The notes under the pieces are model-generated. The model did no database searches. It worked only from the letters and a program-made list of their open reading frames with translations, and was not told the DNA's origin. A program made the translations under genes and the position numbers. A stretch of DNA of 64,000 nucleotides, taken from the NCBI RefSeq assembly GCF_003151075.1, contig NZ_CP029482.1:4650001-4714000 (forward strand). The letters are read 5' to 3'. This document shows, in pieces, positions 1 to 64,000 of the stretch (positions are counted from its first letter, which is position 1; every line of letters begins with the position of its first letter). Source of the DNA: Pseudomonas sp. 31-12 (GTDB lineage Bacteria > Pseudomonadota > Gammaproteobacteria > Pseudomonadales > Pseudomonadaceae).

Positions 1-1
1 C

Positions 2-742
2 CAGAGCTCCCGACGCATGCTCGATGAGCTGCTCGACGGTCGCGATGCGTCGATTCTGGACAACGCCCATTACCGCCTGAACATCATGGTGGTCAAAAGC
101 CACGGCTTGCTCGCGGATGATCATCGCGGCCGCCTCGGGTTGGGCCTGTCGTCGGTGATCGCTGACAACCTGCGCGGTCGCGCGCGCCTGTCGCGGCACT
201 TCGAACGGCTGATCATCCACGACCCGCGCTTGGCGCCGCCGGTCAATGCACTGAATGATTTCCCGTCGCGCTTCGTTGCGCTGAATGCCGGCAACCTGCG
301 CCAGGCCCTGCTCGCCTCGGGCTCGATCCCGATGGTGATGGAAGGCGTGCGGGATTTGCCGGGCGCAGGTGCGGGGACGTTCCGCGATGGCGGTCTGCTG
401 GACTATCACCTCGACCTGCCCTACAGCGGCAACGACATTGTGCTGTATCCGCACTTCACCGACCGGGTCATTCCCGGCTGGTTCGACAAGACCCTGCCGT
501 GGCGCCGGGCCTGCCCTGAACGGTTGCAGGATGTTCTGCTGCTGGCGCCGTCGAAGGACTACCTGGCGCGCCTGCCCTACGGCAAGCTGCCGGACCGCAA
601 CGACTTCAAACGCTTCATGGGCGATGCCCCGAGCCGGCAGAAATACTGGCGTACGACGATGGATGAAAGCCGTCGCCTGGGTGACGAGTTCCTCGAACTG
701 GCCGCCAATGGTCGCCTCGGCGAGCGCTTGCTGACCCTTTAG
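2..742 (+). CDS. Patatin-like phospholipase, C-terminal part (5' end outside window)
   Basis: The frame is open from the window edge, so only the C-terminal part of the gene is visible. The segment SGSIPMVMEGV followed by FRDGGLLDYHLDLPY fits the end of a patatin domain. The Asp of the DGG motif (codon 386-388) would be the second member of the Ser-Asp dyad. The nucleophile-bearing GxSxG motif must lie upstream, outside the window. Patatin-like enzymes hydrolyse acyl esters of phospholipids or neutral lipids; the substrate here cannot be told. The stop is followed after 84 bp by queD on the same strand. The assignment rests on the DGG region and the surrounding hydrophobic context. Confidence 0.7.
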   Translation, partial: QSSRRMLDELLDGRDASILDNAHYRLNIMVVKSHGLLADDHRGRLGLGLSSVIADNLRGRARLSRHFERLIIHDPRLAPPVNALNDFPSRFVALNAGNLRQALLASGSIPMVMEGVRDLPGAGAGTFRDGGLLDYHLDLPYSGNDIVLYPHFTDRVIPGWFDKTLPWRRACPERLQDVLLLAPSKDYLARLPYGKLPDRNDFKRFMGDAPSRQKYWRTTMDESRRLGDEFLELAANGRLGERLLTL

Positions 743-826
743 TCAGTGTTTTGCCCGACGCTCTGGTAAACTCGCCGCCTGCCCACATCGCCGCGGCGAT
801 CGCCACCTGACAGAGCTGAAATCACT

Positions 827-1183
827 GTGGAAATCTTCAAAGAGTTTACGTTCGAATCCGCCCACCGCCTGCCTCACGTACCGGAAGGCCACAAGTGCGG
901 CCGCCTGCACGGTCACTCGTTCAAAGTGGCGATCCACTTGAGCGGCGACCTCGATCCGCACACCGGCTGGATCCGCGATTTCTCGGAAATCAAGGCGATC
1001 TTCAAGCCGCTGTACGAACGCCTGGACCACAACTACCTGAACGACATACCCGGCCTGGAAAACCCGACCAGCGAAGTGCTGGCCAAGTTCATCTGGAAAG
1101 AGCTGAAGCCGCTGCTGCCGGAACTCAGCGCAATCCGCATTCACGAGACGTGCACCAGTGGCTGCATTTATCACGGCGAATAA
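827..1183 (+). CDS. queD: 6-carboxytetrahydropterin synthase QueD
   Basis: The product (118 aa, usual for QueD) converts 7,8-dihydroneopterin triphosphate to 6-carboxy-5,6,7,8-tetrahydropterin, an early step towards queuosine in tRNA. The zinc-binding histidines are seen in SAHRL (His13) and RLHGHS (His28 and His30). Cys24 in KCGRLHG is the expected catalytic cysteine, and the C-terminal HETCTSGC segment is typical. The start is GTG at 827; it gives the family-typical N-terminus [15 protein letters not shown], and no ATG fits. It probably has its own promoter in the 84 bp gap after the patatin gene. A REP-like palindrome and a terminator hairpin follow. Confidence 0.95.
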
Positions 1184-1212
1184 GCCGTTCTAAAAGACAA
1201 CACAAACCCCTG

Positions 1213-1270
1213 TGTGGGAGCCTTTGTGGTGAGGGGATTTATCCCCTCGCCACAAAAGCCCGCTCCCACA
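1213..1270. repeat. REP-like nested palindrome
   Basis: Outer arms TGTGGGAG / CTCCCACA enclose an inner inverted repeat (TTGTGG.GAGGGGAT / ATCCCCTC.CCACAA). It resembles the Pseudomonas REP family seen elsewhere in this window but is a different variant. Confidence 0.6.
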
Positions 1271-1300
1271 GGGGGAATGCGTTTCGTCAGTGATACAAAA

Positions 1301-1325
1301 AACAGCCTTCATCGGCTGTTTTTTT
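1301..1325 (+). terminator. Rho-independent terminator after queD
   Basis: Stem AACAGCC / GGCTGTT with a short loop is followed by a run of T. An A-run precedes the stem, so it could act in both directions. Confidence 0.75.
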
Positions 1326-1368
1326 ATGCCTATGCTTTTTGGCTCGAACACGCCAAGAGGACATCCCC

Positions 1369-2202
1369 ATGAGGACTGACTGGCCGCTGGCTCAGACCTA
1401 TCGCTTCAACGGGCATTCCGTTCGTTACGCCGTCCGTGGCGACGGCCCGCCGCTGGTGTTTGTGCACGGCACGCCCTTTTCGTCTTACGTGTGGCACCGC
1501 ATCGCTCCGCACTTCATCACCACCCACCGGGTGCATTACTTCGACCTGCTGGGTTACGGGCAATCCGAGAAAATCACCGGCGATGTGTCGCTGGGTGTGC
1601 AGAACGACCTGTTGGCGAACTTGCTCGACCATTGGGGCCTGGAGCGACCGGACGTGGTGGCTCACGACTTCGGCGGCGCCACCGCGCTGCGCGCGCACCT
1701 GCTGAACGGCAAGGATTATCGCAGCCTGACCCTGATTGATCCGGTGGCGCTGACACCGTGGGGTTCGCCGTTCGTGCAGCACGTACGCCAGCATGAAGCG
1801 GCGTTCAGCGGACTGCCCGATTACATTCAGCGGGCGATTGTGCCGGCGTATATTCGCGGGGCGATCAAGCGCGACATCCCCGATAAAGAACTCGACCCGT
1901 ACGTGCAACCGTGGCTGGGCGATCCCGGGCAAGCAGCGTTCTATCGGCAGATTGCGCAGATGGACGAGCGCTATACCCGCGAGGCCGAAGGGTTGTACCC
2001 GACGGTGCGTTGCCCGGTGCAGATTCTATGGGGCGAGGATGATCAGTGGATTCCCATCGAGCGTGGACGGGCGCTGCATCAGATGATGGCCGGGTCGCAG
2101 TTTTATCCCGTCCCGAATGCCGGGCATCTGGTTCAGGAGGATGCGCCGGAAGCCATCGTCGCGGCGTTGCTGAAGTTTTTGCCCCTGATCCAATCTCCCT
2201 GA
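1369..2202 (+). CDS. Alpha/beta-fold hydrolase of the haloalkane dehalogenase type
   Basis: A 277 aa cytoplasmic alpha/beta hydrolase. The oxyanion-hole region FVHGTP is at residues 31-36. The nucleophile elbow reads AHDFGG with Asp100 as nucleophile, as in haloalkane dehalogenases and related epoxide hydrolases rather than Ser esterases. WGEDDQWIP probably carries the acid and AGHLVQED the base histidine. The ATG at 1369 is chosen over the upstream TTG (1339) because AGAGGA lies just before it. Dehalogenase activity cannot be claimed from the fold; the natural substrate is unknown. It stands alone between a terminator and codB. Confidence 0.75.
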   Translation: MRTDWPLAQTYRFNGHSVRYAVRGDGPPLVFVHGTPFSSYVWHRIAPHFITTHRVHYFDLLGYGQSEKITGDVSLGVQNDLLANLLDHWGLERPDVVAHDFGGATALRAHLLNGKDYRSLTLIDPVALTPWGSPFVQHVRQHEAAFSGLPDYIQRAIVPAYIRGAIKRDIPDKELDPYVQPWLGDPGQAAFYRQIAQMDERYTREAEGLYPTVRCPVQILWGEDDQWIPIERGRALHQMMAGSQFYPVPNAGHLVQEDAPEAIVAALLKFLPLIQSP

Positions 2203-2383
2203 ACAAACCGAATCCCCTCACCACAGGTCGCTCCCACATGGGTTCTGTGTTCTGTCGGGCGCACCGCTTTTGTGCCCGCCCCCGCGTCAATCCCGCCTGC
2301 TCGGCTATACATAACTAAGCCATCCCCGCTTGGCACGACCACTGCAACCCTCCCGCGTCCCCCCATTCAGCAAGGAACGCCAC

Positions 2384-3655
2384 ATGACGCAAAAAGATCC
2401 GGGCAACGATTACCCCCTCAGCGAAGTGCCGATGCATGCCCGCAAGGGCCTCGCCTCCACCGCCATGGTGCTGCTGGGCTTTACCTTCTTCACCGCCACC
2501 ATGTTCGCCGGCGGCAAGCTCGGCGTGGCGTTCAGTTTTGGCGAGATGATGGCGGTGATCGTCGTCGGCAATCTGCTGCTGGGGATCTACGCCGCAGGCC
2601 TGGGTTACATCGCCTTCAAGAGCGGTTTGAACTCGGTGCTGATGGGGCGTTTTTGTTTCGGTGAAGTGGGTAGCAAGCTCAGCGACTTGATCCTCGGCTT
2701 CACCCAGATCGGCTGGTACGCCTGGGGCACGGCCACGGCCGCGGTGGTGCTGGGCAAGTATTTCGAACTGAACGAAGGCACCGTGCTGGGCCTGATGGTG
2801 TTGTTCGGTCTGGCGTTTTGCGCGACCGCGTATGTCGGTTATCGCGGGCTGGAAATCCTCTCCTACATCGCGGTGCCGGCGATGATGTTGCTGCTGATGC
2901 TGTCGATGTGGGTCGCCACGGTAAAGGTCGGCGGGCTCGATGGGCTGCTCGCGGTGGTCCCGACCGGCACGCTGGACTGGTCGACCGCGATCACCCTGGT
3001 GTTCGGCACCTTCGTCAGCGGCGCCACCCAGGCGACCAACTGGACGCGCTTCTCCCGTTCCGCCCGGGTCGCAGTACTGGCGAGCCTGATCGGCTTCTTT
3101 ATCGGCAACGGCCTGATGGTATTGATCGGGGCCTACGGGGCCATCGTCTACCAGCAACCGGACGTGGTCGAAGTGCTGCTGTTGCAAGGGTTCGCCATGG
3201 CCGCGATGGCCATGTTGCTGCTCAACATCTGGAGCACCCAGGACAACACCATCTACAACTTCGCCGTCGCCGGCTGCAACCTATTGCGCACCGGTCGTCG
3301 CAAAACCGTGACCCTGGCCGGCGCAGTGATCGGCACCTTGCTCGCGCTGCTGGGCATGTACGACATGCTGGTGCCGTACCTGATTCTGCTGGGCACGGTG
3401 ATTCCGCCGATAGGCGGCGTGATCATGGCGGATTTCTTCTACCGCTATCGTGGTCAATATCCTCGTCTGGCCGATGCTCGATTGCCGGCGTTCAACTGGC
3501 CCGGTTTGACCGCCTATGCCGTGGGCACTGTCGCCGCGTTCAGCTCACCCTGGATCGCGCCACTGGTAGGGATTGCCGCTGCCGCGCTAACGTATGTGTT
3601 ACTGACCAGCGTACTGGGTGCCCGTGCTGCTGAAGCGCCATTACAAGATTTATAA
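2384..3655 (+). CDS. codB: Cytosine permease CodB (NCS1 family)
   Basis: A 423 aa inner-membrane transporter of the nucleobase:cation symporter-1 family, importing cytosine with protons. About 12 hydrophobic segments are visible. Typical sequence includes the N-terminal PLSEVPMHARKGL stretch and the central SGATQATNWTRFSRSAR region. The start ATG at 2384 has AAGGA just upstream; the upstream in-frame extension lacks a ribosome binding site. It lies 13 bp before codA, so the two form an uptake and deamination operon for pyrimidine salvage. Confidence 0.93.
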   Translation: MTQKDPGNDYPLSEVPMHARKGLASTAMVLLGFTFFTATMFAGGKLGVAFSFGEMMAVIVVGNLLLGIYAAGLGYIAFKSGLNSVLMGRFCFGEVGSKLSDLILGFTQIGWYAWGTATAAVVLGKYFELNEGTVLGLMVLFGLAFCATAYVGYRGLEILSYIAVPAMMLLLMLSMWVATVKVGGLDGLLAVVPTGTLDWSTAITLVFGTFVSGATQATNWTRFSRSARVAVLASLIGFFIGNGLMVLIGAYGAIVYQQPDVVEVLLLQGFAMAAMAMLLLNIWSTQDNTIYNFAVAGCNLLRTGRRKTVTLAGAVIGTLLALLGMYDMLVPYLILLGTVIPPIGGVIMADFFYRYRGQYPRLADARLPAFNWPGLTAYAVGTVAAFSSPWIAPLVGIAAAALTYVLLTSVLGARAAEAPLQDL

Positions 3656-3668
3656 AAGGATTCGCCTG

Positions 3669-4916
3669 ATGCACATCATCAACGCCCGCCTGCGCAACCA
3701 AGAAGGCCTGCATGAGTTGCACCTGGAAAACGGCCTGATCCGCTCCATCGCCCGTCAGACCGAAGCCCCGACCCTCGGCCCCGACGACCTCGACGCCGGC
3801 GGCAACCTGGTGGTGCCCCCCTTTGTCGAGCCGCACATTCACCTCGACGCCACCCTCACCGCCGGCGAGCCGCGCTGGAACATGAGCGGCACGCTGTTCG
3901 AAGGCATCGAGTGCTGGGGTGAACGCAAGGTGACCATCACCGAGGAAGACACCAAGACCCGCGCCAAGAAAACCATCCAGACCCTCGCCGCCCACGGCAT
4001 CCAGCATGTGCGCACCCACGTCGACGTCACCGACCCCCAACTGACCGCGCTCAAGGCGATGCTCGAAGTGCGCGAGGAAAGCCGTCACTTGATCGACATG
4101 CAGATCGTCGCGTTCCCCCAGGAAGGCATCGAGTCCTATCGCAACGGACGGGAGCTGATGGAAGAGGCGATCCGCATGGGCGCTGATGTGGTCGGCGGTA
4201 TTCCGCATTTCGAGTACACCCGCGATCAAGGCGTCAGCTCGGTGAAGTACCTGATGGACCTGGCCGAACGCACCGGTTGCCTGGTGGACGTGCATTGCGA
4301 CGAGACCGACGACCCGCATTCACGCTTTCTTGAAGTGCTGGCCGAAGAAGCCCGCAGTCGTGACATGGGTTCGCGGGTAACGGCCAGCCACACCACGGCG
4401 ATGGGGTCCTACGACAACGCTTACTGCGCCAAACTCTTCCGTCTGCTCGGGCATTCGAGGATCAGTTTTGTCTCCTGCCCGACCGAAAGCATTCACCTGC
4501 AAGGGCGCTTCGACACCTTCCCGAAACGCCGCGGCGTGACCCGGGTGAATGAGTTGCTGGAAGCGGGGATGAACGTGTGTTTCGGCCAGGACTCGATCGT
4601 TGACCCGTGGTATCCGCTGGGTAACGGCAACATTCTGCGGGTGCTGGAAGCGGGGCTGCATATTTGCCACATGCTGGGTTACCGCAACCTGCAAAGTGCC
4701 CTGGACCTGGTCACCGATAACAGCGCCAAGGCGATGAACCTTGGGGACCGCTATGGGCTGGAGGCCGGACGGCCGGCGAATTTGCTGATTCTGTCGGCGG
4801 ACAGCGATTACGAGGTGATTCGCAGTCAGGGCTTGCCGTTGTATTCGGTGCGCGATGGCAAGGTGTTGATGAAGCGGACGATGCCGGTGGTGGAGTTCAG
4901 TGACGGTTCGAGCTGA
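3669..4916 (+). CDS. codA: Cytosine deaminase CodA
   Basis: A 415 aa amidohydrolase that deaminates cytosine to uracil and ammonia. The metal-binding HxH is at His56 and His58 (PHIHLDATL). Further metal and catalytic residues are seen in DVHCDETDD and FGQDSIVDPW. The substrate loop ASHTTAMGSYD matches the CodA family. The start ATG at 3669 follows AAAGGATT with good spacing and keeps the normal family length. It is the second gene of codBA. A large inverted REP pair directly after the stop may end or stabilise the message. Confidence 0.95.
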   Translation: MHIINARLRNQEGLHELHLENGLIRSIARQTEAPTLGPDDLDAGGNLVVPPFVEPHIHLDATLTAGEPRWNMSGTLFEGIECWGERKVTITEEDTKTRAKKTIQTLAAHGIQHVRTHVDVTDPQLTALKAMLEVREESRHLIDMQIVAFPQEGIESYRNGRELMEEAIRMGADVVGGIPHFEYTRDQGVSSVKYLMDLAERTGCLVDVHCDETDDPHSRFLEVLAEEARSRDMGSRVTASHTTAMGSYDNAYCAKLFRLLGHSRISFVSCPTESIHLQGRFDTFPKRRGVTRVNELLEAGMNVCFGQDSIVDPWYPLGNGNILRVLEAGLHICHMLGYRNLQSALDLVTDNSAKAMNLGDRYGLEAGRPANLLILSADSDYEVIRSQGLPLYSVRDGKVLMKRTMPVVEFSDGSS

Positions 4917-4935
4917 GATTTTCGTTGAATTTGCA

Positions 4936-5019
4936 GGCCCCATCGCGGGCAAGCCCGCTCCCACAGGGATCTGTGTCGTTCACAAACCCTGTGGGAGCGG
5001 GCTTGCCCGCGATGGGGCC
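4936..5019. repeat. REP doublet (REPIN) with perfect 33 bp arms
   Basis: Left arm 4936-4968 and right arm 4987-5019 are perfect inverted copies of GGCCCCATCGCGGGCAAGCC and onward, around an 18 bp spacer. It sits between the convergent codA and DapF-like genes. Confidence 0.9.
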
Positions 5020-5026
5020 CGCTGAT

Positions 5027-6019
5027 TCAACTCATCAACCGCGCCGTGCCGAACAGCCTGACCCGACTCAATTCGCCCTCCGACTCTTCCAGCAAAATCG
5101 GCGCCGTACCGCCCGGCATGACCACTTTCACTTCCCCCGCCGCCACCCAACCCACCCGCCAAGCCGCACACGCCACCGCACTGGCGCTGGTGCCTGACGA
5201 CGCGGTGGGCCCTTCCCCACGCTCAAACACCCGCGCCACCACGCGCCCCTCGGACTCAAGCATCGCCCATTGCAAATTCACCCCCGCCGGACACGGCAGC
5301 CCTGCTCCGGTCGGCGCGGCGTAGGCGATACGCAACAAGCCTTGCGCCAAGGGCGGCTCACGCATCTGCTCATTGCTCGGCAACGCCTCGGCATCTGTCA
5401 GCAACGTCACACAATGCGGATTGCCGATGCGCACAAACTGGCTGCGATTCCAGGCCGGATCAAGCGCCGATAACGGCTGCACATGACTGACTTCGCGCTC
5501 ATTCAGCGTCGCGCCTTCAACCTCGCGCGCGCCCACCGCTTGCGACCCGAACGAAGGTTTGCCCAAATCCAGCCAGAACCCTTGCACGCCATCGACTTCA
5601 GCGGGTTTCACCGTGGTTTCCACCGGTGAAACCGCATCGCGCTTGTCGTGATGAATCCGCAGCAGGCACGCCTGTTCTTTCGGCATCAATCCTTGCTCGC
5701 TGAGCGACTGGGAAAAAATCGTCAACCCGTTGCCACTGCGCTCGGCCAGGGTGCCGTCGGTATTGACGATTAACAGATCAAAGGGTGGCGACGATTGAAA
5801 CGGCCCCACCAGCAACCCGTCGCAGCGATGGTCTTTGCTGCCCGCCGGTTGCGTGCCGGGCGCCCAACTGCAGAACGACTCGATGGCTGCCAACGCCCAA
5901 TGCTCGCGGGATTGCGTAGCGTGGCTGGCCTGGTCCGGCAATTCGATACCGCTACCGCGCACCTCGTCGGGCGCCACCACCGCGTAGATATTGCCTCGAG
6001 CATCGTAGAACGGCGTCAT
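5027..6019 (-). CDS. DapF-fold (diaminopimelate epimerase-like) protein without catalytic cysteines
   Basis: A 330 aa protein with the two-domain DapF / proline-racemase / PhzF fold. The first motif reads NTDGTLAERSGNG and the second FERGEGPTASSGTSASA. In true DapF these positions are EQCGNG and ACGSGAC. Here the two general acid/base cysteines are Ser95 and about Ser275, so ordinary two-base epimerisation of diaminopimelate is unlikely. The protein is longer than DapF (about 275 aa). It could be an isomerase or a PhzF-like enzyme with another mechanism. The start ATG at 6019 follows AGGA. It is divergent from nothing obvious and convergent with codA; an AraC gene lies 46 bp upstream on the same strand. 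Confidence 0.65.
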   Translation of the reverse strand: MTPFYDARGNIYAVVAPDEVRGSGIELPDQASHATQSREHWALAAIESFCSWAPGTQPAGSKDHRCDGLLVGPFQSSPPFDLLIVNTDGTLAERSGNGLTIFSQSLSEQGLMPKEQACLLRIHHDKRDAVSPVETTVKPAEVDGVQGFWLDLGKPSFGSQAVGAREVEGATLNEREVSHVQPLSALDPAWNRSQFVRIGNPHCVTLLTDAEALPSNEQMREPPLAQGLLRIAYAAPTGAGLPCPAGVNLQWAMLESEGRVVARVFERGEGPTASSGTSASAVACAAWRVGWVAAGEVKVVMPGGTAPILLEESEGELSRVRLFGTARLMS

Positions 6020-6065
6020 GGATCAGTCCTGAAATCAGCCTGAAAAAGAGCCTGTACTGTAGGCG

Positions 6066-6845
6066 TCAACTGGCTGCGATGAAATACCGCCCCGGCGTCA
6101 CGCCAAGCGCGCGGCGGAACATGGCAATGAACGCGCTGACATTGTCATAACCCAGTTGCAGCGCAATGGTTGTCACTGGAACGTCTGCGGCGAGCAACTC
6201 CAGCGCCCGCAGCAAGCGTGCGCGCTGGCGCCATTGGCTGAAGCTGAAGCCGGTTTCACTGACGAAGCGTCGGGCCAGGGTCCGGCCAGACAAGCCTGCC
6301 CATTGCGCCCACTCCGCGAGTGAACGGTTGTCGGCAAGGTCGTCGGCCAGTGCCTGACTGATCCGTCGCAGACGAGGATCGAGTGGCAGCGGCAGTCCGA
6401 GGGGCTCGGCGGGCAGCACGGCGATCTCATCAAGCAGCAGTTGGGCGATCCGCTCCTGCCGCTGATCCATCGGTCCCTCGCCCCAGGTCGCCGCCCGATC
6501 GACGGCCTCGCGCAGCAACCCCGAAATCGCGATGATGCAGGGTTGCCCGGGCAAATCGACACAGGCCGGCGCGGCCACGTAGACACTCCAGCCGTGGAAC
6601 GGACCGTGGGAGCGCAAGCCATGCACACAGTCCGGTGGAATCCAGACCGCATGGGTCGCCGGCACCACCCAGTGATGGTCAGCCGCCGCCACCGTCAACA
6701 GCCCGCGCCGCGCGCCCAGCAATTGCCCGCGCGCGTGCCGGTGGGGAGCGCTGGTTCGCTCGCTCGGGCTGTTCAGGACTGAGGCAATCACCATGGGCCC
6801 CGTGGAGGATTGCACCCGTTCAGTAGATATCAGCGGTTTAGTCAT
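6066..6845 (-). CDS. AraC family transcriptional regulator (cupin sensor)
   Basis: A 259 aa cytoplasmic DNA-binding protein. The N-terminal half is an AraC-type cupin sensor (HRHARGQLLGARRGLL, WVVPATHAVWIPP). The C-terminal region (about 165-259) holds two helix-turn-helix motifs, including GLSGRTLARRFVSETGFSF and VTTIALQLGYDNVSAFIAMF. This is the short-cupin subgroup that often controls a neighbouring efflux or metabolic gene. The ATG at 6845 is preferred over the GTG at 6857. Divergent neighbours are a small unknown gene and an MFS transporter, plausible targets. Confidence 0.85.
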   Translation of the reverse strand: MTKPLISTERVQSSTGPMVIASVLNSPSERTSAPHRHARGQLLGARRGLLTVAAADHHWVVPATHAVWIPPDCVHGLRSHGPFHGWSVYVAAPACVDLPGQPCIIAISGLLREAVDRAATWGEGPMDQRQERIAQLLLDEIAVLPAEPLGLPLPLDPRLRRISQALADDLADNRSLAEWAQWAGLSGRTLARRFVSETGFSFSQWRQRARLLRALELLAADVPVTTIALQLGYDNVSAFIAMFRRALGVTPGRYFIAAS

Positions 6846-6936
6846 TGGCAGTTTCACGTTATCGAATGACCCGGATAGCGCAGTTTAGCCAAGAGCAACA
6901 CATTAATCTGAGCGCTCATCCACTGGAGCCTCAACC

Positions 6937-7188
6937 ATGCGCGCCGAAGACCTGCTTCCCGACGATCAAAACCAGGGCCAATTCAAAGGAGTTACCGTGC
7001 GCAAAGGCACGGTCGGGGCCTTTCTGACCAATGCCCGGGTATTTGCCGACGACCGTGCAAACGAAGAAAAACGCCGAAGCGCCGAGCTCGATATTGTGGC
7101 GGCCTTGCCGGCGCTTCGCGCATTGGGGTTGTTCGACATCCTGCAAGTACGCGACGAGTCCTTGCGAGTGTTGTGCGACCAACCGTGA
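6937..7188 (+). CDS. Small conserved-looking hypothetical protein (83 aa)
   Basis: A soluble, charged 83 aa protein without signal peptide or membrane segment. It has no motif I recognise. The centre is rich in charged residues (ADDRANEEKRRSAELD) and the C-terminus is leucine-rich (ALPALRALGLFDILQV). The ATG at 6937 has GGAG upstream. The opposite strand is also open here, so the coding strand is chosen on the ribosome binding site and on direction shared with the transporter downstream. It lies divergent to the AraC gene. The family resembles short Pseudomonas hypotheticals, but I cannot name it. Confidence 0.5.
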   Translation: MRAEDLLPDDQNQGQFKGVTVRKGTVGAFLTNARVFADDRANEEKRRSAELDIVAALPALRALGLFDILQVRDESLRVLCDQP

Positions 7189-7325
7189 CACCCGCGCTCG
7201 CGATTATGGGTCAGGCTGTGCAAGGATGTCCCCCTGCCTCACCGCAAACCTGCGCGGACGCTGACCGAACCCTATGGGTCAGTCACTGTCCCTTGGGAAC
7301 GCGACGTTTTTTGCCAAGGATTGAT

Positions 7326-8477
7326 ATGACCAGCCTCAATACCCAAGCCTCATTTGTTCCCGGACGCCTGGAGCAGATGTCCACCCGCATCGCCTTTTTC
7401 ATCGCAGGTCTTGGCATCGCCGCCTGGGCGCCGCTGGTGCCGTATGCCAAGGCACGGGCCGGGCTCGACGAAGGGACGCTCGGGTTGTTGCTGTTATGCC
7501 TGGGGGTGGGCTCGATTCTGGCGATGCCGATGGCGGGTCTCTTGTCCACGCGTTTCGGCTGCCGTCGGGTTGCGACCGGGGGAACGTTGTTGATCTGCGT
7601 CGCGTTGCCGTTATTGGCGACGGTGTCATCGGTGCCGGCATTGATCGCCACGCTGTTCCTGTTTGGCGCTGGTTTGGGCACGGTGGATTCGACGGTGAAC
7701 CTGCAAGCGGTGATCGTCGAACGCGCCAGTGGCAAGAACATGATGTCGGGGTTTCACGGGATGTTCAGCCTCGGCGGAATTGTCGGCGCGGCGGGTGTCA
7801 GCGCTCTGCTCGGCCTGGGACTGTCGCCGCTGGGGGCGATGGCGGTGGTGATTGTCGTGCTGGTGCTGGCCTTGCTTAAAGCGGCGCCGCACCTGTTGCC
7901 TTACGGCAGCGAAAGCTCGGGACCTGCGTTTGCCGTACCCCATGGCATCGTGCTGTTTATCGGCGGCATGTGTTTCATCGTGTTCCTGGCCGAGGGCGCG
8001 GCGCTCGACTGGAGCGCGGTGTTCCTGGTGCAGGAACGCGGGATCGACACGGCATACGCGGGGCTGGGCTACGCGGCGTTTGCCCTGACCATGACCGCCG
8101 GGCGGCTGACCGGCGACAGGATTGTCCGGCATCTGGGCGCGACGCGGGTGATGGTGTTCGGTGGCCTGATGGCGGCGGCGGGACTGGCACTGGCGACATT
8201 TGCACCGGCCTGGGAGGCGGCGCTGGTCGGTTATGCGTTATTGGGTGCGGGTTGCTCGAACATCGTGCCGGTGCTGTACACCGCGGTCGGAAAACAGACA
8301 GTCATGCCTGAGCACATTGCGGTGCCGGCCATTACCACGTTGGGCTACGCGGGGATTCTCGCGGGCCCGGCGGTGATCGGGTTTATCGCCCATGGTAGCA
8401 GTTTGAGTTTTGCGTTTGGGTTGATGGCGGTGTTGCTGGTGGCGGTGGCCATTGGCGGCAAGGTGTTGAAGGTCTGA
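7326..8477 (+). CDS. MFS transporter (YbjJ-like)
   Basis: A 383 aa inner-membrane protein with about 12 hydrophobic segments and MFS signatures. These include the conserved loop RFGCRRVATGG between segments 2 and 3, and a glycine-rich GFHGMFSLGGIVGAAG region near segment 5. The latter is typical of the YbjJ-type branch of sugar- or drug-efflux-like carriers. The start at 7326 follows CAAGGATTG. The substrate cannot be told from sequence. It lies downstream of the small unknown gene and divergent to the AraC regulator, which may control it. Confidence 0.8.
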   Translation: MTSLNTQASFVPGRLEQMSTRIAFFIAGLGIAAWAPLVPYAKARAGLDEGTLGLLLLCLGVGSILAMPMAGLLSTRFGCRRVATGGTLLICVALPLLATVSSVPALIATLFLFGAGLGTVDSTVNLQAVIVERASGKNMMSGFHGMFSLGGIVGAAGVSALLGLGLSPLGAMAVVIVVLVLALLKAAPHLLPYGSESSGPAFAVPHGIVLFIGGMCFIVFLAEGAALDWSAVFLVQERGIDTAYAGLGYAAFALTMTAGRLTGDRIVRHLGATRVMVFGGLMAAAGLALATFAPAWEAALVGYALLGAGCSNIVPVLYTAVGKQTVMPEHIAVPAITTLGYAGILAGPAVIGFIAHGSSLSFAFGLMAVLLVAVAIGGKVLKV

Positions 8478-8484
8478 TAAAGCT

Positions 8485-8576
8485 ATCGCCAGCAGGCTGG
8501 CTCCCACAGGGGATCTTCAGTGAACACAAATTGTGTGTTTAGCAGAGATCAATGTGGGAGCCAGCCTGCTGGCGAT
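8485..8576. repeat. REP doublet (REPIN)
   Basis: Inverted arms ATCGCCAGCAGGCTGGCTCC and its complement, both containing the TGTGGGAGCC core, enclose a short spacer. It lies between the convergent MFS and TonB-receptor genes. Confidence 0.85.
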
Positions 8577-8593
8577 GGGGTCACCTCGATCCA

Positions 8594-11026
8594 TCAGAAC
8601 CCGACGCTGGCCTGCACAAAGAACGTGCGCGGCGCGCCGACGTACATCCCCGAGTTGTTGTCGCTGGAGCGGGTGAAGTACTGCTTGTCGAAGATGTTTT
8701 TCACACCGGCGCCGACTTTCAGGTTCGACAGCTGCGAACCAAAGTCATAACCGCCGCGCACGTTCCAGGTCACGTAGCCCGGGATATCGCCGTACTGACC
8801 ATCAGCGGAGCCTTCGGTGATGTAGTTGTTGGTGAAGCTGCCATCGGCGTTCACCGCAACGCCCGGTGAGCGCTGCTTGGACTGGGCAAACGCATCGAGG
8901 TTGTAGGTCCAGCGGTTGATGTCGTAGCGCAGTCCGGCGGTCGCCACCTGGCGCGAGTAGAACGGCAGGTCACGGCCCTTGAAGCCTGGAATTTCACCTT
9001 CATACACCGCGCGGGTGTAGGTGAAGCCTGCATTGGCGGTCAGGCCGTCGAGCCGTGGGTCGAGTGCCGCCATGTTGTAGTGCACCGACGCCTCGATACC
9101 CCGGTGCGTGGTCGCACCGAGGTTGGTCCAGCCCGCGTCGTTGCTGATGTATTGCAGCTCTTTATCGAAGTCGATGTAGAACGCCGTCAACTCGCCGCCC
9201 CACACTTCATTGTTGTAGCGCGTGCCGACCTCATAGGTCTTGGCCTTTTCCGGTTCCAGGCCATTGGCGGGTTCGTCCCCCGTCCCGCCCTGACCCAGCT
9301 GGAAATACTGCAGGCTGCCGAACGAGGTTTCGTAGTTGGCGAACAGCTTCCACTCTTCCGACAGGTGATACATCACGCTCAAGGCCGGCAGCGGCTCGTT
9401 GCTTTCGATGCTGCGGTTCTTCTCCGGTACACGTCTGCCGGCGGTGTCGAGCACAGCGCGGTCGTGCCAGTCGGTGCTGATGTGTTCGAAGCGAATGCCG
9501 GGGGTGATGGTCCAGTTGCCGACGTCGATTTTGTTATCGACGTACACCGAGTTGGCTTCAGTGCCGCCGGTGCGATCCTGGTACACATGGCCGTCCGAAC
9601 CGGGACGAATCACCGGCTCGTTGTTGACCAGCGCCAGGCGGCTGGCCTGCTCGTGCATCGCTTCCTTGAGGTAGCGATAACCGACACTGACTTCCTGGGT
9701 GGTCGGACCGACGTCAAACACACGGGACACCCGCGGTTCAATGCCGATGGTGTAGTAGGTGCGCGGGAACGAGCCCAGGGTTTTCTGATCGCGAGCGGCG
9801 ATGTTGCTGCCACGGAAGCTGTCGGTGTAGTAAGTCAGCACTTCGGCCTGGGTGCGGTCGTCGAGCTGCCGCGTCCACTTGAACGAGACATCCTTGCGGC
9901 GTCCGCTGAAGTTGTCATTGTTGCGGTCGGACTGAAACGGATTGGCGTCGTACTGCGCCTGGGTCAGGCCGCCGGGCATGTCGGCGCTGGCGTCGTAGTA
10001 GTGAAAATTGAGGCTGAAGTCGTCGACATCGGTCGGCGCCCAGTGCGTCTTGAGCATCACGTCGTCGATGTCATTGCCGTTGTTGCGCTCGCGGTAACCG
10101 TTACCGTTCACGCCCGAGTACAACAGCGCCATGCCGATGCCATTGTCGGCGGTGCCACCGAGAAACGCCGTGTCGATGTGTTTCCAGCCGCCGTGCTGGG
10201 AGGTTTCCAGGGTGGTGCCGATTTCACCGGTGGCTTTCTCCGGGATCGCGCGCGTCACGAAGTTGATCACGCCACCGACGTTCTGCGGTCCATAACGCAC
10301 GGAACCGGCGCCACGTACCACGTCGATGCTGTCGAGGTTGCCGGAGGAGATCGGTGCCATGGACAGTTGCGGCTGGCCGTACGGCGCGAAGGCGGCCGGT
10401 ATACCGTCGATCAGCACCGTGGAGCGCGGCGAGAGGCGCGAGGTCAGGCCGCGCACGCCGACGTTCAGGGAAATGTCGCTGCCGCCGGTACCGTTGGCGT
10501 CCTGCACTTGCACGCCGGGCACGCGCTTCAACACGTCGCCGACATTCATGGCGCCCTGCTCGACCATCGCTTCGCGGCGGATCACCGTGCGTGCGCCGGG
10601 ATGGTTCTGCACCACCGCTGCGTCGGCATCGCCGAGCCAATCGCCGACCACTTTGATGTCAGTCACGCCCAGTTCGATCGGGCCTGCGCCAGCGGAAGTC
10701 GGGACCGGCGTGAGGGTCACCGAGCCTTGATCGATCTGGTATTGCAGGCCGCTGCCTTGCAGCAATTGGCGCAAGGCCTGTTCCGGAGAGAGGTCGCCGT
10801 CGACGGCGGGTGCCTGTTTGCCGGCCACCAGTTCAGGACTGAAGAAAACCTGCAGCGACGTTTGCTGACCCAGCTCACTCAAGGCCTGGCCCAACGGCTG
10901 CGCCGCAATATGGATGCCGTCGGCGGAGAACGCCTGGGGTAGCGCGGCACTGACGGCCAGGGCGAGCGCGAGCCGCAACCAAGGTGAATTGTTGTTTTTA
11001 GCGGTGGTTTTCTTCACGTCGAACAT
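8594..11026 (-). CDS. FecA-type TonB-dependent siderophore receptor with signalling domain
   Basis: An 810 aa outer-membrane receptor for a ferric siderophore. A signal peptide covers about residues 1-35 (LALALAVSAALPQAFSA). A secretin/TonB short N-terminal (STN) signalling domain follows (about 38-110, PLGQALSELGQQTSLQVFF). Next come a plug domain (VGDVLKRVPGVQVQDANG) and a 22-strand barrel ending in the aromatic residue of ASVGF. The STN domain marks it as a transducer that signals through the FecR-like protein encoded upstream on the same strand. The closest named type is the FecA/FhuE-like ferric citrate or hydroxamate group; the ligand is not determinable. Confidence 0.9.
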   Translation of the reverse strand: MFDVKKTTAKNNNSPWLRLALALAVSAALPQAFSADGIHIAAQPLGQALSELGQQTSLQVFFSPELVAGKQAPAVDGDLSPEQALRQLLQGSGLQYQIDQGSVTLTPVPTSAGAGPIELGVTDIKVVGDWLGDADAAVVQNHPGARTVIRREAMVEQGAMNVGDVLKRVPGVQVQDANGTGGSDISLNVGVRGLTSRLSPRSTVLIDGIPAAFAPYGQPQLSMAPISSGNLDSIDVVRGAGSVRYGPQNVGGVINFVTRAIPEKATGEIGTTLETSQHGGWKHIDTAFLGGTADNGIGMALLYSGVNGNGYRERNNGNDIDDVMLKTHWAPTDVDDFSLNFHYYDASADMPGGLTQAQYDANPFQSDRNNDNFSGRRKDVSFKWTRQLDDRTQAEVLTYYTDSFRGSNIAARDQKTLGSFPRTYYTIGIEPRVSRVFDVGPTTQEVSVGYRYLKEAMHEQASRLALVNNEPVIRPGSDGHVYQDRTGGTEANSVYVDNKIDVGNWTITPGIRFEHISTDWHDRAVLDTAGRRVPEKNRSIESNEPLPALSVMYHLSEEWKLFANYETSFGSLQYFQLGQGGTGDEPANGLEPEKAKTYEVGTRYNNEVWGGELTAFYIDFDKELQYISNDAGWTNLGATTHRGIEASVHYNMAALDPRLDGLTANAGFTYTRAVYEGEIPGFKGRDLPFYSRQVATAGLRYDINRWTYNLDAFAQSKQRSPGVAVNADGSFTNNYITEGSADGQYGDIPGYVTWNVRGGYDFGSQLSNLKVGAGVKNIFDKQYFTRSSDNNSGMYVGAPRTFFVQASVGF

Positions 11027-11114
11027 TGTCCTGTAGATCGCAAGAGTGTGCGGCTGTTAATGCAAACCAGTTGCAGTTGGACAAGAAGACGAAGAACTCA
11101 AAAAAAACCTGAAT

Positions 11115-12089
11115 CTATTTTGAAATTATTTCCTGACTGCCGTCGTCGAGGTTTCGTACGGCCACCGGCAAAATGCTCGGCAAGGCCTTGAGCAGCGCGT
11201 CGGTGTTGTCGGATTTGAACACGCTGGTCAGGCGCAGATTGCCCACTTTGTCGTTGCCGACCGTCAGCGGCTTCTCGCGGTAACGCGAAACTTCTGCCGC
11301 GACATCGGCAAGGCTGGCGTTGTTGAACACCAGTTTGCCGCTGCGCCACGCGGTCAGTTCTGCCGGATTGACCGCGTAAGCGGCAGCCACCACGCCTTGG
11401 GCATCGACGCGAGTGCCGAGGCCGGCGGTGAGACTGATGACATCCGGTCCCTGCCCCTGGACCTTGACCGTGCCCTGCTCCACCGCCACCCGGGTTTCCG
11501 TGAGGTCGCGGCGCACATCGAAGCGCGTGCCGGTGACGGTCACTTTGCCGCTGCCCGCCTCGACCACGAACGGCCGGTTGCTGTCGTGCTCGACGCTGAA
11601 CATGGCTTCGCCTTCAGTCAGCTCGATGCCGCGACGGTCCTTTTCATAGCGCACCTGAATGCGGCTGCGGCTGTTCAGGTCGATCACCGAACCGTCGGGC
11701 AACGCCACATGACGGCGCTCGCCCAAAGCCGTGGAATAGTCGGCGGTGTAGGTCGCCGGGTGATTCAAACCGCTGAACAGCCCCAACCCGAGCGCCACGG
11801 CCAATACACTGGCCGCCACCGCGTAACGCACCAACGGCTGACGTTTACGCCGGGCCGGCGGGGTTTCGCACAGGGCTTGCAGACGCTTGGCGGGCAGCAG
11901 ATCGGCGGCCGACCACAGGCCCTGGAGCACTTGGAACTCATCGCGATGCTGAGGGTGTTCAGCCAGCCAGGCTTCGAAACGGCGGTACTCCTCGACATCC
12001 ACGGCCGGTTCCTGCAAACGCACAAACCACCGCGCCGCGTCGTCGCGAACCGTTGTTTGCCCGCACGCACAATCACGAGTATCCATCAT
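11115..12089 (-). CDS. fecR: FecR-like anti-sigma factor / sigma regulator
   Basis: A 324 aa inner-membrane regulator. The N-terminal cytoplasmic region (about 1-90) has the FecR features AARWFVRLQEP and FEAWLAEHPQH. One membrane segment (about 98-118, YAVAASVLAVALGLGLFSG) follows. The periplasmic part holds the FecR domain (LGERRHVALPDGSVIDLNS) and the C-terminal STN-interacting domain. It relays siderophore occupancy of the receptor to the sigma factor. The ATG at 12089 has AGGAA at good spacing. It sits 40 bp after fecI and 88 bp before the receptor gene. Confidence 0.92.
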   Translation of the reverse strand: MMDTRDCACGQTTVRDDAARWFVRLQEPAVDVEEYRRFEAWLAEHPQHRDEFQVLQGLWSAADLLPAKRLQALCETPPARRKRQPLVRYAVAASVLAVALGLGLFSGLNHPATYTADYSTALGERRHVALPDGSVIDLNSRSRIQVRYEKDRRGIELTEGEAMFSVEHDSNRPFVVEAGSGKVTVTGTRFDVRRDLTETRVAVEQGTVKVQGQGPDVISLTAGLGTRVDAQGVVAAAYAVNPAELTAWRSGKLVFNNASLADVAAEVSRYREKPLTVGNDKVGNLRLTSVFKSDNTDALLKALPSILPVAVRNLDDGSQEIISK

Positions 12090-12129
12090 GGAAGTTCCTG
12101 TTTGGCTGGGGGTGAGAAGGCGCGGGCGA

Positions 12130-12630
12130 TCATGGGTGCAATCCGTCGAGGCGGTCGCGCAGATGCCGCAAGGTGCGGATCATATACTTTTCCACCATGT
12201 TCTTGGACAGACCCAGGCGTTCGGCGATTTCCGCCTGGGTCAGGCCTTCGATCTTCTGCCAGACGAACACCTTGCGGCAATTGACTGGCAGCTCGGTGAG
12301 CGCCCGTTCGATGGAATCAGCCAACTGGATCGCATGCATGAAATGCTCCGGGTCGCCGGACGACGACGCACTGTGATCAACCGCCTCCGACTCCATGGCG
12401 CCCCGCCGATCCTCACGCCGATACCCATCCACCGCGATGTTGCGCGCGGTCTGGTGCAAATACGCCCGGGGTTGCTCCACCGCCGACGAATCGGACTCAA
12501 GCACCCGCACGAAAGTGTCGTGGGCCAGATCCTCGGCCTGCTGACGATTTCTCAGGCGACGGGTCCAGGTGCCAACCAACTCTTCGTAATGCTCGAAAAA
12601 GCCGTGTCTGCGGGGCAACTTGGGGGTCAT
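12130..12630 (-). CDS. fecI: FecI-like ECF RNA polymerase sigma factor
   Basis: A 166 aa ECF sigma factor. Sigma region 2 is visible (ELVGTWTRRLRNRQQAEDLAHDTFVRVLE). Region 4 with its helix-turn-helix follows (LPVNCRKVFVWQKIEGLTQAEIAERLGLSKNMVEKYM). It would direct transcription of the receptor gene in response to the siderophore signal through FecR. It is the first gene of the fecI-fecR-receptor set, and a Fur-box-like sequence lies 28 bp upstream of its start. Confidence 0.92.
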   Translation of the reverse strand: MTPKLPRRHGFFEHYEELVGTWTRRLRNRQQAEDLAHDTFVRVLESDSSAVEQPRAYLHQTARNIAVDGYRREDRRGAMESEAVDHSASSSGDPEHFMHAIQLADSIERALTELPVNCRKVFVWQKIEGLTQAEIAERLGLSKNMVEKYMIRTLRHLRDRLDGLHP

Positions 12631-12657
12631 TGCGGTGTGCTGTGGAGACGGGGCGTG

Positions 12658-12676
12658 AATAGTAATGCTTCCTATT
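12658..12676 (-). promoter_or_regulatory. Possible Fur box upstream of fecI
   Basis: AATAGTAATGCTTCCTATT is a partly palindromic AT-rich 19-mer. It matches the 19 bp Fur consensus at about 10 positions, in the place expected for iron repression of a fecI gene. Confidence 0.4.
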
Positions 12677-12767
12677 AAGGGGAAGCAATGGATTCCACAT
12701 CGGCAGGGTCGCCGTTAGTCAGTCGAGCCAACGGCCCCCGTTGCAGGGGCCGTCTTAAACGTCTGGA

Positions 12768-14258
12768 TCAGTGCGCGATGCACACCGATTTCAGCTCGGT
12801 AAACGCCTCAATCACCGCGCGACCAAACTCGCGGCCCATGCCCGATTGTTTGACGCCGCCAAATGGCATCGCCGGATCGAGCAGCACGTGGGCGTTAACC
12901 CACACCGTACCAGCCTCGATACGCGGCACCAGGTTCATGGCTTTGCCGAGGTCGTTGGTCCAAAGGCTGGCGGCCAGTCCGTAACGGTTGTCGTTGGCCA
13001 AGGCGATCACCGCATCTTCGTCGTCGAACGGCATCACGCCCAGCACCGGACCGAACACCTCTTCACGGGCCACGGCCATGCTGTGGTCGATGTCGGCCAG
13101 AATGGTCGGCTGCACGTAGAAGCCCTCGCCTTCCAGCAACTCGCCACCTGACACTACGCGAGCGCCTTCGCGACGCGCCATTTCAATGTGCTTGAGCACG
13201 CTTTGTTGCTGCTTGCGCGACACCAGCGGGTTGATCGCCGCATTGCTGTTCATGCCCGCGCCGATCGGCATCGCCGATACCGCGGCGGCCAGCGCTTCGA
13301 CGAACTGATCGTGGATCGAGCGATGCACATAGAAGCGCGACGCCGCCGCGCAGACCTGGCCGTTGTTCAGCAGGCCGCCGAGGATCGCGCCCTGCACCGC
13401 TTTCTCGATGTCGGCATCGGCCAGCACGATCATCGGGTTTTTGCCGCCCAGTTCCAGCGAGAAGCGCGTCATGTTGGCCATGCACGCCACGCCGACACTT
13501 TTGCCCACCGCCGTGGAGCCGGTGAACGAGACTTTGCTCACCAATGGATGCGCGGTCAGCACGCCACCGACCGAGGCGCCGCCACCGGTGACGACGTTGA
13601 ACACGCCGGCCGGAATGCCGGCTTCCAGGGCCAGTTCAGCCAGGCGCATCGCCGTCAGCGGCGTTTCCATCGCCGGTTTGATGATCACCGTGCAACCGGT
13701 GGCCAGCGCCGGCATCAATTTCCAGGCAGCGATCAGCAGCGGGAAGTTCCACGGCACGATGCCGACCACCACGCCCACCGGTTCGCGCTTGGTGAACGCG
13801 GTGAATTTGGCACCCGGCGGCAGCGGGATCGACACGTCGAATGTCTGGCCTTCGATCTTGGTCGCCCAGCCCGACATGTAGCGCATGAACTCGACGGTGG
13901 CGTTCAAATCCAGCGCGCGGGCCATGTTGATCGACTTGCCCTGGCTCAGGGTTTCCAGCTGCGCCAGTTCTTCGGCATGCGCCTCAACCAGCGCGGTGAA
14001 GTTCAGGAGGATGCGTTCCCGATCCGCCGGGCGCAAACCGGACCACACGCCGGATTTGAAGGCTTTATGGGATGACTGCACGGCCTGCTCGACCACCTCC
14101 AGCGGCGCATCCAGGGTTTCGCACAGGGTTTGCCCGGTGGCCGGGTTGACCACGGCAATGGTCGGGCCGTCGGCCAACACCCATTGACCGTCGATGAAGC
14201 AGCCATGGCGGCGGTCGAGGAAGGCAGCGACCTGCGGCAGAATTTCAACGTTGCTCAT
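12768..14258 (-). CDS. feaB: Aldehyde dehydrogenase, phenylacetaldehyde type
   Basis: A 496 aa NAD-dependent aldehyde dehydrogenase. The cofactor region is PWNFPLLIAAWKLMPALATG. The glutamate motif is LELGGKNP and the catalytic cysteine motif NNGQVCAAASR, near residue 300. Sequence style (KFTAFTKREPVGVVVGIVPWN) matches the FeaB/PeaE/StyD phenylacetaldehyde dehydrogenases. It would oxidise phenylacetaldehyde or 4-hydroxyphenylacetaldehyde to the acid, linking the amine oxidases at 22-29 kb to the paa genes. It lies 49 bp after the cytochrome c gene, so the two are probably co-transcribed. The substrate is inferred from family and context. Confidence 0.85.
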   Translation of the reverse strand: MSNVEILPQVAAFLDRRHGCFIDGQWVLADGPTIAVVNPATGQTLCETLDAPLEVVEQAVQSSHKAFKSGVWSGLRPADRERILLNFTALVEAHAEELAQLETLSQGKSINMARALDLNATVEFMRYMSGWATKIEGQTFDVSIPLPPGAKFTAFTKREPVGVVVGIVPWNFPLLIAAWKLMPALATGCTVIIKPAMETPLTAMRLAELALEAGIPAGVFNVVTGGGASVGGVLTAHPLVSKVSFTGSTAVGKSVGVACMANMTRFSLELGGKNPMIVLADADIEKAVQGAILGGLLNNGQVCAAASRFYVHRSIHDQFVEALAAAVSAMPIGAGMNSNAAINPLVSRKQQQSVLKHIEMARREGARVVSGGELLEGEGFYVQPTILADIDHSMAVAREEVFGPVLGVMPFDDEDAVIALANDNRYGLAASLWTNDLGKAMNLVPRIEAGTVWVNAHVLLDPAMPFGGVKQSGMGREFGRAVIEAFTELKSVCIAH

Positions 14259-14307
14259 AATTCACCTGTCGTTCGAACGAGTGGATCAGCCTGAAATATC
14301 CGGCCGA

Positions 14308-14697
14308 TTAGCGTTGTTCTTTGAGGAAGCACACGACCGCCTGGCGATCATCTGCGGAAGCCATGCCCATGTAGGGCATGTAGGTCCCGGGCACATAGGC
14401 CTGGGGTTGGGTGATCAGCTGGGTGATGGTTTCCGCCTGCCAGGCCACGTCTTTGCTGCGCATGGCCTGGGAGTAGCTGAAGCCTTCCAGCGAGCCGGAT
14501 TTGCGCCCGACCACACCCGCCAGGTTCGGGCCCATCAGGCCGGCCGTGCCTTTGCTCACCGAGTGGCAAACCCCGCATTCATTGGCGAAGACCTGGGCGC
14601 CATGGCCCTGGTCCGGCGCGCAATCGGCGGCGACCACGGTTTGCGTCACCGCCAGTGACAGCAAACCGATAAGGGAGAATTTCTGCGAAGTGATCAT
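14308..14697 (-). CDS. Class I c-type cytochrome
   Basis: A 129 aa periplasmic monohaem cytochrome. A signal peptide covers about 1-24. The haem motif CGVCH is at 41-45, and the distal methionine probably lies in TYMPYMGM. The layout (GAQVFANECGVCHS, GPNLAGVVGRKSG) is that of soluble cytochrome c2/c550-like proteins. The ATG at 14697 has AAGG 9 bp upstream; the in-frame TTG further up is less likely. It is the first gene before the aldehyde dehydrogenase and divergent from the outer-membrane channel. It could accept electrons from periplasmic amine or alcohol oxidation; this is inferred. Confidence 0.85.
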   Translation of the reverse strand: MITSQKFSLIGLLSLAVTQTVVAADCAPDQGHGAQVFANECGVCHSVSKGTAGLMGPNLAGVVGRKSGSLEGFSYSQAMRSKDVAWQAETITQLITQPQAYVPGTYMPYMGMASADDRQAVVCFLKEQR

Positions 14698-14790
14698 AGA
14701 AGACAACCTTGAAAATCCGTATGGACCAGAGTTGATACGGATTGTCAGCGCTCGCTACCACGCAGGTTTTGCCCTGCGTGCCAGTTGTAT

Positions 14791-14806
14791 TGGCAAGGCT
14801 GCCAAA
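14791..14806 (+). promoter_or_regulatory. FeaR-type site TGGCA-N8-AAA (copy 1)
   Basis: TGGCAAGGCTGCCAAA lies between the divergent cytochrome c and outer-membrane channel genes. It fits TGNCA-N8-AAA, which I recall as the reported E. coli FeaR site. It overlaps a palindrome, TTGGCA-AGGC-TGCCAA (14790-14805). Confidence 0.45.
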
Positions 14807-14837
14807 CCACGCATTTTGGCAAGCACAACCAACTCTT

Positions 14838-14853
14838 TGGCAACCAGACAAAA
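14838..14853 (+). promoter_or_regulatory. FeaR-type site TGGCA-N8-AAA (copy 2)
   Basis: TGGCAACCAGACAAAA has the same form as the copy at 14791. A third TTGGCAA at 14816 lies between them but ends in CAA rather than AAA. Confidence 0.45.
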
Positions 14854-14929
14854 GGGCGAAAAAGTTCCGCGCCTTAGTATCAAAAAAGACCTCAACCCTG
14901 TGGTCATGAACAAGAATGGATGCCACACC

Positions 14930-16252
14930 ATGCTCAAGTCCCCCATGCTTCGTCTCTCGACGCTGGCGCTGCTGATCGGCGCCAGCCAGGCCCATGCCTA
15001 CGAACTGTATGCCGATGACGACAGTCACCTGAACGCCACGCTGGAGGCGGTATTCGGCATTTTCCACAGCCAGGAAAACTATGCGCTGTCCGGGCGTCTC
15101 GACGAGGGTTCTTCGTCGTGGCGCGAGGGCTACATCAAATACGGCCTGAGCTTCGACCAAGGCCTGGCCGGCGTCGGCACCGCTTACGGCGCGGCGAATC
15201 TGCTCAGCTCCGGCACCTGGGGCGACGGCGATGCCGCCGGTTTCAGCGACGGCTCGGAGCGCACCACCAAATTCGAAGACGCCTACCTCGGCTGGCGCTC
15301 GGGCAAGCTGTTTGACGTGCTGGGTGAGGACGGTGTCGACCTGTCCTTCGGCCGCCAGAACATCGTGGTCGGCGACGGTTTCCTGATTAATGGCGACGCG
15401 CTCAACCTGGGCAAAGGCCTGGCCGACGGCGAATTCAACCGTGGAGGCGCCTATTGGCTGGCCGCCCGCAAAGCCTTCGACGAAACCGCGGTATTGCGTC
15501 TGGGTGGCAAGGAAGGCTGGCGCAGCGACCTGATGTGGCTGAAGTCAAACAACCGCTCGCAAGCGAAAACCGAAATGTACGTCGGCACCCTCGAACACGT
15601 TGCCGAAGCCGGCACGGTCGGCCTGACCTACATCGACACCAAAGATGTCGATGAACAGTACGCCTCACCGTTGCAGCTCGAACGCGACGGCATGAAAACC
15701 TACAGCCTGCGGGCGACGGGCAATGCCGGGGTGAAAAGCCTGTTCCTCTCCGGCGAATACGCCAAGCAAGACAAACCGCACACTGCCACCGAAGACGCGT
15801 GGTACCTGGAAGCCGGCTGGACCTTTGCCGACGCGCCCTGGACGCCATATGTCAGCTACCGCTACAGCCGTTTTTCGGAAGGTTACGACACGCTGTTCTA
15901 CGGGTTCAGTCGCGGTTTTGGCACCTGGTTCCAGGGTGAAGTGGCGGGCAACTACGCTGGCCCGTTCAACACCAACTCGCGCATCCAGAACGTCACGCTG
16001 AAAGTCTCGCCACTGGAAAACCTCACAGTCGGCGCGATGTATTTCAACTTCGACACCATCGATCGCAACCTCGGCAACACCGACGGTCACGAGATCGACC
16101 TGTACGCCGAATGGCACCTCAACGATCACCTGACCATCATGCCGCTGATTGGTCTGTATCAGCCGGACAAGAGCGCCGATCAGGGCGGCACTCAGCTGGG
16201 CAACAACGACAAAAACCTCTACAGCCAAGTGGTGTTTGCCACCACCTTCTAA
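14930..16252 (+). CDS. Outer-membrane beta-barrel, alginate-export (AlgE-like) family
   Basis: A 440 aa outer-membrane protein. The signal peptide runs to about residue 25 (LSTLALLIGASQAHA). The rest alternates polar and hydrophobic strands (VFGIFHSQENYAL, PYVSYRYSRFSEGY) and ends in the aromatic VVFATTF, as expected of a barrel. The closest family is the alginate-export type porins, here probably a substrate channel rather than a polymer exporter. The ATG at 14930 is chosen because a GGA lies about 10 bp upstream and the signal peptide starts cleanly there; an in-frame ATG at 14906 is possible. It is divergent from the cytochrome and aldehyde dehydrogenase genes and shares their regulatory region. 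Confidence 0.75.
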   Translation: MLKSPMLRLSTLALLIGASQAHAYELYADDDSHLNATLEAVFGIFHSQENYALSGRLDEGSSSWREGYIKYGLSFDQGLAGVGTAYGAANLLSSGTWGDGDAAGFSDGSERTTKFEDAYLGWRSGKLFDVLGEDGVDLSFGRQNIVVGDGFLINGDALNLGKGLADGEFNRGGAYWLAARKAFDETAVLRLGGKEGWRSDLMWLKSNNRSQAKTEMYVGTLEHVAEAGTVGLTYIDTKDVDEQYASPLQLERDGMKTYSLRATGNAGVKSLFLSGEYAKQDKPHTATEDAWYLEAGWTFADAPWTPYVSYRYSRFSEGYDTLFYGFSRGFGTWFQGEVAGNYAGPFNTNSRIQNVTLKVSPLENLTVGAMYFNFDTIDRNLGNTDGHEIDLYAEWHLNDHLTIMPLIGLYQPDKSADQGGTQLGNNDKNLYSQVVFATTF

Positions 16253-16306
16253 GTCAGACAGGGGCAGTGGCGCATCCGCTGGCCCCTATGGAAAAAGGCC
16301 TTTCCA

Positions 16307-18433
16307 ATGCACAAAAGATTCCTGACGATCCAGAGTAAGATCGCCCTGCTCGCCGGCCTCTGCCTGTTGCTGGTAGTGGGTTTGCTGATGGGCTTGTCGC
16401 TGTATCAAACCCATCAAAGCAGCCAGCAAGTAGCACGCGCCAGCAGCGAAATGCTCGCCAACGCGGCCAAGGAACACATGCAGGCGCTGGGCAAAGTGCA
16501 GGCGATGCAGGTGCAACGCACCTTCATGCAGACTCACGAATACGGCCAAGGGTTGTCGCGCTATTTGCTGTACCTGAGGCGGTTGCAACAACAGGGCAAA
16601 TTGACCCGACCGCAGTTGCGCCAGGAACTGAGTACTCAACTTCACCAGGCCCTGATCGACAAGCCCGACCTGCTCGGGCTTTATGTCATTTTCGAACCCG
16701 ACGCCCTCGACGGCGCCGACGCGAGTTTCGTCGATCAGGCCGCCGTGGGCAGCAACGAAACCGGACGCTTTTCCCTGTACTGGGTGCAAAGCAAACCCGG
16801 CGAGCTGCAGGCGGTGATCGGCGACGAAGCACTGCTCGCCAACACCTCGCCCGGCCCCAGCGGCGCGCCGTATAACGCCTTCTACACCTGCGCCCGTGAT
16901 ACCCGCCAGGCGTGCGTGCTGGAACCCTATTTCGACGAGGCCTCCGGCAGCCGCAAACTGGTGACCAGCATCGCGTTCCCGCTGATGGACAACGGCAAAG
17001 TCATCGCCGTGGTCGGCCTCGACATCAACCTCGCCGCCCTGCAACACAACAGCGAAGCCAGCGCCCGACAACTGTTCGACGGCCATGGCCAGATCAGCAT
17101 CATCAGCCCGCGCGGGGTGATTTCCGCCAACAGCCAGGACGCCAGCCGCCTCGGCCTACCGCTGGAGAATGCCGAGGTCATGGACACCTTGCGCCAGGGC
17201 CAACCGAAGGTGTTCGTCGATCAGCAACAGATCAACGTCCTCGAACCGCTGGCCCCGATCGCTGGCGCGACACCGTGGGGTGTGCTGGTGGGCGTGCCGC
17301 AAGAGGTGCTGCTCGCACCCGTCACCACGCTGCAAAAAGAGCTCGATGCGCAAGATTTACAAAGCACCGCGCTGGAGTTGTTGTTGGGCGGTGGCTCGGC
17401 GCTGCTCGGTTTGCTGTTGATCTGGTACACCGCGTTCCGCATCACCCGGCCGCTGCAACTGCTGACGCGGGTCATGGAAGATATTTCACTGGGCGAAGGT
17501 GATTTGACCCGGCGTCTGGCCGTGCAATCGCGGGATGAAATCGGCCAGCTGGCGACGGCGTTCAATCGCTTCGTCGAGCGCATCCATCACTCGATTCGCG
17601 AAGTGTCTTCGGCGGCGCTCGGCGTCAACGAAGGCGCCAAGCGCGTGCTGCTGGCCTCGAACTCGTCGCTGAGCAACTTCGACGAACAATCGACCCGCAC
17701 CCACAGCGTGGCCGCCGCGATCAACCAACTGGGCGCCGCCGCACAAGAGATCGCCAACAATGCCTCCGACGCGTCACAACAGGCGTCTGCCGCGCGGCAA
17801 CAAGCCGAAGACGGGCGTCAGGTGGTGGAGCGCACGATCCAGGTGATGAACGAACTGTCCGGCAAAATCAGCACCTCATGCGTCAACATCGAAGTACTCA
17901 ACAGCAAAACCGTGAACATCGGACAGATCCTCGAAGTAATCAAAGGCATCTCGCAGCAGACCAACCTGCTGGCACTCAACGCCGCCATCGAAGCCGCTCG
18001 CGCAGGTGAAGCCGGGCGTGGTTTTGCCGTGGTCGCCGATGAAGTGCGCAGCCTCGCCGGACGCACGCAAACCTCGGCGGCAGAGATTCAGCAGATGATC
18101 GAAGAACTGCAAATCGGCGCCCGCGAATCGGTGACCACCATGACCGAAAGCCAGCAGCACAGCGAAGAAAGTGTCAGCATCGCCAACCTGGCGGGCAAAC
18201 GGCTGAGCAGCGTGACCCAGCGCATTGGCGAGATCGACAACGTCAACCAATCCGTGGCGGCGGCGACTGAGGAACAGACGTCGGTAGTTGAGGCGTTGAA
18301 TGTCGACATCACCGAGATCAACACTTTGAATCAGCAAGGGGTGGAGAATTTGCAATCGACGTTGCGGGCGTGTACGGAGCTGGAGCGGCAGGCGGATCGG
18401 TTGAATCAGCTTGTTGGTAGTTTCCGGATCTGA
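16307..18433 (+). CDS. Methyl-accepting chemotaxis protein with periplasmic Cache sensor
   Basis: A 708 aa chemoreceptor. The first membrane segment is at about 10-30 ([19 protein letters not shown]). A large periplasmic double-Cache-like sensor follows ([17 protein letters not shown]). The second membrane segment is at about 355-378, then HAMP ([15 protein letters not shown]). The cytoplasmic signalling hairpin has the invariant tip [20 protein letters not shown]. It sends ligand occupancy to CheA/CheW. No C-terminal CheR-binding pentapeptide is seen. The ligand is unknown; its place beside amine and phenylacetate catabolism makes an aromatic or amine attractant possible, but this is only context. 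Confidence 0.92.
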
Positions 18434-18458
18434 GAGTGATGTTGCCTGCTACACCGGT

Positions 18459-18539
18459 TTCGCGAGCAGGCTCGCTCCCACATTAAATCGCGTCCGCCTG
18501 GACAACTCGGTCAACTGTGGGAGCGAGCCTGCTCGCGAA
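18459..18539. repeat. REP doublet (REPIN), left flank of the AT-rich island
   Basis: Arms TTCGCGAGCAGGCTCGCTCC and its complement enclose a spacer. That spacer is the reverse complement (about 80% identical) of the spacer in the doublet at 21197. Confidence 0.85.
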
Positions 18540-18585
18540 GAACGATGACGTGGTGCTTTAGTGGCTACTCGGGCAGTTCAACGTC
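18516..18585 (+). repeat. Flanking direct repeat, left copy
   Basis: 70 bp that matches 21252-21321 at 59 of 70 positions. It spans the right REP arm and the start of the DUF6124 3' end. On the minus strand it encodes a relic tail DVELPE-stop that corresponds to NVEVPK-stop of the DUF6124 gene. Confidence 0.7.
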
Positions 18586-19702
18586 AAGCCGTTGGCATAT
18601 CCATCCTATAACCCGCCCCAGGCGCCCCTTCATGCATCGCCGCCTGAATGTCTGCATACAAGGCGTTCGCCTCAGCAGTAGTGATCGATCGTGAACAATC
18701 ACGCAGCACCACACGCAAAAGCACATTCTCCTGGCCCGGCAGCATCCCGAGTCGCTCAATTGCCTGCGAAGGTAACTCCGAGTAATCCCAACGCCCCTTG
18801 ACCTGCATCTCCTCGATCCAGTTAGAACTGTCACCCGCAGCCAGCAACATTCTCTCGGTCAACACCTCTTCGCTTAGCCCCGGTGTTACCGCCAACGAAA
18901 TGTCACGAGCAATCGACGGCAAACGAGATACCGCAGTCCATGGATTCAGATCATGCATCTGCGCCTGCACTCGCGTGTTCTGATCGCGTAACAAGCGAAT
19001 ATCCGGGATGCCTTTGCGCAACATCGTCAGGCGATCCAGTCCCATCCCGAGAGCCAGTCCTCCGTGACACAGCGGGTCGATCTTCAAGCGTTCCAACAAA
19101 GACTTCGCAATACGGCCGCACTCCAGCACCTCGACCGGCGCGTTGTCATTCAACACATTCACTTCAATTCCACCCTCGGTGTAGTGATGCGGACTGTCGC
19201 TGTAGACCCACGCTTTTTCAGGAACGGCGGACTTGAGGATATCCCCGACCAGACGCAACAGATGCTCATGTGTAGCCAATTCCGGATCACCCAGCACCCA
19301 GATATCCATTTGATGCGGTTCGGCACAATGCCAACGATCCCGACTATCACGACGAAAAGTAATGCCCGGCGCAGCCAGCAAGATCGTTTGCCCAGTTTGC
19401 CGCACCTGAGCCGCTCGCTGGAGCGCTGACGGAATCTGGCTGGTGGTTTGTGTACGTAACAGTGAGCACTCATCGACCCATCGGGTGTGTTCACTCCCTA
19501 GCGTGACCTCTGCCGGGTCATAGCCGAGTAATCCGTAATTTTCCTCAGCGGACACAATCCGCGGCCCCGTCTGTAGTTGAGCCTGAGGCCAACCTTTTTC
19601 GGCAATTCCTTGGAGGATTTCAGTTAACAGGAGCCGGACGGCGTGGTCAGGATTGTTTGATTCGGTTAGATCAACCATTAATAGGGCTTGATGAACAGAC
19701 AT
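18584..19702 (-). CDS. srmL: PheS-related ligase with fused FDX-ACB domain
   Basis: A 372 aa class II aminoacyl-tRNA-synthetase-like protein. Class II motif 2 is seen in FRRDSRDRWHCAEPHQMD and motif 3 in GLALGMGLDRLTML. VEVLECGRI matches a PheS block. The PheS pocket GFAFG is changed to GLALG. After about residue 280 a ferredoxin-fold anticodon-binding (FDX-ACB) domain follows, so the layout is that of the single-chain mitochondrial PheRS, not bacterial PheS plus PheT. It is not a housekeeping PheRS: no pheT is present and it sits in an AT-rich island beside a short peptide gene. From memory the family is catalogued as PheS-related mystery ligase SrmL; its reaction is not known to me. The start is uncertain: ATG 19702 gives a clean family-like N-terminus; ATG 19777 has a better ribosome binding site (TTAGG). 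Confidence 0.75.
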   Translation of the reverse strand: MSVHQALLMVDLTESNNPDHAVRLLLTEILQGIAEKGWPQAQLQTGPRIVSAEENYGLLGYDPAEVTLGSEHTRWVDECSLLRTQTTSQIPSALQRAAQVRQTGQTILLAAPGITFRRDSRDRWHCAEPHQMDIWVLGDPELATHEHLLRLVGDILKSAVPEKAWVYSDSPHHYTEGGIEVNVLNDNAPVEVLECGRIAKSLLERLKIDPLCHGGLALGMGLDRLTMLRKGIPDIRLLRDQNTRVQAQMHDLNPWTAVSRLPSIARDISLAVTPGLSEEVLTERMLLAAGDSSNWIEEMQVKGRWDYSELPSQAIERLGMLPGQENVLLRVVLRDCSRSITTAEANALYADIQAAMHEGAPGAGYRMDMPTA

Positions 19703-20023
19703 ATCCGTCAGATATTTCTTTGATGCATGCACTATATAATCCTCTCTACAATTAAATATCGAGCTAAAAACGCCCATAAATAAACCTAACGACACAAGAT
19801 CATTAATCACAACCAAAAAAAGTAATATTTCAGATTTTCAGAACAAGACTACAGACCGAACCTACATAAATAACCGCCTTGAACACCCCCGCATTCTTCA
19901 TAGCCAAAATTATTCTAAAAAACCCAAAACAAACTATTTATCACATTAAAAAACTCTGTATTAATTAATCCACTCCCGAGCAACTGAGGGAGCAAAACCA
20001 AAAAAATGAAAAAGGATGATCAA
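19703..20023. promoter_or_regulatory. AT-rich divergent promoter region of the island
   Basis: This gap separates the PheS-like gene (minus) from the peptide gene (plus). It is strongly AT-rich compared with the surroundings. A plausible plus-strand promoter is TTTATC (19937-19942) with TATTAA (19959-19964), 16 bp apart. No other gene is seen in it. Confidence 0.35.
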
Positions 20024-20125
20024 ATGAAAAATAAAAAAAACGTCAAAGAGAAGCTTAACCGGATCACTTCTGGCCCGGAGAATTTCGGGTGGGCGCCGTT
20101 AGCTTGGGCTCACACTGAAGAGTAA
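20024..20125 (+). CDS. Short peptide gene, candidate precursor of a modified peptide (33 aa)
   Basis: Encodes 33 residues. The N-terminal half is lysine- and asparagine-rich (MKNKKNVKEKLNRITS). The C-terminal half has a different character, GPENFGWAPLAWAHTEE. This split into charged leader and aromatic/proline core resembles a ribosomal peptide precursor. The ATG at 20024 has AAAGGA with a 7-nt spacer. An in-frame ATG at 20006 would give 39 residues (adding MKKDDQ) with a more distant AGGGAG. A strong hairpin follows, then the M29-like gene. The PheS-like ligase gene is divergent. Function as ligase or peptidase substrate is inferred from context; it could also be a regulatory leader peptide. 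Confidence 0.6.
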   Translation: MKNKKNVKEKLNRITSGPENFGWAPLAWAHTEE

Positions 20126-20132
20126 ATAGCTA

Positions 20133-20164
20133 TAATGCACGGCAAGCTTTCTTGCCGTGCATTA
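20133..20164 (+). promoter_or_regulatory. Perfect 14 bp stem hairpin between peptide and peptidase genes
   Basis: TAATGCACGGCAAG and CTTGCCGTGCATTA form a perfect stem with loop CTTT. It is followed by A rather than T, so it is not a standard terminator. It may protect the peptide message or reduce read-through into the next gene, as in many precursor-peptide operons. Confidence 0.6.
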
Positions 20165-20182
20165 AAAAATCAGGAGGGTTTT

Positions 20183-21106
20183 ATGTCACTAAAAAATATA
20201 ACATCGACACTCTTCCACCATGAGAAACCATCAATCATCGCGGACTCAGAGGACTTCCTCAGAGAGTGTGCGTTCCTAGGATTCAACACGGCCAATATTT
20301 CTGGGCTACAGAAATTACCAAAAAACAGTATTGTGTTTTCTTTTAGCAATGACGCTGCAAAAAAAACGTTCGAACTGGCAAAAAACACAGAAAGCAAGAA
20401 AAGTGTTTTCTGCGCGACTCAAGTGTTCGAGCCCACCACAGCTATTGCACTCTATAGCTTGAAACTTTTGCTGAGCAGCAATTTTGAAGATGCATTGCAC
20501 ACACAGCGCACTGTGTTAAACATGCTAAATTCAAATGAGAAATTTGTCCTATCTGGTAACGACGCCGACGCGAAAGTCTCAATTTCTCCACACGCCGAAC
20601 CTTACGCACTACTTGCTGAAGACGTGTCTTGTGATTTTGTTCAGTCCGTAGCAGAGTTTTTTGAAGTTCATTATGCACACATGAATCCACAAGAGCCCTG
20701 TCCGTTTTCTTTTACAGGAACATTAAAAATTGCGGGCATATTGACCGTACTTAGAAAGCCTAACCCGATACTACCAGAGGGTTTGAAAATCTCACTTAAA
20801 TGGCTGAGCGATCGAATATCGAATGACGGAGCACTCTTATCTATTGAGGACAACACCATCACATCACTTCAAATAAAAAACGAGGAGCACATAAAGCTTC
20901 TGGATCTTGCAGCCGGTTTTCGTGGACTGAAATTGACGGAGTTCGCCATCGGGGTCAACGAGTCTATTGCTTCAAACATTGATTACAGTATCAACTCACA
21001 AATGAATGAAGGCATCAGCGGGATTCACTTAGCTATTGGTGATGGGTCCTCTGGTTATCACATTGACTTCCTAAGTCCTGCAGTGAGCGTATATCCCGAT
21101 CATTAG
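20183..21106 (+). CDS. Divergent M29-like (aminopeptidase T fold) metallopeptidase
   Basis: A 307 aa soluble protein without signal peptide. The C-terminal part resembles M29 aminopeptidases: LTEFAIGVNES (cf. GELGIGTNP), MNEGISGIHLAIGDG and YHIDFLSP. Candidate metal ligands Glu276, His282, His293 and Asp295 are all present. The N-terminal part is poorly matched and the usual early glutamate (GEVF-type motif) was not found, so activity is uncertain. The protein is shorter than M29 enzymes (about 400 aa). The start has a near-perfect AGGAGGG 5 bp upstream. Codon use is AT-rich like the rest of the island. It probably acts on the peptide encoded just upstream, for instance removing terminal residues; this is inferred. 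Confidence 0.5.
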   Translation: MSLKNITSTLFHHEKPSIIADSEDFLRECAFLGFNTANISGLQKLPKNSIVFSFSNDAAKKTFELAKNTESKKSVFCATQVFEPTTAIALYSLKLLLSSNFEDALHTQRTVLNMLNSNEKFVLSGNDADAKVSISPHAEPYALLAEDVSCDFVQSVAEFFEVHYAHMNPQEPCPFSFTGTLKIAGILTVLRKPNPILPEGLKISLKWLSDRISNDGALLSIEDNTITSLQIKNEEHIKLLDLAAGFRGLKLTEFAIGVNESIASNIDYSINSQMNEGISGIHLAIGDGSSGYHIDFLSPAVSVYPDH

Positions 21107-21196
21107 TGGTTTTATTAACACACGGAGATTACAAATACCTGCTTTATATCCCCTATCGCGAAAACACCTACGATGCGTCGCCTCATACGTCGCCTT

Positions 21197-21274
21197 CCCG
21201 AGCAAACCCGCTCCCACAGTTGACCGAGTTGTTAAGGCGAACGCGGTCGAATGTGGGAGTGAGCCTGCTCGCGA
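21197..21274. repeat. REP doublet (REPIN), right flank of the AT-rich island
   Basis: Left arm CCGAGCAAACCCGCTCCCAC is degenerate and the right arm TGTGGGAGTGAGCCTGCTCG is typical. The spacer is inverted relative to the doublet at 18459. Confidence 0.75.
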
Positions 21275-21321
21275 TGAACGATGACGCGGTGCTCTGGTGA
21301 CTACTTCGGCACTTCGACGTT
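21252..21321 (+). repeat. Flanking direct repeat, right copy
   Basis: Matches 18516-18585 at 59 of 70 positions. It includes the last codons and stop of the intact DUF6124 gene on the minus strand. Confidence 0.7.
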
Positions 21322-21663
21322 ATCCATCATCCGGTTCACCGCCAGTTCCGCCTGCATGATGATCTGCTGGATGCCCAGCGCCGTATGCCGATGCGGTCCT
21401 TCCAGATAGGCCGCGAAGTCGGCGGTCATGACGCTGGCCGAGGCCAGTGATTCGCAGGTGTGTGCCAGCAGGTCTTCGTCTTTGATGTCCGGCGCGATCA
21501 TGAACAGGGTGCTGGGTTTGCGGGCGACCGGGATTTTGAGGGCTGCGGGGTTGAGGTAGTGGTCGAGGGCGCGTTCGGCGGCTTCGTGGAGTTTTTTTGA
21601 ATCGAGTGATTCGTAGGGGGATGCCGGATCTGTGTCTGGCGGATTTGGCGTTGCTTTGAACAT
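21301..21663 (-). CDS. DUF6124 family protein
   Basis: A 120 aa soluble protein of a Pseudomonas family found in many copies per genome (DUF6124, near DUF3077). Typical features are the helical segment SKKLHEAAERALDHYLNP, the short strand STLFMIAPDIKDEDLLAHTCESLASASVM and the helix HRHTALGIQQIIMQAELAVNRMM. Function is unknown. The ATG at 21663 is preceded by GGAAGAAGG. The frame stays open upstream, but that part overlaps the structured leader and is not coding. A relic of the 3' end of a second copy lies at about 18565-18585, on the other side of the AT-rich island. Confidence 0.75.
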   Translation of the reverse strand: MFKATPNPPDTDPASPYESLDSKKLHEAAERALDHYLNPAALKIPVARKPSTLFMIAPDIKDEDLLAHTCESLASASVMTADFAAYLEGPHRHTALGIQQIIMQAELAVNRMMDNVEVPK

Positions 21664-21900
21664 ATTTACCTTCTTCCTTATCGGGCAGCCACGCCTCGCT
21701 ACTAATACGAGGGGTGGCGGCTGTACGCAGGTTAGTAGACCGGGGAAAGAAGGCAAAGCCGGCGCGCCCGAGGGCGCCCTGCGCACAACCACCATCAAGT
21801 ACAGGCATGGAATACCTGTCTGACAGACGCTTGTGCAGCCTTCAAACCTCGGGCTACTAAACCCGATCACTGGGAATCAGTGACGGGGATCAAGTTACCG
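21664..21900 (-). promoter_or_regulatory. Structured leader upstream of the DUF6124 gene
   Basis: About 200 bp rich in inverted repeats: CTACTAA (21699-21705) with TTAGTAG (21732-21738); GCGCCC-GA-GGGCGC (21764-21777); ACAGG (21801-21805) with CCTGT (21815-21819); TCACTG-ggaat-CAGTGA (21867-21883). The density of hairpins suggests a cis-acting RNA or small RNA on the minus strand. I recall similar leaders upstream of related Pseudomonas genes, but no named RNA class can be assigned. Confidence 0.45.
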
Positions 21901-22383
21901 AGGGCGTCCAAAGGGCACAAGCCGGCGGATTCTGGCGTAGTCGTAGGCAATGGCGCAAGGCGTTGTAGCTTTCAGGAAGTAACGCTAAACACGTTTAAAC
22001 AAGCACTCCGATCCCGCATGTGCGGCGCGGTTTCACCTTCTCCCTACCCCTCGAAAATCCTGCATGACTCTCCTGGGATCACGCTAAAAACCTGAGCACC
22101 ACAAACCTGTGGCGAGGGAGCTTGCTCCCGCTGGACTGCGCAGCAGGCCCCTTCTTTTCTGGGTAAAAAGGGGATCGCTTCGCGACCCAGCGGGAGCAAG
22201 CTCCCTCGCCACAGATACCGCGTTCCGACACTTTCGAACGGTATCCCCCAAGACTGGCACAGACACACAAACACTTGGCAGCCACAGCAATTCTCCCGTT
22301 TTCACGGCGAGGCAGAATCGAATTGTAAAAATCTGCCCAAGCACCCGCGATCTGCGTGAACAACACTTCAGGGAGTTCCCCTA
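21901..22383. other. Intergenic region before aauB with REPIN
   Basis: No gene seen. It holds a REP doublet (22107-22214) and, at 22276-22291, TGGCAGCCACAGCAAT, a near match to the FeaR-type site that lacks the last A. The aauB promoter must lie between about 22220 and 22380. Confidence 0.5.
22107..22214. repeat. REP doublet (REPIN), GGCGAGGGAGCTTGCTCCC type
   Basis: Arms CTGTGGCGAGGGAGCTTGCT and its complement enclose about 50 bp. It is a different REP subtype from most others in the window. Confidence 0.85.
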
Positions 22384-23532
22384 ATGCGAACCAACAGGAT
22401 CAACGTACAGTCAGCGCTAGGTCTGAGCCTGCTTGTACTCGGCTTGAACAGCGCCCGTGCGGACCTGCCGGCTGACACCATCGGCCAGACCGTCCTGGCC
22501 TTCCCGCCAGAAGCTCACCGTGCGTTCATCGTCGACGTCGAATTCGAAAGTTTTGTGATGGGCCGCGTCACCGTGGTCGACCCCGACAAAAAACGCGTGC
22601 TCGGCATGGTGCCGACCGGTTTTGCCGCGCCGTCGACCCTCAGCCACGACCAGAAAACCCTCTACAGCGCCGACATCTTTTACTCGCGCGGCACTCGTGG
22701 CACGCGCACCGATGTGTTGACCGCGTGGGACAGTTCGACCCTGTCGCCAGCCTGGGAACTGTTGATCCCCACCAAGCGCGCCGAATCCCTGACCCAGCGC
22801 TACGGCCTGAAGACCAGCGGCGATGACCGTTTCGTCTACGTCTACAACTTCACACCGTCGACCTCGGTGACCGTGGTCGACACCCAGGCCAAGGCCGTGG
22901 CCGCTGAACTGGCGATTCCGGGCTGCGTGCTCAACTACCCGGTCGGCAACCGCCGCTTCGCCTCGCTGTGCGGTGACGGCAGCTTGCAGGTGATCACGCT
23001 CAACGATCAGGGCCAGGAAACCGCGCGCAGCCGCACGCCGTTCTTCGACCCGAACGCGGAGAAGCTCAACGAGCGCGCAGTGAACGTCGGCGATACCTAT
23101 TACTTCACCACCACCACGGGCACCGTTCGCCCGGTGGATTTCGCCGGCGACGCGCCGAAAATCCTGCCGTCGTGGTCGTTGACCACCGACGAGGAAAAGA
23201 AAGCCGGCTGGGCGCCGGGTGGCTGGCAGTTGATGGCCGTGGCGCCGAAGTTGAATCGTTTGTACGTGCTGATGCACGACGCCCACGAACCGATGAAGTG
23301 GGAAGACCCGAGCACGCTGATCTGGGCGTATGACCTCAAGACCCACAAGAAAGTCGCCACCCTGGAAGCACCGGTTCCGGTGTGGAGCATGCAGGCCACC
23401 GGCGACGACAAGCCGCTGTTGCTGGGAGCCGACGTTACTGGTGGTTTGCAGATCTTCGATCTCAAGACCAACACGCTCACCGGCAGCATGCCCAAAGTCG
23501 CGAAAACCGCGACTCAGGTCATGAGCTACTAA
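22384..23532 (+). CDS. aauB: Aromatic amine dehydrogenase heavy chain
   Basis: The 382 aa large subunit of a tryptophan tryptophylquinone (TTQ) amine dehydrogenase. It has a signal peptide (about 1-26, LSLLVLGLNSARA). A seven-bladed beta-propeller is indicated by repeated VTVVDPDKKRVLGMVPTG- and VTVVDTQAKAVAAEL-type blades. The heavy chain supports the catalytic light chain in a periplasmic heterotetramer oxidising primary aromatic amines such as phenylethylamine or tyramine. The start follows CAGGGAG. It is the first gene of aauB-mauE-mauD-aauA. Methylamine dehydrogenase (mauB) is the alternative; the neighbouring tynA, feaR and paa genes favour an aromatic substrate. Confidence 0.88.
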   Translation: MRTNRINVQSALGLSLLVLGLNSARADLPADTIGQTVLAFPPEAHRAFIVDVEFESFVMGRVTVVDPDKKRVLGMVPTGFAAPSTLSHDQKTLYSADIFYSRGTRGTRTDVLTAWDSSTLSPAWELLIPTKRAESLTQRYGLKTSGDDRFVYVYNFTPSTSVTVVDTQAKAVAAELAIPGCVLNYPVGNRRFASLCGDGSLQVITLNDQGQETARSRTPFFDPNAEKLNERAVNVGDTYYFTTTTGTVRPVDFAGDAPKILPSWSLTTDEEKKAGWAPGGWQLMAVAPKLNRLYVLMHDAHEPMKWEDPSTLIWAYDLKTHKKVATLEAPVPVWSMQATGDDKPLLLGADVTGGLQIFDLKTNTLTGSMPKVAKTATQVMSY

Positions 23533-23545
23533 ACGAGGTTCGGCC

Positions 23546-24085
23546 ATGCACTTAGATCCGATCTTCATCATTGCCAGCGCCCTCGCCACGGCGGTGTTGC
23601 TGGCCAGCGCCGCGACGCACAAGGTGCGCGCGCCGGCACGCTTCGCCAAACAGTTGGCAGACTACCAATTGCTGCCGGACGCACTGGTGCGCCCCGTCGC
23701 CCGTGTGATCCCGGTTATAGAGCTGGTGATTGCGTTCGCGCTGCTGGTGCCAGCCAGCCGGTATTGGGCCGCGTTGGCAGCCGCCAGCCTGATCGCCCTG
23801 TACGCCGCCGCGATTGGCATCAACCTGTGGCGCGGCCGTCGCGACATCGACTGTGGCTGTGCCGGTCCGGACCAGGCGCAACCGCTGCGCCCGATGCTGC
23901 TGCTGCGCAACGGCGCACTGGTGGGCCTGGCGCTGCTGGCCAGCGTTTCGCCGGTCGCCCGCGACCTCGGTTTTTTCGACGGCTTCGTCACTGTCGCCGC
24001 CAGCGGCGTTGCGCTGCTGATCTACGCCGCAGCCGATGGCTTGCTGGCGAACTCCCCTCTTCTGCTCAAACTGATTGGTAGGTGA
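23546..24085 (+). CDS. mauE: MauE-like membrane protein for amine dehydrogenase maturation
   Basis: A 179 aa inner-membrane protein with about five hydrophobic segments and the DoxX/MauE-type start IIASALATAVLLASAATHKVRAP. A CGC motif (DIDCGCAGPDQ) lies in a loop. MauE is needed, with MauD, to make the disulfide-rich light chain, probably by passing reducing equivalents. It starts 14 bp after aauB and ends 3 bp before mauD, so all are translated from one message. Confidence 0.88.
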   Translation: MHLDPIFIIASALATAVLLASAATHKVRAPARFAKQLADYQLLPDALVRPVARVIPVIELVIAFALLVPASRYWAALAAASLIALYAAAIGINLWRGRRDIDCGCAGPDQAQPLRPMLLLRNGALVGLALLASVSPVARDLGFFDGFVTVAASGVALLIYAAADGLLANSPLLLKLIGR

Positions 24086-24088
24086 TCA

Positions 24089-24709
24089 ATGGAAGGCTTA
24101 ATCGTTTCCAACGTTCTGCTCTGGGTACTGCTGGTGGCCGTGACTTTTGTCGTGATGGGCCTGGTGCGGCAGATTGGTGTGTTGCACGGCCGTCTCGCTC
24201 CCGCCGGGGCGCTGATGGTCGACAAGGGCGTGGCGGTCAATGAGGCCGCGCCGCAAGTCACGGCGTCCGACCGTCATGGTCGCCCGGTGAACTTCGGTTA
24301 TGCCGGCGAAAAGAACCAGTTGCTGTTCTTCCTCTCGCCGACCTGCCCAATCTGCAAATCGCTGTTGCCGGCGATCAAATCCATCGCCAAAGAACAGGCC
24401 GGTCGCCTCGACGTGGTGTTCATCAGCGACGGCGACATGGACGCCCAGCAAGCGCTGATCCGCGAACACAAACTGGAAGACGCCACCTACGTGGTCGGCC
24501 CGGAGGTGGGCATGACCTACCAGATCGGCAAGCTGCCGTACGCCGCTCTGATCGACAAAACCGGCACCCTGCGCGCCAAAGGCCTGGTCAATTCCCGTGA
24601 GCACCTGGACAGCCTGTTCGAAGTCGAGCACCTGAAAAGCGCCACGCTGCAGCAATACCTCAACAGCCAGCCGCAGGCACACGACCACAGCCACGGCCAT
24701 AGCCACTGA
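24089..24709 (+). CDS. mauD: MauD-like thioredoxin-fold maturation protein
   Basis: A 206 aa protein with one N-terminal membrane anchor (about 7-27) and a periplasmic TlpA/thioredoxin domain. The redox motif is CPIC in FFLSPTCPICKSLLP. MauD forms or isomerises the six disulfides of the amine dehydrogenase light chain. The C-terminus is histidine-rich (HDHSHGHSH), which could bind metal; I do not know whether this is usual in the family. It lies between mauE and aauA in the operon. Confidence 0.9.
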   Translation: MEGLIVSNVLLWVLLVAVTFVVMGLVRQIGVLHGRLAPAGALMVDKGVAVNEAAPQVTASDRHGRPVNFGYAGEKNQLLFFLSPTCPICKSLLPAIKSIAKEQAGRLDVVFISDGDMDAQQALIREHKLEDATYVVGPEVGMTYQIGKLPYAALIDKTGTLRAKGLVNSREHLDSLFEVEHLKSATLQQYLNSQPQAHDHSHGHSH

Positions 24710-24728
24710 TTAAGGCAGGGAGACTTTT

Positions 24729-25250
24729 ATGAAACTGCTGGATCTGTTATTCGAGCGCTCGACCCGTCGAGTCGCCGACACCACCTCACGCCGTAAACTG
24801 CTGGCGCGCATGGGTTCCTTGATGGTCGCCGGTGCCGCCCTGCCGCTGCTGTTGCCGCTGGACCGCACCAGCAAGGCGCTGGCGGCGGACAACCCGAAGG
24901 CCGGCGATCCGGGTGATCCGAACACTTGCGACTACTGGCGCTACTGCTCCATCGACGGTTTCCTGTGCAGCTGCTGCGGAGGGTCGGTGACGTCCTGCCC
25001 GCCGGGCACCGAAGCCTCGCAAGTGACCTGGATCGGCACCTGCCGCAACCCGGCCGATGGCAAGGATTACATCATTTCCTACAACGATTGCTGCGGTAAG
25101 CAAAGCTGCGCCCAGTGCGCTTGCACCCGAAACGACAGTGAAGAACCGGCTTACCGCCCGTTCAACAACAACGATGTGAACTGGTGCCTGGCCGCCAAAT
25201 CGCACATCTATCACTGCACCGTTTCGATCATCCGTGGCGTCGCCGTCTAA
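24729..25250 (+). CDS. aauA: Aromatic amine dehydrogenase light chain (TTQ subunit)
   Basis: The 173 aa catalytic subunit. A twin-arginine signal (SRRKLLARMG, Arg21-Arg22) runs to about residue 53. The mature part is very rich in cysteine, as expected for six disulfides. The TTQ cofactor would form from Trp101 (VTWIGTC) and Trp152 (VNWC), 51 residues apart as in known light chains. Asp120 (YNDCC) corresponds to the catalytic aspartate of aromatic amine dehydrogenase by spacing. GGCAGGGAG precedes the ATG. A strong terminator follows. TTQ formation needs MauG or an equivalent, and none is seen in this window. Confidence 0.93.
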   Translation: MKLLDLLFERSTRRVADTTSRRKLLARMGSLMVAGAALPLLLPLDRTSKALAADNPKAGDPGDPNTCDYWRYCSIDGFLCSCCGGSVTSCPPGTEASQVTWIGTCRNPADGKDYIISYNDCCGKQSCAQCACTRNDSEEPAYRPFNNNDVNWCLAAKSHIYHCTVSIIRGVAV

Positions 25251-25259
25251 CGCGCGTTG

Positions 25260-25294
25260 GCCGTCGGTTGCCCAGGCAATCGGCGGCTTTTTTT
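25260..25294 (+). terminator. Rho-independent terminator of the amine dehydrogenase operon
   Basis: A 12-pair stem (GCCGTCGGTTGC / GCAATCGGCGGC, with two G-U pairs), loop CCAG, then seven T. Confidence 0.85.
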
Positions 25295-25386
25295 GGTGCC
25301 ACAACGCGATCCCGTGTAGCCCCTGGTGAAACCTGTGGGAGCGGCGGCTACATAAAAGTGTGTTTCACCGTAGAGGTGCCATTGTC

Positions 25387-25908
25387 ATGCGTAAGTTGCT
25401 ACTCCTCGGTCTTGTCTGCGCCCTGAGCGCCCCGCTCGCCCATGCCCGAGCCATTCCCGATCCGGCGCAGCGCCATGCACCGGGTAACGAAGCGCTGCAA
25501 ACCCCCATCGCTCAGGCGGGATATAGCGTCGGCGTCAACTACCAGCTGCAATGCGCCGGTTGCCACTTGGGCAATGGCATGGGCTCCGCCGCCAACGACA
25601 CGCCGCGCATGACCGGGTTTGTCGGCAACTTCCTGAAAGTACCGGGCGGTCGTGAGTTTCTGGTGCGGGTGCCCGGCATGTCGCAGTCGGCGCTGAACAA
25701 TGCGCAACTGGCGGACTTGCTCAACTGGTTGATCCGTGAAGACGGCCTGGCCGGCAAAAGCACACCGGCCAATTACCAACCGTACAGCGCAGAAGAAGTC
25801 GCGCATCTGCGCGAGAAAGCCATGCTCAACCTGCCGGGCACCCGCGCGGAATTGATCAAGGCCATGCGCGCACAAGGCATCGCGATTGAGGACGGCATGA
25901 GCAACTAG
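25387..25908 (+). CDS. Monohaem c-type cytochrome next to the amine dehydrogenase
   Basis: A 173 aa periplasmic protein. The signal peptide covers about 1-21 (LLLLGLVCALSAPLAHA). A single haem motif CAGCH is present (YQLQCAGCHLGNG). The rest has no second CxxCH, so it is not the dihaem MauG. Comparable cytochromes follow aau operons elsewhere and may carry electrons from the TTQ enzyme. A terminator precedes it, so it probably has its own promoter. The 3' end overlaps a hypothetical gene on the other strand by about 50 bp. Confidence 0.8.
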   Translation: MRKLLLLGLVCALSAPLAHARAIPDPAQRHAPGNEALQTPIAQAGYSVGVNYQLQCAGCHLGNGMGSAANDTPRMTGFVGNFLKVPGGREFLVRVPGMSQSALNNAQLADLLNWLIREDGLAGKSTPANYQPYSAEEVAHLREKAMLNLPGTRAELIKAMRAQGIAIEDGMSN

Positions 25909-26239
25909 CCAGGTCCTCGAACCGTTTCGGATCTGACTTCTTGTCTCCCCGGTGAGCCAAGGGGCTATCCAGCACCCAATGCATTTTCTGAAAGGCTTTG
26001 CGCACGCGCGCGACCGCAGCGTCCCATTCATCCCCGAACGCCTTGCCCGAGCGGACCCGTTCCATGACCGCAGCCGTTGCGGCGGTCAGTTCCAGGCGGG
26101 CCTGGCGCAGGTCTTCGTTGAATTTCTCAATCGTCATCCATGCACTCTGAAAGCAGTCGCAGGCGTTCGCATGGCCGGGAGTCAGGTTTTTTTTCGGCCA
26201 ATATTGAGGGTCGATGGGTCGCAGGTCATCGAGGTTCAA
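25856..26239 (-). CDS. Hypothetical protein
   Basis: Up to 127 aa, no signal peptide. The middle is helical and charged (TIEKFNEDLRQARLELTAATAAVMERV) and looks coding. No family is recognised. The longest frame starts at a TTG (26239) with no ribosome binding site; an ATG at 26137 is an alternative and gives 93 aa. The last 18 or so residues lie within the antisense of the cytochrome gene, so the 3' end could be an artefact of a lost stop. Confidence 0.4.
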   Translation of the reverse strand: MNLDDLRPIDPQYWPKKNLTPGHANACDCFQSAWMTIEKFNEDLRQARLELTAATAAVMERVRSGKAFGDEWDAAVARVRKAFQKMHWVLDSPLAHRGDKKSDPKRFEDLASCSCRPQSRCLVRAWP

Positions 26240-26319
26240 CTAGAATTCTAAACTTCAGCAGGCAGGTTGCAGCCGCGCTCAAACAACAAAAAATAGTGCA
26301 AAACTAGGGGCATTCAACC

Positions 26320-26880
26320 TTGAAAATTTCAGTTCTCTGCGCTACCGGGAGCCTGTTGGTTTCGACTGCGACGTCTGCCACCGGGGTTATTCCTGTCCTC
26401 GACCTGGACTTCACACGACCGGCTGCCGATACCCTGAAAAAAATCGGCATCAATGACGCGTGTATTGTTGCCGCCTCCAACCCTGCAGCGTTTACCTACT
26501 GTCGTGAAGGGTCATCAACGCTCTGGAAATATCAGGCGCTGGATCTGGAACAACAGGCGTCGATCCTTAAAGGCGAACACCGGGCCGCCACGGATTACGG
26601 GCGAATCACGATCGTGGAAGTTGACAGCCCCGCTTGCGAGGAAGACACCCCTGCGCCTTTGATCAAGCCGGCTATCACTCACGGCTTGGCCCTGGGCGCG
26701 ATCTTGCTGTTTTTGTTGATTGGCTTTCGATATGCCTACCGGGCAATCATGCCCCACCGCCCTGACCACGCAGTGCTTTCGGATTTGTCCTTGCAGCGAT
26801 TGAACGGATACTTGCCGGCAAAGGCATTGGGAGCATTTGGTATCGCCGCTGCCGTGGCTTTGGTTTACTGCGTCTGGTGA
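26320..26880 (+). CDS. Hypothetical membrane protein with signal peptide
   Basis: A 186 aa protein. It starts at TTG 26320, supported by AGGGG 8-9 bp upstream and by an immediate signal-like sequence (MKISVLCATGSLLVSTATSA). A periplasmic region with Cys48, Cys61 and a third cysteine (PACEE) follows. Two C-terminal membrane segments are seen (HGLALGAILLFLLIGFRYAY and KALGAFGIAAAVALVYCVW). I do not recognise the family. It lies 118 bp before tynA on the same strand, but a FeaR-type site stands between them. Confidence 0.5.
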   Translation: MKISVLCATGSLLVSTATSATGVIPVLDLDFTRPAADTLKKIGINDACIVAASNPAAFTYCREGSSTLWKYQALDLEQQASILKGEHRAATDYGRITIVEVDSPACEEDTPAPLIKPAITHGLALGAILLFLLIGFRYAYRAIMPHRPDHAVLSDLSLQRLNGYLPAKALGAFGIAAAVALVYCVW

Positions 26881-26914
26881 CAAAGGCTGAATCAGGCACA
26901 GAGCCACAGCGTTC

Positions 26915-26930
26915 TGGCAGACATCAAAAA
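26915..26930 (+). promoter_or_regulatory. FeaR-type site TGGCA-N8-AAA upstream of tynA
   Basis: TGGCAGACATCAAAAA, 68 bp upstream of the tynA start, has the same form as the sites at 14791 and 14838. Confidence 0.5.
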
Positions 26931-26997
26931 GCAGGCATCCGCTGGCTGTAGCACAGTGCAGGTGTGCCAGCCATCTGCTTTCTCCAGGAACCCGTAA

Positions 26998-29286
26998 ATG
27001 TTCAAACCCATGACGCTGCTAAACAGAAAACCGCTGGCCCGCCTCGCGCTGGCCATCACCTTGGGCACCCTGGGTTTGCCCTGCTGGATGACCAGCGCCC
27101 AGGCCCATGGCGAGGCCGCTGACATGCTGCCCTTGCAATCGACCCTCGAAGCATTCGGTGCCACGGTCAAATGGGACGACTACGCCGACCTGTTCGTGAT
27201 TGCCAAGGACGGTGTCTACCTCAAGGTCAAACCCGGCAGCAAAGTCGCCGTGCTCAACGGCAAACGCATGGAGCTGTCGGTGCCGGTGGTGTTCAAGGAC
27301 AAGACCGCGTTCATGGCCAAGGACTTCATCAACCAGGTGTTCCAGTCCGGCCTGGACAAGACCTTCGTTGTCGAGACCCGCCCCAACCCGCTCAACCCGT
27401 TGAGCGCGAATGAAATCGAGGCGGCGGTGGCTATCGTCAAGCAATCGGAGCACTACAAGCCCGGTTTTCGCTTCACCGAAGTTTCGGTCAACGAACCGCC
27501 GAAAGACCAGGTGTGGAATTTCGTCTACACCGGCCAGAACGTCACCCAGCCGCGCCAGGCCCGCATCGTGGTGCTCGACGGCAAGCAGGTGATCGAGGCG
27601 CTGGTCGATCTCGACAGCAAGACGCTCAATGCATGGAACCCCGTCGAAGGCGCCCACGGCATGGTGCTGCTGGACGACTTCGCCACCGTGCAATCGGCGG
27701 TTGAAGCGAGCCCCGAATACGCGCAGGCCCTGGCCAAGCGCGCTATCAGTGATGTGAAAAAGGTCGTGGCCACGCCGTTGACCGTCGGTTACTTCGACGG
27801 CAAAGACGGTCTGGCACAGGACAAGCGGCTGCTGAAAATCGTCAGTTACCTCAATACCGGCGACGGCAATTACTGGGCGCATCCGATCGAGGGGCTGGTG
27901 GCAATTGTCGATCTTGAGCAGAAAAAACTGATCAAGATCGAGGACGAAGCGCTGATCCCGGTGCCGATGAAACCCACGCCGTATGACGGGCGCGGACGCA
28001 ATGCAACGCCGGTCAAGCCGCTGGAGATCATTGAGCCGGAGGGCAAAAACTACACCATCACCGGTAACAGCATTCATTGGCAGAACTGGGATTTCCATGT
28101 CCGCCTCGATTCGCGGGTCGGGCCGATCCTGTCCACGGTGACCTACGACGACAAGGGCAAGAAACGCAAAATCATGTACGAAGGCTCGCTCGGCGGGATG
28201 ATCGTGCCGTATGGCGACCCGGACGTCGGCTGGTACTTCAAGGCTTACCTCGACTCGGGCGACTACGGCATGGGCACCTTGACCTCGCCAATCGCGCGCG
28301 GCAAAGACGCGCCGGACAATGCGGTGCTGCTGGACGCGACGATCGCCGATTACACCGGCACGCCGACATCGATCCCCCGCGCCATGGCGGTGTTCGAACG
28401 CTACGCCGGCCCGGAATACAAACACCAGGAAATGGGCCAACCGAATCTCAGCACCGAGCGTCGCGAACTGGTGGTGCGCTGGATCAGCACCGTCGGCAAC
28501 TACGACTACATCTTCGATTGGGTCTTCCAGCAAAACGGCACCATCGGCATCGACGCCGGTGCCACCGGCATCGAAGCAGTCAAGGGCGTGAAATCCCGGA
28601 CCATGCACGAGGCCACCGCCAAGGAAGACACGCGCTACGGCACGTTGCTGGACCACAACATCGTCGGCACCACGCACCAGCACATCTACAACTTCCGCCT
28701 CGACATGGACGTGGACGGTGAAAACAACTCACTGGTGGAAGTGAACCCGGTGGTGGCCCCGAACGACCGGGGCGGGCCGCGCACCAGCACCATGCAGACC
28801 GAACACAACGTGGTCGCCACGGAACAACTGGCCGCGCAGAAATTCGACCCGTCGACCGTGCGCCTGCTGACCAACTTCAGCAAGGAAAACAAAGTCGGCA
28901 ACCCGGTGTCCTATCAACTGATTCCGTATGCCGGCGGCACGCACCCGATGGCCAAGGGCGCCAACTTCGGCAAGGACGAATGGCTTTATCACCGCCTGAG
29001 CTTCATGGACAAACAACTGTGGGTGACGCGCTACAACCCGCAGGAGAAATACCCGGAAGGGAAATACCCGAACCGCTCGGCCAAGGATTCGGGGCTGGGG
29101 CAGTTCACACAGGATAATCAGTCGATTGAAAACACTGACGATGTGGTGTGGTTGACCACCGGAACCACGCATGTCGCGCGGGCTGAAGAGTGGCCGATCA
29201 TGCCGACCGAATGGGTGCATGTGCTGCTCAAGCCGTGGAATTTCTTCGATGAAACGCCGACGCTGAACCTCAACGTCCCGAGATAA
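26998..29286 (+). CDS. tynA: Primary-amine (copper) oxidase TynA
   Basis: A 762 aa periplasmic copper/topaquinone oxidase that converts phenylethylamine or tyramine to the aldehyde, ammonia and hydrogen peroxide. The signal peptide ends near residue 36 (TSAQAHG). The N-terminal D1 stalk domain known from E. coli is present. The TPQ precursor is Tyr502 in GNYDY. The catalytic base is Asp419 in YLDSGDYGMG. Copper ligands are His560 and His562 (HQHIYNF) and His725 (TTHVARAEEW). Spacings between these equal those of the E. coli enzyme. The aldehyde would feed the dehydrogenase at 12768. Convergent with feaR. Confidence 0.96.
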   Translation: MFKPMTLLNRKPLARLALAITLGTLGLPCWMTSAQAHGEAADMLPLQSTLEAFGATVKWDDYADLFVIAKDGVYLKVKPGSKVAVLNGKRMELSVPVVFKDKTAFMAKDFINQVFQSGLDKTFVVETRPNPLNPLSANEIEAAVAIVKQSEHYKPGFRFTEVSVNEPPKDQVWNFVYTGQNVTQPRQARIVVLDGKQVIEALVDLDSKTLNAWNPVEGAHGMVLLDDFATVQSAVEASPEYAQALAKRAISDVKKVVATPLTVGYFDGKDGLAQDKRLLKIVSYLNTGDGNYWAHPIEGLVAIVDLEQKKLIKIEDEALIPVPMKPTPYDGRGRNATPVKPLEIIEPEGKNYTITGNSIHWQNWDFHVRLDSRVGPILSTVTYDDKGKKRKIMYEGSLGGMIVPYGDPDVGWYFKAYLDSGDYGMGTLTSPIARGKDAPDNAVLLDATIADYTGTPTSIPRAMAVFERYAGPEYKHQEMGQPNLSTERRELVVRWISTVGNYDYIFDWVFQQNGTIGIDAGATGIEAVKGVKSRTMHEATAKEDTRYGTLLDHNIVGTTHQHIYNFRLDMDVDGENNSLVEVNPVVAPNDRGGPRTSTMQTEHNVVATEQLAAQKFDPSTVRLLTNFSKENKVGNPVSYQLIPYAGGTHPMAKGANFGKDEWLYHRLSFMDKQLWVTRYNPQEKYPEGKYPNRSAKDSGLGQFTQDNQSIENTDDVVWLTTGTTHVARAEEWPIMPTEWVHVLLKPWNFFDETPTLNLNVPR

Positions 29287-29296
29287 ACACACAAAT

Positions 29297-29323
29297 CCCC
29301 TGTGGGAGCGGGCTTGCTCAGAC
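29297..29323. repeat. Single REP-type half element
   Basis: CCCTGTGGGAGCGGGCTTGC after tynA without an inverted partner. Confidence 0.5.
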
Positions 29324-29329
29324 GGAAGC

Positions 29330-30244
29330 TCACGCATGTTTTTTGCGGTACTCACCCGGCGCTATGCCGAACCGGGTCTTGAACGCCGTGGAAAAATGGC
29401 TCGAATCGGAAAAGCCCCACGAATAACCCAACACTGACAGCTTCTGCTCGGTGCCCGACTGGCGCAGGGATTCGGCACACAAATCCAGGCGCCGATTCTT
29501 GATGTAGCGCGCGACCACCAGGCCCTTCTTCGCGAAGATCCGATAGAGGCCGCGCACCGACATCCCCACTTCCCGTGCCAGCCATTCAGGGCAGAGTTCT
29601 TCCGAGCGAATGTGCGCGTCGATGCACTCCAGGGTTTTGCGGAAGACTCGCTCATGCACATCACTGCACTCGTCGGTCTGGCTGATGGCCGGACGCAGCA
29701 GGCTGACAATCGCCTCCAGGGTCGCCTCGCTTTCTTGCAGGCTGAGGTTGTCCTGGCGTGTGGCGTCGAGGATCAGGCGGTGCGACAGCATCGCCAACGG
29801 CGACGTCGCGGCGATCCGGTGCCCGCACTTGACCTGATTGAAACGCAAGGTTTGCTCCACCAGGTGCGACGGCAGGATCAACGACAATTGCCGGGAGTTT
29901 TCACTGTAGGTGAAGTCACTGGGGCGCGAGGCGTCGATCAGCGTGATGTCCCCGGCCGACAGCAGGACCTTGTTGTCGCCTTGGGCCATGCCGGCGGTGC
30001 CGTCGAGCTGGAACACGGCAAAAAATTTGCCGCCCTCGCCCGCCGCGACTATCGCCGGCGTGCGGTACAGGCGCGCCTGGCAGGCGTCGACAAAACTGAG
30101 CTTGAGGGCGCCGCTCTGGTGTTCGCGGATTTGCCCGGAGAACCCGGTGCCCAGGGTTTGCGCGTCGAAGGCGCCGCAGATCTGGTTGATCTGATGGATC
30201 CACTGATCAAATCCATCACGGCGCTGTGCAATTGAAGAAATCAT
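29330..30244 (-). CDS. feaR: FeaR-type AraC transcriptional activator
   Basis: A 304 aa AraC/XylS regulator. The N-terminal region (about 1-200) is the AraC-binding-like-2 type found in FeaR (LSAGDITLIDASRPSDFTYS). The C-terminal double helix-turn-helix is at about 205-304 (CPEWLAREVGMSVRGLYRIF and LGYSWGFSDSSHFSTAF). FeaR activates tynA and feaB in response to aromatic amines. The ATG at 30244 is chosen because GAGG lies 6 bp upstream; a GTG at 30256 is in frame. It is convergent with tynA and next to the paaX end. Confidence 0.88.
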   Translation of the reverse strand: MISSIAQRRDGFDQWIHQINQICGAFDAQTLGTGFSGQIREHQSGALKLSFVDACQARLYRTPAIVAAGEGGKFFAVFQLDGTAGMAQGDNKVLLSAGDITLIDASRPSDFTYSENSRQLSLILPSHLVEQTLRFNQVKCGHRIAATSPLAMLSHRLILDATRQDNLSLQESEATLEAIVSLLRPAISQTDECSDVHERVFRKTLECIDAHIRSEELCPEWLAREVGMSVRGLYRIFAKKGLVVARYIKNRRLDLCAESLRQSGTEQKLSVLGYSWGFSDSSHFSTAFKTRFGIAPGEYRKKHA

Positions 30245-30328
30245 GTCAGGCCTCACGCAGGCTTATTTTTATTATCTACGCCAATCCACAGGTTCTCCTG
30301 AACAGCCACGCTCCTTGAACGCGACGGG

Positions 30329-31252
30329 TTATTTCAGCCCGCCAAACCGTCGATAAAAACTCTCGCCCACGTCCGGCAACGGGCCGTCGGCGGTTTCCAG
30401 CGCACTGTTCAGCCATTCCTCGGCCTTGGCGTAGATCAACCGGTAAATGTTGCGGCACAACTGGCGAGCGGCACGGCCTTCCCAGTCGCCGGGCAACAAC
30501 TCGTCCGGCAATTGCGGGTCGCGCAACAGCAGTTTGCGGTACTCATGAATAAGCAGAACCCGTGCCAGGAAACAATCGGACGGCTGCAGGTTCTCCTGCT
30601 CGCGAAGCGTTTGCCAGAGCGGTCGGAACAGTTGGATGAACTCGCTGTAATGGGTCGCCAGTTCTTCGATGTTCCAGCTCTCGCGCACCTGCAACCGCAG
30701 GGCCTTGGAGGCCAGTACGTCTTGCGCGGTGGTCTCGAAGACGATGGTGTCTTCCTGGGCGCCGAGGTCGAGCAAGGTCGCATTGAGGTCGGCACGGTCG
30801 CTGCGTGGGCAGGCCAGCACCGCCGGCGAGATCGCACCAAAACCTTGCCACTCCAGTTCTTCGCGCACTTGTTTGCGCTTGTCCTGGGTCAGTTGCGTCA
30901 GCATCACCAGGCTCCAGGAACCGTCCCAAGCCGGCACGGTGGAGCTGTAGACCCGCTTGAAAGCCTTGTCGAACCGCCGGCGACCGGTACCGGTCAGGCT
31001 GTAATAGCTGCGGCGTCCGACTTTCTCGGCGGTCAGCCAGCCTTCTTTGGTCAGGCGGAAAATCGAGGTACGGATCAATCGTTCGTTGATGCCGATGGGC
31101 TCGAGCAACTGAATCAGACTGCCCAGCCACACCGTACCGCCATGGGGTTCGATGGCATCGCCATATAACGTGATGATCAGGGAGCTGGCGCGGATCGGCG
31201 TCTGTTCCTGGAATCGGGTGATCAAGTGGTTCAAGGGTGTCAGGGACGACAT
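30329..31252 (-). CDS. paaX: Phenylacetate pathway repressor PaaX
   Basis: A 307 aa GntR-like winged-helix repressor that senses phenylacetyl-CoA. The N-terminal DNA-binding part is seen in ERLIRTSIFRLTKEGWLTAEKVGRRSYYSLTGTGRRRF. The central and C-terminal PaaX domains follow (WDGSWSLVML, LLIHEYRKLLLRDPQLPDELLPGDWEG). Length and motifs are typical. It lies 66 bp downstream of paaY on the same strand, so both are probably one message starting in the divergent region with paaF, which carries repeated YGATAC boxes and would allow autoregulation. Confidence 0.96.
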   Translation of the reverse strand: MSSLTPLNHLITRFQEQTPIRASSLIITLYGDAIEPHGGTVWLGSLIQLLEPIGINERLIRTSIFRLTKEGWLTAEKVGRRSYYSLTGTGRRRFDKAFKRVYSSTVPAWDGSWSLVMLTQLTQDKRKQVREELEWQGFGAISPAVLACPRSDRADLNATLLDLGAQEDTIVFETTAQDVLASKALRLQVRESWNIEELATHYSEFIQLFRPLWQTLREQENLQPSDCFLARVLLIHEYRKLLLRDPQLPDELLPGDWEGRAARQLCRNIYRLIYAKAEEWLNSALETADGPLPDVGESFYRRFGGLK

Positions 31253-31318
31253 GGGCGTACCGGGTTGAAAAAAGAAAAGGAATATACCGAAAGCGTGCCT
31301 GTTAAGCCCAATCAGCGT

Positions 31319-31915
31319 TCATGAGGCGCTGCCCTTGGGTCGCAACCCGCTGTCGCTGATGCGCGGGCGGCCGGGCTCAGGTTCGCTCAGCGGTTCGCAG
31401 ACCTGCATCTGTTCAAGGCAACGCTTGGCCAGTTGTTGATATTCGCGAGTGCCCGCCTGTTTCCAAGACACTTCTTCATCATTGAGGCTGCGCTTGACGC
31501 TGGCCGGCGCGCCCATCACCAGGGACTGCTCGGGGCACTCGAATCCGGCTTTGACGAACGCGGCCGCCGAAACGAATGAGCGAGCACCTATGCGCGCGTT
31601 GTCCATCACGACCGCATTCATCCCCACCAGCGCATCGGCGCCGACACGGCAACCGTGCAGCACCGCGCCGTGACCGATGTGGCCGTTGCGTTCAACCACG
31701 GTGTCGCTGTCCGGAAAGCCGTGCATCACGCAGGTGTCCTGCAGGTTGGCGCCCTCTTCCAGCACGATCCGCCCGAAGTCCCCGCGCAAACTCGCCAGCG
31801 GGCCGACGTAGCAATGGGGGCCAATGATCACGTCGCCGATCAGCACGGCGGACGGATGAACATAAGCCGTGGGATCGACCACCGGGGTCAAGCCATCGAG
31901 GCTGTAGCACGTCAT
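31319..31915 (-). CDS. paaY: Phenylacetate pathway thioesterase PaaY
   Basis: A 198 aa left-handed beta-helix protein of the gamma-carbonic-anhydrase-like group. Hexapeptide repeats run through the first 130 residues ([41 protein letters not shown]). PaaY hydrolyses dead-end CoA thioesters such as 2-hydroxycyclohepta-1,4,6-triene-1-formyl-CoA when the pathway stalls. The start follows GGAAGG. It is the first gene of paaYX and divergent from paaF. Confidence 0.93.
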
Positions 31916-32276
31916 GGGACCTTCCCTCTATAGGGCATTCACAAAGCGATGCCGATACAGGGTCATTTTGTATCACATCGGTTTTGTTAGCACAAAGCAC
32001 AAAAAACGTATCACTTATGAATCCCGCCGAGCGCGTCTCTTTCAGACGACTAGAACCCGCCATAGAACCCAATGAAATCGACATAAAAAGCGCCTTACAA
32101 GGCCAGTCACGGTCAAAGCCTTAAAACCAAACAACCACAAATAAGACACATTAAATCAATTTTACTATTGTATTTGCGTATCACGTTGTAGGTATACTCG
32201 GGCAAAACCGGCCCACTGCGCCGATCCAATAATGAGCCGGCATCACAGCCGAGCGTGCACCGTGAGGGCATCCGCC
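31916..32276. promoter_or_regulatory. Divergent paaY / paaF control region with PaaX-like boxes
   Basis: 361 bp with no gene. Four YGATAC-type boxes occur: an inverted pair GATACA-N9-TGTATC (31954-31974), CGTATCAC at 32007 and CGTATCAC at 32177. The last lies just upstream of a TATACT -10 element (32193-32198) that fits the paaF promoter. The same motif recurs before paaA. This agrees with PaaX repression of both directions. Confidence 0.55.
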
Positions 32277-33050
32277 ATGCCTCTAACCCTTGCTGTCGAA
32301 ATCATCGAACCGGGCGTTCGCCTGATTACCTTGCAGCGCCCGCAAGCGCTGAACGCCCTGACCACCCAATTGCTCGGTGAACTGGCGGATGAACTGGACG
32401 CCGCGCAAGCCGATTCCGCCACCCGCGTCGTAGTCTTGACCGGCAACCGCAAAGCCTTCGCGGCCGGCGCCGACATCAAGGAAATGGCCGAGCGCAATCT
32501 GGTCGGCATTCTCGACGACCCGCGCCAGGCGTCGTGGCAGGCCATCACCCGTTTCAGCAAACCGCTGATCGCCGCCGTCAACGGCTTCGCCCTCGGTGGT
32601 GGCTGCGAATTGGCGATGCACGCCGACATCATCATCGCCGGTGAAGACGCCCGCTTCGGCCAGCCGGAAATCAACCTCGGGATCATGCCCGGCGCCGGTG
32701 GCACCCAACGTTTGCTGCGCGCCGTCGGCAAGTCCATGGCCATGCAAATGGTCCTGACCGGCGAGCCGATTGACGCCCGCCAGGCCCAGCGCGCCGGCCT
32801 AGTCAGCGAAGTGACCCAACCGGAATTCACCGTCGAACGCGCCCTGCACCTCGCCCGCAGCATTGCCGGCAAAGCGCCGTTGGCGGTGCGCCTGGCCAAG
32901 GAATCACTGCTCAAGGCGATGGACACCGACCTGGCCAGCGGCCTGCGTTTCGAGCGTCATGCCTTCACCGTGCTGGCCGGGACGCGCGATCGCGATGAAG
33001 GCATTCAAGCCTTTCAGGAAAAGCGCACGCCGACCTTCACCGGGCAATAA
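32277..33050 (+). CDS. paaF: 2,3-dehydroadipyl-CoA hydratase PaaF
   Basis: A 257 aa enoyl-CoA hydratase of the crotonase fold. The oxyanion-hole segments are FAAGADIKEM and GFALGGGCELAM. The catalytic glutamates lie in PEINLGIMPGAGGTQRL, both present as in true hydratases. It hydrates 2,3-dehydroadipyl-CoA in the lower paa pathway. The ATG at 32277 has GAGGG about 9 bp upstream, and the longer frame start at 32232 does not. First gene of paaFGHIJK. Confidence 0.93.
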   Translation: MPLTLAVEIIEPGVRLITLQRPQALNALTTQLLGELADELDAAQADSATRVVVLTGNRKAFAAGADIKEMAERNLVGILDDPRQASWQAITRFSKPLIAAVNGFALGGGCELAMHADIIIAGEDARFGQPEINLGIMPGAGGTQRLLRAVGKSMAMQMVLTGEPIDARQAQRAGLVSEVTQPEFTVERALHLARSIAGKAPLAVRLAKESLLKAMDTDLASGLRFERHAFTVLAGTRDRDEGIQAFQEKRTPTFTGQ

Positions 33051-33093
33051 CCCGGCATAGCCATTGAATTCGAACGACCTCTCAGAGAGCGCC

Positions 33094-33891
33094 ATGACCA
33101 TGAACTTCGAACACATCCTGTTTTCCATCGAGGCCGGCGTCGCCCTGCTCAGCCTCAATCGCCCGGACCAGCTCAACAGCTTCAACGCGCAGATGCATGG
33201 CGAAGTGAAGGAAGCGCTGAAACAGGTCCGGCAGAACCCGGACGTGCGCGTCTTGCTGCTGACCGGCGAAGGTCGTGGCTTCTGCGCCGGGCAAGACCTC
33301 AGCGACCGCAATGTTGCGCCGGGCAGCGCGGTGCCGGATCTGGGCGAATCGATCGAGAAGTTCTACAACCCGCTGATCCGCCAGTTGCGCGACCTGCCGC
33401 TGCCGGTGATCTGCGCGGTCAACGGCGTCGCCGCCGGAGCCGGCGCCAATATCCCGCTGGCCTGCGACCTGGTGCTGGCGGCACGTTCGGCGAGCTTCAT
33501 TCAGGCTTTCTGCAAAATCGGCTTGATCCCCGACTCCGGCGGCACCTGGACCTTGCCGCGTCTGGTCGGCATGGCGCGCGCCAAGGCGCTGGCCTTGCTC
33601 GGTAATCGCCTGACCGCCGAACAAGCCGAGCAATGGGGCTTGATCTACCGCGTGGTGGACGACGCCGAATTGCGCAATGAAGCCCTGACGCTCGCGCGCC
33701 ATCTGGCCACTCAACCGACCTACGGCCTGGCGCTGATCAAGCGCAGCCTGAATGCCAGCCTGAGTAATACCTTCGACGAACAGCTTGAGTTAGAGAAGGA
33801 CCTGCAACGCCTGGCCGGGCGCAGCGAGGATTACCGTGAAGGCGTCAGCGCCTTCATGGAAAAACGCAGCCCAAGCTTCAAGGGGCGCTGA
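33094..33891 (+). CDS. paaG: 1,2-epoxyphenylacetyl-CoA isomerase PaaG
   Basis: A 265 aa crotonase-fold isomerase that turns ring-1,2-epoxyphenylacetyl-CoA into oxepin-CoA and also shifts double bonds later in the pathway. Features are GFCAGQDLSDR and GVAAGAGANIPLACD. The acid residue lies in IGLIPDSGGTWTLPRL, where Asp replaces the second hydratase glutamate, as known for PaaG. GAGAG precedes the start at 33094. It follows paaF by 43 bp. Confidence 0.94.
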   Translation: MTMNFEHILFSIEAGVALLSLNRPDQLNSFNAQMHGEVKEALKQVRQNPDVRVLLLTGEGRGFCAGQDLSDRNVAPGSAVPDLGESIEKFYNPLIRQLRDLPLPVICAVNGVAAGAGANIPLACDLVLAARSASFIQAFCKIGLIPDSGGTWTLPRLVGMARAKALALLGNRLTAEQAEQWGLIYRVVDDAELRNEALTLARHLATQPTYGLALIKRSLNASLSNTFDEQLELEKDLQRLAGRSEDYREGVSAFMEKRSPSFKGR

Positions 33892-33894
33892 GTC

Positions 33895-35418
33895 ATGACG
33901 GCATTGAATTCCAACGCGCGCATCGCGGTGATCGGCGCCGGAGCCATGGGCGCCGGCATCGCGCAGGTCGCCGCGCAGGCCGGCCATCCGGTGCTGTTGC
34001 TGGACAATCGTCCGGGTGCTGCCGCGCAAGCCATCGACGGCATTGACCGCCAACTGGGCAAGCGCGTCGAGAAAGGCAAGCTTTCACCTGAGGCGCGGGC
34101 GGCGACCATCGCCCGCCTGCAGGCAGTGGAAGCCATAGAGGCACTGGCCGATTGCGCGCTGATCATCGAAGCCATCGTCGAGAACCTTGAGGTCAAGCGC
34201 GCCCTCTTCCGTCAGTTGGAAGGCATCTGCGGAGAGCGCTGCATCCTGGCCAGCAACACTTCCTCGCTGTCGATCACCAGCATCGCCGCGCAACTGGACC
34301 ATCCGCAACGTTTGCTCGGCCTGCACTTCTTCAACCCGGCGCCGGTCATGGCGTTGGTGGAAATCGTCTCCGGCCTGGCCAGCGATCCGGCATTGGCCGA
34401 ATGCCTGTACGACACCGCCAAAGCCTGGGGCAAAAAACCGGTGCACACCCGCTCAACACCAGGCTTTATCGTCAACCGTGTCGCCCGCCCGTTCTACGCC
34501 GAAAGCCTGCGCCTGCTACAGGAAGACGCGGCCGATTGCCCGACGCTGGATGCGCTGATGCGCGAGGCCGGTGGCTTTGCCATGGGCGCGTTCGAACTGA
34601 CCGACTTGATCGGGCATGACGTCAACTATGCCGTGACTTGTTCGGTGTTCGACGCCTATTACGGCGACACCCGCTTCCTGCCGTCGCTGATCCAGAAAGA
34701 ACTGGTGGACGCCGGGCGTCTGGGCCGTAAAAGTGGCCATGGCTTCTATCGCTACGCCGAAGGTGCCGAGCGTCCACAGCCGACGTCTATCAGCAGCGAA
34801 CATGCCGTTGGAACCTGCGTTATAGAAGGCGATCTCGGTATTGCCCATGCGTTGATCCCGCGCCTGCGTGAACACAACATCGAAATCGTTCAGCGCGACG
34901 GCCAAGGCGTGCTGCGGGTCGGCGACGCGCTGCTGGCGTTGAGCGACGGGCGCTTGGCCTGTCAACGGGCCAGGGAAGATGGCCTGCGCAATCTGATCCT
35001 GCTGGACCTGGCATTCGACTACGGCAAGGCCAGCCGCATAGCCATCAGCTACGCGACAGACATCGACCCCGGCGCCCTCGATCACGGCGTCGCCTTACTG
35101 CAACAGGCCGGATTCACCGTCAGCGCGCTCAGTGACAGCCCGGCCCTCGCGGTGCTGCGTACGGTGGCAATGCTCGCCAACGAAGCCGCCGACGCCGTGC
35201 TGCAAGGCGTGGCCTCGGCCGCCGACGTCGACCTGGCGATGCGCGCCGGGGTCAATTACCCGCAAGGCCCGCTCGCCTGGGCCGATGCCATCGGCCTTTC
35301 GCACATCCTCAACGTGCTGGAAAACCTGCAAGCCAGTTATGGCGAAGAACGTTATCGACCGTCGCTGCTATTGCGCCGCAAGGTCGCTGAAGGGAGAAAT
35401 TTTCATGACCAACCATGA
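33895..35418 (+). CDS. paaH: 3-hydroxyadipyl-CoA dehydrogenase PaaH
   Basis: A 507 aa NAD-dependent dehydrogenase oxidising 3-hydroxyadipyl-CoA to 3-oxoadipyl-CoA. The Rossmann motif is at the N-terminus (VIGAGAMGAGIAQVAAQAGH). The catalytic histidine lies in GLHFFNPAPVMALVEI. Two copies of the C-terminal helical domain are present (KPVHTRSTPGFIVNRVARP; GHDVNYAVTCSVFDAYY; a second near the end), as in pathway-specific long forms. It starts 3 bp after paaG and overlaps paaI by 14 bp. Confidence 0.95.
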   Translation: MTALNSNARIAVIGAGAMGAGIAQVAAQAGHPVLLLDNRPGAAAQAIDGIDRQLGKRVEKGKLSPEARAATIARLQAVEAIEALADCALIIEAIVENLEVKRALFRQLEGICGERCILASNTSSLSITSIAAQLDHPQRLLGLHFFNPAPVMALVEIVSGLASDPALAECLYDTAKAWGKKPVHTRSTPGFIVNRVARPFYAESLRLLQEDAADCPTLDALMREAGGFAMGAFELTDLIGHDVNYAVTCSVFDAYYGDTRFLPSLIQKELVDAGRLGRKSGHGFYRYAEGAERPQPTSISSEHAVGTCVIEGDLGIAHALIPRLREHNIEIVQRDGQGVLRVGDALLALSDGRLACQRAREDGLRNLILLDLAFDYGKASRIAISYATDIDPGALDHGVALLQQAGFTVSALSDSPALAVLRTVAMLANEAADAVLQGVASAADVDLAMRAGVNYPQGPLAWADAIGLSHILNVLENLQASYGEERYRPSLLLRRKVAEGRNFHDQP

Positions 35419-35854
35419 AGCCATGAACCTGGCCAGCGACTGCGCGCAAGCGCTGTTCAAGCGTGACACCGCCAGCCAGTCAATGGGCATGCGCCTGCTC
35501 TCCGTCGCGCCAGGTTGCTCGCGCGTTGGCATGAGCGTGCGCGCCGACATGATCCAGGGCCACGGCACGTGCCACGGCGGCTACCTGTTCGCCCTCGCCG
35601 ACTCGGCGTTTGCCCTGGCTTGCAACAGCTACAACGAAGCCACCGTGGCCATCGGTTGCAGCATCGATTACATCGCCCCGGCACGCTTGGGCGACACCTT
35701 GAATGCCGACTGCACCGAGCAAAGCCGCTCCGGTCGTACCGGCAACTACGACGTTCGCATCGAAAACCAACTGGGCCAGCTCATCGCGCTGTTCCATGGC
35801 AAATCCTACAAAGTGCGCGGCACTGTGCTGACGCAGGAGAATCCGAATGAATGA
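35405..35854 (+). CDS. paaI: Phenylacetyl-CoA pathway thioesterase PaaI
   Basis: A 149 aa hotdog-fold thioesterase. The helix motif [19 protein letters not shown] carries the catalytic aspartate. PaaI hydrolyses hydroxylated phenylacetyl-CoA derivatives that leave the pathway, releasing CoA. The ATG at 35405 lies inside the end of paaH with AAGGGAG upstream, which indicates coupled translation. It also overlaps paaJ by 8 bp. Confidence 0.94.
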
Positions 35855-37058
35855 CGCCTTGATCATCGACGCGGTGCGGACCCCGATCGGCCGCTATGCC
35901 GGCGCCTTGAGCAGCGTGCGCGCCGACGACCTCGGCGCGATGCCGTTGCGCGAATTGCTGCGCCGTCACCCGCAGGTCGACTGGAATACCGTGGATGATG
36001 TGATCTACGGCTGCGCCAATCAGGCCGGCGAAGACAACCGCAATGTCGCGCGCATGTCGGCGTTGCTGGCCGGGTTGCCGGTCAGTGTGCCCGGCACCAC
36101 GCTCAACCGTTTGTGCGGTTCCGGGCTGGACGCGATTGGCACGGCAGCGCGGGCGATCCGCTGTGGCGAGGCCGGGTTGATGCTGGTCGGTGGCGTCGAA
36201 TCGATGTCCCGCGCGCCCTTGGTGATGGGCAAGGCCGAGCAAGCGTTTTCCCGTGACGCGCAGGTGTACGACACCACCATCGGTTGGCGTTTCGTCAATC
36301 CGCTGATGAAAAAAATCTACGGCATCGACTCCATGCCGGAGACCGCCGAGAACGTCGCCGAGCAGTTCAACATTTCCCGCGCCGACCAGGACGCCTTTGC
36401 CCTGCGCAGCCAGCAGCGCGCCGGCGCGGCCCAGGCCAGCGGGCGCCTGGCCCGGGAAATCGTCGCGGTAGAAATCCCCCAACGCAAAGGCCCGGCCAAA
36501 GTCGTCGAGCATGATGAACACCCGCGTGGCGACACCACCCTTGAGCAATTGCAGAAACTCGGCACGCCGTTTCGCGAAGGCGGCAGCGTCACCGCCGGCA
36601 ATGCGTCCGGGGTCAATGACGGGGCTTGCGCACTCTTGCTCGCCAGCCCGGAAGTTGCCAAACGCCACGGCCTGAAAGCGCGCGGCAGGGTCGTGGCGAT
36701 GGCCACCGCCGGGGTCGAACCACGGATCATGGGCATCGGCCCGGTGCCGGCAACGCGCAAGGTGCTGGAACTGGCCAACCTGAGCCTCGCCGACATGGAC
36801 GTGATCGAACTCAACGAAGCCTTTGCCGCACAAGGTCTGGCCGTGCTGCGTGAGCTGGGCCTGGGCGACAGCGATCCGCGGGTCAACCCGAACGGCGGCG
36901 CGATTGCCCTCGGCCATCCGCTGGGCATGAGTGGCGCACGACTGGTGACCACCGCCCTGCATGAACTGGAAGAACGTCACGGCCGCTACGCCTTGTGCAC
37001 CATGTGCATCGGCGTCGGCCAGGGCATCGCGCTGATCATCGAGCGCCTGTCCGTCTAA
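35847..37058 (+). CDS. paaJ: 3-oxoadipyl-CoA thiolase PaaJ
   Basis: A 403 aa thiolase. The nucleophilic cysteine lies in [12 protein letters not shown] near residue 90, the histidine in [13 protein letters not shown] and the second cysteine in [10 protein letters not shown]. It cleaves 3-oxoadipyl-CoA to succinyl-CoA and acetyl-CoA and may also act on the 2,3-didehydro-8-carbon intermediate. The start overlaps paaI by 8 bp; paaK follows after 99 bp. Confidence 0.95.
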
Positions 37059-37157
37059 AGAACCGCGATTCCCAAGGAGCTGAGAGGTATCCTTGGGGCA
37101 TGCACTCAAAGCCCTTGTGTAGAAGGGCCGAAACACAAAAATAATTCGAGTGAAGTC

Positions 37158-38483
37158 ATGAACATGCCAATTGCCAAAGCCGTGCTTGATCCTGTGCTGG
37201 ACCCGATCGAAACCGCCAGCATCGACGAACTGCGTCAACACCAGCTGGATCGCCTGCGCTGGAGCCTGAACCACGCCTACAACAATGTGCCGCTGTATCG
37301 CCAACGCTTCGATGCGCTGGGCGTACACCCGGACGACATCAAGTGCCTGGAAGACCTGGCGAAGTTTCCGTTCACCACCAAGACTGACCTGCGCGACAAC
37401 TATCCGTACGGCATGTTCGCCGTGCCGATGCATGACATCGTGCGCCTGCACGCCTCCAGCGGCACCACCGGCAAACCGACGGTCGTGGGATACACGCAGA
37501 ACGACATCGACACCTGGGCCAACGTCGTCGCGCGCTCAATCCGCGCGGCGGGCGGCCGGCGTGGCGACAAGGTGCATATTTCCTACGGCTACGGCCTGTT
37601 CACCGGTGGCCTCGGCGCGCATTACGGCGCCGAACGCCTAGGCTGCACGGTGATTCCGATGTCGGGCGGGCAGACCGAGAAACAGGTGCAGCTGATCAAG
37701 GATTTCCAGCCGGACATCATCATGGTCACGCCGTCGTACATGCTCAACATCGCCGATGAAATCGAGCGCCAGGGCATCGACCCGCACAAACTGGCCCTGC
37801 GCCTGGGCATCTTCGGCGCCGAGCCGTGGACTGCCGAACTGCGCAGCGCCATCGAGAACCGTTTGGGCATTACTGCGCTGGATATTTATGGGCTCTCGGA
37901 AATCATGGGGCCGGGCGTGGCGATGGAATGCGCGGAAACCAAGGACGGGCCGACGATCTGGGAGGACCACTTCTATCCGGAAATCATTGACCCGGTCACC
38001 GGTGAAGTGCTGCCAGATGGGCAGATGGGCGAGTTGGTGTTTACCTCGCTGAGCAAGGAAGCGCTGCCGATGATCCGTTATCGCACCCGCGACTTGACGC
38101 GTTTACTGCCGGGGACTGCGCGGCCGATGCGGCGGATCGACAAGATCACCGGGCGCAGTGATGACATGTTGATCATTCGCGGGGTTAACGTGTTTCCGAC
38201 GCAGATAGAGGAGCAGGTGCTGAAGATCAAACAGCTGTCGGAGTGTTATGAGATTCATCTGTACCGCAACGGGAATCTGGACAGTGTGGATGTGCATGTC
38301 GAGCTCAAGGCTGAGCATCGGCATTTGGGGGATGACCAGCAGAAGGCGGTTTGTGCCGAGTTGAGTCGGCATATCAAGACGTATATCGGGATCAGTTCGC
38401 GGATTGTTTTGCAGCCGATGCATTCGATCAAGCGGTCTGAGGGCAAGGCTTGTCATGTGATGGACAAGCGCCCTAAAGGATGA
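37158..38483 (+). CDS. paaK: Phenylacetate-CoA ligase PaaK
   Basis: A 441 aa ANL-family ligase that activates phenylacetate to phenylacetyl-CoA with ATP, the first step of the pathway. The phosphate-binding loop is HASSGTTGKPTVVGY. Further motifs are YGLSEIMGPGVAMEC and GRSDDMLIIRGVNVFPTQIE. The length is normal. It ends the paaFGHIJK block before a strong terminator. The 3' part of the gene has a noticeably lower GC third position than its start. Confidence 0.96.
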   Translation: MNMPIAKAVLDPVLDPIETASIDELRQHQLDRLRWSLNHAYNNVPLYRQRFDALGVHPDDIKCLEDLAKFPFTTKTDLRDNYPYGMFAVPMHDIVRLHASSGTTGKPTVVGYTQNDIDTWANVVARSIRAAGGRRGDKVHISYGYGLFTGGLGAHYGAERLGCTVIPMSGGQTEKQVQLIKDFQPDIIMVTPSYMLNIADEIERQGIDPHKLALRLGIFGAEPWTAELRSAIENRLGITALDIYGLSEIMGPGVAMECAETKDGPTIWEDHFYPEIIDPVTGEVLPDGQMGELVFTSLSKEALPMIRYRTRDLTRLLPGTARPMRRIDKITGRSDDMLIIRGVNVFPTQIEEQVLKIKQLSECYEIHLYRNGNLDSVDVHVELKAEHRHLGDDQQKAVCAELSRHIKTYIGISSRIVLQPMHSIKRSEGKACHVMDKRPKG

Positions 38484-38498
38484 CTGCTGCACCCTTTG

Positions 38499-38525
38499 AG
38501 CCCCGCTTTTGCGGGGCTTTTTTTT
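38499..38525 (+). terminator. Rho-independent terminator after paaK
   Basis: AGCCCCGC-TTTT-GCGGGGCT followed by eight T. Confidence 0.9.
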
Positions 38526-38546
38526 GACTGCCGCGCCCCCCTTCCT

Positions 38547-38571
38547 TGTGGGAGCGAGCCTGCTCGCGAAG
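38547..38571. repeat. Single REP element
   Basis: TTGTGGGAGCGAGCCTGCTC with no inverted partner nearby. Confidence 0.6.
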
Positions 38572-38700
38572 GGCCGTGTCAGTCGCTATCAATGGCGGAT
38601 GCAACTCCGCTTTCGTCGAAACAACGCCCGGAACGCTCCGCGCTCCGCTGTCGATGCAAGGCTTGATTCCGTGTTGGAACAATCAAGCCTGGCAGGTCGT

Positions 38701-39435
38701 TCAGAGATTGCGCGATAGCGCCCTGCGCACACTGTCCCTATTCAGTTCAGGGGTTTCAGTCTCGGCAGGGGTTTGCGCGGGTGCAGGACTTTCGAGCTGA
38801 AAAGAGAGTTCAACCTGGACGGGGCTTTCAACTTGAACAGGGCTGGGCGCCTTAACATGACTGGCGACCAGAGTGTCCAGCTTCTCGATGTAGGCGTTCA
38901 GGTCGCTGACCAGCAGCTTCTTGCGCTGGCCCCCTTGATACAACGCGTAACAAAGATAACCCCCCGCCGCCAGGAGGCCGAGCCCGGCGGTGGCAATACC
39001 GGCGACACACAATCCCGACACGACCAGCACGGTCTTCCAGTTGAAGGGCGTCAGCTCCAGCTCGGTATTGAGCACGCTGGCGTCACGCAGGATCCAGCGC
39101 TTGGACGCCGCGTGGTTCAGCAGGATGGTGTGCAGGGGCGAACCGTCCTTTTTCAAGGCACTGATGAGCGAGATTTGCTGGCCCGTGCGCAACGGAATGT
39201 CCACGCCGCGCAGCTTCACATCGTGCTCGACGCCGTCCGGGGTCTTGACCCAGAACTCATGATTGATGATCGACACCGAACTGACCCGCACCGGCGTGAG
39301 ATCCCCATCCTTGCCGTTCACATGAACGCCGCCCGTGGTGGTCACGCGGGTCTCGCTGAGTTTTTCACTGCCCACCACTTCACCGTTCAAGACAGTGAAC
39401 ACAACGGTTTTATCGGCATGGTTGAACGTGAGCAT
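38701..39435 (-). CDS. Hypothetical membrane-associated protein inside the paa cluster
   Basis: A 244 aa protein of unknown family. The N-terminal half (about 1-130) is beta-rich and soluble (TPDGVEHDVKLRGVDIPLRTGQQISLI). A hydrophobic stretch covers about 132-170 (VLVVSGLCVAGIATAGLGLLA and GGYLCYALYQG), giving one long or two short membrane segments. A C-terminal tail follows with imperfect repeats (SPVQVESPVQVELSFQLESPAP) rich in Pro, Glu and Val. The start at 39435 follows AAAAAGGAATCG. It lies on the opposite strand between paaK and paaA and has no visible link with phenylacetate metabolism. Confidence 0.6.
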   Translation of the reverse strand: MLTFNHADKTVVFTVLNGEVVGSEKLSETRVTTTGGVHVNGKDGDLTPVRVSSVSIINHEFWVKTPDGVEHDVKLRGVDIPLRTGQQISLISALKKDGSPLHTILLNHAASKRWILRDASVLNTELELTPFNWKTVLVVSGLCVAGIATAGLGLLAAGGYLCYALYQGGQRKKLLVSDLNAYIEKLDTLVASHVKAPSPVQVESPVQVELSFQLESPAPAQTPAETETPELNRDSVRRALSRNL

Positions 39436-39562
39436 TTCGATTCCTTTTTAGGCCCACGTCGATCGACGTTCAGGAGAAAGATCCGTGTGCCGCGGATGCT
39501 ACTAAGTAGCCATTACGCTGTCCAGAATTCGCACCGCGTGTGACGCGGAGCGTGGGAACGAT

Positions 39563-39607
<45 letters not shown>

Positions 39608-39960
39608 GATCAACATCTTCGCGAGCAGCCCCCCCCACAAAAAGCAGATCGACGCACAACTTTGCTCCTCACCACTCATCAGGCCGAGCGTTAGCTCGCC
39701 TTCCGCTTTTGATCTTGATCCACCGCCCCCTCGAGAGGCCGAGCGCAGGTTCTGCGCAGTGGGCAACCCGGCATGGATGCCGGGTTAGCCGCCCCCGGCC
39801 ATGGATGGCCGATGGCGGCGGGCCCACGGAGCAGGACCGGAGCGAGGGCATGCCGAGCCACAGCGAGGCACCGAACGTCAGGGGCAAAAGCGCTTGGTTA
39901 CTTGGCGCTTTTCCAAGTGACCCGCCGTAAGGGCGGAACCACAAGCCGCCGTTACCGAGC
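39608..39960. repeat. Multi-hairpin intergenic element of Pseudomonas type
   Basis: Contains three perfect hairpins: AACCCGGCAT-GG-ATGCCGGGTT (39765-39786), GGCCAT-GG-ATGGCC (39797-39810) and AAAAGCGC-N11-GCGCTTTT (39886-39912). Its six-frame ORFs look like the spurious proteins often predicted from a repeated intergenic sequence in Pseudomonas genomes. I see no gene in it. Family membership is from memory and needs a genome self-search. Confidence 0.5.
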
Positions 39961-39994
39961 AAACGGATATACACCCAAACCCACCACTCATCCC

Positions 39995-40062
39995 AAAGCG
40001 ATACAAAAACACATACGACACGTTATTTTATGTTTGATAATAATTTCTGTATCGCTTATAAA
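39995..40062 (+). promoter_or_regulatory. paaA promoter with PaaX-like inverted operator
   Basis: AAGCGATACA (39996-40005) and TGTATCGCTT (40048-40057) are perfect 10 bp inverted arms, 52 bp apart centre to centre. The second arm sits between TTGATA (40034-40039, -35) and TATAAA (40057-40062, -10), which are 17 bp apart. Repressor binding would block RNA polymerase. Confidence 0.65.
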
Positions 40063-40104
40063 GTTCTCCATGCCTTCGAACAGATTCATGGCGGGAGACG
40101 AAAA

Positions 40105-41094
40105 ATGTACGCACAGCTAGTAGAAACAGGCGTAAAGCGCATAAAAGATCTGTCGGAAATGTCCGAACAGGAACGCGCCTTCCAGGAAAAAATCGATTCA
40201 GAAATCAAGATCGAAGCAAAGAACTGGATGCCTGATGCCTATCGCCAGACGCTCATCCGGCAGATCTCCCAGCACGCCCACTCCGAAATTGTCGGCATGC
40301 TGCCCGAAGGCAACTGGGTCACCCGCGCGCCCTCGCTCAAACGCAAACTGCAATTGATGGCGAAAATCCAGGACGAAGCCGGCCACGGCCTGTACCTCTA
40401 CAGCGCCATGGAAACCCTCGGCGCCGACCGCGATGAAGAAATCGCCAAGCTGCACAGCGGCAAAGCCAAATACTCAAGCATCTTCAATTACCCGACGCTG
40501 AACTGGGCCGACATGGGCGCAGTGGGCTGGCTGGTGGACGGCGCCGCAATCGTCAATCAGGTGGTGTTGCAGCGCACCTCTTATGGCCCCTACTCCCGGG
40601 CCATGGTGCGGATCTGCAAGGAAGAAAGTTTCCACCAGCGCCAGGGCTACGAAATCCTCCTGACCATGATGCGCCACGGCAATCAGGCGCAAAAAGACAT
40701 GGTCCAGGACGCGATCAACCGCCTGTGGTGGCCGTCGTTGATGATGTTCGGCCCAAGCGACGAACACTCCCCCAACAGCGCCCAATCCATGGCCTGGAAA
40801 ATCAAGCGTCAAAGCAACGACGAACTGCGCCAGCGCTTCATCGACCAGACCATCCCGCAGCTGGAACTGTTGGGCTGCACCTGCCCCGATCCGGACCTGA
40901 AGTGGAACGCCGAACGCGGCCACTACGACTTCGGCGACATCCAGTGGAGCGAGTTCTACGAAGTGCTCAAGGGAAACGGCCCGTGCAACCAGGAACGCGT
41001 CGCCACCCGCCGCAAAGCCATTGAAGACGGCGCCTGGGTCCGCGAAGCCGCGGTTGCCCACGCGCGTAAAAAACAGAACAAGAACGCCGCCTGA
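40105..41094 (+). CDS. paaA: Phenylacetyl-CoA 1,2-epoxidase catalytic subunit PaaA
   Basis: The 329 aa diiron subunit of the ring epoxidase PaaABCE. Iron ligands lie in [25 protein letters not shown] and [11 protein letters not shown]. It inserts one oxygen atom into the aromatic ring of phenylacetyl-CoA. The ATG at 40105 has GGGAGA upstream and gives the normal family N-terminus MYAQLVETG; the open frame before it is promoter DNA. First gene of paaABCDE. Confidence 0.96.
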
Positions 41095-41121
41095 TCGGCC
41101 ACCTGATGTGGAGTCACTGAA

Positions 41122-41403
41122 ATGTCTGAATGGACCCTTTTTGAAGTTTTCGTGCGCAGCAAGCACGGCCTCAACCACAAGCATGTCGGCAGTGTGCATG
41201 CCGCCGACACCACCATGGCCATCGAAAACGCACGCGAGCTCTACACCCGTCGCAGTGAAGGCGTGAGCCTGTGGGTGGTGCCCTCGGCGCTGATTACCGC
41301 CTCGTCGCCGGATGAAAAAGACCCGCTGTTCGACCCGGCGGACGACAAGGTCTATCGCCACGCCAGCTTTTACGAGTTGCCGGCCGAAGTCGGGCACATG
41401 TGA
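41122..41403 (+). CDS. paaB: Phenylacetyl-CoA epoxidase subunit PaaB
   Basis: A 93 aa small subunit, normal length. Family motifs are EWTLFEVFVRSKHGLNHKHV and DNAR-like NARELYTRRSEGVSLWVVPS. It bridges PaaAC heterodimers in the epoxidase complex. It lies 27 bp after paaA and 8 bp before paaC. Confidence 0.95.
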   Translation: MSEWTLFEVFVRSKHGLNHKHVGSVHAADTTMAIENARELYTRRSEGVSLWVVPSALITASSPDEKDPLFDPADDKVYRHASFYELPAEVGHM

Positions 41404-41411
41404 GGTCGACC

Positions 41412-42173
41412 ATGAACAACCAGACTGATCTGATCGAATACCTGCTGCGCCTCGGCGACAGCGCCCTGATCCAGGGCCAGCGCCTGTGCCAATGGTGCGG
41501 CAAAGCCCCGGCGCTGGAAGAAGAACTGGCGTTGATGAACGTCGGCCTCGACCTGGTGGGCCAGGCGCGCAACTGGCTGGAATACGCCGCCGAACTGCTG
41601 AACGACGGTCGCGACGCCGATCACCTGGCGTTCCGCCGTGATGAGCGCGCCTACCGCAATCTGCTGCTGGTGGAACAACCCAATGGCGATTACGCGGTGA
41701 CGATCCTCAAGCAATTCCTCTACGACGCCTGGCACCTGCAAGTGCTCAGCGGCCTGAGCCAGTCCAGCGACGAACGCATCGCCGGGATCGCCGCCAAAGC
41801 GGTCAAGGAAGTGACCTATCACCTGCGCCGCTCCGGCGAATGGGTCGAGCGCCTGGGTGACGGCACCGAGGAAAGCCATCAGCGCATGCTCGCGGCCATC
41901 CCCGAGGTCTGGCGTTTCACGGTCGAACTGACCAGTGCCGATGACAGCGAACAACGCCTGTGCACCGCTGGCATCGCCCCGGACGCCGCGCAAGTCGCTG
42001 CGGCGTGGCAAGCCAAGGTCAACGAAATCTTTGTCAGCGCGACCCTGCCCGTGCCTGCCGCGCCGAGCTTTTTCTACCTTAATGCACGCAAAGGCCTGCA
42101 CACCGAACACCTCGGCATTCTGCTGGCCGAGATGCAATTCCTGCCACGAGCCTATCCCGATGCAACCTGGTGA
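41412..42173 (+). CDS. paaC: Phenylacetyl-CoA epoxidase structural subunit PaaC
   Basis: A 253 aa ferritin-like subunit that pairs with PaaA and has lost the iron site. Family sequence is clear (LGDSALIQGQRLCQWCGKAP and KEVTYHLRRSGEWVERLGDG). The ATG at 41412 is chosen by homology to MNNQTDLIEYLLRLGD. Its end overlaps the paaD start by 14 bp. Confidence 0.95.
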   Translation: MNNQTDLIEYLLRLGDSALIQGQRLCQWCGKAPALEEELALMNVGLDLVGQARNWLEYAAELLNDGRDADHLAFRRDERAYRNLLLVEQPNGDYAVTILKQFLYDAWHLQVLSGLSQSSDERIAGIAAKAVKEVTYHLRRSGEWVERLGDGTEESHQRMLAAIPEVWRFTVELTSADDSEQRLCTAGIAPDAAQVAAAWQAKVNEIFVSATLPVPAAPSFFYLNARKGLHTEHLGILLAEMQFLPRAYPDATW

Positions 42174-42693
42174 GCTGATCGCCAGCGACCAGGGCGCGCG
42201 GCCGGCTCAGCCGACCGACCTGGCTGCCGCGTGGGCAACTCTGGCGCAGGTCATGGACCCGGAAGTGCCGGTGGTCAGCGTGGTCGACCTCGGCATCGTG
42301 CGCGATCTCGATTGGCAGTCCGGGCACTTGCACGTGGTGGTCACGCCGACCTACTCCGGCTGCCCCGCTACGGAAGTGATCGAGAGCGACATTCGCGAGG
42401 CGCTGGAACTCGCCGGGTTCAAGGCACCGCAACTGGAGCGCAAATTGACCCCGGCCTGGACCACCGACTGGATCACCGACAGCGGTCGCGAACGCCTGCG
42501 CGCCTACGGCATTGCGCCGCCCGAGGGCAGCACCAGCAAACGCAGCCTGCTCGGCGAAAGCCCGGTGATTGCCTGCCCGCAATGCGGCAGCGCGCACACC
42601 GAAGTGCTCAGCGAGTTCGGTTCCACTGCGTGCAAGGCGTTGTACCGCTGCGTCGATTGTCGGGAACCGTTCGACTATTTCAAGTGCATCTGA
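42160..42693 (+). CDS. paaD: Epoxidase assembly protein PaaD (DUF59/zinc ribbon)
   Basis: A 177 aa protein. The N-terminal MIP18/DUF59 domain shows DPEVPVVSVVDLGIVRDL and PTYSGCPA. The C-terminal zinc-ribbon-like cysteines are CPQCGSAH and CVDC. PaaD is thought to help install the iron-sulfur cluster of PaaE. The ATG at 42160 lies within the end of paaC, indicating coupled translation; the longer open frame upstream is antisense-like noise inside paaC. Confidence 0.93.
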   Translation: MQPGELIASDQGARPAQPTDLAAAWATLAQVMDPEVPVVSVVDLGIVRDLDWQSGHLHVVVTPTYSGCPATEVIESDIREALELAGFKAPQLERKLTPAWTTDWITDSGRERLRAYGIAPPEGSTSKRSLLGESPVIACPQCGSAHTEVLSEFGSTACKALYRCVDCREPFDYFKCI

Positions 42694-42726
42694 GCGGCAA
42701 TCGGCCGTCCCAGCAGGAGAACAATA

Positions 42727-43803
42727 ATGAGCAAATTTCACAGCCTGATCATCAAGGATGTGCGCGCCGAGACCCGTGACGCGGTTTCCATCGCCTTCGA
42801 GATTCCGCAACACCTGCAAGACAGTTTTCACTTCACCCAGGGCCAGCACCTGGTGATGCGCACCCAGATGGATGGCGAAGAAGTGCGCCGCTCCTATTCG
42901 ATCTGCACCGGGGTCAACGACGGTGAACTGCGCGTCGCCATCAAGCGCGTGGCCGGTGGCCGTTTCTCGGCATTTGCCAACGAACAGTTGCAGGCCGGGC
43001 ACAGCCTTGAAGTGATGCCGCCTGCCGGGCACTTCCATGTCGAACTCGACCCGACTCGCCATGGCAACTATCTGGCAGTCGCGGCGGGCAGCGGCATCAC
43101 GCCGATCCTTTCGATCATCAAGACCACTCTGCAAACCGAGCCCCACAGCCGCGTCACCCTGCTGTATGGCAACCGCTCAAGCTCCGGTGCATTGTTTCGC
43201 GAACAACTCGAAGACCTGAAGAACCGCTACTTGCAGCGCTTGAACCTGATCTTCGTCTTCAGCCGCGAACAGCAGGATGTCGACCTGTACAACGGTCGGA
43301 TCAATGCCGAGAAATGCGAGCAACTATTCTCCCGCTGGCTCGACGTCAAAGCCCTCGACGCCGCCTTCATCTGCGGTCCACAGGAGATGACCGAGACTGT
43401 GCGCGACAGCCTGAAAGCCAAAGGCATGGCGCCTGAGCGTATCCATTTCGAACTGTTCGCAGCCGTCGGTAGCCAGCAGAAGCGCGAGGCCCGCGAGGCG
43501 GCCCGGCAAGTGGATGCCGCCGTCAGCCAGATCACCGTCATCAGCGACGGCCGCGCCCTGGCCTTCGACCTGCCACGCAACAGCCAAAGCATCCTCGACG
43601 CCGGCAACGCTCAGGGGGCCGAACTGCCCTACTCGTGCAAGGCCGGGGTGTGCTCGACCTGCAAATGCAAAGTCATCGAAGGCGAAGTGGAAATGGACAG
43701 CAACCACGCCCTGGAAGATTACGAAGTGGCGGCCGGTTATGTGCTGTCGTGCCAGGCCTTCCCGGTGAGCGACAAAGTGGTACTCGACTTCGATCAGCTC
43801 TGA
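42727..43803 (+). CDS. paaE: Phenylacetyl-CoA epoxidase reductase PaaE
   Basis: The 358 aa electron-transfer subunit. The FAD domain is N-terminal (RRSYSICTG), the NAD(P) domain central (VAAGSGITPILSIIKTTL). A plant-type 2Fe-2S domain is C-terminal, with cluster cysteines in CKAGVCSTCKCKV and a fourth in LSCQAF. It passes electrons from NADPH to PaaA. It lies 33 bp after paaD with AGGAG upstream. Confidence 0.95.
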   Translation: MSKFHSLIIKDVRAETRDAVSIAFEIPQHLQDSFHFTQGQHLVMRTQMDGEEVRRSYSICTGVNDGELRVAIKRVAGGRFSAFANEQLQAGHSLEVMPPAGHFHVELDPTRHGNYLAVAAGSGITPILSIIKTTLQTEPHSRVTLLYGNRSSSGALFREQLEDLKNRYLQRLNLIFVFSREQQDVDLYNGRINAEKCEQLFSRWLDVKALDAAFICGPQEMTETVRDSLKAKGMAPERIHFELFAAVGSQQKREAREAARQVDAAVSQITVISDGRALAFDLPRNSQSILDAGNAQGAELPYSCKAGVCSTCKCKVIEGEVEMDSNHALEDYEVAAGYVLSCQAFPVSDKVVLDFDQL

Positions 43804-43814
43804 TTCAACGCTAT

Positions 43815-43910
43815 CCCTGTGGGAGCGGACTTGCTCGCGAAGAGGCCGCGTCAGTCGACATTTGTGCCGAATGACACACCGTATGCGCGAGCAAGCCCGC
43901 TCCCACAGGG
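43815..43910. repeat. REP doublet (REPIN)
   Basis: Arms CCCTGTGGGAGCGGACTTGC and its imperfect complement between paaE and the DUF485 gene. Confidence 0.85.
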
Positions 43911-43974
43911 GATTGAGGAATGCCCGAGACCTGCTTCACCCCACAACAAAAACAACAACACGAGAGAGCGCGCC

Positions 43975-44283
43975 ATGACACCCAAAGACGTAGAACTCAT
44001 CCGCCGGCACCCCGACTTCATCCAGTTGGTACGCCGCAAACAGAACCTGTACTGGTCGCTGTCGCTGATCATGCTGGTGATCTATTTCGGCTTCGTTTTG
44101 CTGGTGGCGTTCTCCCCCTCCACCCTCGGCCAATCCCTGAGCGGTGGCGTGACCACCGTGGGCATGCTGGTCGGCGTGGTGATCGTGCTAATGGCCTTTG
44201 CGCTGACCGGTTTCTACGTCTATCGCGCCAACAACGTGATCGACCCGTTGAATGAAAAGCTGAAACAGGAGTGCGCCCGATGA
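43975..44283 (+). CDS. DUF485 small membrane protein of the permease operon
   Basis: A 102 aa inner-membrane protein with two hydrophobic segments ([20 protein letters not shown] and [18 protein letters not shown]). The DUF485 family stands next to ActP/PaaL-type solute symporters (as YjcH does in E. coli). Here its stop overlaps the permease start by 4 bp (ATGA). The ATG at 43975 has GAGAG upstream. The exact role is unknown; it is probably an accessory of the permease. Confidence 0.88.
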
Positions 44284-45926
44284 ACCGTCTTCTCGCGTTA
44301 TTCCTGCTGCCGCTGGCAGTGGTCACCGACATGGCAATGGCCGCCGATGGCGCGTCTCGACCACTGAACTGGAACGCCATCGGCATGTTCCTGGTGTTCG
44401 TGCTGTTCACCCTCGGCGTCACCCGCTGGGCCGCCCTGCGCACTCGCTCCGCCAGCGATTTCTACACTGCGGGCGGCGGCATGACCGGTTTCCAGAACGG
44501 TCTGGCGATTGCCGGCGACATGATCTCCGCGGCGTCCTTCCTCGGGATCTCCGCCATGATGTTCCTCAATGGTTACGACGGTTTGCTGTATGCGCTGGGC
44601 GTGTTGGCCGGCTGGCCGATCATTCTGTTTTTGATCGCCGAGCGCCTGCGCAATCTCGGCAAATACACCTTCGCCGACGTGGTCTCCTATCGCTTGGAAC
44701 AAACCCCAGTGCGCCTGACTTCGGCCTTCGGCACCCTCACCGTGGCGCTGATGTACCTGGTGGCGCAGATGGTCGGCGCCGGCAAGTTGATCGAATTGCT
44801 GTTCGGCATCGACTACCTCTACGCCGTCATGCTGGTCGGCGTGTTGATGGTGTTCTACGTGACTTTCGGCGGCATGCTCGCGACCACTTGGGTGCAAATC
44901 ATCAAGGCTGTGATGCTGTTGTTCGGCACCACATTCATGGCGTTCATGGTGCTCAAGCATTTTGGTTTCAGTACCGAAGCGATGTTCGCCGGCGCCACCG
45001 CCGTGCATGCCAAAGGCAACGCCATCATGGCGCCCGGCGGTTTGCTGTCGAACCCGATCGATGCGATCTCGCTGGGGCTGGGCATGATGTTCGGCACCGC
45101 CGGCCTGCCGCATATCCTGATGCGCTTCTTCACCGTCAGCGACGCCAAGGAAGCGCGTAAAAGCGTGTTCTACGCCACTGGCTTTATCGGCTACTTCTAC
45201 CTGCTGCTGATCATCGTCGGCTTCGGCGCGATCGTCATGGTCGGCACCGATCCGGCGTTCCGCGATGCCAGCGGCGCGATCATCGGCGGCGGCAACATGA
45301 TCGCCGTGCACCTGGCCCAGGCCGTGGGCGGCAACCTGTTCCTCGGCTTCATCTCGGCGGTCGCGTTCGCCACCATTCTCGCCGTGGTGGCCGGGCTGGC
45401 ATTGTCCGGCGCCTCGGCGGTGTCCCATGACTTGTATGCCTGCGTGATGCGCAAGGGCCAGGCTACCGAACAGCAGGAAATCCGCGTGTCGCGAATCGCA
45501 ACACTGTGCATCGGCGTCCTGGCGATCATCCTCGGTTTGCTGTTCGAGTCGCAGAATATCGCGTTCCTCTCCGGCCTGGTGCTGGCCATTGCCGCCTCGG
45601 TGAATTTCCCGGTGCTGTTCCTTTCGATGTACTGGAAAGGCCTGACCACCCGTGGCGCGGTCACCGGCAGCCTGACGGGATTGATCTCGGCGATTGTCCT
45701 GCTGGTGCTGAGCCCGGCGGTGTGGGTCAACGTGCTGCATTACGACAAGGCCCTGTTCCCCTACTCCAACCCGGCGCTGTTCTCCATGAGTCTGGCCTTT
45801 TTAAGCGCCTGGGTGTTTTCGGTCACCGACTCATCACCCCGTGCAGCCCTTGAGCGTGGCCGTTACCTGGCGCAGTTCATCCGCTCGATGACCGGCATCG
45901 GTGCCTCCGGCGCCAGCAAGCACTAA
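44280..45926 (+). CDS. paaL: Phenylacetate permease PaaL (sodium:solute symporter)
   Basis: A 548 aa sodium:solute symporter close to ActP acetate permease. A cleavable-looking N-terminal signal ([18 protein letters not shown]) precedes about 13 membrane segments. Typical sequence includes [20 protein letters not shown] and [19 protein letters not shown]. Its place inside the paa cluster, followed by a porin, supports phenylacetate as substrate. Translation is coupled to the DUF485 gene. Confidence 0.9.
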
Positions 45927-45958
45927 CAACGACCGACTGATGGCAGGGAATAAAAATA

Positions 45959-47212
45959 ATGAAACCCGCACGTACCACCCCCTACGAATCACTGATTTCG
46001 TTAGCCGCTGCATTGAGTCTGCCCATGGTCGCACCCAGCGCCATGGCCGACTTTGTCAGCGACAGCAAGGCCCGTATTGAGATGCGCAACCACTACATCA
46101 ATCGCGATTTCCGTCAGGACAACGCCCCACAATCGAAGGCTGAAGAATGGGCGCAGGGCTTTACTGCGCGCATCGAGTCCGGGTTCACCGATGGCACGTT
46201 CGGCTTCGGCCTCGATGCGTTGGGGGAACTGGGATTGAAGCTCGACTCCAGCGCGAATCGTCGAGGCACCGGGCTGCTACCGTTTGGCCCGAACAGCCAT
46301 GAACCGGCAGACGAGTTCAGCCAACTGGGACTGACTGGCAAGCTGCGCGTATCCAAAAGCGTGTTGAAGCTCGGCACCCTGCAACCGTTGCTGCCGGTGG
46401 CGACCTACAACGACACCCGCCTGCTGGGTTCGACCTTTGAGGGTGGCTTGCTCACCAGTCAGGAAATCAGTGGCCTGACGGTCAATACCGGGCGCCTGAC
46501 CAAGGCCAACCTGCGTGACTCCTCCAGCAACGATGACATCGGCTACGGCGCCGCCCGCAGCGATCACTTCGACTTTGCCGGCGGCAGCTACGCCTTCAGC
46601 CCGCAACTGAACCTGAGCTACTACTACGGCAAGCTCGATCAGATTTATCGCCAGCAATTCGTCGGGCTGGTGCATACCCAGCCTCTGGGCAACGGGTTCA
46701 ACCTGCGCAGCGACCTGCGTTATTTCGACAGCCGCGGCGACGGTGCCGAACGCGCCGGGCGCATCGACAACCGCAATTTCAACAGCATGTTCACCGTGTC
46801 CCATGGCGCACACAAAGTCAGTGCCACGTACCAGCAGTTATCCGGCGACAGCGCCTTCCCGTTCCTCAACGGTGGCGATCCGTATGTGGTCAACCTGGTG
46901 ACCTACAACACCTACACCCGCGCCGACGAGGATTCCTGGCAGTTGCGTTACGACTATGACTTCGCGGCGCAAGGCATCCCCGGCCTGACCTTCATGACGC
47001 GCTACACCGACGGCCGCCATGTCAAGGCGGGCAGCGTCGATAACGGCCGCGAATGGGAGCGCGACACCGACATCAGTTACGTCATCCAGAGCGGCGTGTT
47101 CAAGGACGTCAGCCTGCGCTGGCGCAATGTGACCTTCCGTTCCGGCAGTGGCTTGAATACCGCCATCGATGAGAACCGGCTGATCGTCGGCTACACCGTG
47201 GCGCTTTGGTAA
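45959..47212 (+). CDS. paaM: OprD-family porin for phenylacetate uptake (PaaM/PhaK-like)
   Basis: A 417 aa outer-membrane protein. The signal peptide covers about 1-31 (LSLPMVAPSAMA). The OprD start DFVSDSKARIEMRNHYINRDF and repeated strands with GxxY patterns follow, ending VGYTVALW. OprD porins carry small acids or amino acids; this position downstream of paaL fits a phenylacetate channel. It lies 32 bp after paaL. Confidence 0.88.
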   Translation: MKPARTTPYESLISLAAALSLPMVAPSAMADFVSDSKARIEMRNHYINRDFRQDNAPQSKAEEWAQGFTARIESGFTDGTFGFGLDALGELGLKLDSSANRRGTGLLPFGPNSHEPADEFSQLGLTGKLRVSKSVLKLGTLQPLLPVATYNDTRLLGSTFEGGLLTSQEISGLTVNTGRLTKANLRDSSSNDDIGYGAARSDHFDFAGGSYAFSPQLNLSYYYGKLDQIYRQQFVGLVHTQPLGNGFNLRSDLRYFDSRGDGAERAGRIDNRNFNSMFTVSHGAHKVSATYQQLSGDSAFPFLNGGDPYVVNLVTYNTYTRADEDSWQLRYDYDFAAQGIPGLTFMTRYTDGRHVKAGSVDNGREWERDTDISYVIQSGVFKDVSLRWRNVTFRSGSGLNTAIDENRLIVGYTVALW

Positions 47213-47269
47213 TCCCGAATGGCGCGGTCGCGGCCGCGCCAACACTTTTCATCACCAGGAGCAATCGTG

Positions 47270-49339
47270 ATGTCCTCTTCACCTACACTGCACGCCCCTA
47301 CCCTGCAAAGTTTCATCGCCGGTCGCTGGATCGGCCAGCACGGTGCCCAGGTGCTGCGCAGTGCCATCGAAGGCCATGAAATTGCGCGCACCCACGAAGA
47401 GCGCCCGGATTTCGCCGAAGCTGTCGAACACGGTCGCCGTCAGGGCGTCAGTGGCTTGATGGCGCTGGACTTCCAGCAACGGGCTCAACGTCTCAAGGCC
47501 CTGGCTTTGTACCTGAGCGAACGCAAGGAGCAGCTCTACGCCATTTCGCACCACAGCGGCGCGACCCGCGCCGACAGCTGGATCGACATCGAAGGTGGCA
47601 ACAGCACGCTGTTCACCTACGCCAGCCTCGGCTCGCGGGAATTGCCATCGGGCAACATCGTCCACGAAGGCCCGGCGATGCAGCTGAGCAAACTCGGCAC
47701 CTTCGCCGGCACGCATATCCTGGTGCCCCGTGGCGGTCTCGCAGTGCACATCAACGCCTTCAACTTTCCGATCTGGGGCATGCTGGAAAAATTCGCCCCG
47801 AGCTTTCTCGCCGGCATGCCGTGCATCGTCAAACCGGCCAGTGCCACCAGCTACCTGACTGAAGCCGTGGTTCGGCTGATGGACGAATCCGGTTTGCTGC
47901 CGGCGGGTAGCCTGCAATTGATCATCGGCAGCACCGGTGATTTGCTGGATCGCCTGCAAGGCCAGGACGTCGTGACCTTCACCGGCTCGGCCGACACCGC
48001 GGCCAAGTTGCGGGTCAACCCGAACCTGATCCGCAACTCGGTGCCGTTCAATGCTGAAGCCGACTCGCTCAACTGCGCGATCCTCGCCCCAGACGTCACT
48101 CCGGACGACGAAGAATTCGAACTGTTCATCAAGGAAGTCGCCCGGGAAATGACCACCAAGGCCGGGCAGAAATGCACCGCCATTCGCCGCGCCATCGTTC
48201 CGGCCAGACACATCGATGCCGTCGCCACCCGCCTGCGCGACCGACTGAAGAAAGTCGTGGTCGGCGACCCGTCGGTAGAAGGCGTGCGCATGGGTGCGCT
48301 GGCCTCTCACGATCAGCAGAAAGACGTCGCCGAACGCCTGGAAAGCCTGTTGCAAAGCAGCGACATGCTGTTCGGCGCCCGCGACGGTTTCGAACCTCGC
48401 GGTGAAAACGTCAGCCAGGGTGCGTTCTTTGCGCCGACGTTGCTGCAATCTCGCGATCCACATGCTGAGGGCGGTGCTCACGACATCGAAGCGTTCGGCC
48501 CGGTCAGCACCCTGATGGCCTATGACGACCTGGACGAAGCCCTCGCTCTGGCGGCGCGCGGTAAAGGCAGTCTGGTGGCCAGTCTGATCACCAAGGACCC
48601 GCAGATCGCGGCCAAAGCAATCCCGGTCGCCGCTGCCTGGCACGGCCGTTTGCTGGTGCTCGACCGCGAGTCGGCCGCCGAATCCACCGGCCACGGTTCG
48701 CCTCTGCCACAACTCAAACACGGCGGCCCGGGGCGTGCCGGCGGCGGTGAAGAACTCGGCGGTTTGCGTGCGGTGAAACACTACCTGCAACGCGCGGCGG
48801 TGCAAGGCTCGCCGACCATGCTGGCGGCAGTCACCGGCGAATACGTGCGCGGCGCCAAGGTCATCGAAACCGAAGTCCATCCGTTCCGCCGGTTCTTCCA
48901 GGACCTGCAGATCGGCGAATCGCTGCTGACCCACCGTCGCACCGTTACCGAGGCCGACCTGGTGAACTTCGGCTGCCTGTCCGGCGATCATTTCTACATG
49001 CACTTCGACGACATCGCCGCCAAGGAATCGCAGTTTGGCAAACGCATCGCCCACGGCTACTTCGTGCTGTCAGCGGCGGCCGGTCTGTTTGTGTCCCCCG
49101 CGCCGGGGCCGGTGCTGGCCAACTATGGCCTGGACACGTTGCGCTTCATCAACCCGGTGGGGATCGGCGACACGATTCAGGCGCGGTTGACCTGCAAGCG
49201 CAAGATTGATCAGGGGAAAAAGAGCCCGCAGGGGATCCCGCAAGGTGTGGTGGCGTGGGATGTAGAAGTCACCAACCAACTGGGAGAGCTGGTTGCCAGT
49301 TATGACATTTTGACGCTGGTAGTGAAACGCGAAGACTGA
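47270..49339 (+). CDS. paaZ: Bifunctional oxepin-CoA hydrolase / 3-oxo-5,6-dehydrosuberyl-CoA semialdehyde dehydrogenase PaaZ
   Basis: A 689 aa two-domain enzyme that opens the oxepin ring and oxidises the aldehyde formed. The aldehyde dehydrogenase domain (about 1-530) has NAFNFPIWGMLEKFAPSFLA and the catalytic cysteine motif KAGQKCTAIRR. The C-terminal MaoC-like hydratase domain (about 545-689) shows CLSGDHFYMHFDD and IAHGYFVLSAAAGLF. The ATG at 47270 has AGGAG upstream. It ends the paa transport and ring-opening block. Confidence 0.95.
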   Translation: MSSSPTLHAPTLQSFIAGRWIGQHGAQVLRSAIEGHEIARTHEERPDFAEAVEHGRRQGVSGLMALDFQQRAQRLKALALYLSERKEQLYAISHHSGATRADSWIDIEGGNSTLFTYASLGSRELPSGNIVHEGPAMQLSKLGTFAGTHILVPRGGLAVHINAFNFPIWGMLEKFAPSFLAGMPCIVKPASATSYLTEAVVRLMDESGLLPAGSLQLIIGSTGDLLDRLQGQDVVTFTGSADTAAKLRVNPNLIRNSVPFNAEADSLNCAILAPDVTPDDEEFELFIKEVAREMTTKAGQKCTAIRRAIVPARHIDAVATRLRDRLKKVVVGDPSVEGVRMGALASHDQQKDVAERLESLLQSSDMLFGARDGFEPRGENVSQGAFFAPTLLQSRDPHAEGGAHDIEAFGPVSTLMAYDDLDEALALAARGKGSLVASLITKDPQIAAKAIPVAAAWHGRLLVLDRESAAESTGHGSPLPQLKHGGPGRAGGGEELGGLRAVKHYLQRAAVQGSPTMLAAVTGEYVRGAKVIETEVHPFRRFFQDLQIGESLLTHRRTVTEADLVNFGCLSGDHFYMHFDDIAAKESQFGKRIAHGYFVLSAAAGLFVSPAPGPVLANYGLDTLRFINPVGIGDTIQARLTCKRKIDQGKKSPQGIPQGVVAWDVEVTNQLGELVASYDILTLVVKRED

Positions 49340-49386
49340 TCAGGATTTTTGGTTGATCACAAAGGGTGTGGTCAACCTGAATCCCA

Positions 49387-49487
49387 TGTGGGAGCTAGCC
49401 TGCTAGCGATGGACGCTCAGACACCGCGTTCATTCAGACAGCACGCGTTATCGTTGACGTTCATCGCTAGCAGGCTAGCTCCCACAG
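49387..49487. repeat. REP doublet (REPIN), CTAGC variant
   Basis: Arms TGTGGGAGCTAGCCTGCTAG and its complement. The usual CGAGC/GCTCG bases are CTAGC/GCTAG on both sides, a compensated change. Confidence 0.85.
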
Positions 49488-49515
49488 GATTTCGGGGTTG
49501 GCAAAAAATCACGGT

Positions 49516-50352
49516 TCAATGCTTGCGCAGCCACTCGATAAACAGTGCAAACAACTCCGACTGTGAACCGATCTCCAACTTCAGATAAAGATTCTTGCGG
49601 TGCATGCGCACCGTCTCCGGCGAGATGCTCATCTGGCTGGCCGTGGATTTCACGGAATGCCCCCGCAGCACCATGTGCGCCACTTCCCGCTCGCGTTCGG
49701 TGAGCAAGTCGCAGCCAAAGTTTTCGAAGGCCGACTGCACGCGTTGCTTGAGATCGTCACGCACGCCCTCATTGACGGCGCTGTGCTGCAAGCCCCGGCG
49801 TCCAAATTCGCTGATGAATTCGCGCACCAGCGGCTCGACCGCCCGCAATAGATTCAGTTGCTCAACCCGCAGCCCTTCCCCGCCAAAGCCTTGAAACAGG
49901 CTCACCGACACCTGGGTGTCATGGCCGGTATCGACAATGTAAAAACTGTCTTCCGAACTCCCGGCCTTCAAGTAGTAAGTCTTGTAGTACTCACTGTCGA
50001 AGAAGTTGTCCGGGGCTATGTCCTCCAGGTGATAAAACCCTTCGGCCAGCCCCTGCTCCACCGCCAGGCAAAAAGGGTCGAGCAGGTAGCCCCCGGAAAA
50101 ATAGCGGTCGATGATCGACTCCCGGTATTTTTCCGGAATGCCGCGCTGATACAACAGCTGCGGCGGGCGGTCCTTGTGTTCCAGGCTGATCATCACCGAT
50201 TCGATGGCCACCAGATGCCCGAAGGCCGACGCCAGAAAGCGCAGCGCGTCGGGCTCATCGATATGGGCGAATGCTTGGCGCAGGTCGCCGTGCCATTTAT
50301 GCAAGGCACCGAAAGGCAATGCGATCAACGTGTCGTCGTTTGGTTTGCTCAT
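49516..50352 (-). CDS. LuxR family transcriptional regulator
   Basis: A 278 aa regulator. The N-terminal two thirds have no recognised sensor fold name but contain LEDIAPDNFFDSEYYKTYYLKAG, a segment common in one group of Pseudomonas LuxR proteins near amine catabolism genes. The C-terminal LuxR helix-turn-helix is clear (LTEREREVAHMVLRGHSVKSTASQMSISPETVRMHRKNLY). The ATG at 50352 follows GCGGGGC. It lies 54 bp downstream of the aminotransferase on the same strand and may control that operon. Confidence 0.85.
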   Translation of the reverse strand: MSKPNDDTLIALPFGALHKWHGDLRQAFAHIDEPDALRFLASAFGHLVAIESVMISLEHKDRPPQLLYQRGIPEKYRESIIDRYFSGGYLLDPFCLAVEQGLAEGFYHLEDIAPDNFFDSEYYKTYYLKAGSSEDSFYIVDTGHDTQVSVSLFQGFGGEGLRVEQLNLLRAVEPLVREFISEFGRRGLQHSAVNEGVRDDLKQRVQSAFENFGCDLLTEREREVAHMVLRGHSVKSTASQMSISPETVRMHRKNLYLKLEIGSQSELFALFIEWLRKH

Positions 50353-50405
50353 GCCCCGCAGTCTAGCGGGTGAGCCGACACCTGGTAACCGCGGAGTCGA
50401 CGAAC

Positions 50406-51824
50406 TCATTGGCCGAAATACTGGCCGTTCTGCTCAAGCTCACCCGCCACTTCAAGAATGCACACCCGCAGGATCTCGACGATTTCATCCACCTGTGCGC
50501 ACGACAGGACCAGCGGCGGCGACATGACGTTGAGGTGCATGATCGGCCGCACCAGCAGCCCTCGGGCCTGCGCCCGGGAATGAATCATTTCGCCGATGTT
50601 GATCTCGTCGGCAAACAACGCCTTGGTGCGTTTGTCGGCGACGAACTCCACGCAGGCCATGAACTTCTGGCAGCGCACATCGCCCACCAGCGGCAAGTCG
50701 CTGAGTGTCGCCAGGCGCTGTTCCAGGTAGGCGCCGACCACGTCGACATGCTCCAGCAGGTTTTCCCGCTCGATGATTTCAATGTTCTTCAACGCCGCCG
50801 TGCAGCAGACCGGGTGGCCGCTGTAAGTGAAGCCATGAGTGAAGCAGCGACCCTTGCCAGGCTCGGCGATGACTTTCCAGATACGCTCGGAAAAAATGCA
50901 GGCGCCCAACGGCAGATAAGCCGACGTCAGACCCTTGGCCGTGGTGATGATGTCCGGCTGAACATCGAACAGATCATGCGAGGCGAAGAACTTGCCGAGA
51001 CGCCCGAACGAGGTCACCACTTCATCGGCGACAAACAGAATGTCGTAGCGTTGGCAGACTTCCCACATGCGTTTCAGATAGCCCTTGGGCGGAATGATCA
51101 CGCCGCCGGAGCCCATGATCGGCTCGGCAAAAAAACCCGCGACCTTGTCCGCGCCGATGGACAGAATCTTGTCTTCAAACTCCTTTATCAGAAATTCGAG
51201 AAACTGCGCTTCGTCCATGCCCTCCGGCGCCCGGTAGGGATTGGGGTTGGAGACGTGGTGAATCTTGTCGTTGGCGTAGTCGAATTCCGGCACACGGTCG
51301 GCGGTTTTGTTGCCGATCGACATCGTCAGGGTGGTGGAGCCGTGATACGCGTTGAAACGGGCGATGACGTGCTTCTTTTCCGGTTTGCCGCGGCAGTTCT
51401 GATAGTACTGAATCAACCGGTACGCGGTGTCCACGGCGGTAGAGCCGCCGGTGGTCAGGAATACGTGATCGAGATCGCCGGGAGCGAGGCTGGCGAGTTT
51501 CTCGCACAACTGGATGGCGACGTTGTTGGACATGTCGGAAAACGGGTTCGAGTACGCCAATTGACGGACCTGATCGGCAATCGCCAGTGCCATTTCTTCA
51601 CGGCCCAGACCGATGTTCGTACACCACATGCCGCCGACCGCATCGAGAAAGCGGTTGCCCTGGGCGTCGTAAATATAGGCTCCGTCACCGGCCACAATGT
51701 TCAGCGCGCCCTGTTCGGCGTGTTCGTCGAACATGTGATAGCCGTGCATGTAGTGCGCTTTGTCGGCTTTGACCAGTTTCGCGTTATCAATGTCAGACAC
51801 AATTTTCTTGATTGGAGTCGCCAT
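50406..51824 (-). CDS. Class III aminotransferase (omega-amino acid/polyamine type)
   Basis: A 472 aa PLP enzyme of aminotransferase class III. The cofactor region is TTGGSTAVDTAYRL, FVADEVVTSFGRLG, and the Schiff-base lysine is in IITTAKGLTSAYLPLG. Family members transaminate terminal amines (putrescine, beta-alanine, taurine) with pyruvate or 2-oxoglutarate. The gene directly upstream encodes a polyamine-type binding protein, which suggests an amine substrate. The substrate itself is not determinable. Confidence 0.88.
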   Translation of the reverse strand: MATPIKKIVSDIDNAKLVKADKAHYMHGYHMFDEHAEQGALNIVAGDGAYIYDAQGNRFLDAVGGMWCTNIGLGREEMALAIADQVRQLAYSNPFSDMSNNVAIQLCEKLASLAPGDLDHVFLTTGGSTAVDTAYRLIQYYQNCRGKPEKKHVIARFNAYHGSTTLTMSIGNKTADRVPEFDYANDKIHHVSNPNPYRAPEGMDEAQFLEFLIKEFEDKILSIGADKVAGFFAEPIMGSGGVIIPPKGYLKRMWEVCQRYDILFVADEVVTSFGRLGKFFASHDLFDVQPDIITTAKGLTSAYLPLGACIFSERIWKVIAEPGKGRCFTHGFTYSGHPVCCTAALKNIEIIERENLLEHVDVVGAYLEQRLATLSDLPLVGDVRCQKFMACVEFVADKRTKALFADEINIGEMIHSRAQARGLLVRPIMHLNVMSPPLVLSCAQVDEIVEILRVCILEVAGELEQNGQYFGQ

Positions 51825-51854
51825 ACAAAAACCTCAAACCGAACAATTAATCGA

Positions 51855-52958
51855 TCAAATTCCGCTCTTCACCGTGCTCCAGACGCGGGTCATGGCGCGC
51901 ATCTCTTTTGCGTCCTGCGTCTTTTGCGGAAACAACCGCTGGCGCGTTTCGTCATCGGGATAAATCGCCGGGTTGTTGCGCACATCGGCGTGCACCAACG
52001 GCGTGGCCGCCGCGTTGCTGTTGGCGTAATGAATGAAGTCCGTCACGTCGGCCATGACTTGTGGCTGCATCAAGTAATCGAGGAACTTGTGCGCGTTGGC
52101 CACATGGGGGGCATCGGCGGGGATGTACAGGTTGTCGAACCAGATCAGCGAGCCTTCCTTGGGAATGAAATAGGCCAGCTTGATCTTCAACTTGGCCTCT
52201 TCGGCGCGGGCCATGGCAGTTGCGTAGTCGCCCGACCAGGTCATGGCCATGCACACATCGCCATTGGGCAGGCTGGTCAGGTAATTGACCGAGTCGAACT
52301 TGCGGATGTAAGGCCTGATGGACAACAGCAACGCTTGCGCCGCTTCCAGATCGGCCGGCGCGGCGCTTCTCGGGTCGCGTCCCAGGTACTTCAGCGCCAG
52401 CGGAATGACTTCAGTGGGCGCATCGACCAGGGTCACGCCGCAATCGGCGAAGCGCGAGACGATTTTCGGATCGAAGATCATCGCCAGCGAACCAATTGGC
52501 GCGTCGGGCATACGCTCCTTGATCTTGTCGACGTTATAAGTAATGCCGTTACTGCCCCAAGTGTAAGGCGCCGAGTACAGCGTGCCGGCATCAAAGCCCT
52601 GCAAGTCCTGCAAGACTTTCGGGTCAAGGTTGGTCCAGCCCGGCAACAACTTTTTATCGAGCGGCTGGAACACTTTGGCCTTGATCAGCGGCGGTGCAAG
52701 AGAAGCGTTCAACACCACCAGGTCATAGCCGGAGTGACCGGTGAGCAACTTGGCCTGCACCGTTTCATAGGCATCAAACGTGTCGTAAATCACGCGGATG
52801 CCGGTGGCTTTCTGAAAGTCGGCAATGGTTTTTTCGCCGATGTAATCCGCCCAGTTGTACAGCCGCAACGTGTTGTTATCGTCCACTTCGGCGCCGTGGA
52901 CGGCTACCGACAGCGGCACAAGTAACGCACCAAGCATCACCAAGAAGGCCTTGCGCAT
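51855..52958 (-). CDS. Periplasmic polyamine-type substrate-binding protein (PotF/SpuD-like)
   Basis: A 367 aa extracellular solute-binding protein. The signal peptide covers about 1-23 (VMLGALLVPLSVAVHGAE). Typical PotF/PotD sequence follows (LRLYNWADYIGEKTIADFQKATGIRVIYDTFDAYETVQAKLL). No ABC permease or ATPase is adjacent, so it must share a transporter encoded elsewhere or act as a sensor partner. It is transcribed before the aminotransferase, 30 bp apart. Confidence 0.9.
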   Translation of the reverse strand: MRKAFLVMLGALLVPLSVAVHGAEVDDNNTLRLYNWADYIGEKTIADFQKATGIRVIYDTFDAYETVQAKLLTGHSGYDLVVLNASLAPPLIKAKVFQPLDKKLLPGWTNLDPKVLQDLQGFDAGTLYSAPYTWGSNGITYNVDKIKERMPDAPIGSLAMIFDPKIVSRFADCGVTLVDAPTEVIPLALKYLGRDPRSAAPADLEAAQALLLSIRPYIRKFDSVNYLTSLPNGDVCMAMTWSGDYATAMARAEEAKLKIKLAYFIPKEGSLIWFDNLYIPADAPHVANAHKFLDYLMQPQVMADVTDFIHYANSNAAATPLVHADVRNNPAIYPDDETRQRLFPQKTQDAKEMRAMTRVWSTVKSGI

Positions 52959-53175
52959 AGCAAATTCACCTTATCAAGCGAGTTCCGATCTGGATGAGCG
53001 GATGAATCCACTATTGGTCGATTCAGCCAACCGCGCCATACCCCGAATGGGTGTGTGAGCCTTGCGATGACCCGACATGGCAAAAAGCAGCAGTTTCGTT
53101 GACCTGTTTTGTCATAGATCCAGCGCCGGTCCCGCGCTTAGAGTGCCCTGCATAGAGATCACCCAGGGCACGTAC

Positions 53176-53958
53176 ATGAACGACCTGATCAAACAAGAAC
53201 GACACGAAGGCGTCCTGACGCTGACCTTTGAACGTCCCGACAAACTCAACGCGCTGAACAACAGCATGTACACGCAGTTGGGCGACCTGTTGCTGGCCGC
53301 GGATGAAGACGCCGACGTCGGCGTGATCATCCTCACGGGTGGCGCCGCCTGCTTTACCAGCGGCAACGACCTGGCGGATTTTCTCCAGCATCCGCCGACC
53401 GATCTGGACAGCCCGGCGTTTCGCCTGATGCGCGTGGTGATCAACCTGCAAAAACCGTTGATCGCCGCCGTGTGCGGAGCAGCCATCGGGATCGGCACCA
53501 CCCTGCTGCTGCATTGCGATCAGGTGCTGGTCACGCGCAATACCCGGTTGCGCACACCGTTCGTGAACCTGGGCCTGTGCCCGGAGTTCGGCGCAAGCCT
53601 GCTGTTGCCGCGCCTGCTCGGCCATGCCCGGGCGGCACGCTTGCTGTTGTGGGGTGACAGCCTGGACGGTGAAGCCGCCGTCGCGTGCGGATTGGCCAAC
53701 GAACTGTTCGACGACGGGGCACAGTGTCTGGCAGCCGCCGAGCACATGGCTCGTCGACTGCTGGCGCTGCCCCAGGAATCCCTGCGTCAGTCCCGGCAAT
53801 TACTCAAACAGACCTCGATGCCGGAACTGCAAGCCACCATTCGCCAAGAGAACTTGCTGTTCATCAAGCGCCTGCAAACCCCGGAAGCGCAGGCGGCGTT
53901 GAACGCACTCCTTAATCGCACCATTGAAAAGAACCCATCGACAGGAACGCCTTCATGA
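53176..53958 (+). CDS. Enoyl-CoA hydratase/isomerase (crotonase family)
   Basis: A 260 aa crotonase-fold enzyme. The oxyanion-hole regions are CFTSGNDLADF and GAAIGIGTTLLLHCD. The first catalytic position is Phe/Val-like in TPFVNLGLCPEFGASLLLPRL with one Glu retained, which resembles isomerases of the PaaG/PaaB type more than hydratases. The ATG at 53176 follows CAGGGCACG. Its stop overlaps the thiolase start by 4 bp (ATGA), so the two work on a common acyl-CoA. The pathway is unknown. Confidence 0.85.
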   Translation: MNDLIKQERHEGVLTLTFERPDKLNALNNSMYTQLGDLLLAADEDADVGVIILTGGAACFTSGNDLADFLQHPPTDLDSPAFRLMRVVINLQKPLIAAVCGAAIGIGTTLLLHCDQVLVTRNTRLRTPFVNLGLCPEFGASLLLPRLLGHARAARLLLWGDSLDGEAAVACGLANELFDDGAQCLAAAEHMARRLLALPQESLRQSRQLLKQTSMPELQATIRQENLLFIKRLQTPEAQAALNALLNRTIEKNPSTGTPS

Positions 53959-55136
53959 ACACCCCAGACGTATTCGTTGTCAGCGCCGCACGCACAGCCA
54001 TCGGCTCCTTTGGCGGCTCGCTCAAAGATGTCCCGCTGGCCGATCTGGCGACCACGGCCGTCAAGGCCGCCCTGGAACGCTCCGGCGTTGACCCGGCGCA
54101 AATCGGCCATCTGGTGATGGGCAACGTGATCCCGACCGAAACCCGCGATGCGTACATCTCCCGGGTCGCCGCGATGAACGCAGGCATCCCGAAGGAAACC
54201 CCCGCCTACAACGTCAACCGCCTGTGCGGTTCCGGCCTGCAAGCCATTATCAGCGCGGCCCAGACCTTGATGCTGGGCGACGCCGAGATTGCGATCGGCG
54301 CCGGTGCCGAGTCCATGAGCCGCGGCCCGTACCTGATGCCGTCCGCCCGTTGGGGTGCACGCATGGGCAATGTCCAGGCCATCGACTACATGCTGGGTAT
54401 CCTGCATGACCCGTTCCACGGCATCCACATGGGCATCACCGCCGAGAACATCGCCCAGCGCAATGGCATCACCCGCGACATGCAAGACGCCCTCGCCCTG
54501 GAAGATCAAAAGCGTGCCGCGTTCGCCATCGCTAATGGCTACTTCAGTGAGCAGATCGCGGCGGTGGAAATCCGTGGTCGCAAGGAAACGACGCTGTTCA
54601 GCATCGACGAACACCCGCGTTCCACCTCCCTGGAACAACTCGCGCAGATGAAGCCAGCGTTCAAGAGCGACGGTTCGGTCACGGCCGGTAACGCCTCGGG
54701 CCTGAACGACGGCGCCGCTGCATTGGTCATGGCAACAGGCAACGCGGTCCAGGCCAACAACCTGCGTCCACTTGCCCGCCTGGTCAGCTACGCCCATGCC
54801 GGTGTCGAGCCGGAACTGATGGGCCTGGGCCCGATTCCCGCCACGCGCCTGGCGCTCAAACGCGCAGGTCTGACGACCGCGGATATGGACGTGATCGAAG
54901 CCAACATCGCCTTCGCCGCCCAGGCCTGTGCAGTCAGTCAGGAACTGGATCTCGACCCGGCCAAGGTCAACCCGAATGGCTCGGGCATTTCCCTCGGTCA
55001 CCCGGTGGGCGCTACCGGGGCGATGATTGCCACCAAAGCCATCCACGAACTGCAGCGCATCAACGGGCGATATGCGTTGGTGACCATGTGCATTGGTGGT
55101 GGTCAGGGGATTGCGGCGATTTTTGAGCGGGTTTAA
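53955..55136 (+). CDS. Acetyl-CoA acetyltransferase / thiolase
   Basis: A 393 aa thiolase. The nucleophilic cysteine lies in [12 protein letters not shown] near residue 90. The usual NEAFA block is changed to [10 protein letters not shown], and the histidine is in [12 protein letters not shown]. The second cysteine is in CIGGGQG. The change of Asn-Glu-Ala to Glu-Ala-Asn-Ile keeps an Asn in the oxyanion region and is seen in some biosynthetic-type thiolases. It could cleave a product of the crotonase upstream. Confidence 0.88.
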
Positions 55137-55364
55137 ACGTCAGTGCGACGGTGATTGAACGTCGCAGACTCCAGGTTGCAGGGCAACCCTGCAACCTCAG
55201 GCCGGATGGTATGCACTCTGATTTTTTATCAGGGCAAATGCGTCTGTTCGGTGCTGCTGTAGGTGTTGCTCGCATTGCTTAAAAAATTGGTGTCCTTGCG
55301 GTTACCGCCGACCATCTGACGACCGGATGCACAAATCATTTGCCACTAAATATTACCTACGTCA

Positions 55365-55380
55365 TATTACATGCGTAATA
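55365..55380. promoter_or_regulatory. Palindrome before the efflux operon
   Basis: TATTAC-ATGC-GTAATA is a perfect inverted repeat, with a further TATTAC at 55351-55356. It lies 30 bp before the HlyD-type gene and may be an operator. The rest of 55137-55410 shows no gene. Confidence 0.3.
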
Positions 55381-55410
55381 AAGACTCGATTCCCATAGGT
55401 ATTCATTCAA

Positions 55411-56532
55411 ATGACCAGCATGCCCAGCCTCGAATCCGACGTTGCTGTCCCGGTGAGCACACCCAAGCCTCCCCTGCTCAAACGGTTGATCCTGCTGACG
55501 GCGGCCATTGCTGCTCTGGTGTTTGCCGGGTTGTACGCGACGCACTGGTGGACAGCCGGCCGTTTTATCGAAGAAACCGACGATGCCTATATCGGCGGTG
55601 ACGTGACGGTGATCGGGCCGAAAGTCGCGGGGTACATCGAAGAAGTGCTGGTCACCGACAACCAGAAGGTCAAGGCCGGCGATGTGCTGATCCGCCTCGA
55701 CTCGCGTGACTACCGCGCCAACCTGGCCAAGGCCGAAGGTGCGGTGGCTGCCGAAGAAGCCTTGCTCGCCAACCTCGACGCCACCGAACAACTGCAACAC
55801 GCGGTGATCGGCCAGGCCCGCGCCGGCATCGATGCCGCCGGCGCCGAAACCGCGCGCTCGCGGGACGACAATGCGCGCTACAAAAAACTGGTCGGCAGCA
55901 ATGCTGTTTCGGTGGAAAGCGCCCAACGTGCCGACGCTACGTTCAAAACGGCTCAGGCGCTCAGTTCGCGGGCCCAGGCCGAGCTGCTGGCGGCGCAACG
56001 TCAGCTGAACGTGATCGCCACGCAAAAACAGCAAGCCCGCGCCGCGCTGATGCAGGCCCACGCCGAACGTGATCTGGCGCAATTGAACGTCAGTTACACC
56101 GAACTGAAGGCGCCGGTGGACGGTGTGATCGGCAATCGCCGGGCACGAACCGGAGCCTACGCACAGGCCGGTTCGCAACTGCTGTCGGTGGTGCCTTCCA
56201 GTGGATTATGGGTCGATGCCAACTTCAAGGAAGATCAACTGGCGCGCATGATTCCGGGTCAACGGGTGGTCATTCATGCCGACGTGCTGTCCGGGCAGGA
56301 ATTCCACGGGCATCTGGGCAGCCTCGCCCCGGCCAGTGGCTCGCAGTTCAGCGTGCTGCCACCGGAAAACGCCACCGGCAACTTCACTAAAATCGTTCAG
56401 CGTGTGCCGGTGAGAATCATCCTTGATCCCGCCGATGGCGTACTCGGTCACTTGCGTCCGGGCCTGTCGGTGACCGCCGAAGTGGACACCCGCAAAGACC
56501 CCGAATCCCCGGCCGTGGCCAGCGCGCCATGA
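55411..56532 (+). CDS. emrA: HlyD/EmrA-type membrane fusion protein
   Basis: A 373 aa periplasmic adaptor anchored by one N-terminal membrane segment (about 22-42, LILLTAAIAALVFAGLYATH). Biotinyl-lipoyl-like halves are seen in VTVIGPKVAGYIEEVLV and LNVSYTELKAPVDGVIGNR, flanking a coiled-coil region rich in Ala, Glu and Gln (about 110-220). It connects the inner-membrane carrier to an outer-membrane channel. Its last 4 bp overlap the emrB-like start. Confidence 0.88.
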   Translation: MTSMPSLESDVAVPVSTPKPPLLKRLILLTAAIAALVFAGLYATHWWTAGRFIEETDDAYIGGDVTVIGPKVAGYIEEVLVTDNQKVKAGDVLIRLDSRDYRANLAKAEGAVAAEEALLANLDATEQLQHAVIGQARAGIDAAGAETARSRDDNARYKKLVGSNAVSVESAQRADATFKTAQALSSRAQAELLAAQRQLNVIATQKQQARAALMQAHAERDLAQLNVSYTELKAPVDGVIGNRRARTGAYAQAGSQLLSVVPSSGLWVDANFKEDQLARMIPGQRVVIHADVLSGQEFHGHLGSLAPASGSQFSVLPPENATGNFTKIVQRVPVRIILDPADGVLGHLRPGLSVTAEVDTRKDPESPAVASAP

Positions 56533-58121
56533 GTCGCGCCCTCGCCGCCCCTGCGCAACCGTTCAATGCTGCCAGCATGGCGACGGCGACCAAAGTCTTC
56601 GCCTTCGCCACCATGTGCATCGGCATGTTCATTGCGCTGCTGGACATCCAGATCGTCTCCGCCTCGTTGCGTGACATCGGCGGTGGACTCTCGGCCGGCA
56701 CCGATGAAACGGCATGGGTGCAAACCAGTTACCTGATCGCCGAGATCATCGTGATCCCGTTATCCGGCTGGTTGTCGCGGGTGTTCTCGACGCGCTGGCT
56801 GTTTTGCGCTTCCGCGGTGGGCTTCACCTTGGCCAGCCTGCTCTGCGGTGCGGCCTGGAACATCCAGAGCATGATCGCCTTCCGTGCCCTGCAAGGCTTT
56901 CTCGGTGGTTCGATGATCCCGCTGGTGTTCACCACCGCGTTCTTTTTCTTCACCGGCAAACAACGGGTGATCGCGGCGGCAACCATCGGCGCGGTGGCTT
57001 CGCTGGCTCCGACTCTGGGGCCGGTGATTGGTGGCTGGATCACCGACATTTCGTCCTGGCACTGGCTGTTCTACATCAACCTGGTGCCGGGGATTTTCGT
57101 CGCCGTGGCGGTGCCGATGCTGGTGAAAATCGACCAGCCGGAACTGTTGCTGCTCAAAGGCGCCGACTACTTGAGCATGGTGTTCATGGCGCTGTTTCTC
57201 GGCTGCCTGGAATACACCCTCGAAGAAGGCCCGCGCTGGAACTGGTTCAGCGACAGCACGATTCTGACCACGGCGTGGATCAGCGGCCTCGCCGGCCTGG
57301 CCTTCATCGGCCGAACCTTGCACGTGGCCAACCCGATCGTCGATTTGCGCGCCTTGAAGGATCGCAACTTCGCCCTCGGCTGTTTCTTTTCATTCGTCAC
57401 CGGGATTGGCCTGTTCGCCACGATTTACCTGACGCCGCTGTTCCTCGGCCGGGTGCGCGGCTACAGCGCACTGGACATTGGTCTGGCGGTTTTCTCCACC
57501 GGGGTGTTCCAGATCATGGCGATTCCGCTGTACGCCTTTCTGGCCAATCGCATCGACTTGCGCTGGATCATGATGACCGGCCTTGGGCTGTTCGCGCTGT
57601 CGATGTGGGATTTCAGCCCGATCACCCATGACTGGGGGGCTAAAGAATTGATGCTGCCGCAAGCCTTGCGCGGGATTGCCCAGCAACTGGCGGTGCCGCC
57701 AGCGGTGACATTGACCCTCGGCGGACTGGCGCCGGCGCGGCTCAAACATGCTTCGGGATTGTTCAACCTGATGCGGAACCTGGGAGGCGCCATCGGCATC
57801 GCCGCGTGTGCGACCATTCTCAACGACCGCACCAACCTGCACTTCACTCGGTTGGCAGAACACCTGAACAGCACCAACGAAGCGCTGAACCAATGGCTGT
57901 CCCAGGTCGGCAACAACTTCGCGACCCTCGGCCAGAGCGGTGACGCCGGCGTCACCGCCAGCCTGCATCAACTGTGGCTGCTGACCTACCGCGAAGCCCA
58001 GACCCAGACCTACGGTGACGCGTTTCTGATGATCATGGTCTGCTTCATCATTGCCACGGCAATGGTGCCCTTGATGCGCAAGGTGCAACCACCGGCCGCG
58101 CCGTCAGCGGATGCTCACTGA
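56529..58121 (+). CDS. emrB: EmrB-type DHA2 multidrug efflux MFS transporter
   Basis: A 530 aa inner-membrane drug:proton antiporter with 14 hydrophobic segments. Typical motifs are LLDIQIVSASLRDIGGGLS (motif D1 region), GWLSRVFSTRWLF and LGPVIGGWITDISSWHWLF (motif C). It extrudes toxic compounds with the EmrA-like adaptor. Translation is coupled to emrA. No outer-membrane factor gene or regulator is adjacent. Confidence 0.92.
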   Translation: MSRALAAPAQPFNAASMATATKVFAFATMCIGMFIALLDIQIVSASLRDIGGGLSAGTDETAWVQTSYLIAEIIVIPLSGWLSRVFSTRWLFCASAVGFTLASLLCGAAWNIQSMIAFRALQGFLGGSMIPLVFTTAFFFFTGKQRVIAAATIGAVASLAPTLGPVIGGWITDISSWHWLFYINLVPGIFVAVAVPMLVKIDQPELLLLKGADYLSMVFMALFLGCLEYTLEEGPRWNWFSDSTILTTAWISGLAGLAFIGRTLHVANPIVDLRALKDRNFALGCFFSFVTGIGLFATIYLTPLFLGRVRGYSALDIGLAVFSTGVFQIMAIPLYAFLANRIDLRWIMMTGLGLFALSMWDFSPITHDWGAKELMLPQALRGIAQQLAVPPAVTLTLGGLAPARLKHASGLFNLMRNLGGAIGIAACATILNDRTNLHFTRLAEHLNSTNEALNQWLSQVGNNFATLGQSGDAGVTASLHQLWLLTYREAQTQTYGDAFLMIMVCFIIATAMVPLMRKVQPPAAPSADAH

Positions 58122-58562
58122 TCAGGCTTGAGGCATTTTGCGGAACCCCACCGCCAGACGATTCCAGGCGTTGATCGTGGTAATGGCCACGGTCAGGTCG
58201 ACCAGTTCCTTCGGGCTGAATTCGGACGCTGCCAGTTCGTAGTCCTCATCCGGGGCGTGGGTCTGGCTCAGCAGGGTCAAGGATTCAGTCCACGCCAGCG
58301 CCGCACGTTCACGTGGGGTGAAGAACGGCGTTTCACGCCACGCCGACAGCGTGTACAGACGGCGCTGGTCTTCACCGCCCTTGCGGGCATCGGCGCTGTG
58401 CATATCCAGGCAGAAGGCGCAGCCGTTGATTTGCGAGGTGCGCAGCTTGACCAGTTCGATCAGGGTCTTTTCCAGCGGCAGCTTCGAAACAGCGCCTTCC
58501 AGCGCGATCATGGCTTTGAGGGCGTCTGGGGAAGCGGTGTAGAAATCGAGACGAGGTTTCAT
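58122..58562 (-). CDS. AhpD-like / carboxymuconolactone decarboxylase family protein
   Basis: A 146 aa protein of the alkylhydroperoxidase-like family. The redox motif CAFCLDMH matches the CxxCxxxH signature of AhpD proteins. The following helices (SADARKGGEDQRRLYTLSAWRETPFFTPRERAALAWTE) are typical. It probably reduces peroxides or a partner disulfide. The start at 58562 has GGAG upstream. It is convergent with emrB, with adjacent stops. Confidence 0.85.
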   Translation of the reverse strand: MKPRLDFYTASPDALKAMIALEGAVSKLPLEKTLIELVKLRTSQINGCAFCLDMHSADARKGGEDQRRLYTLSAWRETPFFTPRERAALAWTESLTLLSQTHAPDEDYELAASEFSPKELVDLTVAITTINAWNRLAVGFRKMPQA

Positions 58563-58727
58563 GGTGGACTCCAATAGCAAATGGGGGGGGGTGGAGCTAC
58601 GTTATTCCTGACGACGCCGCCGACAAATAGCCAATATTTCAGAAGTCGAGGAGGCCATTGACAGGGCCGATCAAAAAGACAATTGCCAGCGCTCGTTGAG
58701 CGCCGCCAGAATGCGATCAATTCTTAG

Positions 58728-59084
58728 TTGCACCCAGATCAGGAAGCCCGCAACAACGGCAACCGCGCGGTCGGCGTGCCGCGCTTTCAGCTCAACGTCG
58801 GGGCGGATTGGGACGTGCCGGGGATCGAAGGCGCAGCGTTCAGTGCGCGGATGTTGCGCACGGGTGGGCAGTATTTGAATGCCGCCAACACCCAAAGCAT
58901 TCCGGCGTGGAATCGTTTTGATGTGGGTTCGCGGTATGCCTTTACGCTCGATGACAAGGACATCGCCTTGCGCGCCAATCTGGAGAACGTGGCGAACAAG
59001 GCTTATTGGGCGTCGGCCAATGGTGGGTGTTTGACCCAAGGGACGCCGCGGACGTTGAAGGTGTCGGCGACTCTGGATTTCTGA
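58728..59084 (+). pseudogene. C-terminal remnant of a TonB-dependent siderophore receptor
   Basis: About 110 codons read as the last barrel strands of a siderophore receptor: VPRFQLNVGADWDVPGIEG, AWNRFDVGSRYAFTLDDKD, LRANLENVANKAYWAS and the final VSATLDF. No signal peptide, plug or earlier strands are found in the preceding sequence, which is short and contains another gene's relic on the minus strand (ending RILAALNERWQLSF, 58671-58712). It is therefore a decayed gene end. Confidence 0.8.
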
Positions 59085-59115
59085 TCTGAATGCTTTGTTG
59101 ACTCTGCAATCGCTA

Positions 59116-59177
59116 TCGCGGGCAAGCCCGCTCCCACAGGGTTCGGTGATCACCTGTGGGAGCGGGCTTGCCCGCGA
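59116..59177. repeat. REP doublet (REPIN)
   Basis: Arms TCGCGGGCAAGCCCGCTCCC and its complement, just after the receptor remnant. Confidence 0.85.
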
Positions 59178-59206
59178 ACCGCGCAGCGGCCATCCACCCG
59201 AAATCG

Positions 59207-60649
59207 CTAAGCCCGACTCCGCAACCAGCGCAAAAACCCTTTCTTCTCCACCACCTTCGGCACGTCCTGGGTCAACGACTGCGCCTTGTGCAAGCGGAAA
59301 TCCAGCAACGCCTTCATCGCTTCGCTAATGTCATGCCGCGCATCCAGGCACGGTTTGAGGTAGTCCTTCTCGATGCGATACAAGCTGCAGGGAGTCTTGG
59401 CGGTGAACTCTGCCGGCAGCGCGGTATCGGACAAAATCCCGCCCTCACCGATCACCTCGCCCGGCCCCATGCGCCCGGATTCAAACTTGACCCCGCCGCG
59501 GCTCAACTGCACCGAGACCACGCCCGATTCGATGATGAACAGGTGATCGCTGACCTCCCCCGCCGGCAGGATCATGTCACCGGCGCGGAAGGTTTGCAGG
59601 GTCATGTTCTGGCTGAAGGTTTCTTTCTCTTCCTGACGCAGGGTCGAGAAAATGTTCGAGCTGTCCAGCAACGCCCGGGGCCGTGACAGGCCGACAGGTG
59701 CGTTGGATTCGACGTTCGACAACAGGCTGACGCCGGATGCCTGCAAGTGCCGGTACGCGAGGTCGAACAGCAGATTGCGGACCATGCGTTTCTGATCCAT
59801 CGAGACCACGAAACCGCTGATTTCGTACTCCACACCACTGGCGCTGGAGCCTTTCAACGCCACACTTGGCGCCGGTTTGTTCAGCAGATAACGGCAACCC
59901 TGCATCGCCCGCTCCAGCGCGTCGAGCACCGTTTGCGGGCGCGCGTGCGGGCTCAGTTGCAGGCTGATCGAAACGCCGAACATATCGCTGGGGCGGCTGA
60001 AATTGATGATCTTGGCCTTGGCCGCCAGCGAGTTGGGGATCACCGCCATGCTGCCTTGGGAGGTTTGCAGGCGCGTGGCCCGCCAGTCAATGTCGGTGAC
60101 CCGGCCTTCAGTGCCGTCGATGGAGATCCAGTCATCCAGTTGGTAGGGTTTGGTGGTGTTGAGGACGATCCCGGAAAACACGTCGCTGAGGGTGCTTTGC
60201 AAGGCCAGGCCGACGATGATCGCCAACGCACCCGAGGTGGCGAGCACGCCTTTGACCGGCAATTCGAGCACGTAGGCCAGAGCGGCAATGACCGCGATCA
60301 GGAAGATCACCGCACCCAGCAGATCCTGCAACAACCGCCCGGTGTGCCCGACCCGCTGCATCATCAGCGCACCGATCAGCACCGTCAATGTGCGCGCGGC
60401 GAACAGCCACCAGCCAATCTGCAACCCCGTGGCCGCCAGGTGCAGCGGCACGTTATCGACCCAGGGTGCCGGCTCCAGCGGGTTCATGCCTTCGTTGAAC
60501 AGCAGGACGCTGAACAATGCAAAAATCACCAGCCGCACGACCAATTTCCAGTTGCTGCCATTGGCACTGATCAAGCGCCACAATCCGAGATCGATCAGGA
60601 CCAGGACCAGCGCGCTGATCAAGGGGTGATTGGTAAGCAGTGACAGCAT
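59207..60649 (-). CDS. MscS-type mechanosensitive channel with cyclic nucleotide-binding domain
   Basis: A 480 aa inner-membrane channel. About four or five membrane segments occupy residues 1-150. The MscS pore and beta domain follow (LALQSTLSDVFSGIVLNTTKPYQLDDWI). A C-terminal cNMP-binding domain (about 325-440) shows FRAGDMILPAGEVSDHLFIIESGVV and GPGEVIGEGGILSDTALPAEF. Such fused channels are thought to be gated or tuned by cyclic nucleotides. The ATG at 60649 is preferred over the TTG just upstream. Confidence 0.88.
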   Translation of the reverse strand: MLSLLTNHPLISALVLVLIDLGLWRLISANGSNWKLVVRLVIFALFSVLLFNEGMNPLEPAPWVDNVPLHLAATGLQIGWWLFAARTLTVLIGALMMQRVGHTGRLLQDLLGAVIFLIAVIAALAYVLELPVKGVLATSGALAIIVGLALQSTLSDVFSGIVLNTTKPYQLDDWISIDGTEGRVTDIDWRATRLQTSQGSMAVIPNSLAAKAKIINFSRPSDMFGVSISLQLSPHARPQTVLDALERAMQGCRYLLNKPAPSVALKGSSASGVEYEISGFVVSMDQKRMVRNLLFDLAYRHLQASGVSLLSNVESNAPVGLSRPRALLDSSNIFSTLRQEEKETFSQNMTLQTFRAGDMILPAGEVSDHLFIIESGVVSVQLSRGGVKFESGRMGPGEVIGEGGILSDTALPAEFTAKTPCSLYRIEKDYLKPCLDARHDISEAMKALLDFRLHKAQSLTQDVPKVVEKKGFLRWLRSRA

Positions 60650-60746
60650 CAAGCGACTCCAGCGAAGGCCAATGGCGCGAAGATCTCACACATTGGGCAC
60701 AGTGTAGGAGTGTTTGATGCTGGGTTCTGGCAGCACAACAATAAGT

Positions 60747-61613
60747 TCAATCGCTCATCTGGCCGAAAAGGCCGGACTGGAAGTCGGCAAAGGCCTGATG
60801 AATCTCTTGCTCGCTGTTCATCACGAACGGGCCGTGACCAACAATCGGTTCGTCGATCGGCTCACCGCTGAGCAGCAACACCACGGCATCGTCATTGGCT
60901 TCCAGGCTGAGGTGATGGCCATCGCGTTCGAACAATGCCAACTGCCCTTCGCGCACCAGCTCCAGACCGTTGACCTCAACCGTGCCGCGCAGCACCACCA
61001 CCGCGGTGTTGCGACCTTCATGCAGATCGAGGGTCAACAACTTGCCGCCGTTGAGGTGCAGGTCCCATACATCGATGGGCGTAAACGTGCGCGCTGGACC
61101 GGTATGACCCTCAAACTCGCCAGCGATCAGGCGCAGGCTGCCGGCCTGGTCCTTGAGCGGGAGGCTCGGGATGTCGCCATCGAGAATCGTCTGGTAACCG
61201 GCATCGGCCATTTTGTCCCGGGCCGGCAGGCTGACCCACAGCTGCACCATTTCCAGGGTGCCGCCGCGCTTGGCGAAGCCTTCGGAATGGAATTCCTCAT
61301 GAAGGATCCCCGAGGCCGCTGTCATCCATTGCACATCGCCGGGGCCAATCTTGCCGCCGCTGCCGGTGGAGTCGCGGTGCTCCACTTCGCCTTTGTAAAC
61401 GATCGTCACGGTTTCGAAGCCGCGATGTGGATGCTGCCCCACACCACGACGCTCGGTGGTCGGGGTAAATTCGGCAGGGCCTGCGTGATCGAGCAGCAAG
61501 AACGGGCTGATGTGTTTACCCAGGTTGTCGTAGGAAAACAGCGTACGAACCGGAAAACCGTCGCCGACCCAGTGGGTCCGCGGGCTGGTGTAAATCCCGA
61601 TGATATTTTTCAT
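60747..61613 (-). CDS. Pirin family protein
   Basis: A 288 aa bicupin. Metal ligands of the N-terminal cupin lie in QHPHRGFETVTIVYKGEVEHRDS and WMTAASGILHEEFH. The C-terminal pirin domain follows (ALFERDGHHLSLEANDDAVVLLLSGEP). Bacterial pirins can act as quercetin dioxygenases or as modulators of metabolic enzymes. The ATG at 61613 has GACAGGATG context; upstream in-frame residues are unlikely to be coding. Confidence 0.88.
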   Translation of the reverse strand: MKNIIGIYTSPRTHWVGDGFPVRTLFSYDNLGKHISPFLLLDHAGPAEFTPTTERRGVGQHPHRGFETVTIVYKGEVEHRDSTGSGGKIGPGDVQWMTAASGILHEEFHSEGFAKRGGTLEMVQLWVSLPARDKMADAGYQTILDGDIPSLPLKDQAGSLRLIAGEFEGHTGPARTFTPIDVWDLHLNGGKLLTLDLHEGRNTAVVVLRGTVEVNGLELVREGQLALFERDGHHLSLEANDDAVVLLLSGEPIDEPIVGHGPFVMNSEQEIHQAFADFQSGLFGQMSD

Positions 61614-61838
61614 CCTGTCTCCAAATTCGTGGTTTGACGCGATGGACACAGCTTAAAACCGAACCCAATGATGCACTAGACCGCAAAAATCAACCTCAGC
61701 GTCCTATCTGGAGAACAATGGTGAAGGTTTCCTCATTGCTTGAGGAGACGACACACGGGGCTGGCGGAGTTTTTATTTCGGACATAATATTGATCAAAAT
61801 TACAACCATAATATCCGCTTCCGCCTGAGGACCTCATC

Positions 61839-62378
61839 ATGCAAAGCCCCAACCGCGACGCCACCCTCGCCCAATGGATCGCCCAGGAACAGGCCATACG
61901 CTCGCGTCTTGCCGGACCGGGCAGCCTGTCGATGGCCGAGGTCAGTGCGCTGTCGCCCGCCGAGTTTTTCGAGGGTATCGGCGACGGTGCACTGCCTTCA
62001 CCGCCCATCGGCGCCTTGATGGATTTCATCCCCATCGAATGGTCGGCCGGGCTGTTCATTTTCCAGGGCACCCCGGATTCGCGGCATTACAACCCGCTGG
62101 GCAGGGTGCATGGCGGCTATGCCGCGACTTTGTTGGATTCGTGCATGGGCTGCGCGATTCATACGCAGCTGAAAAAGGGCCAGGGGTATACGACGCTGGA
62201 TTTGCGCATCAGCTACGTCCGCGCATTGACCGGTGCCAGCGGGCCGGTGCGGGCCGAAGGCAAAATTGTGCATCTGGGCCGTTCCACCGCGCTGGCCGAG
62301 GGGCGGATTTACGATGTGGATGGGCGGTTGTATGCGACCGGGTCAACCACTTGCATGATTCTTGAGGCTCGGGGGTAA
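61839..62378 (+). CDS. Hotdog-fold thioesterase (PaaI-like)
   Basis: A 179 aa acyl-CoA thioesterase-like protein. The hotdog motif VHGGYAATLLDSCMGCAIHT carries the catalytic Asp, and YTTLDLRISYVRALT is the central strand. The first 55 residues form an extension not needed for the fold. The start at 61839 has CTGAGGACC upstream. Two CATAATAT direct repeats (61783 and 61807) lie in its promoter region. Divergent from pirin. Substrate unknown. Confidence 0.8.
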   Translation: MQSPNRDATLAQWIAQEQAIRSRLAGPGSLSMAEVSALSPAEFFEGIGDGALPSPPIGALMDFIPIEWSAGLFIFQGTPDSRHYNPLGRVHGGYAATLLDSCMGCAIHTQLKKGQGYTTLDLRISYVRALTGASGPVRAEGKIVHLGRSTALAEGRIYDVDGRLYATGSTTCMILEARG

Positions 62379-62400
62379 GTTCCGAGACCGAGTCGGGGCC

Positions 62401-62467
62401 TTCGCGGGCAAACCTCGCTCCTACAAACGCAACGCCGCCCCCTGTAGGAGCGAGGCTTGCCCGCGAA
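62401..62467. repeat. REP doublet (REPIN), GTAGGAGC variant
   Basis: Arms TTCGCGGGCAAACCTCGCTC and its near complement, with TGTAGGAGCG replacing the usual TGTGGGAGCG. Confidence 0.8.
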
Positions 62468-62614
62468 GACGGCAGACCAGACACCCTCAATCCCCCAGGC
62501 TGCCCCACGATTCATGACTTGCGGTAAACAGTGCTTTGCCCATCCAGCGGTTTTTCCCAGGGAGGCACGCGGGGATACTCCTGCCCATTCCCCCTGCAAC
62601 CCCTGGAGTCATTG

Positions 62615-63418
62615 ATGTCTATTCCCGCATTCGGTCTCGGAACCTTTCGCTTGCAAGGCCAGGTGGTCATCGATTCGGTGAGCACCGGCCTGGAGCTGGG
62701 CTACCGGGTGATCGACACCGCACAAATCTATGAAAACGAAGCCGAGGTCGGCGAAGCCATCGCCGCCAGCGGCATCGCCCGTGAAGAGCTGTTCATCACC
62801 AGCAAAATCTGGGTCGCCAATTTCGCCAAGGACCGGCTGATCGACAGCCTCCAAGAGAGCCTGCGCAAACTGCAGACCGACTACCTGGACCTGACGCTGA
62901 TCCACTGGCCGTCCCCGGAAGATCAAGTGCCGGTCGAAGAATTCATGGGCGCCTTACTCGAAGCTAAACGCCAGGGCCTGACCCGGCAGATTGGTGTGTC
63001 CAACTTCACCATCGACCTGATGCAACAGGCGATTGCGGCGGTCGGTGCCGAGCACATCGCGACCAACCAGATCGAACTGCACCCGTACCTGCAAAACCGC
63101 AAAGTCGTTGAGTTTGCTCAGCGTCAGGGCATCCAGATCACGTCCTACATGACCCTGGCCTACGGCGAAGTGTTGAAAGACCCGGTCATCCAGCAAATCG
63201 CCGATCGACTGCGGGCAACCCCGGCCCAAGTCACGCTGGCCTGGGCCATGCAACTGGGCTACGCGGTCATCCCCTCTTCCACCAAACGCGCCAACCTGCA
63301 AAGCAATCTGCAAGCCTGCGCCCTGCAGTTGAGCGAAGCCGACATGGCGTTGATCGCCAGCCTGGAACGCGGCCATCGTTTGACCAGCCCCAAAGGCATC
63401 GCGCCGCACTGGGATTAA
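62615..63418 (+). CDS. dkgB: 2,5-diketo-D-gluconate reductase B (aldo/keto reductase)
   Basis: A 267 aa aldo/keto reductase. The N-terminus is [13 protein letters not shown]. The catalytic Asp and Tyr are in [14 protein letters not shown], the Lys in [10 protein letters not shown], and the His in LTLIHWPSP. The cofactor-binding [14 protein letters not shown] follows near the end. DkgB enzymes reduce 2,5-diketo-D-gluconate and methylglyoxal with NADPH. The ATG at 62615 has CTGGAG upstream. Its stop overlaps the stop of the convergent kinase gene within TTAA (63415-63418). Confidence 0.92.
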
Positions 63419-64000
63419 GCCTCAGCCGACTCAAGGCTCTGATCGAGACTTCGCATGGCGTCCTGCAATTGATCGACGGCTTCGTCGATCGATGTCGCAC
63501 GACCTTCGGCGCAGGCTCGTTCCAACGCTTTGCAACTTTCGATCAACCGTTGGGCCCGGACCATGCGCGCACCACCCTTGATACGGTGCGCCAGGTCTCG
63601 CAGACCGGGGAGATTGTTGTCGGCGTGAGCTTGAAGCAGATGTTCACGGTCGTTGCGATTGGTTATTGCCAATTCACGCAGCAGTTGATTGATCAAGGTC
63701 CGGTCTTCACCGACGTATTGCTCCAGCTCGCTCAAATCGATCTCGGATGATGGGGGTTGTTCGCTCGTCATCTCTGAAAACCGGTCGGCCAACCAGCTAC
63801 TCAGATCCGCCAACCGAATCGGTTTGAACAGACAATCGTCCATGCCCGCTTCCAGGCACCGGACCTTTTCCTCAGGCTGCGCATTGGCGGTAAAACCCAG
63901 GATCAGCGTCGGCAGCAGACCTTGCGCGCACTCTTCATCGCGTATCGCACCGGTCAATTCATAACCGCTGAGCCTCGGCATATTGCTGTCAGTTATGACC
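63415..64000 (-). CDS. Hybrid sensor kinase C-terminus: receiver and HPt domains (5' part outside window)
   Basis: The frame stays open to the window edge. It begins in the middle of a receiver domain: [15 protein letters not shown], with the phospho-acceptor Asp at codon 63988-63990. The receiver lysine lies in [11 protein letters not shown]. After a linker (about residue 70), an HPt domain follows with the phospho-transfer His in [12 protein letters not shown]. This arrangement is that of BvgS/EvgS-type unorthodox kinases. The input and kinase domains lie outside the window, so the signal is unknown. Confidence 0.88.

Follow-up and report, generated by a model that had tools for sequence, protein, structure and literature searches.

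What does a stand-alone relative of the phenylalanyl-tRNA synthetase protein PheS do beside a tiny peptide gene, and does it build the peptide or protect the cell from it? The window analysed here, 64,000 nucleotides of the Pseudomonas sp. 31-12 genome, holds such an arrangement: the gene for the PheS relative SrmL, a divergent tiny peptide ORF and a third gene, all three of which were confirmed in the window sequence (Table 1). A first-pass annotation had proposed that the ligase may attach an amino acid to the C-terminus of the peptide or to another carrier, with the third protein, taken for an M29-like peptidase, trimming or releasing the product. Our analysis upholds the peptide system and suggests that SrmL probably guards the cell instead of building the peptide. 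A search of open-licence PMC, a scope that ends short of the crocagin supplement of mined CgnB homologues, listed no paper on this locus, and the matches listed there for "SrmL" or "PheS-related mystery ligase" are off-topic by title and none contains the phrase.

Table 1. Features of the srmL locus, in positions of the window
Feature	Position	Strand	Remarks
srmL	18584..19732	-	single-chain PheS-like; probable GTG start at 19732; NF051887, PF01409, PF03147 (weak)
promoter-like box TTGTGA-N17-TTAGGTT, toward srmL	19783..19812	-	by eye
21-bp element, ATTTTCAGAACAAGACTACAG on the + strand	19834..19854		divergent region
33-aa precursor-like peptide MKNKKNVKEKLNRITSGPENFGWAPLAWAHTEE	20024..20125	+	alternative ATG at 20006 gives 39 aa
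hairpin, peptide stop to CgnB-like start	20134..20163	+	folding
CgnB-like protein of 307 aa with all six zinc-ligand positions	20183..21106	+	sequence and fold match

SrmL falls in NCBIfam family NF051887, "PheS-related mystery ligase SrmL", with 432 bits (curated cut-off 300), in keeping with its earlier assignment to an uncharacterised PheS-related group. Most aligned homologues have their start some 10 codons ahead of the ATG at 19702, and the GTG in Table 1, preceded by GAGAGGA (a ribosome-binding site by eye), fits their start; the longer gene is thus the probable one. Two domains had been assigned to the protein. The PheS-type class II core is clear (PF01409, E=4.9e-22), whereas FDX-ACB is weak in the window protein (PF03147, E=6.6e-4, 20.5 bits) and stays under the Pfam cut-off of 31.1, as it does in L373 and L376; it was not detected in L377 and is annotated, precomputed, in part of the SrmL relatives. 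As had been noted, no PheT domain is matched by Pfam at the locus. Alignment with PheS also bears out the change of the pocket motif GFAFG to GLALG (FAF to LAL), and the remodelling goes further, with ring-contact residues Phe258 and Phe260 (T. thermophilus numbering) replaced by His172 and Tyr174. This match of columns rests on what we take to be the FPF motif. His172 and Tyr174 are conserved in 58 of 60 aligned loci, with Cys and Phe in the other two, and are kept by 11 divergent members as well. In the accessible part of the source, Phe258 and Phe260 of PheRS are described as contacting the substrate ring (PMC8555319). The class II motifs FRRD, PHQMD and GLDR align with those of PheS and R117 and Q131 are present in all 60 loci, as is Pro129 in place of the adenine-stacking Phe216. 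Judged from the alignment, the changed pocket and Pro129 could point to a different substrate. The top fold match of the SrmL model is human mitochondrial PheRS, from a weak prediction (pLDDT 67) that is not fit for claims on single residues.

The peptide is under strong selection at the protein level. It is Lys-rich with a nearly invariant aromatic core, N-F-G-W-A-P-L-A-W, which recurs in 31 loci including the window, and its pN/pS is about 0.10 (mean pS 0.67, pN 0.067; 17 codons, 465 pairs, 31 loci); the peptide system proposed at the outset is in this sense real. Database relatives number 57, of 31-128 aa. Peptide C-termini differ between loci (WAHTEE, WAYTED, SWP, AWA, TKW), which argues against ligation to a fixed C-terminus. 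The 17-residue core has neither Lys nor Cys in the 31 loci. The hairpin that had been seen after the peptide is stable in 32 of 33 folded loci (z<-2). Since the core contains two Trp codons, a hairpin precedes the structural gene, and five T lie 3' of the hairpin in L072 and L084, the short ORF might be read as a regulatory leader peptide with an attenuator instead of a precursor. We consider this very improbable: protein-level conservation extends over the entire core, with N, F, G, P and L included, there is no run of regulatory codons, a T-run of at least five is missing 3' of the hairpin in the window and in all loci other than those two, and Rfam has no family in the locus, its two sub-threshold matches both lying downstream.

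On sequence and fold match, the third gene is a CgnB homologue with a predicted intact di-zinc site. Its product matches CgnB (PDB 6zsv) with E=2e-11, and CgnB is also its best Foldseek match (TM 0.82, E 6e-24). All six zinc ligands reported for CgnB of the crocagin pathway (PMC10070186) are kept in this single-copy form, and Glu161, Glu253, Glu276, His282, His293 and Asp295 are invariant in 28 aligned proteins; the last four had already been picked out in the first-pass annotation. PF26231 is precomputed on 120 homologues among the matches listed (120 of 147), and the window genome has one CgnB-like match. What survives of the M29 label is a remote likeness of fold, with TM only about 0.5 for the aminopeptidases PepS and AmpT. 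We rejected M29 peptidase identity on the match to CgnB in both sequence and fold and on the absence of any Pfam match up to E=1, Peptidase_M29 included. Aminopeptidase activity was observed for neither CgnB nor CgnE (PMC10070186), which speaks against a peptidase that releases the product.

How tightly are the three genes bound to one another? Among 64 SrmL loci, 28 have an intact peptide-CgnB unit, 10 a decayed one and 26 none, in a set gathered via SrmL that favours intact SrmL (L062 was added separately). Peptide and third gene co-occur as proposed. The first-pass annotation had named ligase homologues that regularly lack both partner genes as evidence against its scheme, and such homologues are seen in the 26 loci that have neither partner, with 10 more in which the unit has decayed. 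SrmL is intact in 9 of those 10, and an intact unit beside a broken SrmL was found in none of the 64, a count shaped by the way the set was gathered. A survey of 398 genomes of the genus found SrmL in 37 and CgnB-like genes in 33, 20 of which also have SrmL; an intact CgnB-like gene of this clade is present in 16, each with an adjoining SrmL. The SrmL-first and CgnB-first surveys overlap in genomes. In 17 of the 37 SrmL genomes no match to CgnB reaches E<=1e-8, and a tight peptide-core pattern, one that does not extend to PLVW variants, matched nowhere in these 17 genomes. Applied to six further genomes, the same pattern matched the four with an intact unit and neither of the two with a decayed one. 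A looser pattern matched 112 of the 398 genomes, at places that mostly look unrelated among the matches listed. Peptide-CgnB pairs without SrmL (group B) occur in 3 of the 398.

Purifying selection acts on orphan SrmL about as strongly as on linked SrmL (median omega 0.088 and 0.072, respectively). The unit label switches at least 11 times across the SrmL tree, and 14 of 23 orphan loci have an upstream type unlike that of unit-bearing loci, so that some of these may stem from allele replacement instead of simple loss. Outside the trio, every gene family is limited to at most 11 of the 32 loci with the unit, and no exporter was found to recur with it as a rule; an ABC-ATPase family is present in 7 of 32 loci with the unit vs 4 of 26 without.

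Plasmids also carry SrmL homologues, as do six large phage contigs, to which further viral and phage searches added no SrmL phage. Three of the six carry SrmL among tRNA genes and the other three have no tRNA gene within 6 kb. In L377, tRNA-Phe(GAA) genes lie on both sides of SrmL and in L380 a tRNA-Phe is one tRNA away, so that tRNA-Phe is near SrmL in two of the six, which are related to each other; in L376, SerRS and HisRS-like genes adjoin SrmL. Some large phages may thus possess a PheRS of one chain, encoded next to tRNA-Phe. On a Glutamicibacter plasmid a chloramphenicol efflux gene is annotated just before SrmL. The unit is absent beside SrmL in Marinomonas, in the two plasmids read and in the phages, and shielding from this peptide is therefore not the sole or first role of the family.

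The divergent region has features of its own. Boxes similar to TTGTGA-N17-TTAGGTT lie, by eye, upstream of many srmL genes, and the 21-bp element (<=4 mismatches) is found in 45 of 56 srmL upstream regions examined. Similar elements precede some Hcp and PAAR-toxin genes and, in part, S-pyocin genes. At <=2 mismatches the window genome has as many matches to the reversed control as to the element itself (8 each). Of 30 S-pyocin loci, 25 were scored, the other 5 being dropped with a start too near the end; one of the 25 reaches 15 bits, a gene already met by pattern search. Seven S-pyocin loci of one subfamily have only a CTGTAGGA-like half at -76 to -98, six with CTGTAGGA and one with CAGTAGGA. 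Among 332 controls for this test, 4 score at least 18 bits, probably including some srmL regions. The Hcp test took 72 stretches and scored 28 by a simple ORF filter: 6 of 14 in the class "YM-I-G-QG-IS-GCS" reach 15 bits, one of which (L235) had come from the pattern search itself, against 0 of 14 other Hcp genes and 2 of 388 control entries, those two having equal scores and representing one locus.

We tentatively favour a model, to which we give a little less than an even chance, in which SrmL acts as a stand-alone PheRS whose pocket has been remodelled and would protect the cell against the product of the CgnB-matured peptide. The locus would be a minimal CgnB-type RiPP-like cassette plus its guard. 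The CgnB-like protein may bind the leader and mature the core into a small product, and SrmL would charge tRNA-Phe when the normal PheRS is blocked by that product, whether it comes from the cell itself or from a neighbour. Such a role would account for the retention of SrmL after loss of the unit, and for the observation that intact units of this clade always came with SrmL. In favour we counted the CgnB homology, fold and zinc site, the selection on the peptide and the hairpin, the asymmetry between intact, decayed and absent units, the switches of the unit label on the SrmL tree, the conservation of orphan SrmL, its presence in every genome with an intact gene of the CgnB clade, the tRNA-Phe context in phages, the mitochondrial fold match, the retention of His172 and Tyr174, the efflux gene on the Glutamicibacter plasmid, the element shared with some interbacterial-toxin genes and the precedent of ObaO. 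Against it we counted the altered pocket with Pro129, the weak FDX-ACB, group B, the want of a recurrent exporter, the restriction of tRNA-Phe to two related phage contigs, the differing upstream type of many orphan loci and the unit-less SrmL of Marinomonas, plasmids and phages. A bolder version, in which a Pseudomonas RiPP poisons PheRS and SrmL is an inhibitor-proof single-chain PheRS family spread by plasmids, huge phages and competitors, is possible yet doubtful.

Other readings draw on the same data. SrmL might tailor or inactivate the peptide or its product, by transferring an activated amino acid or by using a charged tRNA, and perhaps protect in doing so. That it is linked to the unit and divergent from it in 28 of the 64 loci, and that its catalytic motifs are conserved, fits this reading, and the extra IleRS SbzA, described in the accessible part of its source as serving both self-resistance and tailoring (PMC12945691), is a precedent. 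We think it unlikely given that orphan SrmL is conserved in genomes without the core pattern (0/17), that the C-terminus varies and the core offers no Lys or Cys, and that SrmL sits among tRNA genes in half of the phage contigs. No more probable in our estimate is an independent PheRS or spare translation enzyme that only shares a control region with the unit: the occurrence of SrmL alone at various genomic sites, in Marinomonas, on plasmids and in large phages agrees with it, whereas the 16/16 association with the intact CgnB clade, for a gene in just 37 of 398 genomes, does not, nor does the failure of any other family to recur as the trio does. The PEARL-like scheme, in which the peptide receives an amino acid from SrmL and the third protein, as a peptidase, frees a small product, appears distinctly improbable. 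The catalytic motifs, the short carrier-like peptide and the intact metal site agree with it, but SrmL often occurs without the peptide and CgnB-like genes, the third gene is of CgnB type and the C-terminus is variable, so that it is already partly refuted.

Through these findings a family that NCBI calls a mystery ligase gains a testable function and a link to a compact CgnB-type peptide unit of two genes in environmental Pseudomonas. If the guard model is true, the locus could hold a natural PheRS inhibitor together with its resistance gene, and could point the way to antibacterial peptides of a new type.

Among known systems, the PEARL enzymes (TglB and others) have nothing in common with SrmL beyond the idea that an amino acid is joined to a carrier peptide; they are LanB-like in the accessible part of the source (PMC12945691), whereas SrmL is a class II synthetase relative. 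The crocagin pathway of Chondromyces crocatus (CgnA, CgnB, CgnE; PMC10070186) likewise has a short Lys-rich precursor beside a CgnB-family protein, and shares the six zinc ligands and an aromatic, Trp-containing core. Crocagin uses a CgnB/CgnE pair and a core that ends in Ile-Tyr-Trp; the window genome has a single CgnB-like gene and a core of the form F-x-W-x-P-L-x-W, and thus neither the two copies nor the C-terminal Tyr-Trp of a crocagin-like cluster. SrmL is added here, and no further family exceeds the 11 of 32 loci given above, a count of recurring families made apart from any sequence search for CgnC, CgnD or CgnL. Human mitochondrial PheRS (3cmq) resembles SrmL in having one chain with a PheS-type core and FDX-ACB, the latter weakly matched in SrmL, but the two share 16% identity and the residues matching F258 and F260 (T. 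thermophilus numbering) are His and Tyr in SrmL. The placement of SrmL resembles that of ObaO, the resistant ThrRS of a P. fluorescens cluster (PMC10619133), and of SbzA and AcmD (PMC10619133, PMC12945691), which, in the parts of these sources available, are also extra synthetase-like genes in or beside a biosynthetic unit. The active site of SrmL is altered. Unlike these, SrmL often occurs without any unit and has a putative resistance role, and it is related to PheS and made of one chain, whereas the PheRS of the host, of which it is no copy, has two. The placement typical of self-resistance synthetases is found in the 28 intact trios among the 64 loci, where the unit beside SrmL is presumed to be biosynthetic.

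The locus encodes a conserved peptide and a CgnB-type protein, named for a protein of the crocagin pathway, with a hairpin between their genes. SrmL, the single-chain PheS-like protein encoded beside them, is separable from this unit of peptide and CgnB-like gene, and dependence is one-way in the genomes sampled. The host genome is a single contig of 6.73 Mb, and on the SrmL tree the window's SrmL has P. arsenicoxydans and P. mandelii as its nearest rows. An MCP gene, a DUF6124 gene and a methylamine-dehydrogenase heavy-chain-like gene lie in the flanks, which vary among loci. A methylamine-dehydrogenase-like gene group adjoins the locus (22384-25908), with a Pfam basis for the heavy chain only.

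Features of the srmL locus, in window coordinates
Feature	Position	Strand	Remark
srmL	18584 to about 19732	minus	divergent from peptide gene
21-bp element	19834-19854		near srmL
Peptide gene	20024-20125	opposite to srmL	33 aa
Hairpin	20134-20163		between peptide gene and third gene
CgnB-like third gene	20183-21106		307 aa

Over its 17 codons the peptide core has a mean pS of 0.67 and pN of 0.067 (31 loci, window included), and the divergent forms at L076 and L078 retain F-x-W-P-P-L-x-W. A database search returned 57 relatives; Pseudomonas is the source of every one that carries an organism name. Of 33 loci, 32 have a stable hairpin at this position (z<-2), despite widely differing sequence. 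By sequence the third gene matches CgnB (6zsv, E=2e-11) and a further crocagin-pathway protein, CgnE (1.5e-5), and its model, a good one (pLDDT 91.9), has a TM of 0.82 to CgnB as against about 0.5 to M29 aminopeptidases. The zinc ligands described for CgnB are Glu161, Glu252, Glu274, His280, His291 and Asp293 (PMC10070186); their equivalents here, Glu161, Glu253, Glu276, His282, His293 and Asp295, are invariant across 28 homologues. That paper also describes a leader with many positive charges and a metal site intact in every genome with a single copy, and reports that aminopeptidase activity was not found for CgnB and CgnE (PMC10070186).

At L157-L165, CgnB-like genes adjoin prolyl iminopeptidase-like and hut-like genes (gene names assigned by eye), the metal-site residues are intact in the five of these loci examined, and no peptide was found. 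L166, L167 and L168 (Pseudomonas genomes G216, G522 and G222) make up a second lineage of CgnB-like genes, which has a peptide of its own: a TLKRIKPTQQNTFGYYPLTKW-type peptide precedes the CgnB-like genes, and SrmL is absent from these genomes at E<=1e-60.

SrmL scores 432 bits against the NCBIfam profile NF051887, 'PheS-related mystery ligase SrmL', and has a PheS-type class II core with a weak FDX-ACB match. The top PDB matches of its AlphaFold model, itself weak (mean pLDDT 67), are human mitochondrial PheRS (TM about 0.5), a single chain with the same layout. Alignment with PheS from eight genomes of the family shows the motif arginines and HQ motif retained and GFAFG changed to GLALG. His172 and Tyr174 occupy the alignment columns of Phe258 and Phe260 of Thermus thermophilus PheRS, columns placed through what we take to be the FPF motif; the pair is kept in 58 of 60 aligned SrmL loci and in 11 divergent SrmL from Pseudomonas, Marinomonas, another genome of the same class, Actinomycetota, Azotobacter and phages. 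In the T. thermophilus enzyme these phenylalanines stack on the substrate ring (PMC8555319). In the P. baltica-type SrmL (L086, L087), Cys and Phe replace the His/Tyr pair and the reading frame is intact; the P. baltica gene (L086) adjoins an iminopeptidase-like gene similar to that at L157-L165.

Our locus set comprised 63 GTDB loci and the window, a few near contig ends (L035, L056, L095). SrmL together with the unit forms an intact trio in 28 of these 64 (27 called by script, and L062, where the peptide was recognised separately), the CgnB-like gene is decayed in 10 (five with the peptide, five without), 26 have no unit, and SrmL is at least 90% covered in one frame in 60. Selection and tree analyses used an earlier grouping of 32 'full' loci (the 28 trios plus L041, L072, L077 and L079), 6 partial and 26 without a unit, with four incomplete SrmL excluded. 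For pairs at dS 0.05-1.2, median omega is 0.072 with the unit (58 pairs) and 0.088 without it (51 pairs, maximum 0.44); selection on SrmL is alike in both. The unit label needs 16 changes on the SrmL tree, at least 11 of them forced by well-supported branches, and in six of seven compared locus pairs the far flank is alignable and one member lacks the unit or has a reduced one. Upstream sequences of orphan SrmL, those lacking the unit, group with unit-bearing loci in 9 of 23 cases and do not in 14.

The genus survey, which overlaps in genomes with the GTDB set, found SrmL in 37 of 398 genomes (E<=1e-60) and the CgnB-like gene in 33 (E<=1e-8). Both occur in 20; the CgnB-like gene is broken or partial in four, and the two genes are adjacent in the remaining 16. 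Thirteen genomes have a CgnB-like gene without SrmL: nine (group A) in which no peptide was seen at it, three (group B) in which a peptide accompanies it, and one with a degraded copy. SrmL is rare beyond the genus: in the family, 2 of 248 genomes have a match that passes the family cut-off, and SrmL is present in 3 of 369 genomes at class level (E<=1e-45).

Of 56 loci, 45 have the 21-bp element upstream of srmL when up to 4 mismatches are allowed (8 loci were excluded beforehand). A pattern search of 10 genomes gave 19 places, versus 2 for the reversed control, and 8 of the 19 are at srmL. Eight other places were examined: two lie ahead of Hcp genes and one ahead of a PAAR-Ntox44 gene, one is beside a VgrG gene, one is at an autotransporter gene and three are at a receiver-like gene, two of which were searched against Pfam without a match. 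Follow-up supported the element for one Hcp class, and S-type pyocin genes have only half of it in common. Tentatively, the element places the locus among genes of interbacterial competition. Further element loci are L229, L232, L235 and L262.

SrmL also travels on mobile DNA. By tblastn it is found on three plasmids, of which two were examined: an Azotobacter plasmid and Glutamicibacter pGnB68 (L373 6962-8080). On pGnB68 the annotated gene preceding SrmL, at a distance of about 480 bases in an incomplete gene table, encodes Cmx/CmrA chloramphenicol efflux. SrmL is also present in six contigs, phage or predicted viral, of 181-635 kb (L375-L380), and huge phages are described as encoding tRNA synthetases (PMC7162821). 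In L377 it sits inside an array of 17 tRNA genes, the nearest on either side being tRNA-Phe(GAA), which by simple arithmetic would arise by chance in about 0.7% of cases, given two Phe genes among 17. In L380, which is related to L377 (67% identity), tRNA-Val and then tRNA-Phe precede SrmL. In L376 SrmL follows SerRS and HisRS-like genes within a tRNA array; five tRNA-Ser genes lie upstream of the SerRS gene, and therefore cognate pairs cluster there. Within 6 kb of SrmL, tRNA genes are absent from L375 and L379, and the only call in L378 is a tmRNA. The phage tRNA context of SrmL points to aminoacylation of tRNA-Phe.

We envision a scenario in which the CgnB-like protein would mature the peptide core and SrmL would act as a one-chain PheRS. 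Protection would be the reason both for the linkage of SrmL to the unit and for the retention of orphan SrmL. ObaO of P. fluorescens is the nearest precedent for immunity conferred by an additional synthetase (PMC10619133).
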